Virus record (IMG/VR): IMGVR_UViG_3300025671_000441
Location: 1-26,192 of that record
Length of the DNA: 26,192 nt
Origin: a virus
Reading direction: 5' to 3' (one strand)
Shown here: positions 1-26,192 of the stretch, piece after piece
Layout of the letters: each line of letters opens with the position of its first letter
Numbering within the stretch: the stretch's first letter is position 1
Position numbers and translations under genes: made by a program
The notes under the pieces: model-generated
The model's input: only the letters and a program-made list of their open reading frames with translations
Told to the model about the DNA's origin: nothing
Database searches by the model: none

Positions 1-297
1 TATCACGAGACGGGCTACTTCGAGGCCCATGTGATGGCCGAGCGCCGCAGCACTGCCGTCTACAAGTACAGCGGGATCCTGCTTGGCAGCAGAAACAGCG
101 TCGTGGGCGAAGACGCCTGGAACTACGACGCGGCAGTGGAGAACAGGCGTTACCAGGAAGGGGTGTTCACCATCCCGGTTCTTTCTAAGGGAGAGAACGC
201 GGTGGTCGAGCTTCACAACGCTTCGGCCCTGCCCTGCAAGTTCAGCACTTGCGAATGGGTGGGACTCATTACCGGCAAGGCCAAGTCAATGCAATGA
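1..297 (+). CDS. Tail tubular protein B (T7 gp12-like), C-terminal fragment
   Basis: The reading frame is open from the first base, so the gene begins outside the window; 98 C-terminal residues are visible and end at TGA 295-297. The segment MAERRSTAVYKYSG followed by VELHNASALPCKFSTCEWVG matches what I know of the C-terminus of T7 gp12, which ends with a similar HN-S-LPCSF-SAEWEG pattern. In T7, gp12 forms the nozzle of the short tail and contacts the fibres. The stop overlaps the start of the gp13-like gene (ATGA at 294-297), the same order as in T7. Identity is by recall of family pattern, not by alignment. Confidence 0.88.
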   Translation, partial: YHETGYFEAHVMAERRSTAVYKYSGILLGSRNSVVGEDAWNYDAAVENRRYQEGVFTIPVLSKGENAVVELHNASALPCKFSTCEWVGLITGKAKSMQ

Positions 298-752
298 GAT
301 TCACCAACCCCGACATCGATCAACTGAGCGAGATGGCGAGCCTCCTGCGCGCCACCGATCGCCGCGAGGCGCAAGCCAGCCATGGCCTTGGGGCCAGGGA
401 GGCAGTACTGCAGAGCTGGAGCGCCAGCACGGTGCGCTTCGGAATTGAAGGTGATGACGGCCAGCTGGTGGGCGCCTGCGGCGTTTGCCCTGACGCCGGC
501 GCCGGTCAGATCTGGATGCTGGGCACCGATCAGCTGCTGGCCACCAAGAGTCACCGGATCCAGCTGGTGCGCCACGGCCGGGAATGGGTGGATTCACTGC
601 TCGATGACTGGCGGTTGCTGCACAACTACGTGTTTGCAGCCAACACGCAGTCGGTGGCGTGGCTGCGGTTTATGGACTTCACGGTCTACCCAGCTGAACC
701 GCATGGGCCCTACGCCCAGCTGTTCCGTTATTTCTTCAGGGAGGCGAGCTGA
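294..752 (+). CDS. Internal virion protein A (T7 gp13-like, GNAT-like fold)
   Basis: 152 residues from ATG 294; a longer frame upstream (249) is less likely because the ATG overlaps the gp12 stop as ATGA, typical of translational coupling. The middle and end (IWMLGTDQLL, a charged helix, LLHNYVFAANTQSVAWLRFMDF, then AQLFRYFF) match the pattern of T7 gp13: WFVTSDQVWRL, then LWNYVWVGNTSHIRFLKTIG. The family has an acetyltransferase-like (GNAT) fold and in T7 is needed for virion maturation, although enzymatic activity is not established. It sits between gp12 and gp14 homologues as in T7. The stop overlaps the next start (TGATG, 750-754). Confidence 0.82.
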   Translation: MRFTNPDIDQLSEMASLLRATDRREAQASHGLGAREAVLQSWSASTVRFGIEGDDGQLVGACGVCPDAGAGQIWMLGTDQLLATKSHRIQLVRHGREWVDSLLDDWRLLHNYVFAANTQSVAWLRFMDFTVYPAEPHGPYAQLFRYFFREAS

Positions 753-1642
753 TGGATCCAGTAACGGCCATTTCGCTTGGCATGGCGGCGGTCAATACCG
801 GCATGGGGATTGCCGGTGCTTCTGCACAGAACGCCGCCGCACAGCAGCAATACAAAGACGCGCTGAAGTTCCAGAAGGTCAGCGACAAGTACGCGCGCTG
901 GTCTTCCAAGATCAATGCCCGCATCGCCAATACCCAGGGCAAGTACCGCTACTGGGCGGAGCTGGTCAACTACAACCAGAACCTCAGCTACGTCAATCAG
1001 CTGCGGAACTATGAGCTCACCAAGGCCTACGAGCAGGCCGTGGTGGTGCGACGCACGCGCACGTCGGCGATGTCCGACTTCGCGCTGCAGGCCCAGGCGC
1101 TGAGCGAGGGCATCCGCGAGCAGGCATCGCAGGACGCGGTCTCCGCCTATCAATACGCCCACCAGGCGATGAAGGCCCAGGCCCAGGTGGTGGCTGCCGG
1201 GATGGAGGGCGCCAGTGTTGACCGACTGGTCAATGACTACGACCGGCAGCTTGGCGACTTCCGCGCGCTGCAGCAGATCAACCAGAACTTCCGCGAGCGC
1301 CAGTACACGCGCGAGCAGGCGGGCCTGGTGGCCGGCTACCTGAGCAAATACAACAGCCAGCAGTTCTACAAGCCGCAGCCTTACCAGGATCCGATCCGGC
1401 CGTTCGCGCCGCTGCCAACGCTGGTGATGCCGCAGCCGCCGTCGATGACCGGGGCTGGCCCCAGTCAGATGGCGGCCGGCCTTGGCGTCGGCAATGCCGT
1501 GATGGGCGGCATCAACACGGGCCTCAGCGTTTGGCAGGGCCTGCAGCAGTTCACCAGCAGCGGGAAGCCGGGAGGCTCTTTCGGTGTTGGAGGAGTACCC
1601 GACCTGCCGGGCTTGTCCGGCGCTGGAGCACTAGGAGGCTGA
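752..1642 (+). CDS. Internal virion protein B (T7 gp14-like)
   Basis: 296 residues. The N-terminal ~30 residues hold a small, Gly/Ala-rich hydrophobic stretch (AISLGMAAVNTGMGIAGASA) followed by long Ala/Gln-rich helical segments with frequent Tyr and Arg (residues ~35-210) and a Pro/Gly-rich tail. This is the character of T7 gp14, the first ejected internal core protein, which makes a pore in the outer membrane; T7 gp14 is shorter (196 residues), and the excess here is the Pro/Gly tail. Identification rests mainly on position between gp13- and gp15-like genes and on composition. Seven bases separate it from the next ATG. Confidence 0.75.
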   Translation: MDPVTAISLGMAAVNTGMGIAGASAQNAAAQQQYKDALKFQKVSDKYARWSSKINARIANTQGKYRYWAELVNYNQNLSYVNQLRNYELTKAYEQAVVVRRTRTSAMSDFALQAQALSEGIREQASQDAVSAYQYAHQAMKAQAQVVAAGMEGASVDRLVNDYDRQLGDFRALQQINQNFRERQYTREQAGLVAGYLSKYNSQQFYKPQPYQDPIRPFAPLPTLVMPQPPSMTGAGPSQMAAGLGVGNAVMGGINTGLSVWQGLQQFTSSGKPGGSFGVGGVPDLPGLSGAGALGG

Positions 1643-1648
1643 CGACCC

Positions 1649-4375
1649 ATGGCACGCGAACAACTCCCTCTCGGACAGATCCAACCCACCGCACGGCCTG
1701 TCTCGAGCTTTGTGCAGCCAGGGCTGATTCAGGCGGCCAGGCCCGCGCAGGCCCAAATGATGCAGCTGAACAGCGATCGGATCGGGCTGGTGCAGACCGC
1801 TGCCCGCCCGAACGTCGGCGGCTTTGATCAGGGCGAGCAACTGGCCCGCGCCCTGGCGCCCTTCAGCCAGAACCTGACGCGGCTGATGAATTACGGCGCT
1901 CAGCTGTATGCGTCCAATGAATACAGGCAAGGCCAAAACGAAGCGTTAAAGGCCTACAGCCAGGCCAACAGTCAACTGATGGTCTCGGCGGACGAATACG
2001 CCGCTGAGAACCGCGACCTGGCACGGCAAGACCCGATGGCTGGCCTGCTGATGGACCGGGCTAACCCGTTCCGCACCGCCGGTCGCCAGAACCAGCTCAG
2101 CCAGCTGGCGGCGCAGGAGATGCCGATGATCATGCGGCGGGAGTTCAATCAGCGCCGCGCGGATCTGGCCTTGCTGGACCCGACCGATCCACAAATCAAC
2201 GCGGTAAAGGCCGGGGCAATCGCTCAGGTGACGCAGAAGTTCGGGCTTGATCAGTTCACGCCTGGCTTCATGGATTACGTCCTGCCGCGGATGAACCGCG
2301 AGTGGGACAAGATCACCCAGGACCAGATCGACGATCACAACAACTACCTGGATGAGACGGTGCCGCGGATTGCGGCGGCCACCATCTACGGCCGGGTGAA
2401 GCAGGCCATGGCCAACGGCGTGCCGCTGAGCACGATCGTGGCCAACGAAACCAGCTACCTCGATGGCGAGGCCCGCCGCTTCGGCATCCCGGGCAAGGGC
2501 CAGGAGATGAAAGAGAGGGCGATCAAGAACGCCATTTCTATGGCCATCGATCCCCAGACAGGCGTGATCGACAAAGAGGCGCGGGCCGTGATCGGCGCGA
2601 TCCTCGTCGGCCCGCCGGACTCCAACGGCTACCGCCCCACGGCCCAGCAGATGTATGCGCTGGAGATCCTCGAGGCGACAGATAAGACCGATCAGATGCG
2701 ATTCAGGGCCATGAAGGCCGAACAGGAAGCGGTCGGCCAGCAGTACGCCGACGCCGTGGCCCAGGCGACGCTTGGCCTGCCAGATGGCCCCGAGAAGGCC
2801 CAGGCGTTGAACGCGCTTCGGAAGGAGTTCCAAGGCCTGCCGCTGTCAGAGAAGCTCAAGATCGAGCAGAGCACCACCAACGTCACCGAGGCGATCACAA
2901 GCCGCGGCTTCCGCGATGACGCTGCCGAGCTCTTCCTCCAGACAGCTGAGGCTGCATACGGCAAGGACTGGGATCCCAAGCTCTACGACCAGCTGTTTGA
3001 AGCTGAGCTACGCAACATCGACCCCTCCAAGCACGGCGAGTTCCGCTCTCGCTACATGGAGATGCGCCGGCGCAAGGAGACCCAGAAGGCGTCGATGCCC
3101 GAGGGCATGATCTCGGGCTCCATCACCCGGCAGATCAAGGCCAACATTGAAGCCGCGTACCCAGATCCGGTTACGGCTGCGATCCGCGGGGCCCGCAACA
3201 TCGAAGAGATGATGGCGGTGGGGGACGCCAATGCCGCTGCTTCTGTGGCGAAGCAGCAGGCCGCGTTCCGCCAAGCGATCTACACCGCGATCGACGCCAA
3301 GCGCGCCCAGCTGGACCGCGACCTGACGCCCGCCGAAGCGCAGCAGGTGATCGACAGCACCCTCGTTGGCTTCGAGAAGAACGCTCCGCAGACGTGGAAG
3401 ACGCTGTTCCCGGGTGCCAACGACCAACCCAGTGCCGTGCCCTACGGAACGACCCGGCCGGCCGCTGAACAGCAGGCGCCCAAGCCGCCACCAGGCCGCC
3501 GAGCTCAGGCCGCTCCGACCTTTGCGGTGGCCCAGTTGGACACCATGCCCAACCGCGAGCAGCGGCTGCAGAACTACCGCGGCGAGGCCGTGCTCAGCGC
3601 CAGCGAGGTCGCCCGCTTGCTTCCGATGGCGCTCAACGGCCAAGGGATGCCGGCCCCGCTCTCGCGCGCGGCGAAAGCGGCTGGCACCAGCCCGCAGCAG
3701 TTCCTGCTTCAGCAGGCCGAGTTCTACCCCAATGACATCAAGTTGAGCCCAGCTCAGCGCGCGACGCTTGGCCGCAGTGGCCAGCAGTCCAGGGCCACGC
3801 AGAGCTATTCCCAGCAGGTAGCCGCCAGTTACCGGGCATCTGGGTCGCCCCTGGCTGCCGCTGGCCGCTGGGTGGTCGATGCGCTCACTGGCACGGCTCC
3901 TGCCTATGCGGGCTCGATGCAGGGCTTCTCCGCTGGGCGCTCCACGGTCGCTAGGGCGTCAGGCCCCGTGGACATCAACCGTCTTCGCCAAGCAATCATC
4001 GGCAAGGAGAGCGGCGGCAACTTCAGCGCAGTCAACCCCGACTCCGGCGCGCTTGGCCTGGGGCAGGTGATGCCAGAGAACGTGGGGCCGTGGACGCAGC
4101 GCCACTACGGCAAGCGCCTGACACCCAGGCAATTCCTGGCCAACAAAGAAGCCCAGCTATCCGTTGTGAATGGCCAGATCAACGAGATCCTTCAGCAGCA
4201 ACTGAAGGCCGGATACGGCATGGAGACCGCCATCCGCCGGACCGCGTCTATTTGGTACAGCGGCCAGGGCGATCTCTACAACAACACCCGACCTCAGTAT
4301 TCCAACGGTCGACGTTATCCATCGATCTCTGAATACACCGTCGACATTCTCAACCGCTACCTGGGGAGGAACTGA
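1649..4375 (+). CDS. Internal virion protein C (T7 gp15-like) with C-terminal lytic transglycosylase domain
   Basis: 908 residues, compared with 747 in T7 gp15. Residues ~1-600 are mostly helical and charged, as expected for the gp15 core tube. Residues ~600-760 are Pro/Ala/Gln-rich linker. The last ~135 residues form an SLT (soluble lytic transglycosylase, Goose-lysozyme-like) domain: the catalytic motif KESGGNFSAVN places the general acid Glu at 787, followed by GALGLGQVMPENV and a late Tyr-containing segment (ASIWYSGQGD). This enzyme cleaves peptidoglycan glycan strands during DNA entry. In T7 the SLT domain is at the N-terminus of gp16, the next gene, so the domain is on the other side of the gene boundary here. 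Four bases separate this stop from the next start. Confidence 0.82.
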   Translation: MAREQLPLGQIQPTARPVSSFVQPGLIQAARPAQAQMMQLNSDRIGLVQTAARPNVGGFDQGEQLARALAPFSQNLTRLMNYGAQLYASNEYRQGQNEALKAYSQANSQLMVSADEYAAENRDLARQDPMAGLLMDRANPFRTAGRQNQLSQLAAQEMPMIMRREFNQRRADLALLDPTDPQINAVKAGAIAQVTQKFGLDQFTPGFMDYVLPRMNREWDKITQDQIDDHNNYLDETVPRIAAATIYGRVKQAMANGVPLSTIVANETSYLDGEARRFGIPGKGQEMKERAIKNAISMAIDPQTGVIDKEARAVIGAILVGPPDSNGYRPTAQQMYALEILEATDKTDQMRFRAMKAEQEAVGQQYADAVAQATLGLPDGPEKAQALNALRKEFQGLPLSEKLKIEQSTTNVTEAITSRGFRDDAAELFLQTAEAAYGKDWDPKLYDQLFEAELRNIDPSKHGEFRSRYMEMRRRKETQKASMPEGMISGSITRQIKANIEAAYPDPVTAAIRGARNIEEMMAVGDANAAASVAKQQAAFRQAIYTAIDAKRAQLDRDLTPAEAQQVIDSTLVGFEKNAPQTWKTLFPGANDQPSAVPYGTTRPAAEQQAPKPPPGRRAQAAPTFAVAQLDTMPNREQRLQNYRGEAVLSASEVARLLPMALNGQGMPAPLSRAAKAAGTSPQQFLLQQAEFYPNDIKLSPAQRATLGRSGQQSRATQSYSQQVAASYRASGSPLAAAGRWVVDALTGTAPAYAGSMQGFSAGRSTVARASGPVDINRLRQAIIGKESGGNFSAVNPDSGALGLGQVMPENVGPWTQRHYGKRLTPRQFLANKEAQLSVVNGQINEILQQQLKAGYGMETAIRRTASIWYSGQGDLYNNTRPQYSNGRRYPSISEYTVDILNRYLGRN

Positions 4376-4378
4376 CCC

Positions 4379-7300
4379 ATGCCCATCGAGTACATCACCG
4401 ATCCCCGCACTGGGAAAGTCGTCCCCAAGGGCGCGCTGGGCTTCGGTCAGCCGGTTGCGCCCGAGCGCCCGCCTGCCCCCAGGCCAAAACCAAAGCCCAG
4501 GCCAAAGGCCACCCCTTGGTGGGGCGTTGGCCCGGGCGGATTTTCGCTGAACAAGCTGGCCAACGACCTGCGCTACGAAGCCCGGCAGCTTGTCACTGAT
4601 CCGCTCAAAAGCGTGGAGCGAGCCTCGAGGGCCACGATGCGCGGCACGGTGGCCGGCATCGCCTTCTCGCAGGGGACCGTTGGCGGAACTCAGGCCACGG
4701 CCAATGCCGTGCGCGCCGGCATCGAATGGAAGCAGCGAGCACAAGGCCGCAAGCAGACCGACTACACCACCAGTCCCACAGGCCGCGCTGTCGACCGGGT
4801 GGTCGATCACGTCTACCGCACGGCTGGCGAGACCCCGCCATCACAGATGACGGCCGACCAGAAAGGGGCCGACGACATGCGCAGCGCCCTGGTGCTTGGC
4901 GTCGCCGGTGGCGTGGGTCTGCAGCTCGGCCTGAAGGCATTGAGTGGTGTGCGCTTTGTCGGCCCGGCAGCGCAGACCCTGGCCAATGCCATGGACCCGA
5001 CCAAGGCCCAGACGCTCTCTGGAGGCCTAGCCCGTATTGCGTTTGACGCCGCAGCCAGCGAAGCCGTTACCGCCCCTCTCGACTACACGGCCACCGGCGG
5101 CAGCGCTGCCGGCCTGGTGGACATGGTGCTCGGCACCAAGATTGACCCGGTCAAGCCCGGCATGGCGTTCCCTGACGCAGCCGGCGCGGCCTTCATTCCC
5201 AACGTGGCGTTCGGTAGCGGCCTGGGCGCGATGTTCATGGGCATCAACCGCGCTCGCCGCGGGCAGCGCGTGGTGCAGCAGACCGTGGCGCAACCCCGGG
5301 CCGAACTGGAAACCGCGGGCCTCACGCAGGCTGACCCCGAAACAGGCGCCGCCGCCTTCACTGAGGACGGAATCGCCGGCACGAGCCTGCGCGAGGCCAA
5401 CGCCGCCCTGGAAGAGAAATACGGGATCAAGACGCCGGAGCCCGAGGCGGAACCGGCGGCTGCACCTGAGGTGCCCAGCCAGGCGATGGAGCCTGGTGGT
5501 GCCGTCATGGATGGCGAGCTGCCGACCGCTGATCCGGCCTTAGACCCATGGGCCATCGACTACGACCCGGAGCTACCCGAGGCCGATGTGGCGCTGAGCC
5601 AGATCAAGAACGCCTCCGACGCCGAGCTGCTTGATGCCGTGCGCAGCGGCGGCCCGGTGCTGAACACGCTCGACGAGCAGATGGCCATGCGCCAGCCGCT
5701 TGAGCCCGACCCAGCCCTCAGCGCTGAGCTCAACGCGGCACCAACCGATCGCCTGGCCGCTCCGATCACGCCCTTCGCGCAGCAGTGGCAGCGCATTGGA
5801 CAGAAGGATCCGCAGCAGCTGCTGAACGTTCTCCACCCGGAAGTGAACCCAGTACTGGCTGAGCGCGCCCAGGCGATGTTCGGCAAACAGTGGGAGGAGC
5901 TCACCCCCGCCGATGCGGTCGACACCCTGCAGGCCGCGGCCAACGAGGGCGTCACGATCATCCCCAACCGACTGCTGCCTGGTCAGCAGATTGTGAGCAC
6001 TGGCGACCTCAAGGTCGACCCAGAGCGCTTCCAGTACAAAGGCGGCACTGACGCCAGGGGTGTGCAGCGTGGCTCCTCCCTCGAGGGCGTCGACCGCTGG
6101 AACACCGACATGGAAGGCGTGGTCGAGGTCTGGCAAGACCCGGCCGACGGCAACTACTACGTGGTCAACGGCCACAACCGCTTCGCCAAGGCCAAGGAGC
6201 TCGGTATCCCCACCCTTGCGGTCAAGGAGCTGATTGCCGAGTCGCCAGAACAGGCAAAGACCGCAGGAGCGCTGAGCAATATCGCCAGCGGCGGCGGCCG
6301 CCCGATTGACGCGGCCTGGTTCATGAGGGGCGCAGGCGTCACTGACCCCGCCCAGCTCGAGGCCATGGGCGTGCCTCTATCCCCGGATTCAGGTCACGGT
6401 CTGTCCGGCTTCCAGCTGAGCCAGCTGCCTGACGACATCCTGCGGGCTGTCGAAAGCGGCCAGATCAAGGAGCGGATGGGTCGAATCATCGGCGGCAGCG
6501 GAGCGAGCGAAGAGTCGATGCGCGGCGCCTATCGCTACCTGGTGGAGAACCAGGGCGTCACCGAAGGCCGCCTGCGGAACATGCTCGAGATGAGCCGGCA
6601 GATGACGGGCGAGGCCCAGGCCGGCGGCATTGGCGAGCAGACCGACCTGCTGTCTGGCACCGACTGGGATCAGACTTTCAACAAGCAGATGATCGCCGTC
6701 GCCGATCTGGCCGATGAGGTCGGATCGCTGCTGAAGCGCGAGAAGCGGCTGTTCACCATGGCCGACGCCAACAGCGCAGCGCTGGAGGCCAAGGGCAGCC
6801 GTATCGACAAGGCCAGCGCCCAGGCCGTTGCCGATGCCAACGCCCGGGCGATCGAGTTCTTCCAGCGCACCTGGATGGAAACCGGCCCGATCCGCGATCT
6901 GCTCAACGAGGGCGGCGCACGGGTGGCGGCCGGCGAGAACAAAGGCGCCGTGGCCAAGCAGATCAAGAACCGCCTAGTGGGCCAGCTGGGCGATCTGATG
7001 GGCGAAGAAGCCGTGGTTCGCGCCGACGTGGTGCAGGAAGACCTGCTGGCCCAGGCCCCGCAGCAACTGGACGAACTGCTGCCCGATGACCGCCAGGCGA
7101 TGGAGATGCTCGCCATTCAGCGCGCCATCCAGAACGGCGAGGTGCGGCCACCGGAGACGCCGATCCCCGAGCTGCCCATCGACTCGGGCGTTGACCTGAT
7201 GAAGGTGCAGCGCGATCTGGCCGAGAACACCATCAGCGACGACGTGGTGCAGGCCATGGCCGACGAGCTGGACCTGCGCGCCGCTCAGAAGGCTATCGAC

Positions 7301-8959
7301 GACGCCATGGCCCAGGAGGCCGAGAAGGCCGCCCGTGAAGCCGAGGGCTACGACCTGCTCACCTTTGACGAGAAGAAGGCGGCGGGAGCGGTGGACGGTT
7401 TCGCGGGTCCGCCTCCGGGCTCAGCCGCTGCAAGAAGGCGAGCAGAGGAAATTGCCGCACTCGAGAGCCAGATCCGCGACACCGAGCAGTCGCGCATCCC
7501 CGCGGCCGAGGCGAGCGGCCGAGCTGAGTTCGCTGCCGACCTGCGGGCTCATGCGGCCAAGCTCCGCAAGCAGCTTGAGGGAATGACTGGGCGCGGCCTC
7601 ACCGCCCCCGCCGGCTTCAGCTTCCCTGCGGATCTGTCGAAATCGGCGCCCCGCTACGGCATGGCCCAGCTGGCGTTTGATTCGGACCTGGACCGCGCGG
7701 CGTACATGCTGCGCGACGTCAGCAAGAAATCCAAGGGCGAGGACCGCCTGGTCGCTGCGCTTAAGGAGGCGGGCTACAGCGTTCAAGCGATCCGCACGCA
7801 CGGAGCCAAGGTCAATAGGGCGATCAAGGACCTGGCGAGTGAGCAGACCGGCTCCGCCGCCGCGCCGCAGAAGGGCATGAAGCTGCAGGTGCCGGACCAG
7901 GCGATGGATCTCGGCGAACTGGACTCCATGAGCGGATGGGATCTCCTCGACACCTCGCTGCCCGGACTGTCCCCAGAGGCCTCCGCGCTGCGGCGTGAGC
8001 AGCTCACGCAGATCGTCCGCGAGGTGGCGGGCGACGACGTCGCAATTCGCCTTCAGGACGAATACGAGATCGTCACACTCAAGTCCGCCTGGGGTGGCGA
8101 CGGCAAAAAGAAAGGGATGCGCAAGGGCTTCTACCGACTGACCGAAGACCTGATTCAGGTCAACGGAGTCACTCGGGCGGCATCCGATGCCGAGATCATG
8201 CCAACCGCTTATCACGAGGCGTTCCATCGGCTGCAGTATCTGTCGATTGGCCCCGAAGAGGCCAAGGTTCTCGACAACGCCTGGGCCCGCGCAAAGGTGG
8301 CCATTGGCTCCAACCACGTCACCGGCGCGAAGTCCGGCGCCCCGATTGCTTACGCTGAATCACAGGCAGTCGCCTTTCAGCGGTATGCGTGGGCGCGACG
8401 GAACGGACAGGACCCAGTCCGCGCAATGCTCGGCGGATACGAGCTTGACGCGGACGGCCCCACGAAAGCAGTCGCCACGGTCATCTCTGCCTTCGACCGC
8501 ATTTTTGACGTTTTTGAGAAGCTTTATAACCTGGTTGCAAACGGCACGTTTGATTCCACGCGGGGCATCTTCGAAAGAGCACGAAGTGGAGCTCTAGGCG
8601 CCGAACAGTTTGCGTTCGAACAGCCAGGCGCAGGCTTTGAGCGGATGGAATCCAGTCCCGGCGAGCTCGGCTGGAGGCGTGCAAGTTGGGACGGGCGACC
8701 AGTGGGGGCTGGCGGCAGCACGATGTCGTCGATGCTCAGCGAGGGGCGCCTTGTCGACGAGCTGAACCAGGCGCTTGGCGACGCGGACCCCAAGACAGGA
8801 TTCCCTCGCGGCTTGTCACGAGCAGCTGTCAGAGAGGCAATCGAAGGCCGACCTGGGAAGGCGCTGGCGGAGGGCGCCCAACTTGCCGAGGCCAGGCTGA
8901 CCGACCTCAATAACCGCATCGAAGCGGTGAAACAACGCGCCGCCATGGAGGGCTGCTGA
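4379..8959 (+). CDS. Giant internal virion/ejected protein, gp16 position, with ParB-like and HExxH metallopeptidase-like regions
   Basis: 1526 residues. It occupies the place of the first half of T7 gp16 but has no N-terminal transglycosylase. Residues 1-60 are Pro/Lys-rich; ~160-290 hold Gly/Ala-rich hydrophobic stretches. Around residues 535-640 there is a ParB/sulfiredoxin-like segment: DLKVDPERFQYK, then NYYVVNGHNRFAKAKELGI (the NGHNR-like box). Near the C-terminus, AYHEAFHRLQY gives an HExxH zinc-peptidase motif at 1279-1283 with a possible third ligand at Glu1327 (YAESQAVAFQRYAW). Such mixtures occur in 'polyvalent' proteins injected with phage or plasmid DNA. Function is inferred from motifs; catalytic activity is not shown. 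Two bases separate it from the next gene. Confidence 0.68.
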   Translation: MPIEYITDPRTGKVVPKGALGFGQPVAPERPPAPRPKPKPRPKATPWWGVGPGGFSLNKLANDLRYEARQLVTDPLKSVERASRATMRGTVAGIAFSQGTVGGTQATANAVRAGIEWKQRAQGRKQTDYTTSPTGRAVDRVVDHVYRTAGETPPSQMTADQKGADDMRSALVLGVAGGVGLQLGLKALSGVRFVGPAAQTLANAMDPTKAQTLSGGLARIAFDAAASEAVTAPLDYTATGGSAAGLVDMVLGTKIDPVKPGMAFPDAAGAAFIPNVAFGSGLGAMFMGINRARRGQRVVQQTVAQPRAELETAGLTQADPETGAAAFTEDGIAGTSLREANAALEEKYGIKTPEPEAEPAAAPEVPSQAMEPGGAVMDGELPTADPALDPWAIDYDPELPEADVALSQIKNASDAELLDAVRSGGPVLNTLDEQMAMRQPLEPDPALSAELNAAPTDRLAAPITPFAQQWQRIGQKDPQQLLNVLHPEVNPVLAERAQAMFGKQWEELTPADAVDTLQAAANEGVTIIPNRLLPGQQIVSTGDLKVDPERFQYKGGTDARGVQRGSSLEGVDRWNTDMEGVVEVWQDPADGNYYVVNGHNRFAKAKELGIPTLAVKELIAESPEQAKTAGALSNIASGGGRPIDAAWFMRGAGVTDPAQLEAMGVPLSPDSGHGLSGFQLSQLPDDILRAVESGQIKERMGRIIGGSGASEESMRGAYRYLVENQGVTEGRLRNMLEMSRQMTGEAQAGGIGEQTDLLSGTDWDQTFNKQMIAVADLADEVGSLLKREKRLFTMADANSAALEAKGSRIDKASAQAVADANARAIEFFQRTWMETGPIRDLLNEGGARVAAGENKGAVAKQIKNRLVGQLGDLMGEEAVVRADVVQEDLLAQAPQQLDELLPDDRQAMEMLAIQRAIQNGEVRPPETPIPELPIDSGVDLMKVQRDLAENTISDDVVQAMADELDLRAAQKAIDDAMAQEAEKAAREAEGYDLLTFDEKKAAGAVDGFAGPPPGSAAARRRAEEIAALESQIRDTEQSRIPAAEASGRAEFAADLRAHAAKLRKQLEGMTGRGLTAPAGFSFPADLSKSAPRYGMAQLAFDSDLDRAAYMLRDVSKKSKGEDRLVAALKEAGYSVQAIRTHGAKVNRAIKDLASEQTGSAAAPQKGMKLQVPDQAMDLGELDSMSGWDLLDTSLPGLSPEASALRREQLTQIVREVAGDDVAIRLQDEYEIVTLKSAWGGDGKKKGMRKGFYRLTEDLIQVNGVTRAASDAEIMPTAYHEAFHRLQYLSIGPEEAKVLDNAWARAKVAIGSNHVTGAKSGAPIAYAESQAVAFQRYAWARRNGQDPVRAMLGGYELDADGPTKAVATVISAFDRIFDVFEKLYNLVANGTFDSTRGIFERARSGALGAEQFAFEQPGAGFERMESSPGELGWRRASWDGRPVGAGGSTMSSMLSEGRLVDELNQALGDADPKTGFPRGLSRAAVREAIEGRPGKALAEGAQLAEARLTDLNNRIEAVKQRAAMEGC

Positions 8960-8961
8960 TC

Positions 8962-11900
8962 ATGTCCAACTGCGAAGACGCTTTTCAAGAGATTCAGCGC
9001 CTGCAGCAGCAGAAGCGCCAAATCGAAGATCGACTCAACCGCATCAAGGCCAGCGGCTACACGACTGACGGCGAGGCGACCATTCCCGACAACGTGCTCG
9101 AGGGCGAGCTTCGTCGCCAGGCCGACCTGCTCGACAACGACCAGTTCAACGCCTACATCGAGCAAGCACTTGAGGCCACGCCACGGGTCAACATCGGCGA
9201 AGGCCAGCCCATCAACTTCAAGCAGCTGCTGGCCAACTACGACATCGAGACGGCGGAGGATTACGCAAAGGTTGCCCAGCTACTGACCATCAGCAACCGC
9301 CGGCTCAACCCGCAGGACTACGCCTTCATCACCGAGAAGCTCGGCCAGGAGCGCATTGCCCAGCTGGTGGTCGACTCTTACCGCGACTTGAACCTGGACG
9401 TGAACCGGGTGATGGCGCTGATGGCCAACGACGCAGCAGCGTTCAATGCCATCCCCGAGCGGATGATTCGCCTGCGGGTAGCCAAGGAGGGCTACCGCGA
9501 GTCCTACCTCGACAAGCTCGACGAGATCAGCACTGCCATCCGTGGCGGCCAAGTGCCCGACGAGCTGAAGGGCTCAGCCTTCAAGGCGTGGAAGCTGGCC
9601 CTGGTTTCCGAGCGGCACTACAGCCTTGCTGGCCGCCGAACCGGCCAGGCGCTCTATGCCCGCCGCGGAGCGATCGACAACCCCGGCCTGATGGACACCG
9701 ACCTGGCGGAGGAGTTGGCCGATGGCCGCCTGTTCCAGCCAGATCAGCAAGAGCTCGAGGCAGGCCTAACAATGACCGCCGAGGAGCTGGTCAGGGACGA
9801 TCACTTCGCCCGGGTGGTGGAGGCGATCGACGACGCCAAGGTCAACCCAGAGAAAGCGGCCGAAGCCGTTGAGCAGCTCAAGCTGATCACCCAGCTCGAT
9901 GGCGTCGACCCCAAGAGCCGCCTAGGCGACAAGGAGTGGTTCAACCTCCTGATGCGCCGCGGTAATGCACTGGCCAAGGACAGCCAGCTGCTCAACACCA
10001 TGACGCAGTTCAAGACGAACGCGGGCAGCAACATGGCGATGATGTTCCTGGGGCCCCTGCGCCAGGCGTTTGAGAACACTGGCCTGCTGACACCATTCGG
10101 GACCAAGACCACCAGGGCCGACCTGGTGGACGGCTTTGGAGTGGCGTGGGACAGCGTCAAGTTCGGGATGGACATGACTCGTGCGTCCGCGCGCGAGCTG
10201 TTCCTTGATGCGTTCAATCAGGGCAAGGCGCCGTTCGGCGGCAACGCCGACACCTATGGCCGGCAGATCAGCGACAACGCGCAGCGCAAGGCCGAAATCC
10301 AGCAGCTGCTCGACATGCCGTATCGCACCGGCAAGGACTCAGGGCCCTTGTCGATTCCCGAGAACGTCGGCATCTTCCGCAACAAGCTCCAAGCCGGCTG
10401 GCGCATTTGGCTGGAGAGCATGGGCGTGGAGAACACGACCATGGGCTTTCGCATGATGAGCGGGGTCGACAACGTCTCCGGCTACTTCTTCCACACGTTC
10501 AAGATCAAGAACGACCTCGAGGTCAGGGCCAGGCGCGACGGAGCTCAGCTCGGACTGATGACTCAGCGGGACCGCGACGAGTGGGTGATGGGCGAGCTGC
10601 GCAAGGCCTTCTACCAGCAAGCCCCAACCGAGGAGAACATCAAGAGCTATCGGCGTGAATACGCCCTTGGCACCGATGTCACCGACCAGGAGATCGCCGA
10701 GCGAATCCTCAATGAAAAGCTGGGCGAGACCTACGGCACCCCGACATTCGACACGCCCGAGTCGCAGGTGGCCGAAGGGTTCTCGCAAGAAATGCGGATG
10801 CAGAACCGCCCAGAAGACGGCGTCACCGGCTCTGTCTACGAGGGGCTGCAAAAGCTCCGCAAGCAGTGGTTCTTCGACCTGGCCTTCCCCTATGTGCAGT
10901 CCCCCTTCATGGGCACGCTGCTGGACTTCGGCCTGGCCAGTGACTGGCTCACTGTGCCGATCAATGCGGCCTTCGGGAAGAGCGCGACCCCAGAGCAGGT
11001 GGCCAGGGCCAAGGCCTCCTGGGCCGTCTCTTCGATGCTGCTGGCCGGCTTCGGCGCTTTGGATGCGGCCGGGCTGATCATCGGCAACGGCCCAATCGAC
11101 CCGCGCGAGCGCGAAGAGTGGCTCACTCGACTTAAGGCCCAGGGGCAGAACCCCAACACGGTCGCGGGCATCCCCTTCCTGGGAGGCATCCCGATCCTGA
11201 ACACCCTCTTCTTGTGGAAGGACGTCAAGGAAACCTTTGTGACGGGGGCCTATTCCAAGTACGACCAGTACAACGCCCTGGGCGGCGTGATGCAGGTGCT
11301 CACCGGCCATCTGATGCGCCAGACCGCGCTCGGCCAGGTGAACCAGCTGATGGAGCTGTTCATGGAACCAAGCAAGTCGCCCACCAGGGTGCTCGGCTAC
11401 CTGGGTTCGGGCCAGCTCCCTGGCATCGGCGCCGTCCGCGATGTTGAGCGCTTCACCGGCATGAGCGGCCGCAGCTTCTTCACCAGCACCGCGCCCAGCG
11501 CCAACGAGAGGTTCCTGGGGGCAGGAGAAGAACCCCTCGAGAAGATCGAGCGACAGTTGCGTGAGCTGGCCTACGGCACTCTGGGCCTCACCGGCCTGCT
11601 CGGTGGCGCCTACAAGGAGAAGGACTGGCTGGGCAGCAACCTGCAACTGGCCTGGGGGCAGCGACTGGTCGACGCGGTCAAGGATCGCTTCTTCCCGCAG
11701 GTATGGCCCGAGGCCGACGCCAAGCTCTACGCGGAGCTCGACGCCCAGAACCAGCTCAAGCCGCCCAGCGCCCTCATGACGGGGACCCTCGAGGGCGTCG
11801 CCATGAGCGACGAGCTGAAGAAGGAATACAACGACACCTATGCCGCTGCAGTCGGAGAGATGTCGCCCACGGCTCGACTAATGATTGCCGGCGTCGTACC

Positions 11901-12345
11901 CAAGGTCACCTTCACGTTGCGCTATCCGGTCGATCTACCAAGCGGAATGACGGTCGAGAGCAACAAGCCGATCAGCTTTCCTGTCTCTCAATTCCTCGAG
12001 CGCCACATCAAAGGCAAGACCGTTAGAGAGGCATTGCGCTCACTGATCAATGATCCGGTGTACCTCGCCATGGAGGGCAACCCGCAAACCACTGCAGACC
12101 TGAAGAAGAGAGACATGCCGCCTGCCGAGCGCAGGGGACAGGCTGCGCAGATCCTGATCAATGCCACCAAGCGCTACTACGAACTGATCACGAGAGATGC
12201 CCTGAACGCCAGCGAGAGCCCAGCTGCTGCTGAGTGGCGAGAGCGACGCAACACAATGCGAAGCAACCGCTTGCAACAGGAGACGGAAGGGCTACGTCGC
12301 TTTGCCGAGGCCCTCAATGGCGCCACAATGACTACAACCCCGTAG
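8962..12345 (+). CDS. Large internal virion protein, gp16-like C-terminal part
   Basis: 1127 residues starting at ATG 8962, two bases after the previous stop. The N-terminus (residues ~1-35) is a Gln/Arg-rich coiled coil. The protein is largely helical, with hydrophobic stretches around residues 690-760 (WAVSSMLLAGFGALDAAGLII; GIPFLGGIPILNTLFLW) that could insert into a membrane. I could not find a catalytic motif. By position just upstream of the tail fibre it is the best counterpart of the C-terminal part of T7 gp16, the internal virion protein that spans the inner membrane and pulls in DNA. With the preceding gene, the gp16 slot holds 2653 residues against 1318 in T7. The assignment is from gene order and general character. 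Confidence 0.65.
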   Translation: MSNCEDAFQEIQRLQQQKRQIEDRLNRIKASGYTTDGEATIPDNVLEGELRRQADLLDNDQFNAYIEQALEATPRVNIGEGQPINFKQLLANYDIETAEDYAKVAQLLTISNRRLNPQDYAFITEKLGQERIAQLVVDSYRDLNLDVNRVMALMANDAAAFNAIPERMIRLRVAKEGYRESYLDKLDEISTAIRGGQVPDELKGSAFKAWKLALVSERHYSLAGRRTGQALYARRGAIDNPGLMDTDLAEELADGRLFQPDQQELEAGLTMTAEELVRDDHFARVVEAIDDAKVNPEKAAEAVEQLKLITQLDGVDPKSRLGDKEWFNLLMRRGNALAKDSQLLNTMTQFKTNAGSNMAMMFLGPLRQAFENTGLLTPFGTKTTRADLVDGFGVAWDSVKFGMDMTRASARELFLDAFNQGKAPFGGNADTYGRQISDNAQRKAEIQQLLDMPYRTGKDSGPLSIPENVGIFRNKLQAGWRIWLESMGVENTTMGFRMMSGVDNVSGYFFHTFKIKNDLEVRARRDGAQLGLMTQRDRDEWVMGELRKAFYQQAPTEENIKSYRREYALGTDVTDQEIAERILNEKLGETYGTPTFDTPESQVAEGFSQEMRMQNRPEDGVTGSVYEGLQKLRKQWFFDLAFPYVQSPFMGTLLDFGLASDWLTVPINAAFGKSATPEQVARAKASWAVSSMLLAGFGALDAAGLIIGNGPIDPREREEWLTRLKAQGQNPNTVAGIPFLGGIPILNTLFLWKDVKETFVTGAYSKYDQYNALGGVMQVLTGHLMRQTALGQVNQLMELFMEPSKSPTRVLGYLGSGQLPGIGAVRDVERFTGMSGRSFFTSTAPSANERFLGAGEEPLEKIERQLRELAYGTLGLTGLLGGAYKEKDWLGSNLQLAWGQRLVDAVKDRFFPQVWPEADAKLYAELDAQNQLKPPSALMTGTLEGVAMSDELKKEYNDTYAAAVGEMSPTARLMIAGVVPKVTFTLRYPVDLPSGMTVESNKPISFPVSQFLERHIKGKTVREALRSLINDPVYLAMEGNPQTTADLKKRDMPPAERRGQAAQILINATKRYYELITRDALNASESPAAAEWRERRNTMRSNRLQQETEGLRRFAEALNGATMTTTP

Positions 12346-12352
12346 TCATGCC

Positions 12353-13108
12353 GTGCCTGCGACCCCGTTCTCGTATCGCCAGTACCCGGGCAACGGGGCG
12401 ACTGTTGATTTCAGCGTCCCGTTCCCGTACCTACTAAAAGCTCACGTCAAGCTGTACATCGACTACAACATCGTCGACGGCACCTTTGACAGTGAGCTGG
12501 CCGAGGGGGCCGGCTTCAACTGGACCAGCGATGACCAGGTGCAATGCGCCACCGCGCCTGCGTCCGGTCAGACGCTGGCCGTCATCCGACTAACGCCCAA
12601 TCAAACGCGTCTGGTCGATTGGCAGGACGGCAGCAACCTGATCGCCGACGATCTCGATACCGCCGACCTGCAGAACCTCTACGTGGTTCAGGAACAGCAG
12701 GACCGCAACGATGCGGCGATCACCCAGTTCGGCGCCGACGCCACCGCGGCCGCGGCATCTGCCTCTGCTGCGCAAGCCGAAGCAGTGGCCGCTACAGCCG
12801 AAGCGGCATCAGCCACTGCCGCTTCCAACGCTGCAATCGCTGCAGCCAATGCAGTGACTACCACGGCCAACTCTGCATCGGCGGCAGCCAACGCAGCGGT
12901 GCAGATCGCCACGGCCGCGGCAGTGCCGCAGAGCCCAATCCAGGTGCTCGAGCCCTTGGAGATTCTTATCAACGCTGCCTTCAGTGTTGGCCGCCCTGGC
13001 GCCATCCCATTCGGGGTGGGCCCGGTGCTATCGCCGGGCGCTGCTTTCTCTGGCATCAGCCAGAGCGATTACTACCCCATCCACCACGCTTCAGGGAGCT
13101 TCTGCTGA
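12353..13108 (+). CDS. Short tail fibre protein with T7 gp17-type N-terminal domain
   Basis: 251 residues from GTG 12353, eight bases after the preceding stop. Residues ~3-125 match the T7 tail-fibre N-terminal attachment domain (FSYRQYPGNGATVDFSVPFPYL, an interrupted 'duplicate' of the gp17 start, then TPNQTRLVDWQDG and NLYVVQEQQDRN). Residues ~125-190 are an Ala/Thr/Ser-rich stalk, probably a trimeric coiled coil. The last 45 residues form a Pro/Gly module, GVGPVLSPGAAF...YYPIHHASGSFC, also found in the 88-residue protein two genes on. T7 gp17 has 553 residues with a large receptor-binding tip; here that tip is absent, so the protein probably serves as stalk or adaptor. Stop overlaps next start (TGATG). 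Confidence 0.88.
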   Translation: MPATPFSYRQYPGNGATVDFSVPFPYLLKAHVKLYIDYNIVDGTFDSELAEGAGFNWTSDDQVQCATAPASGQTLAVIRLTPNQTRLVDWQDGSNLIADDLDTADLQNLYVVQEQQDRNDAAITQFGADATAAAASASAAQAEAVAATAEAASATAASNAAIAAANAVTTTANSASAAANAAVQIATAAAVPQSPIQVLEPLEILINAAFSVGRPGAIPFGVGPVLSPGAAFSGISQSDYYPIHHASGSFC

Positions 13109-13113
13109 TGGCC
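13091..13113 (+). repeat. Direct repeat copy 1 at a gene junction
   Basis: A 23-base segment spans the last codons of the tail-fibre gene (SGSFC plus stop), its GGGAG-containing ribosome-binding site and the ATGGCC start of the next gene. It is identical to 13554-13576. It marks the DNA-level trace of the duplicated C-terminal module. Confidence 0.9.
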
Positions 13114-13302
13114 ACGCAACCTTATGGGAACAGCATCCCGGGATTTGCAATTCCCGAACATGACTATGTGTCGATGACCTACTCGGGGTCGAACTTGGCA
13201 ACCGTCACTTACAGAGCAGGCGGCGCTGGGGGCAATGTTGTCACCACGTTGTCGCTGACATACGACGCCAACAACAACGTCACCAGCATCACCAAGAGCT
13301 GA
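13108..13302 (+). CDS. Small structural protein, uncharacterised (64 aa)
   Basis: 64 residues from ATG 13108, which overlaps the fibre stop and follows a GGGAG site. The sequence is rich in Thr, Ser, Gly and Asn and alternates in a beta-strand pattern: DYVSMTYSGSNLATVTYRAGG, then TTLSLTYDANNNVTSITKS. Similar short beta-rich proteins are common near tail and neck genes in phages, but I cannot name a family with confidence. Its position between the fibre and the collagen-like protein suggests a virion or fibre-associated role. The next ATG follows after two bases. Confidence 0.7.
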   Translation: MATQPYGNSIPGFAIPEHDYVSMTYSGSNLATVTYRAGGAGGNVVTTLSLTYDANNNVTSITKS

Positions 13303-13304
13303 TC

Positions 13305-13571
13305 ATGGCTACCTACGCCTTTAACCCATTCCAGGGAACATTCGTTCCTGTTATCCCCGGACCCATCGGACCTGTTGGCCCAGAGGGATCGACCGGCTCG
13401 GTGCTGCTGGATGAACTGACTGCGATTTATCGCAACGGTTCGTTCTCTGTTGGCACACCAGGTCAAGTGCCATTTGGCGTTGGCCCGGTGGTGCCTCCAG
13501 GTACAGCGTTTCACTACGTGAGCGCTGATGCCTACAACCCTATTCACCTTCCGTCAGGGAGCTTCTGCTGA
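13305..13571 (+). CDS. Small collagen-like protein sharing the tail-fibre C-terminal module
   Basis: 88 residues. Residues ~18-30 carry a short Gly-X-Y run (GPIGPVGPEGSTG), collagen-like and often used as a trimeric shaft in phage fibres. Residues 45-88 align without gaps to residues 208-251 of the tail fibre: 27 of 44 identical, including PFGVGPV, PIH and the terminal SGSFC. Its T-terminal segment and stop lie in the 23-base direct repeat. A plausible role is a fibre accessory or connector that uses the same docking tail as the fibre. The role is inferred; the shared module is seen directly. Confidence 0.75.
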   Translation: MATYAFNPFQGTFVPVIPGPIGPVGPEGSTGSVLLDELTAIYRNGSFSVGTPGQVPFGVGPVVPPGTAFHYVSADAYNPIHLPSGSFC

Positions 13572-13576
13572 TGGCC
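13554..13576 (+). repeat. Direct repeat copy 2 at a gene junction
   Basis: Identical over 23 bases to 13091-13113. It covers the end of the 88-residue collagen-like gene, the GGGAG site and the ATGGCC start of the following 55-residue gene, so the junction architecture was copied together with the protein module. Confidence 0.9.
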
Positions 13577-13738
13577 GTACTTCCGTCCACAGGGTTTCCG
13601 GCTACAGCGCCGGTAGCCGAACCCAGCCTGCAGAAACTGCAGCAATTCGATCAAGACACACTGCCCATCGGTCGCCCTGGTGATCGCAGCTATGGCGGTC
13701 GCTCTGTGATCGACCCCACCTCCGCCTCTCACATGTGA
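13571..13738 (+). CDS. Small uncharacterised protein (55 aa)
   Basis: 55 residues from ATG 13571 to TGA 13736-13738. The start overlaps the preceding stop as TGATG and follows a GGGAG site in the direct repeat, and its stop overlaps the next start in the same way, so it is a link in a coupled chain of five genes. The product is Pro/Ser/Ala-rich with a short amphipathic helix (PSLQKLQQFDQ) and no recognisable domain. A virion-associated role is possible from position only. Confidence 0.65.
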   Translation: MAVLPSTGFPATAPVAEPSLQKLQQFDQDTLPIGRPGDRSYGGRSVIDPTSASHM

Positions 13739-14019
13739 TGACCATGGACTTTCGTTTCTACAAGGCTGATCCCGAGCCCGGCACCAATGTGCAGTGGCCC
13801 GAGCAGGATCCCGGCGCTGAGCCCACCTTCACCTTGGTGGCATTGCAGCGTGACGCTGACCCTGATGCCAACACACATGACGGCTTCGATTACTTCGGTG
13901 CTCATGGAGTTGGTGATGACATCGACGCATGGGCTGGTGGTCAACCAGTGACTGCGATCACCAAGGACCAGCTCCCCAGTCCCGTCACTTTCTATCCCGC
14001 TCCTTTCAACGAGGCCTGA
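13738..14019 (+). CDS. Small acidic uncharacterised protein (93 aa)
   Basis: 93 residues from ATG 13738, chosen because it overlaps the previous stop (TGATG); a GTG three bases upstream would add one residue. The product is markedly acidic (many Asp and Glu, e.g. DADPDANTHDGFDYF and GVGDDIDAW) and ends in PVTFYPAPFNEA. I do not recognise a family. It lies immediately before the DGR target gene (three-base gap), so it may be a partner of the diversified adhesin, for example an assembly factor or fibre adaptor. That role is a guess from position. Confidence 0.68.
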   Translation: MTMDFRFYKADPEPGTNVQWPEQDPGAEPTFTLVALQRDADPDANTHDGFDYFGAHGVGDDIDAWAGGQPVTAITKDQLPSPVTFYPAPFNEA

Positions 14020-14022
14020 TCC

Positions 14023-15561
14023 ATGACTGTCATCACCCCATTGCTCCGCGTTAAGGAGCGCATTGTTGGTCCCTCCGGGATCTTCAACATCGAAAACGAG
14101 TGGTACGGCTACCGCGATCAGTGGCGGTACACCGTGGGCCTGGCCGGCATGAGCGGCTTCGGCATCGGCTGCTGCCCGCCTGAACTACTGCCTGCCACCT
14201 TTGCTCCGCTGAGCGCCGGAACTTACGACCCGCTGCGCGAGCACCCTCACTTCGGCAACTACATCCATCTGCCGAGCGCTTCGATCGTGTGCTTCATCCC
14301 GGCGCACTACATCGACGTACAGGCACCCGGCAACACCAACGCGCCGTTCTATGGCACGAAGGTGGTGATCAGTGACACGCAAAGTGGCGATGCTCGTCTG
14401 CCTCAGGCCTTTACCGACTCAGGCTCAAGCCTGATCGGCGTGTTTGTGGACAAGTACCAGATCTCCAACGGCAAGCCCGATGGCTCTGGCTCCCCCAACC
14501 ACACCAGCGGCCCCGGCGGCACCCCGCTCACCGGCGGCATTGCAGTCTCCCGTCCTCTGCACTGGCCCGTCAGCCCTACCACCAAGGACAACGGCGGTAC
14601 CGACTTCAACAGTCCCTTCAGCCTGTGCAACAGCGCAGCCCTGAACAGTGCCGCTGGCACCCCCGCCGACAATCTCGGTGGCGTGTGGGCCCTGGTGAAG
14701 ACCCGCGGCGCGGACTTTGCTCCCTGCCCGCTGTGGATCCGCAGCCAGATCGCCTTCCTGTCGCTGGCCCATGCCCAGGCCCTGCTCGATGGCGGCGGTG
14801 CCCCAATCGCCGGTGCCACCACCAAGGCGGCCTGGATGGATGTGGCGCCCTATGCGCCCAAGGGCAACAACAACAACGGCAGCGACGTCAACAAGTCCAG
14901 CCTGCAGTTCGCCCGCACGGATCTGACCGGTCACAACGGCTCGGGCTATGCCGGTCGTAACAGTCGCGCTTTCACAGGCGCTGCGCGAATCAGCGGAGCT
15001 TCTGCTGTTGAGCACACCACGCACAACGGTCAGCTGAGCGGAATCGTGGACATTCAGGGCAACCAGTGGGAGTGCGCCCCTGGCCTGACCAACAGTGGCG
15101 GCGGCAACGGCGGTTTCCGCCTGTTCCCCAGCAGCGCAGCGTGGACCAACACCACGGGCAATGCCTCGATCACAGGCGCCACTGGCGTGCTGTCCCTGGC
15201 GGCTGAGAGCGGTGCTGCAGCGGATGACGGCATCTGGTTCGGCAGCGCCGGCTGGAGCTACCTAGTGCCCCACAGCGGCGGCACCTTCCACCCCTCCAGC
15301 AGCTTTGGTGATGCCACGCTGCGGGCGATGACGGAGACGTTGATCCCCCGGGAGCTGGGCACCAGCGGCACACAGACCAGCACCAACATCTTTGGTGGTG
15401 ACGGCGTGTACCGCTCTAGCCCCAACGACCTGCTGCCGCGTGTTGGGGGCTCCTGGGGCAGCACGGCCGATGCCGGTGTGTTCCTCGTGCTTCTCGGCAG
15501 CCCCTCCAGCCACGCGAACTACCTCTTTGGCGCGCGTGCCGTCCGCCTTCTGGCTGCGTGA
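14023..15561 (+). CDS. DGR target: variable tail adhesin with C-terminal C-type-lectin-like domain
   Basis: 512 residues. The C-terminal residues 470-509 are encoded by the variable repeat and follow the C-type-lectin pattern of DGR targets: PRVGGSWGSTADAGVF, then a variable stretch, then GARAVRLL. Fourteen residues differ from the template (473, 477, 479, 480, 483, 488, 490, 492, 493, 494, 497, 500, 501, 502), nearly all at template Asn codons. The conserved scaffold (GG-W, AGVF, GARAVRL) contains no changed residue. Residues ~45-95 (FGIGCCPPELLPATF, YDP, GNYIHLPSAS, CFIPAHY) resemble N-terminal parts of other phage tail proteins and weakly the fibre C-terminal module. Residues ~130-300 are Gly/Asn-rich. 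Analogous to Mtd of Bordetella phage BPP-1, it should be the receptor-binding protein at the fibre tip. Confidence 0.92.
   Translation: MTVITPLLRVKERIVGPSGIFNIENEWYGYRDQWRYTVGLAGMSGFGIGCCPPELLPATFAPLSAGTYDPLREHPHFGNYIHLPSASIVCFIPAHYIDVQAPGNTNAPFYGTKVVISDTQSGDARLPQAFTDSGSSLIGVFVDKYQISNGKPDGSGSPNHTSGPGGTPLTGGIAVSRPLHWPVSPTTKDNGGTDFNSPFSLCNSAALNSAAGTPADNLGGVWALVKTRGADFAPCPLWIRSQIAFLSLAHAQALLDGGGAPIAGATTKAAWMDVAPYAPKGNNNNGSDVNKSSLQFARTDLTGHNGSGYAGRNSRAFTGAARISGASAVEHTTHNGQLSGIVDIQGNQWECAPGLTNSGGGNGGFRLFPSSAAWTNTTGNASITGATGVLSLAAESGAAADDGIWFGSAGWSYLVPHSGGTFHPSSSFGDATLRAMTETLIPRELGTSGTQTSTNIFGGDGVYRSSPNDLLPRVGGSWGSTADAGVFLVLLGSPSSHANYLFGARAVRLLAA
15431..15550 (+). repeat. DGR variable repeat (VR)
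   Basis: 120 bp aligned without gaps to the template at 15971-16090. All 23 mismatches are at positions where the template has A; 9 of the 32 template adenines are unchanged, and none of the 88 non-adenine positions differs. The replaced adenines read as C nine times, G seven times and T seven times. Outside this interval, the alignment breaks down at once on both sides. This adenine-only pattern is the signature of DGR mutagenic retrohoming. Confidence 0.98.
15528..15550 (+). other. Putative IMH (initiation of mutagenic homing) at the 3' end of VR
   Basis: The last 23 bp of VR are GC-rich (TGGCGCGCGTGCCGTCC then GCCTTC) and match the template copy except for one A-to-C change at 15546, which is silent (Arg508). 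In Bordetella phage BPP-1 the GC-rich 3' end of VR is the site where target-primed cDNA synthesis starts and is where VR and TR copies differ slightly. The role here is by analogy. Confidence 0.7.
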
Positions 15562-15568
15562 GCAGCCA
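15551..15568 (+). promoter_or_regulatory. Hairpin 1 abutting VR; loop holds target stop and Avd start
   Basis: A perfect 7-bp inverted repeat, TGGCTGC-GTGA-GCAGCCA, begins at the base after VR. The four-base loop GTGA contains both the stop codon of the target gene (TGA 15559-15561) and the GTG that can start the Avd gene (15558). It may form a DNA cruciform for homing or an RNA hairpin affecting translational coupling. Confidence 0.7.
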
Positions 15569-15968
15569 TGTGGGGGAGGCGACAGCCTCCCCTTCTCCTC
15601 CAGAAGGACTGGACAAGCGGCAGGAGCGCTATTGGCTCATCGAGCGGCGCTGCAAGGACCTCTGCCTCTACCTCGACGTTCTCACAAGGAACATGCCGCG
15701 GTATGAGAAGTACGTCCTCAGCGCCAAGATGCGTGAGATCGGCTATCTCTGCTTGGAGTTGGCCATTGCCGCCAACAAGAAACAGCACAAGAAGACCGAT
15801 CTCACACGCTTCAATGTGCAGCACGAGTTTCTCCGCCAGCTACTCAACCTGGCAGTGGAGGCCAAGTACATCGAACCCAGACGACACCGCGTTGCCTGCG
15901 AGAAGCTCGATGAAGTGGGCAAGCTTCTAGGAGGCTGGCTACGCTCTGAACTCAGGGCGGACTCCTGA
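15558..15968 (+). CDS. avd: DGR accessory variability determinant (Avd-like four-helix bundle)
   Basis: 136 residues if GTG 15558 is used; this start overlaps the target stop as GTGA. A second GTG at 15570 is also possible, and the conserved part starts only near DKRQERYWLIERR (residue ~19), so the true start is uncertain. The product is basic and all-helical: a Cys/Leu helix, then MPRYEKYVLSAKMREIGYLCLELAI, then HEFLRQLLNLAVEAKYI, then a C-terminal amphipathic helix, in the manner of the Avd/S23-like four-helix bundle. Avd forms a basic pentamer that binds the RT and template RNA and is required for cDNA synthesis. Its place between VR and TR is the same as in BPP-1. No Shine-Dalgarno site is seen. 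Confidence 0.9.
   Translation: MSSHVGEATASPSPPEGLDKRQERYWLIERRCKDLCLYLDVLTRNMPRYEKYVLSAKMREIGYLCLELAIAANKKQHKKTDLTRFNVQHEFLRQLLNLAVEAKYIEPRRHRVACEKLDEVGKLLGGWLRSELRADS
15573..15592 (+). promoter_or_regulatory. Hairpin 2 downstream of VR with GRNA tetraloop
   Basis: A perfect 8-bp GC-rich stem with a GACA loop: GGGGAGGC-GACA-GCCTCCCC. Stem length and the G-purine-N-A loop fit the hairpin/cruciform that Bordetella-type phage DGRs carry just downstream of VR and need for efficient target recognition. It begins 22 bp after VR. It is followed by TTCTCCTCC, not a T run, so a terminator or attenuator role is possible but less favoured. Confidence 0.72.
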
Positions 15969-16224
15969 CATGCTGCCGAATGTTGGGGGCAACTGGGACA
16001 ACACGGCCAATGCCGGTGTGTTCAACGTGAATCTCAACAACACATCCAGCAACGCGAACAACAACAATGGCGCGCGTGCCGTCCGACTTCGACACAATCA
16101 CGCCCAGCGTTGGTTCTCACGGGAACCTTCCGTGCCGTGTTGAAGGGAGGGAGTTCGTCCTTGAGCCTTCGGGCTCTCAATAGCCGGGGACGGCGATTCC
16201 AGTAGCTCAAGCGACCGTCTCGCC
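15969..16224 (+). ncRNA. Template RNA region: TR plus structured spacer to the RT gene
   Basis: The 256-bp stretch between Avd and RT has no gene. It holds TR and then a 134-bp spacer with several possible hairpins: GGTTC/GAACC (16112-16127), overlapping CACGG/CCGTG (16118-16134, exclusive with the first), and GAGCC-TTCG-GGCTC (16163-16176, UUCG-type loop). In BPP-1 the spacer after TR is part of the RNA that RT and Avd bind and prime from. RNA boundaries cannot be read from sequence. No T run follows the hairpins, so they do not look like terminators. Confidence 0.75.
15971..16090 (+). repeat. DGR template repeat (TR)
   Basis: 120 bp, gap-free match to VR 540 bp upstream and in the same orientation. 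It would encode LLPNVGGNWDNTANAGVF and then an Asn-rich stretch, with 13 AAY (Asn) codons at the diversified positions; AAY codons give the widest amino-acid choice without stop codons when A is randomised. It starts two bases after the Avd stop and is not itself in a coding frame of a gene. Confidence 0.98.
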
Positions 16225-17289
16225 ATGCCCCACAAACTCGGCAACCTGTGGCCCCAGATCGCCAGCTATGACGCGCTGCTGGAGGCTTGGAGGGAAGTCA
16301 GAAGTGGCAAAGGAACCAAGCGGTTGATCCTCCAGTACGAGAGCAACCTGGCGGTCAACCTGTCTCACCTCGAGGCGAAGTTGCTGGACGGGCGCTACAA
16401 GCCGCGGCCGCACTATGAGTTCTGGATTAAGGATCCCAAGCCCCGGCTGATTCAGGCGCCTTTCCTGGAGGATCGCATCGTGCAACACGCCGTTTGCAAC
16501 GTACTGCGTGTGCCCCTGCAGGAGCGGTTGATCGCTCACACCTACAGCTGCCTGATTGGCCGCGGCACCCATCGCTGCAGCCAGCAGTTTCATGCCTATC
16601 TGAAGGATCGTCGGCTGAAGTATTACTTGAGTCTTGACATCCGCAAGTTCTTTTACAGCATCAACCATCAAGCGCTGTTTGCTGAGATGCAGAGGCACAT
16701 CAAGTGCAAGCGCACCCTGGAGCTGCTGTGGCGCTACATCACGGTCAACGGTGGGGACTGTGGCATCCCCATCGGTGCGAGCACCAGCCAGATCATGGCC
16801 AACATGGCACTCAACCCCCTCGATCACTTCGCCCGGCGGGAGCTGAAGCTCGACACCTACCTGCGCTACTGCGACGACATGATCGCTCTCTTCGAGACCG
16901 CGGAACAGGCGCACGTTGCGCACCGAGCAATGGATGAGAAGGTGCGCGAGCTGGGCATGGAGCTCAACAGCAAGAGCGGTGTGGGCTGGGTGGATGACGG
17001 CGTGGACTGGGTTGGCTATCGCCACTGGCGCACCTACAAGCTGATCCGCAAGCGCTCGCTGAAGCGCCTGAAACGGAAGGCCACTGGCTGCAGCCTGGAA
17101 ACGGCCATGGCCTACCTCAGCCATGCCAAGGACACGGCCAGCCTGCGGCATGTGGCCCGGCTGCTATGGCGCGGGAATCCTGAACACAGGCCGGAGATTT
17201 ATGCATGGCTTGGACAGCATCGGCCAGGCCGTTACTCTGCAGGGGTGGAACTCAGCCGCCAATGGAGCCAGCGTCGATCATTGCCCTAA
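16225..17289 (+). CDS. DGR reverse transcriptase
   Basis: 354 residues from ATG 16225. Conserved RT blocks are visible in order: RLIQAPFLEDRIVQHAV (residues ~74-90), LSLDIRKFFYSI (catalytic Asp138), IPIGASTSQIMANMALNPLDHF (residues 181-202), LRYCDDMIALF (catalytic Asp217 and Asp218), and GWVDDGVDWVGYRHW (~254-268). The GxxxSQ box (184-189) in place of the QGxxxSP seen in group II intron and retroviral enzymes is diagnostic of DGR RTs. The enzyme copies TR RNA into adenine-mutagenised cDNA that replaces VR. The catalytic residues appear intact. The gene's end overlaps the next gene by 28 bp. No strong ribosome-binding site precedes the start. Confidence 0.96.
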   Translation: MPHKLGNLWPQIASYDALLEAWREVRSGKGTKRLILQYESNLAVNLSHLEAKLLDGRYKPRPHYEFWIKDPKPRLIQAPFLEDRIVQHAVCNVLRVPLQERLIAHTYSCLIGRGTHRCSQQFHAYLKDRRLKYYLSLDIRKFFYSINHQALFAEMQRHIKCKRTLELLWRYITVNGGDCGIPIGASTSQIMANMALNPLDHFARRELKLDTYLRYCDDMIALFETAEQAHVAHRAMDEKVRELGMELNSKSGVGWVDDGVDWVGYRHWRTYKLIRKRSLKRLKRKATGCSLETAMAYLSHAKDTASLRHVARLLWRGNPEHRPEIYAWLGQHRPGRYSAGVELSRQWSQRRSLP

Positions 17290-17441
17290 TCGGCTTGAGC
17301 GGCTCTGGTGTAGCCGCGCTTTGGAAGATCGCCAACGGCCTGGGGCGATTCGAGTCGCGCACCACAACGATCCTCGAGGGCGTGCAGACAATGCTGCAGG
17401 ACCACGAAACCAGACTCCGAGAAATCGAGAGGCAAACGTGA
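17262..17441 (+). CDS. Small membrane protein with coiled-coil tail, possible lysis accessory
   Basis: 59 residues from ATG 17262, inside the end of the RT gene; an upstream in-frame start at 17205 would overlap it more deeply and is less likely. One hydrophobic segment (residues ~4-22, ASIIALIGLSGSGVAALWKIA) is followed by a charged helix (FESRTTTILEGVQTMLQDHETRLREIERQ). This layout resembles small phage lysis or XhlA/Rz-like accessory proteins. Its stop overlaps the next start (GTGA 17438-17441), supporting a coupled pair with the holin candidate. The name is tentative. Confidence 0.6.
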   Translation: MEPASIIALIGLSGSGVAALWKIANGLGRFESRTTTILEGVQTMLQDHETRLREIERQT

Positions 17442-17623
17442 ACCACCTCGCTGATTACGTCGCCCTTGCCGTTGCCATCCATGGCGTGGCCCTGGTGATC
17501 GTCAACATGACGCCCACCCCCAAAGACAACAAGGCGCTCAACGAGTACACCCGGCTTTTGGTGAAGTTCTACCGGGTGATCGAAGTAGTAGCCGGCATCA
17601 TCAGCCCCAAGGTCAAGAGGTAA
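17438..17623 (+). CDS. Holin-like small membrane protein
   Basis: 61 residues from GTG 17438, which overlaps the previous stop; the longer frame from 17123 runs through the RT gene and is rejected. Residues ~6-24 (YVALAVAIHGVALVIVNM) form a transmembrane helix, followed by TPTPKDN and a helix ending FYRVIEVVAGIISPKVKR. The TPTPKD box followed by a short YKVIE-type helix recurs in small membrane proteins of many phages and is usually placed with holins. Position between the tail module and the endolysin fits a role in making holes in the inner membrane at lysis. Function is by pattern and context. Confidence 0.6.
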   Translation: MNHLADYVALAVAIHGVALVIVNMTPTPKDNKALNEYTRLLVKFYRVIEVVAGIISPKVKR

Positions 17624-17625
17624 CC

Positions 17626-17844
17626 GTGCAGCCCTTCGTCGTTGGCCAGGAGCTGCAGTTCAGGCAGGAGGCCACGAAGCGAACACTGCTTGACCTGTTC
17701 GAGTCAGGCGACCACGAGGGCCTGCTCAACACAGCACTGTTACTGAACACCTTGTGGCACCAGCAGACAGCGATCGCACGCTGGTTTGCCCAGGAAGCAG
17801 CCGAGAACCTAGGCGAGGCCTGGCAGGGCAGTAAGGCTAAGTAG
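17626..17844 (+). CDS. Small uncharacterised helical protein (72 aa)
   Basis: 72 residues from GTG 17626, two bases after the holin-like stop. The product is helical, with EATKRTLLDLFESGDHEGLLNTALLLNTLWHQQTAIARWFAQEA and no membrane segment or known motif. It is the last gene of the plus-strand late run before the convergent minus-strand block and overlaps the next gene's end by 8 bp. I cannot assign a function. Confidence 0.65.
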   Translation: MQPFVVGQELQFRQEATKRTLLDLFESGDHEGLLNTALLLNTLWHQQTAIARWFAQEAAENLGEAWQGSKAK

Positions 17845-18064
17845 CTGCCTGCTGTCTATCGGCAGCCTCAAGCGAGGCAATCCAGCTGTCAAACGCTTCC
17901 CGCGAAGGGATCTTGGCCGGCAGTTTCAGCCACCGCCTGGTTTCGATCGGGCAGCGAAGAAACACGCTGGCGCCCTTGGTGTACGCGATGAAGAATCGCC
18001 CGTTCCAGTCTCGGCCAGTTTCGATCGTCGTCCCTTGCCCAAGGTGCAGTCGCTCTCTTCTCAT
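17837..18064 (-). CDS. Small uncharacterised basic protein downstream of endolysin
   Basis: 75 residues from ATG at 18064, which overlaps the endolysin stop as ATGA, so the two are translated together. The N-terminal half looks beta-rich (HLGQGTTIETGRDWNGRFFIAYTKGASVFL) and the C-terminal half helical (SREAFDSWIASLEAADRQQ). There is no signal peptide or membrane segment. No family is recognised; a lysis or late function is suggested only by coupling. Its end overlaps the convergent plus-strand gene by 8 bp. Confidence 0.65.
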   Translation of the reverse strand: MRRERLHLGQGTTIETGRDWNGRFFIAYTKGASVFLRCPIETRRWLKLPAKIPSREAFDSWIASLEAADRQQAAT

Positions 18065-19242
18065 GGCTTACAGGTGAGATACCAACCGCCGGAGCCACCT
18101 GGCATCCAGCGCGGATTCCAGTTCTTGCGGCTGTAAACCATCCCAGCCCCCTTGGTGTTCTTGGTGTAGCCGCCCTGGACCAGCAGCGCCTCGCCGTTGG
18201 GGTCGTTGTGAATCCAGGCGGCATCGGTGTAGCCGATGATTACCGTCCAGTGACCGCCGCCTTTGGGCGCCGTGGCGGGCCCTTGATGCAGCCACCCGAC
18301 TGCCACTGGCCGGCCAGCGTCGACCTCGGCCTCCAGGGCCGCAGGGCCGCCATTGGTGTGGAAGTCGGCCTTGAGGCCGAGCTCCCGTAGCGCTGCCAGC
18401 TGGGCCTGAGCCGACGTGGTATCGCCAAAACGTGCGCGGATCTTGTTATAGGCATCGTCATTGGCGACCTTGCTCCAAAACATGGCCAACATCGCGCAGC
18501 TCGAGGAGAAACACTCCCTGTAACCCGCGCCACTTTTGTTATCGAGCTGGCTCTGCCATTCCACCTTCAGCAATGCGGCCTGTTTGGGCGCCGCAACCTG
18601 CTGCCCGCGCCATAACGCACCTTCCGCGCGGCGACGACGCAGCAATCCGGCCTCCACATTGGTGCCTGGGTTCCGATAAAGCTCCATGGCATCGGGCACC
18701 CCATCCCAGTCCCTCTCTTTCAGCTTCTTGGTGATGGTCGTGAAGCCGCTGGCACCAACGAAACCAGCGCCCAAGTTGTAAGCGAAGCTAATCAGTGCAG
18801 ACTGCTGGCCCCGATTAAGCCCCTGCCAGTGCGGCACGGTCTCGCTCAGGCTGCTTGCAATGCGATCCACCTCACGACTGAGCAGCTCCGCCGCATCAAC
18901 CACGGTGATCTTGTCTCCGCGCTGCACCTGGCGGCCGTCTGGGTAGCGGGTGGTCCCATAACCAATGGTTGCCACTGACCAGCCGTGCAATGGATCGGGG
19001 TAGGCGCTCAGATGGCAGCCCTCAAACGACTTGATCAGCTCAAGCGCAGCCCCGTAATCCGCCTTGCTGCCCCGCCAGTCATCCACCCACTCGGCTGATT
19101 CGCTGAGCAGCCCAGGATCCGCGGCCTTGATATGCCTTCCGAGCTTGATGACCGCATCTTTTTGATGCCGAAGCCCCTTGTAGTGCTCCCAAAACTGCAG
19201 CCACCGCTCATCAGTGAACTGCACATCCTGTATCGGCATCAT
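18061..19242 (-). CDS. Two-domain endolysin: GH24 lysozyme plus C39-like cysteine peptidase domain
   Basis: 393 residues from ATG 19242; this start has GGAGAG eight bases upstream, while the open frame extends a further 41 codons without support. Residues ~62-215 are a T4/lambdoid-type lysozyme: IKSFEGCHLSAYPDP has the catalytic Glu74 and Asp83, and VATIGYGTTRYPDG has Thr92; NRGQQSALISFAYNLGAG is the conserved follow-up helix. Residues ~235-393 look like a peptidase C39-like domain, with YRECFSSSCAML (Cys244), GGHWTVIIGY (His331) and HNDPNGEA (Asn346/Asp347). The first domain cuts glycan strands; the second may cut peptide cross-bridges or bind wall. No signal peptide is seen, so export would depend on a holin. 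Confidence 0.88.
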   Translation of the reverse strand: MMPIQDVQFTDERWLQFWEHYKGLRHQKDAVIKLGRHIKAADPGLLSESAEWVDDWRGSKADYGAALELIKSFEGCHLSAYPDPLHGWSVATIGYGTTRYPDGRQVQRGDKITVVDAAELLSREVDRIASSLSETVPHWQGLNRGQQSALISFAYNLGAGFVGASGFTTITKKLKERDWDGVPDAMELYRNPGTNVEAGLLRRRRAEGALWRGQQVAAPKQAALLKVEWQSQLDNKSGAGYRECFSSSCAMLAMFWSKVANDDAYNKIRARFGDTTSAQAQLAALRELGLKADFHTNGGPAALEAEVDAGRPVAVGWLHQGPATAPKGGGHWTVIIGYTDAAWIHNDPNGEALLVQGGYTKNTKGAGMVYSRKNWNPRWMPGGSGGWYLTCKP

Positions 19243-19268
19243 GGAGAAAGCTCTCCACCCATGTAACC

Positions 19269-19526
19269 GTGGCCAAGAACGATCTACGAGACATCCTGGA
19301 GGAGATCCATGCGGAAGTCGCCCATGGAATCCTTGATGACCTGCGCAATGGCGACAAGAACGCACGCCGCGAGGCCCTGCAGCTGCTGAAGCAGAACAGC
19401 ATCACGGCCGCGGCCATGCCTGATACGCCCACAGCAGACCTCGCCCGCATGGCCGGGAAGCTCAACTTTGCTGAGCTCGAGGACAAGGTGAAAGTAGTGC
19501 CGCTGCGGCCGCCTAGCGCCGCCTGA
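19269..19526 (+). CDS. Terminase small subunit (T7 gp18-like)
   Basis: 85 residues from GTG 19269 (T7 gp18 has 89). The pattern LRDILEEIHAEVAHGILDDLRNGDKNARREALQLLKQNSITA matches the helical N-terminal half of T7 gp18 (a LEMLDTAMAQRMLADL-type helix followed by a charged turn and a LLDRHKFQI-type helix). The small subunit recognises concatemer DNA and guides packaging by the large subunit. Oddly, it is the only plus-strand gene between two minus-strand genes: its start lies 26 bp from the divergent endolysin start and its end overlaps the convergent large-terminase gene by 14 bp. A GTG start and no clear Shine-Dalgarno site suggest weak or regulated expression. Confidence 0.78.
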   Translation: MAKNDLRDILEEIHAEVAHGILDDLRNGDKNARREALQLLKQNSITAAAMPDTPTADLARMAGKLNFAELEDKVKVVPLRPPSAA

Positions 19527-21285
19527 CACCGCCATAGGCAGCGCTACGCGCCATTGGACGGAACCCCAGGGCCAGCGCATCAACGCTGGCTCCCGTCTCA
19601 TCCATCCACGCCTGCCTGCTCCAGTCGTCAATTTCATCAGCGCGCTGCTGCTGAGCGCGCTGCTGGTCCTGGGCGGCGGCATCAACGAAGTAGCTGCAGC
19701 CGATCGCCAAGGCGTCGATGCGGTCGTAAAAGCTCAAGCAACCGCGATCAGCCGTGATGCGACTGAGCTGATACATTAACGAGCGCTGGTGGCCGGTATC
19801 GGGATCGCGCTCGGCTCCGGTCCAATCCTTCTGGATCAGCTCACTACTGAACACCAGCCTGTGCTGCTGGCTGAGTGGGCCTAGGACATCAACGATCCGC
19901 CGTTCCTTTTGCCCAGCACTGCGTGGCGCCTCCTCCACTGTGCAGGGCCACACGCGCGCAATTACGGGCTTGAGCAGTGAGGTGAACATGCCGTCGCCGT
20001 AGTTCGGTTCCGGAATGCAGGCATTGACCTTCCAGCGCTTGGCGACATTCGCCAGATGCACCAGCACCTCCTCCTCGTAGCCGCGGGTGGTGCCACCGCT
20101 CTCGAGCACAAACAGGTTGCCATTGAGCTCCGCCACCACAGCCCAGGCCAGCTCATCGCTACCGCGGCCGGACGGGTCAACCGCCAGCACGCACCGCCAT
20201 GTCTCCTCCTGTGGCACCCAGCCCTGGATCAACGCGGGCGAGTGGTAAAAGCGATCGGCGCCAAGGCCCACGCAGGGAATCGACTGGATTCGGTACTCCG
20301 TGCCGGAAGACCATGCCACCACTTCGGGCAGTGCCTTGCCATCGAGGGGCATCACGATCAGATCACCCAGTCGCACGGGGTAGCGATCCAAGGTCGACAG
20401 CCGGCAGTTCAGTTGAAACTGCAGCTGCACCGACGCCCTGGTCATCCGCATCTCGCGGTTCAGCAGCTCTTCGTGGCCAAAACGCTCAGGATCGGTCGGC
20501 GTACCCACTAGAGACGGGTCTTCCTCCACCTCGGCGGCCATGACCGGGTCGATATGCCCCTCATAGCAATCCCACTGGTCCGCATCGGTGGGGTCCGGGT
20601 AGCGCGCCGGCCAGTAGCGGATCGAATAATTGCGCTCACGCACCAGCCGCAGGTACAGCGACGTCTCCAGGTGAGGCGTACCCAGGAACTGAATCATCCG
20701 CGGCAGCTCCTGGCCCTCGTCCGGCTTGAGGATCGCCTCCAATTCGGTCACGGCCGCGGCCAAGCGCTCCTGTTTCAGCGGCGTGATCGAGTTGTTCAGG
20801 GTCTCGATGTCATCCGGGATGGCGATTGTGCAGCGTTTTCCGGTCAGGGACGGCGACAGGATGCCAACTGCCCTGACGCTCGGGCTTTGATCCACAACGG
20901 CAGGGCCCACGTCAAACGCCCTGGTACTACTGCGGCCGTCATTTCTTGGCTCCAGGCACCGAAGGATGTCAATGTCGCGGATGCAGCGCGCCATGAACGT
21001 GGTGATCTCCAGCGCTTTCTCTGCTGTCGATCCCGGGATTAGCACCTTCTCGTTGAACGGATCAATCCGCAGCCGATGCAACGCCCTAGCAGCGGCAATC
21101 GTGCTCTTTGCTACACCACGAAATCCCACCGTGATCTGACGGGATGGACCGTTTTCCTGCCAGTCGCAAATCCTTAGCTGCTGCTTGGTCGGCATCTCCG
21201 CCAACCTGAGCTCTCGCAGGATGTAGCAGAAGAAATATGGGAACCGTCCAATGCCTAGCTCCGGTGGAATTGGCGTCCAGCTCAT
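19513..21285 (-). CDS. Terminase large subunit (T7 gp19-like ATPase/nuclease)
   Basis: 590 residues from ATG 21285 (T7 gp19 has 586); this start has GGAGGGG upstream, while the open frame could extend 15 codons. The ATPase half has a Walker A-like GFRGVAKST (residues ~54-62) and Walker B/coupling segment TIAIPDDIETLNN. The nuclease half has CVLAVDPSGRGSDELAW (first catalytic Asp), LFVLESGGTTRGYEE, and FYDRIDALAIGCSYF (late catalytic Asp in the DR-DALA box). The protein pumps DNA into the prohead and cuts concatemers. It is transcribed opposite to all virion genes in the window and opposite to the small subunit. The start codon lies next to a 10-bp hairpin. Confidence 0.93.
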   Translation of the reverse strand: MSWTPIPPELGIGRFPYFFCYILRELRLAEMPTKQQLRICDWQENGPSRQITVGFRGVAKSTIAAARALHRLRIDPFNEKVLIPGSTAEKALEITTFMARCIRDIDILRCLEPRNDGRSSTRAFDVGPAVVDQSPSVRAVGILSPSLTGKRCTIAIPDDIETLNNSITPLKQERLAAAVTELEAILKPDEGQELPRMIQFLGTPHLETSLYLRLVRERNYSIRYWPARYPDPTDADQWDCYEGHIDPVMAAEVEEDPSLVGTPTDPERFGHEELLNREMRMTRASVQLQFQLNCRLSTLDRYPVRLGDLIVMPLDGKALPEVVAWSSGTEYRIQSIPCVGLGADRFYHSPALIQGWVPQEETWRCVLAVDPSGRGSDELAWAVVAELNGNLFVLESGGTTRGYEEEVLVHLANVAKRWKVNACIPEPNYGDGMFTSLLKPVIARVWPCTVEEAPRSAGQKERRIVDVLGPLSQQHRLVFSSELIQKDWTGAERDPDTGHQRSLMYQLSRITADRGCLSFYDRIDALAIGCSYFVDAAAQDQQRAQQQRADEIDDWSRQAWMDETGASVDALALGFRPMARSAAYGGVRRR

Positions 21286-21287
21286 GA

Positions 21288-21324
21288 GGAGACCCCTCCC
21301 GCCGGAAAGGCAGAAGGGGTCTCC
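21288..21324 (-). promoter_or_regulatory. Inverted repeat covering the large-terminase leader
   Basis: A 10-bp perfect inverted repeat (21288-21297 with 21315-21324; core GGAGACCCC/GGGGTCTCC) with a 17-base loop. On the minus strand its 3' arm ends two bases before the terminase ATG and contains the GGGG of the likely ribosome-binding site, so folding would hide the site. It could be a translational switch; a terminator is unlikely because no T run follows on either strand. Confidence 0.6.
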
Positions 21325-21341
21325 GACCAACCACCGCCACC
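21325..21341 (+). repeat. GACCAACCACC motif, orphan copy
   Basis: GACCAACCACCGCCACC directly follows the terminase-leader inverted repeat. It matches the leader motif found before four plus-strand genes on the right but no plus-strand gene follows within ~600 bp. It may be a remnant or have a function other than translation. Confidence 0.55.
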
Positions 21342-21411
21342 GTGACAGAGGGAGCCCCCAAACAACGGCACCGGTGAGCCTCCCAGCACCACCTGGGTGG
21401 GCAACACAACC

Positions 21412-21675
21412 TTAGCCAGCCACATAGGCCTCGTTCACCTCAGGCGTTGCCGGGTTATCGCCTTCAAACTCGCCTTTCTTATTGCGCGCGCGCTTCGCGG
21501 CCTTCGGCGCTGGGGCAGGACAAGCACCTCCACAACGCGCTGCAAGAGCTGCTTCAGCGTCGGCAACCACTTCATCCGGGACATCGGACCCAAAGCCAAA
21601 AAGACCAAGGCGCTCCCGGTCCGTATTCGATAGGTACACGGGTGTAGAGCAAGTACAACTCAGGCTATCGGTCAT
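21412..21675 (-). CDS. Small uncharacterised phage protein (87 aa)
   Basis: 87 residues from ATG 21675, chosen because GGAG lies ten bases upstream; the open frame continues 40 codons further through the preceding gene. The middle reads TDRERLGLFGFGSDVPDEVVADAEAALAARCGG, then a Pro/Ala/Lys linker, and it ends RNKKGEFEGDNPATPEVNEAYVAG. The tail pattern RNKKG-F--D-P-TP-VNEAYV recurs in small proteins of many tailed phages that lie near packaging or head genes, but I cannot give it a firm function. Two Cys pairs (CTC, CGGAC) could bind metal. It begins seven bases after the upstream gene ends, so the two are probably co-transcribed toward the terminase. Confidence 0.7.
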   Translation of the reverse strand: MTDSLSCTCSTPVYLSNTDRERLGLFGFGSDVPDEVVADAEAALAARCGGACPAPAPKAAKRARNKKGEFEGDNPATPEVNEAYVAG

Positions 21676-21682
21676 CAACAGC

Positions 21683-22072
21683 TCACTCCAGCGATTCTTT
21701 GAACTGCTGCTGCGCATGGCCGCGGCGTTTTGAGCTGCCTGCCGAGACGTACCAGGGGTTGAACAGGAAGTGGCTCTCCCCACTGAGCTCGTCATAGACC
21801 TTGCTGATCACCAGGTTCTCTCGCAACCGCTTGAGCGAGTTGGTCACGTCCGGCAGACGCATCCCCAGCCGCTTGGCCAGAAACGTTGCTGTGACCTTGA
21901 CTCGACCACTGCGCCAGTTCAGGTGAGGCAGTAGCCCCCAGACAACGGCCAAGTCACGGGGCAGGAGCTTCCTTTCCTCCAGCAGCGACAGAAGGGCCTC
22001 CTGGCCCTGACGGTGGACCATGACGAAGTCCTCTTGATCGAAGTCGGTAAGGTTCATGCAGTCAGTGGGCAT
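21683..22072 (-). CDS. Winged-helix protein resembling RepL-type replication/regulatory proteins
   Basis: 129 residues if ATG 22072 is the start; ATG 22057 or the open-frame GTG 22186 are alternatives. No start has a good ribosome-binding site, but a CATAAT box at about 22155-22160 on the minus strand would place transcription start below 22186, favouring the shorter forms. The core reads LLPRDLAVVWGLLPHLN, VKVTATFLAKRLGMRLPDVTNSLKRLRENLVISK and SHFLFNPWYVSAG: a winged helix with a final FNPW/NPY-like strand, as in RepL plasmid replication proteins and related MarR-like regulators. In a temperate phage it could start replication or act as a regulator. The next gene starts seven bases downstream. 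Confidence 0.6.
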   Translation of the reverse strand: MPTDCMNLTDFDQEDFVMVHRQGQEALLSLLEERKLLPRDLAVVWGLLPHLNWRSGRVKVTATFLAKRLGMRLPDVTNSLKRLRENLVISKVYDELSGESHFLFNPWYVSAGSSKRRGHAQQQFKESLE

Positions 22073-22149
22073 AACACTGGCGTGATCCCGTAATCCCAGC
22101 CTCAGGACACGACCCTGTGGCTGGAAGGGATCTCGCAGGGACGAATCTA

Positions 22150-22163
22150 AGTCAATTATGACT
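22150..22163 (-). promoter_or_regulatory. Operator-like palindrome with possible promoter for the RepL-like gene
   Basis: AGTCA-ATTA-TGACT is a perfect 5-bp inverted repeat in a locally AT-rich spot. On the minus strand it contains a CATAAT sequence that could be a -10 box, about 80 bp upstream of the 22072 ATG; no convincing -35 is seen. A regulator bound here could control the leftward genes. Confidence 0.4.
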
Positions 22164-22239
22164 CCACCCCCGCAGACCAAAGTCACCCACTAGCGATTTT
22201 TGGGTTTCCATCTGGATATCTTCCGGGTAGGTCGAAACC

Positions 22240-22299
22240 ATGCTCAACAAACCTCGCGGCAAAGGCTGCAAAGGCGGCGGCGGAAAGAAAGGCAAGTAA
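22240..22299 (+). CDS. Possible micro-ORF encoding a 19-residue Lys/Gly-rich peptide
   Basis: ATG 22240 to TAA 22297-22299 encodes MLNKPRGKGCKGGGGKKGK. A weak AGGT sequence lies ~10 bases upstream. Very short basic Gly/Lys peptides with one Cys occur in some phage genomes, and this one is in an otherwise gene-free interval, divergent from the RepL-like gene. Short frames arise by chance, so support is weak. Confidence 0.3.
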   Translation: MLNKPRGKGCKGGGGKKGK

Positions 22300-22405
22300 C
22301 CCCAACAGCCCCATCCCCCGTACGGTCCCCTCTCTGACAAGCAGCAGCAGATCCCTGCTTCGCTCCCACAACGGGGACGCTCCCGGGGATGGGGCACACT
22401 CAGCA

Positions 22406-22422
22406 ATCCGGAATGACCGGAT
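22406..22422. repeat. Short inverted repeat in the gene-poor region
   Basis: ATCCGG-AATGA-CCGGAT, a perfect 6-bp inverted repeat with five-base spacer. No T run follows on either strand, so it is more like a protein-binding palindrome than a terminator. Confidence 0.45.
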
Positions 22423-22431
22423 AGTTCGCAG

Positions 22432-22511
22432 GACGGGGCAAGAAGGGGCATCTCACCCGACCTGGACCCACCTACAGCCCCGGGACAAAACGGGGGCGTT
22501 CCTGCCCCGTC
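22432..22511. repeat. Long-spaced inverted repeat
   Basis: GACGGGGCA (22432-22440) is the exact reverse complement of TGCCCCGTC (22503-22511), 62 bases apart. It lies 10 bp right of the shorter palindrome. It may form a structured RNA or bring together two binding sites; in GC-rich DNA a chance match is possible. Confidence 0.4.
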
Positions 22512-22924
22512 TGGGGGCCGGTTTTGGGGTCGCGTGATGTGGCGGGGTGCTCTACGTACGCGGTCGCAGCTTCCCCCCCTGTACCCCCTGCTCTTTTCCC
22601 TGCTGGGCAGCCCAGGCCGGCGGCGCTGGTGCTGGCCCGGGCTGCCCCTGGTGGGCGTGGTGCTGGCTGGCCCGCATCCGGTCGGCGTGATCGCCTGCGG
22701 TGGCTGGCGCCGATGCGGATTGCACATCCGCTGGGGGCCTGGGTGGGCTCTCCGCCAGGGCTGCAGCGGGGTGGCACCTGCCAGGGCCGGGGCCTGATAC
22801 CCATGGCCCTGTGAAGAATTGTTACAGATAGGCAGGTACGCCACCCGCGCCTGCTCCGCCCCTGGAGAGCAACGGCCAGGATGAGTGCAGATCGCTGCGG
22901 GGCTGCAGAGCACTGCGGCGGTCT

Positions 22925-22940
22925 GACCAACCACCGCACC
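22925..22940 (+). promoter_or_regulatory. GACCAACCACC leader motif before the 22948 gene
   Basis: GACCAACCACCGCACC ends seven bases before ATG 22948, where a Shine-Dalgarno site would be expected; no purine-rich site is present. It is one of five copies in the window. Confidence 0.6.
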
Positions 22941-22947
22941 CAAGCAA

Positions 22948-23238
22948 ATGACCAACGCCACCGCGCCTGCCGTGTGCTGCGTCGTTCCGCCCGACCTGAT
23001 CGGGTGGGACCGCTACGACTGGCTGGAGTCCTACGCGGACGACACCTACGAGCGCTCAGTGATCTGGGCAGCTGACGACAACTGCCGCCTGGCCCCAATC
23101 GACCTGGAGGCCCTGTTCAGGGCACACGGGGCTGATCTGGAGGAGTACCGGCTGCAGCTGGTGGAGCAGGTGAATCAAGACCTGCCCGTATTGCACCGCT
23201 GCCACGCGGGCCAGGCGCTGACCTGGCTCGGCTACTAA
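22948..23238 (+). CDS. Uncharacterised acidic protein (96 aa)
   Basis: 96 residues from ATG 22948, directly preceded by the GACCAACCACC leader. The product is acidic and Trp/Tyr-rich at the start (DLIGWDRYDWLESYADDTYERSVIWAADD), followed by a helix (DLEALFRAHGADLEEYRLQLVEQVNQDLPVL). It has no membrane segment or known motif. It is the first gene of the rightward accessory block. Its own stop is followed by a 69-bp gap of GGCGCTGG-like repeats and the next leader motif. I do not recognise a family. Confidence 0.62.
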   Translation: MTNATAPAVCCVVPPDLIGWDRYDWLESYADDTYERSVIWAADDNCRLAPIDLEALFRAHGADLEEYRLQLVEQVNQDLPVLHRCHAGQALTWLGY

Positions 23239-23285
23239 AGCCGGCGCTGGCATCACTGGCGCTGGGGCTGGCCCTGGCGCTCACC

Positions 23286-23302
23286 GACCAACCACCACCA
23301 CT
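23286..23302 (+). promoter_or_regulatory. GACCAACCACC leader motif before the 23308 gene
   Basis: GACCAACCACCACCACT ends six bases before ATG 23308. No Shine-Dalgarno-like sequence is present between the previous stop and this start. Confidence 0.62.
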
Positions 23303-23307
23303 GACCA

Positions 23308-23790
23308 ATGACCCAATTCACCAACAGCACGCCCGCCGTATGGGATCCCACCACCGGCCGGATCTACACCTTTCTGAACCGTGACGGGCGCAGCATCTGG
23401 GGAGGGGAGACCCTCGAGGAGCTGCAGGCCCAGGGGCAGGTGAGCCAGCAGGCTTACGCCTTGCCCACCATCGAAGCCCTCGACCTGCAAATCGAGAGCG
23501 ACCGCCAGCGCTATTGCACCGGGCCTCACCGGATCAGCCAGGAGCGCTACGAGGAGGCGCTGAACTGCCTGCCGCCTGAGCGCTGGATCCGCGGAGTGGG
23601 CTACGCCAGCTTCCGCATGTCCGAGCGCATCACCGGAACCATCGCCACGTTCTACGTGCGGGTGGGTGACAGCTTCTACGAGCTCAACGAGCACGAGGAC
23701 ACCAGTCACGGCGAGCTGTTCCAGGCGTGCATGGCGTTCGACGCCCCAGCGGAATCGGCCGCGGCCATCTGCCGCCGCGCCGGCTGCTGA
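23308..23790 (+). CDS. Uncharacterised protein (160 aa), accessory region
   Basis: 160 residues from ATG 23308. The N-terminal part (VWDPTTGRIYTFLNRDGRSIWGGETLEEL) looks like a small beta-rich domain; the C-terminal part has a conserved-looking run, EALNCLPPERWIRGVGYASF, then SERITGTIATFYVRVGDSFYEL and HGELFQACMAF. The LPP-RW ... SERITG ... GD-FY-L pattern reminds me of hypothetical proteins common on plasmids and phages, but I cannot assign a function. Four Cys are scattered and do not form an obvious metal site. It is preceded by the leader motif and followed by a short hairpin, so it looks like a self-contained cassette. Confidence 0.66.
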   Translation: MTQFTNSTPAVWDPTTGRIYTFLNRDGRSIWGGETLEELQAQGQVSQQAYALPTIEALDLQIESDRQRYCTGPHRISQERYEEALNCLPPERWIRGVGYASFRMSERITGTIATFYVRVGDSFYELNEHEDTSHGELFQACMAFDAPAESAAAICRRAGC

Positions 23791-23799
23791 TCTCAGCCC

Positions 23800-23818
23800 G
23801 GAGGGGGTTCGCCCCTTC
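23800..23818 (+). terminator. Hairpin after the 23308 gene, possible weak terminator
   Basis: AGGGG-GTTCG-CCCCT with two further possible pairs at the base (23800-23818), starting ten bases after the stop codon. It is GC-rich but followed by CCTGCTGG rather than a T run, so termination would be inefficient; it may instead protect the upstream RNA end. Confidence 0.4.
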
Positions 23819-23837
23819 CCTGCTGGGTTCAACCAGC

Positions 23838-23853
23838 GACCAACCACCACCAC
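23838..23853 (+). promoter_or_regulatory. GACCAACCACC leader motif before the RHH gene
   Basis: GACCAACCACCACCAC ends six bases before ATG 23860, followed by AACACC. As at the other copies, no purine-rich ribosome-binding site is present. Confidence 0.62.
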
Positions 23854-23859
23854 AACACC

Positions 23860-24030
23860 ATGACCAACTCATTTCGCCGCGGCCAACAGAAGAAGCCGCA
23901 GCGCATGACCATCACCGTCCCCTGGTCGACCTTTGAGCGCATCGAAAGCCACGCCACTGAGCAAGGACGGAGCATGTCCAACTTCTCCGCCTACCTGCTC
24001 GAGCGTGCCCTCGAGGAGTTCAAGGGATGA
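23860..24030 (+). CDS. Ribbon-helix-helix (CopG/Arc-like) DNA-binding protein
   Basis: 56 residues from ATG 23860 to TGA 24028-24030. After a basic N-terminal tail (RRGQQKKPQR), MTITVPWSTFERIESHATEQGRSMSNFSAYLLERALEEF gives the RHH order: a beta strand with alternating residues (MTITVP), helix A (STFERIESHA), a turn with Gly (EQGRSMS), and helix B (NFSAYLLERALEE). Such proteins bind operators as dimers of dimers, and in phages act as repressors or plasmid-type regulators. It heads a run of four genes joined by ATGA overlaps (to 24604), so it may control its own operon. Confidence 0.8.
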   Translation: MTNSFRRGQQKKPQRMTITVPWSTFERIESHATEQGRSMSNFSAYLLERALEEFKG

Positions 24031-24302
24031 AAAGCGATACAACCACGAAGATCACCACACCCCCGCAGCACAGCGCCGCTAAACCCATGCCCCTACATCT
24101 GACGATCACTCGCAAGGAGGCCCGGCTGCTCGAGGCGCTGCTGCGCCCCAGGGCCCACCTATTGCACGAGCTCCTCGAGGTCCAGGTCCAGGCCCTGCCA
24201 CCCGGTGACGACAGCTGGACCGTCACCCAAGACGCCCTCCGGGTCGCCAATGGCGCGCTGGTGAAGGTGCGCAACGCTCAAGTGCAGGAGGTTGCCGCAT
24301 GA
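24027..24302 (+). CDS. Uncharacterised small helical protein (91 aa)
   Basis: 91 residues from ATG 24027, overlapping the RHH stop (ATGA), so translation is coupled. A Thr/Pro-rich N-terminus (~25 residues) precedes a strand (LHLTIT) and long helices (RKEARLLEALLRPRAHLLHELLEVQVQAL; SWTVTQDALRVANGALVKVRNAQVQEV). No known domain is recognised. The order RHH protein then small partner raises a toxin-antitoxin-like possibility, but no toxin residues can be recognised, so I do not claim it. Confidence 0.66.
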   Translation: MKSDTTTKITTPPQHSAAKPMPLHLTITRKEARLLEALLRPRAHLLHELLEVQVQALPPGDDSWTVTQDALRVANGALVKVRNAQVQEVAA

Positions 24303-24607
24303 AGCGCAACCTCAAGCGCCTGGCTGTGGGCGTGGCCATCGTGCTGGCGCCCGCCGGCGCCCTGCTCTCCCTAGCCGTGCTGCCCCTGGTCGGCTACGTG
24401 CTGATTCCGGCGATCGTGATCTGGCAGATCGCGCGACACCCCAGTCGCAAGCAGGAAGAGCAGCGCCAACGCCAGAAAGAACAAGCCCGCATCAATCAGC
24501 TGATCACCTACCACCTGGTAGCCCACAAGCTGGCTGACACCCCAGCCAATCGCGCCCGGGTGCTCCAGGGGTTGGCCAGGCCCGCAGCAAGGGGGAGCCA
24601 GCGATGA
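24299..24607 (+). CDS. Small membrane protein with basic coiled-coil tail
   Basis: 102 residues from ATG 24299, overlapping the preceding stop as ATGA. Residues ~8-45 (VGVAIVLAPAGALLSLAVL, then VGYVLIPAIVIWQIA) form one long or two short transmembrane helices after a basic start (MKRNLKR), so the tail probably faces the cytoplasm. Residues ~47-70 are a charged coiled coil (RKQEEQRQRQKEQARINQL). Possible roles include superinfection exclusion at the membrane; this is speculation based on a membrane protein in a lysogeny-linked operon. Confidence 0.66.
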   Translation: MKRNLKRLAVGVAIVLAPAGALLSLAVLPLVGYVLIPAIVIWQIARHPSRKQEEQRQRQKEQARINQLITYHLVAHKLADTPANRARVLQGLARPAARGSQR

Positions 24608-24981
24608 GCTCCCTCCAATCCGTTGCCGGGCTACTGGGCGGACTGCGCAAGGCGTCGGTTCGCTCCCGTTTCGATGCCGGAATCCCGCTGGTGGCCGCTG
24701 AGGCCTTGATGTGGATCGCCTCCGGGATCGACAACATGCCCGAGCTGCAGGCCCACATGGGCCTAAGCAGTGGCCAGGCCAGCCGCACCCTGTCCCTGCT
24801 GCGGGGGCGGGGGCGGCTGGAAGGTGGGCGCTGGGTCGAAAGCCGCATCGGCCTGGTGACAGTTAGCAGCCACCCGCACCGCCGGGGCTATCGGCTTCAG
24901 CTGACAGATGAAGCGTTAGAGCTTTTGGATAGTACATTTGCACCCATCCACAGCCCTGGAGACCATCGACTGTGCGGCTAG
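24604..24981 (+). CDS. MarR-like winged-helix regulator 1
   Basis: 125 residues from ATG 24604, overlapping the preceding stop (ATGA), last of the coupled run that begins with the RHH gene. The order fits a winged helix: a first helix (VAAEALMWIAS), MPELQAHMGLSSGQASRTLSLLRGRGRLEG (helix-turn-helix with recognition helix SSGQASRTLSLL), then a wing (LVTVSSHPHRRGYRLQLTDEALELL) ending in LTDEAL, typical of MarR-type proteins. It probably binds DNA near its own operon or the inverted repeat overlapping its 3' end. A second MarR-like gene follows at 25121. Confidence 0.75.
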   Translation: MSSLQSVAGLLGGLRKASVRSRFDAGIPLVAAEALMWIASGIDNMPELQAHMGLSSGQASRTLSLLRGRGRLEGGRWVESRIGLVTVSSHPHRRGYRLQLTDEALELLDSTFAPIHSPGDHRLCG

Positions 24982-24999
24982 TTTTACTTCTATCGATGG
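24963..24999. promoter_or_regulatory. Inverted repeat flanking an AT-rich promoter-like stretch
   Basis: CCATCGA (24963-24969) and its exact complement TCGATGG (24993-24999) are 23 bases apart and bracket the locally AT-rich GTTTTACTTCTA. It spans the end of the first winged-helix gene and precedes the second, so it could be an operator for one of the regulators. Confidence 0.42.
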
Positions 25000-25120
25000 A
25001 AATCCCCAAAACCCAAACGTGGCAGCACCTTGCGGCCTATGGGGAGCAGATCGCAGACCGGGCCACGGTTTCTCTCCACTTGTGCGAGAGTCCTAGGAGT
25101 CACCTACGAGACCCAGGCCC

Positions 25121-25438
25121 TTGGATCTGGATCAACTGGCGCGGGCTCTTGACGTTTTTAAGACTCTGGACCCTGCTCAACTGCCGGCGCATCGCATCCG
25201 GTTTTTCCTCGAGATCGCCCAACACGGGCCGATCGAATACAAGGAACTCGAGGAGCGGCTGGTAACGACCAACGCCTCCGTGTCCCGCAACGTTCAAGCG
25301 CTCTCCGAACTCCGCGAGGACGGGCGCACAGGCTTCGGCCTGGTGGAGACCTTCAAGGATCCCGCCGATGGCCGTCGCCTGCTGGTGCGCATCAGCACCA
25401 AGGGCAAGCACCTGATCAATCAGCTGCGGGCCCTGTGA
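25121..25438 (+). CDS. MarR-like winged-helix regulator 2
   Basis: 105 residues if TTG 25121 is used; the frame is closed by a stop at 25094-25096 and no in-frame ATG or GTG lies between, so a TTG start (or a shorter form) is needed. The order fits a MarR-type fold: HRIRFFLEIAQHGPIEYKELEERL, recognition helix TNASVSRNVQALSEL, a wing (RTGFGLVETFKDPADGRRLLVRI) and STKGKHLINQL. The D-P-A-D-GR-L box is the classical MarR wing. The ACC of the next leader motif overlaps the stop codon. As a pair with the gene at 24604 it may form a lysogeny switch. Confidence 0.75.
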   Translation: MDLDQLARALDVFKTLDPAQLPAHRIRFFLEIAQHGPIEYKELEERLVTTNASVSRNVQALSELREDGRTGFGLVETFKDPADGRRLLVRISTKGKHLINQLRAL

Positions 25439-25452
25439 CCAACCACCACCCA
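25437..25452 (+). promoter_or_regulatory. GACCAACCACC leader motif before the integrase
   Basis: GACCAACCACCACCCA overlaps the stop codon of the preceding regulator and ends seven bases before the integrase ATG 25460. There is no Shine-Dalgarno site. Confidence 0.62.
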
Positions 25453-25459
25453 CCGACTC

Positions 25460-26192
25460 ATGGCAGTCCGCAAGATCGCGGGCGGATGGATCGCCGACGT
25501 GACTGTCGACGGCGTCCGCCGCACCCGTAAGACCAAGACCAAGGCCGAGGCGCTCGAAAGGCACAAAGAACTCCTCGAGCAGGTCGCAGCCCGGCCAGCC
25601 AGTAACCGCAGCAGCGGCCCCGGCATCACCATCAAGGAGGCGCGAGAGCTCTCGATGCGCATCAGGTGGAAAGGCCTGGCCTGGGAGCGCACCGCGTCGA
25701 TCTACAGCCAGCACGCGATCGACTTCTTCGGTGCCTCTGTTCAGCTGGGCTCCCTGGGCGCGCCTGAGATCGAGCGCTGGCGGCAATACCTCCTCGAGAC
25801 CGGCAATCAGCCCACCACCGTCAACAAAAAAGTGAGCTGCCTGCGGGCCATGCTCGACGATGCGGCCCTGCACGGCTACATCGAGCACATCCCGCCAATC
25901 CCCAAACAGCTCAAGGTCCACAACACCAAGGACCGGGTGATTTCAAAGCGAGAGCTCGAGGCGATGTGCCACGTCCTGCGGGAGCTGGGTGAACCCGAGT
26001 TCGCCGACATGCTGGTGTTTCTCACCCTCACCTGCGCGCGCTGGTCTGAAGTGGAGCGGCTGCGCGGTGAGGACGTCGACCTCGAGCGGGGGCTGATCAC
26101 GTTCTGGAAGACCAAAAACGGCAGCCCCCGCACCATCGCCCTGGGCCCCAAGGCCCGGAGCATCATTGAGCCCTATGTGCCGGCCGTGCCCC
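25460..26192 (+). CDS. int: Tyrosine-recombinase integrase, N-terminal 244 residues (runs off the window)
   Basis: The frame is open from ATG 25460 to the window edge. Residues ~1-45 look like an arm-binding AP2-like domain (GGWIADVTVDGVRRTRKTKTKAEALERHKELLEQ). Residues ~55-145 are the SAM-like core-binding domain (IYSQHAIDFF, PTTVNKKVSCLRAMLDDAALHGYI). The catalytic domain starts near 158: LVFLTLTCARWSEVERLRGEDVDL holds catalytic Arg194, and ITFWKTKNGSPRTIAL holds the beta-hairpin Lys219. The H-x-x-R and Tyr boxes lie beyond the edge. It would recombine attP and attB; an att site is probably near but is not identified here. Confidence 0.92.
   Translation, partial: MAVRKIAGGWIADVTVDGVRRTRKTKTKAEALERHKELLEQVAARPASNRSSGPGITIKEARELSMRIRWKGLAWERTASIYSQHAIDFFGASVQLGSLGAPEIERWRQYLLETGNQPTTVNKKVSCLRAMLDDAALHGYIEHIPPIPKQLKVHNTKDRVISKRELEAMCHVLRELGEPEFADMLVFLTLTCARWSEVERLRGEDVDLERGLITFWKTKNGSPRTIALGPKARSIIEPYVPAVP

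Follow-up and report, generated by a model that had tools for sequence, protein, structure and literature searches.

The closest described counterpart of the locus reported here is the diversity-generating retroelement (DGR) of phage BPP-1, in which mtd, avd, TR and brt follow one another, VR differs from TR at adenines only, and a GRNA-loop hairpin of the consensus described in PMC3240598 is found after VR. For the diversified protein, the closest solved structure is TaqVP (PDB 5vf4) from a Thermus aquaticus prophage DGR, which adopts a lectin fold (PMC6328139). Here, we analysed a viral sequence of 26,192 nucleotides (IMG/VR record IMGVR_UViG_3300025671_000441, positions 1 to 26,192; 'the window') that shares order, adenine-only differences and GRNA-loop hairpin with the BPP-1 element. 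Almost certainly, it carries a complete, working BPP-1-type DGR and belongs to a temperate T7-like phage, the host of which is probably a picocyanobacterium.

A DGR cassette in a T7-like phage

The initial annotation had proposed a complete DGR at 14023-17289 with target gene, avd, TR and RT in the BPP-1 order. Coordinates and order hold, and RT, Avd, the TR/VR pair, an IMH mark, a GRNA-loop hairpin and a predicted lectin-like target domain are all present:

14023..15561, + strand: target (variable protein) gene, 512 aa, with predicted C-terminal lectin-like domain
15427..15550, + strand: VR, 124-bp ungapped partner of TR; the diversified part stops at 15545
15528..15550, + strand: 3' end of VR, IMH-like; A-free, GC-rich stretch (15528-15545), then a fixed C at 15546 (A in TR)
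15551..15568, + strand: HP1, 7-bp hairpin TGGCTGC-GTGA-GCAGCCA
15573..15592, + strand: HP2, GC-rich hairpin of 8 bp with a GACA loop; corresponds to the GRNA-loop hairpin typical of DGR target sites
15558..15968, + strand: avd, 136 aa
15967..16090, + strand: TR
16091..16224, + strand: TR-RT spacer, non-coding and conserved, with a predicted structure containing covarying pairs
16225..17289, + strand: DGR reverse transcriptase (RT), 354 aa
18061..19365, - strand: endolysin (phage lysozyme and C39-like peptidase), phage context
19513..21330, - strand: T7-type terminase large subunit, phage context
25460..26192, + strand: tyrosine integrase gene, first 244 codons, cut by the right edge of the window

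The T7-like assignment is backed by a T7-type RNA polymerase, terminase, nozzle and gp10-like capsid, of which nozzle and RNA polymerase lie outside the window in a 41-kb sister record of the same phage. This sister record likewise encodes the integrase, there complete (330 aa), and an integrase is present in 5/5 records tested, which supports the proposal that the phage is probably temperate. Terminase and endolysin are encoded on the strand opposite to the virion-protein block. The host is probably a picocyanobacterium. Relatives of the terminase occur in bacterial assemblies, a search of genome contigs with the RT gave no match and a tRNA search found none. Around the cassette, no match to a sigma-70-type promoter was obtained, and Rfam returned nothing at gathering thresholds. 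The TR-RT spacer is probably part of the DGR RNA.

The RT matches PF00078, and its best match in the PDB is 8ub7 (E 3.6e-51), whose matched sequence corresponds to the BPP-1 brt product by sequence comparison. Identity to the BPP-1 RT is 36% over 68% of the length. Asp138, Asp217 and Asp218 as well as the GxxxSQ box, which had been read as intact, are confirmed as such: these residues and the motif, here GASTSQ, are invariant in 11/11 aligned RTs. Avd matches PF22296 and the PHROG family 'Avd protein of DGR', and sequence searching yielded no PDB match for it.

Differences between VR and TR

VR (15427-15550) and TR (15967-16090), a pair that was also returned by a repeat finder, align over 124 bp without gaps. 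Within this alignment, 24/34 TR adenines are changed as compared to 0/90 other bases (hypergeometric p 5e-18). The adenine-only pattern reported previously thus stands, whereas the reported run of 120 bp is too short; within those 120 bp (VR 15431-15550, TR 15971-16090) the counts, 23/32 adenines and 0/88 other bases, are as claimed. Since VR 15546 is C in 12/12 phages, with A in TR, this position represents a fixed IMH/IMH* mark rather than mutagenesis, and the mutagenised part of VR without it shows 23/33 adenines changed. An IMH/IMH* feature, made up of a GC-rich 3' end of VR plus one fixed difference, is present at the sequence level. The predicted lectin-like surface has 18 A-bearing codons; of these, 13 are AAY, and none can turn into a stop codon. 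The window holds a single VR for this TR, and none was found elsewhere in the stretches covering the 41-kb sister record.

The target protein

A PDB search with the target alone or with its 12-row profile returned nothing; only the wider profile of the C-terminal 300 residues matched, namely TaqVP (E 3.9e-5). A model of the whole target (12 sequences) was discarded (pLDDT 27) in favour of a model of these 300 residues built from 38 sequences, which is of moderate quality (pLDDT 61, pTM 0.67). VIA-align superimposes the latter on TaqVP with Z 11.4 over 217 residues, and the best Foldseek hit has E 1.6e-3. Among the 12 chains compared with VIA-align, Mtd of BPP-1 is a weak match (Z 4.6-5.0) that scarcely exceeds CalU17 (Z 4.2), leaving TaqVP as the sole clear fold match. 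The C-type-lectin fold predicted earlier is therefore supported with moderate confidence by the resemblance of the modelled domain to TaqVP. Sequence identity to TaqVP is 16%, and the target has 212 extra N-terminal residues outside the model. Pfam has no family for the target of the window and none for its C-terminal domain; HEPN_SAV_6107 matched 6/35 members of the C-terminal domain set (best E 0.00039).

Divergence among relatives

VR and TR were both found at 20 loci, counting the window itself and several that are more distant. For 12 phages, the window among them, 229/366 template-A cells are changed as compared to 1/978 other cells; this pool leaves out L008 (contig end), L015 and L059 (gaps), L034 (mosaic) and the more distant L060, L081, L083 and L086. 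All 20 loci together give 400/631 changed A versus 18/1766 changed non-A cells; these sums count the fixed IMH column and stem from a scoring biased towards A mismatches. Ten of the 18 belong to L034, whose VR deviates from its TR at 10/86 non-A positions, counter to the adenine-only pattern.

The proposed recent activity gains support from relatives with identical or near-identical TRs that carry different VRs. The sister records L058 and L059, which share an identical TR, differ at 31 positions in VR as compared to 5/3238 outside VR. Likewise, L006, L017 and L020 have one common 107-bp TR core, and their VRs differ at 16-23/31 A columns and 0/76 others. Moreover, VRs track lineage-specific changes of their own TR: 29 non-A columns vary among the TRs, and all cells counted in these columns have VR in agreement with the cognate TR. 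Divergence between relatives thus supports recent mutagenesis in the sister viruses, which would display this process at work in nature.

VR length also changes within an AAC tract, by +3 nt in L015 and L058 and +9 nt in L059. This is not a novelty, as indels within AAC repeats, with slippage in multiples of three, are already covered by PMC12875486.

Some relatives keep the target without an RT in their record, and diversification of such DGR-less relatives in trans was considered by comparing 16 VRs with the available TRs. Two were set aside: L057, whose contig ends within avd (VR versus window TR: 0/89 non-A mismatches, 3-nt gap), and L034, which has its own TR (best fit in trans: 9/89 non-A mismatches). 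For the remaining 14 VRs, including that of L071, which is cut within avd, the nearest TR leaves between 2 and 22 non-A mismatches. The sole close case is the VR of L080 with the TR of L083 (2/96), which provides no real support for diversification in trans.

Two hairpins downstream of VR

HP2 begins 22 nt past VR and shows compensatory changes among relatives. HP1 is located between VR and this usual hairpin, directly at the VR end, and its loop consists of the avd start codon (GTG) overlapping the target stop codon (TGA). HP1 is perfect in 18/18 avd-bearing close records examined, two of its pairs showing double changes; a search of 10 other phage DGRs detected no HP1-like hairpin. Covariation of the hairpins was assessed on 22 rows, five of which (L061, L062, L071, L074, L088) stem from records without a full RT. 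The numbers of paired cells and double-changed cells and the covariation score were reached by 0/500 shuffles. However, the count of pairs changed on both sides (5) was reached by 153/500 and that of further pair types (7) by 177/500, and the covariation count is accordingly not uniformly strong.

Alternative explanations

That VR and TR are a plain duplication struck by A-directed damage or editing, with no DGR involved, would agree with the confinement of all window mismatches to adenines. Yet, adenine is replaced by C, G and T (10, 7 and 7 cases, respectively), and the pair is accompanied by RT, Avd, IMH mark and GRNA-loop hairpin, making this explanation practically negligible. It is also very improbable that a DGR with intact sequence has become inactive in the window lineage, VR being a frozen relic of earlier homing. 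In line with such inactivity, the sole near-identical copy, L002 (1 mismatch in 19,968 bases), carries the same VR, so that within-population evidence is absent for the window phage, and L061, L062 and L074 keep the target but have lost avd, TR or RT. On the other hand, the window pair has accumulated not a single non-A difference and the catalytic residues of RT persist. Furthermore, TR and VR of the window share a single non-A change (column -15) relative to L006, L017 and L020, indicating either rewriting of VR since the lineages diverged or sharing of the change through homing. As for the target of the DGR, its modelled fold and the analogy to Mtd make a host-binding tail protein a reasonable assumption. 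Position and homology leave the place of the target in the virion unfixed, and the PHROG families matched by it are of unknown function; it could hence be displayed for a purpose other than host attachment, e.g. on the lysogen surface. However, the target comes after a block of large virion-type genes, like Mtd in BPP-1, and we consider such a role unlikely.

There is about an even chance that HP1 is a hairpin for translational coupling of target and avd alone, with no part in homing. Its loop coincides exactly with the overlapping stop and start codons (GTGA or ATGA), and the distant DGR carriers L081, L083 and L086, in which these codons do not overlap, lack HP1 and nonetheless keep an adenine-only VR/TR pair. 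Against coupling alone, HP1 directly adjoins VR; in BPP-1, the structure of the target site is important at this location (PMC3240598). An intact HP1 is also seen in L090 and L095, records without RT. A further reading, which we put forward as doubtful, is that DGRs of this clade have a two-hairpin target site and that HP1 is selected, serving both target recognition and, as RNA, the coupling of Avd production to target translation. If so, mutator dose would track expression of the very target that is being diversified.

Proposed mechanism

A transcript across avd-TR-RT would supply the template RNA, which Avd and RT may copy with errors at template adenines. Replacement of VR by the cDNA, in the 3'-terminal part of the target gene, would begin within the GC-rich IMH stretch beside the hairpins, and by analogy to BPP-1 the A/C difference (16086/15546) may keep transfer one-way. 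The outcome would be a lectin-like surface diversified at A-bearing codons, putatively for host attachment.

Comparison with known systems

Synechococcus phage S-SRP02 and the uncultured phage MedDCM-OCT-S38-C3 (Stopalavirus), whose terminases match at 69% and 64%, respectively, likewise have a T7-type RNA polymerase, integrase, portal and nozzle. In their records, tblastn detected no homologue of avd, RT or target, and the terms 'diversity-generating' and 'reverse transcriptase' are absent from the text of the S-SRP02 paper (PMC8790148). Among the titles and abstract openings listed by literature searches, none reports a DGR for this phage group; supplements of large surveys (PMC8144416) may hold these contigs. 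With the present cassette, phage DGRs extend to the S-SRP02 kind of temperate T7-like phage. Since some relatives retain the target while avd, TR or RT is lost, the cost and benefit of hypermutation can be compared inside one phage group.

BPP-1 belongs to a different phage lineage, but TR lies downstream of VR in both elements at a similar distance (540 bp here, 556 bp in BPP-1). IMH and IMH* differ at one fixed position here and at five in BPP-1 (PMC3240598). In BPP-1, the interval from VR to the GAAA-loop hairpin yielded no HP1-like hairpin. Taken together, the cassette is an ordinary phage DGR whose unusual feature is the second covarying hairpin, HP1, which offers a simple and testable extension of the known target-site anatomy.

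Anatomy of the cassette and the VR/TR pair

In the virus record of 26,192 bases, the genes of the diversity-generating retroelement (DGR) are arranged together with its template repeat (TR), the variable repeat (VR) at the 3' end of the target gene and two hairpins, HP1 and HP2, as follows:

14023-17289, + strand: target gene, avd, TR and reverse transcriptase (RT) gene
15427-15550: VR, 124-bp ungapped alignment to TR
15551-15568: HP1, directly 3' of VR, 7 bp stem, loop GTGA
15573-15592: HP2, 3' of HP1, 8 bp stem, loop GACA
15967-16090: TR, 124-bp ungapped alignment to VR

RT, Avd and the key RT residues are all intact. VR and TR differ at 24 positions. All of these are adenines in TR, which has 34 (10 are replaced by C, 7 by G and 7 by T), as compared to 0 of 90 at other bases. 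The counts in the initial annotation (23 of 32 adenines and 0 of 88 other bases over 120 bp) were confirmed as this alignment minus its first four bases. Its assignment of all mismatches to TR adenines likewise stands. The last A/C mismatch (VR 15546/TR 16086) is not mutagenesis: as C is present in 12 of 12 VRs, this is a fixed difference between the 3' ends of VR and TR (IMH/IMH*). An 18-base A-free, GC-rich stretch lies upstream of VR 15546. For the Bordetella phage BPP-1, a passage in PMC3240598 gives five IMH/IMH* differences.

At the other end of the cassette, a small ORF (17262-17441; start placed by eye, frame of ORF 17205-17441) starts within the RT 3' end and overlaps RT by 28 bases. 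The RT C-termini differ among relatives.

Comparison with related phages

Relatives were gathered from IMG/VR by five scans, using RT, Avd, the target (twice) and a TR-derived pattern, and VR and TR were compared at 20 loci, window included. Record L002 (41,394 bases) represents the same phage (1 mismatch in 19,968 shared bases) and has an identical VR. For 12 phages in which both VR and TR are complete, the window among them, fixed columns -112 to -1, numbered from the IMH position, were pooled: changes affect 229 of 366 A cells as compared to 1 of 978 non-A cells, and the single exception belongs to L009. Non-A TR bases vary between phages in 29 columns, and every counted VR cell carries the base of its own TR, in runs bounded by A-only matching, which excluded the L009 exception. 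Three phages (L006, L017, L020) have one common 107-bp TR core; of its 31 A columns, 16 to 23 differ between the VRs, as compared to 0 of 76 others. L058 and L059 are identical for at least 400 nt from the avd end, TR included, and differ at 31 positions within VR (gap columns counted) versus 5 of 3238 outside it in a shared stretch of 3.4 kb; further out, identity is 97.7% and 90.5%. Repeated mutagenic homing predicts such a pattern. The A-only pattern is broken in L034 (5540-6224), where 10 of 86 non-A positions, all mid-repeat, are mismatched; this locus is apparently a mosaic of two lineages, with VR and TR from different ones. A further exception is that three VRs (L015, L058, L059) differ in length, in frame, within the AAC tract; those of L058 and L059 exceed their identical TR by 3 and 9 nt, with added codons that are all NNC. 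Slippage in the AAC tract behind such differences is already in print, in a passage of PMC12875486. The element is a real and complete DGR and, by this comparison, active.

The spacer 3' of TR is strongly conserved. A consensus fold predicted for TR and spacer comprises 72 pairs, of which 14 show one or more compensatory changes; its covariation term is small (-2.37 kcal/mol).

RT was sought in 17 records in which it does not adjoin the target, and was absent from 16; L062 retains a C-terminal remnant only. Here (3629-3928), a natural deletion joins the first 40 avd codons in frame to RT codon 276; TR is gone, and target, VR, HP1 and HP2 are kept. This fusion may be an assembly error. In L061 (5242-6200), which has no RT, avd is stopped after codon 57, and the ORF that follows resembles an intein-bearing gene. 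L074 (3311-3400) has target, both hairpins and 22 avd codons followed by a stop; no RT was found in this 4.9-kb record. In L060 (1-1143), avd, a VR-like repeat (18 of 31 A changes and 1 of 92 non-A changes relative to TR), a second avd (46% identical to that of the window), TR and RT follow in series, in either a recombinant or an assembly chimera. L096 (6004-9191) and L097 (4388-7578), both without RT, carry a tandem pair of target homologues.

Target protein, phage type and host

Of the 18 A-bearing TR codons, 13 read AAY, and a stop cannot arise from any of the 18; the numbers of reachable residues multiply to ~1.5e18. A profile of 35 target C-terminal domains matches TaqVP, the variable protein of a Thermus aquaticus prophage DGR (PDB 5vf4), with E 3.9e-5. 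Residues 213-512 were modelled with AlphaFold2 (pLDDT 61, pTM 0.67), and the model aligns with TaqVP at Z 11.4 over 217 residues. Next come variants of the BPP-1 variable protein Mtd (Z 4.6 to 5.0), then CalU17 (Z 4.2), which is not a DGR protein. Foldseek also ranked TaqVP top for the model (E 1.6e-3), all its matches having E values above 0.001. Because of these TaqVP matches, the lectin fold predicted earlier for the C-terminal part is supported with moderate confidence.

L002 encodes portal, 5'-3' exonuclease, ssDNA-binding protein, T7-type RNA polymerase and integrase, as well as nozzle, tail and gp10-like capsid proteins. Integrase was found in 5 of 5 records tested, and the window includes the first 244 of its 330 codons. 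The window terminase matches 2,534 phage records, two of them at 60-80% identity; one of these two is Synechococcus phage S-SRP02 (69%). Four terminase relatives reside in bacterial assemblies: Cyanobium contigs hold two (69% and 54%), a Sphingomonadaceae MAG the third (79%) and Mesorhizobium loti the fourth (38%); the MAG contigs may be misbinned. No homologues of avd, RT or target were found in the stretches searched. In one of the two Cyanobium assemblies, two further RT-like matches lie on different contigs. The likeness to S-SRP02 and the Cyanobium relatives make picocyanobacteria the likely host. RT matches 148 phage records, every one below 60% identity; the best-covered match is Pseudomonas phage Bise (36%).

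Two hairpins downstream of VR

The hairpins were assessed for covariation in 16 distinct sequences out of 22. Stem cells are paired in 99.2% of cases, and both sides are changed in 24 cells as compared to a shuffled mean of 7.5, a count reached by 0 of 500 shuffles. The covariation score is 0.306 versus 0.090 for shuffled sequences, and slid partners do not exceed 0.068; of the five shuffle measures, two are unexceptional. HP1 has three stem types, which two steps of double change would be enough to produce. In every close avd-bearing record (18 of 18, window included), HP1 and HP2 are both perfect. Among the 17 records searched for RT, HP1 is perfect in seven (L061, L062, L071, L074, L088, L090, L095) and the GRNA-loop hairpin in six of these, all except L095; none of the remaining ten has a perfect GRNA-loop hairpin within the stretch searched. 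The L071 contig stops within avd; L088 does not differ from L090 in sequence at the hairpin site.

Covariation of this kind is compatible with DNA or RNA structure alike. The HP1 loop contains the avd start, which overlaps the target stop and is GTG, but ATG in L011, L015 and L071. HP1 is absent from three distant DGR-bearing relatives (L081, L083, L086) that lack the stop/start overlap, which favours translational coupling.

A further hairpin (13020-13039), which within ORF 12544-13302 resembles a DGR target hairpin when read on the - strand (GATA loop, GC-rich stem), may be due to chance.

Ten other phage DGRs were scanned over 110 nt after VR (stems of at least 6 perfect pairs, loops of 3-6 nt). 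Eight have a perfect GRNA-loop hairpin, with no second hairpin ahead of it in this stretch in any of the eight; in BalMu-1 and Versailles, no hairpin of any loop type was found by these criteria. The window carries a DGR of known kind, in a phage group for which none appeared among the papers listed by the literature searches, and HP1 is the sole feature that we single out as deserving a bench test. HP2 conforms to the phage-DGR hairpin described in PMC3240598, which has a GC-rich stem of 7-10 bp and a GRNA loop and lies 4-34 bp from VR; HP1 is additional to it.
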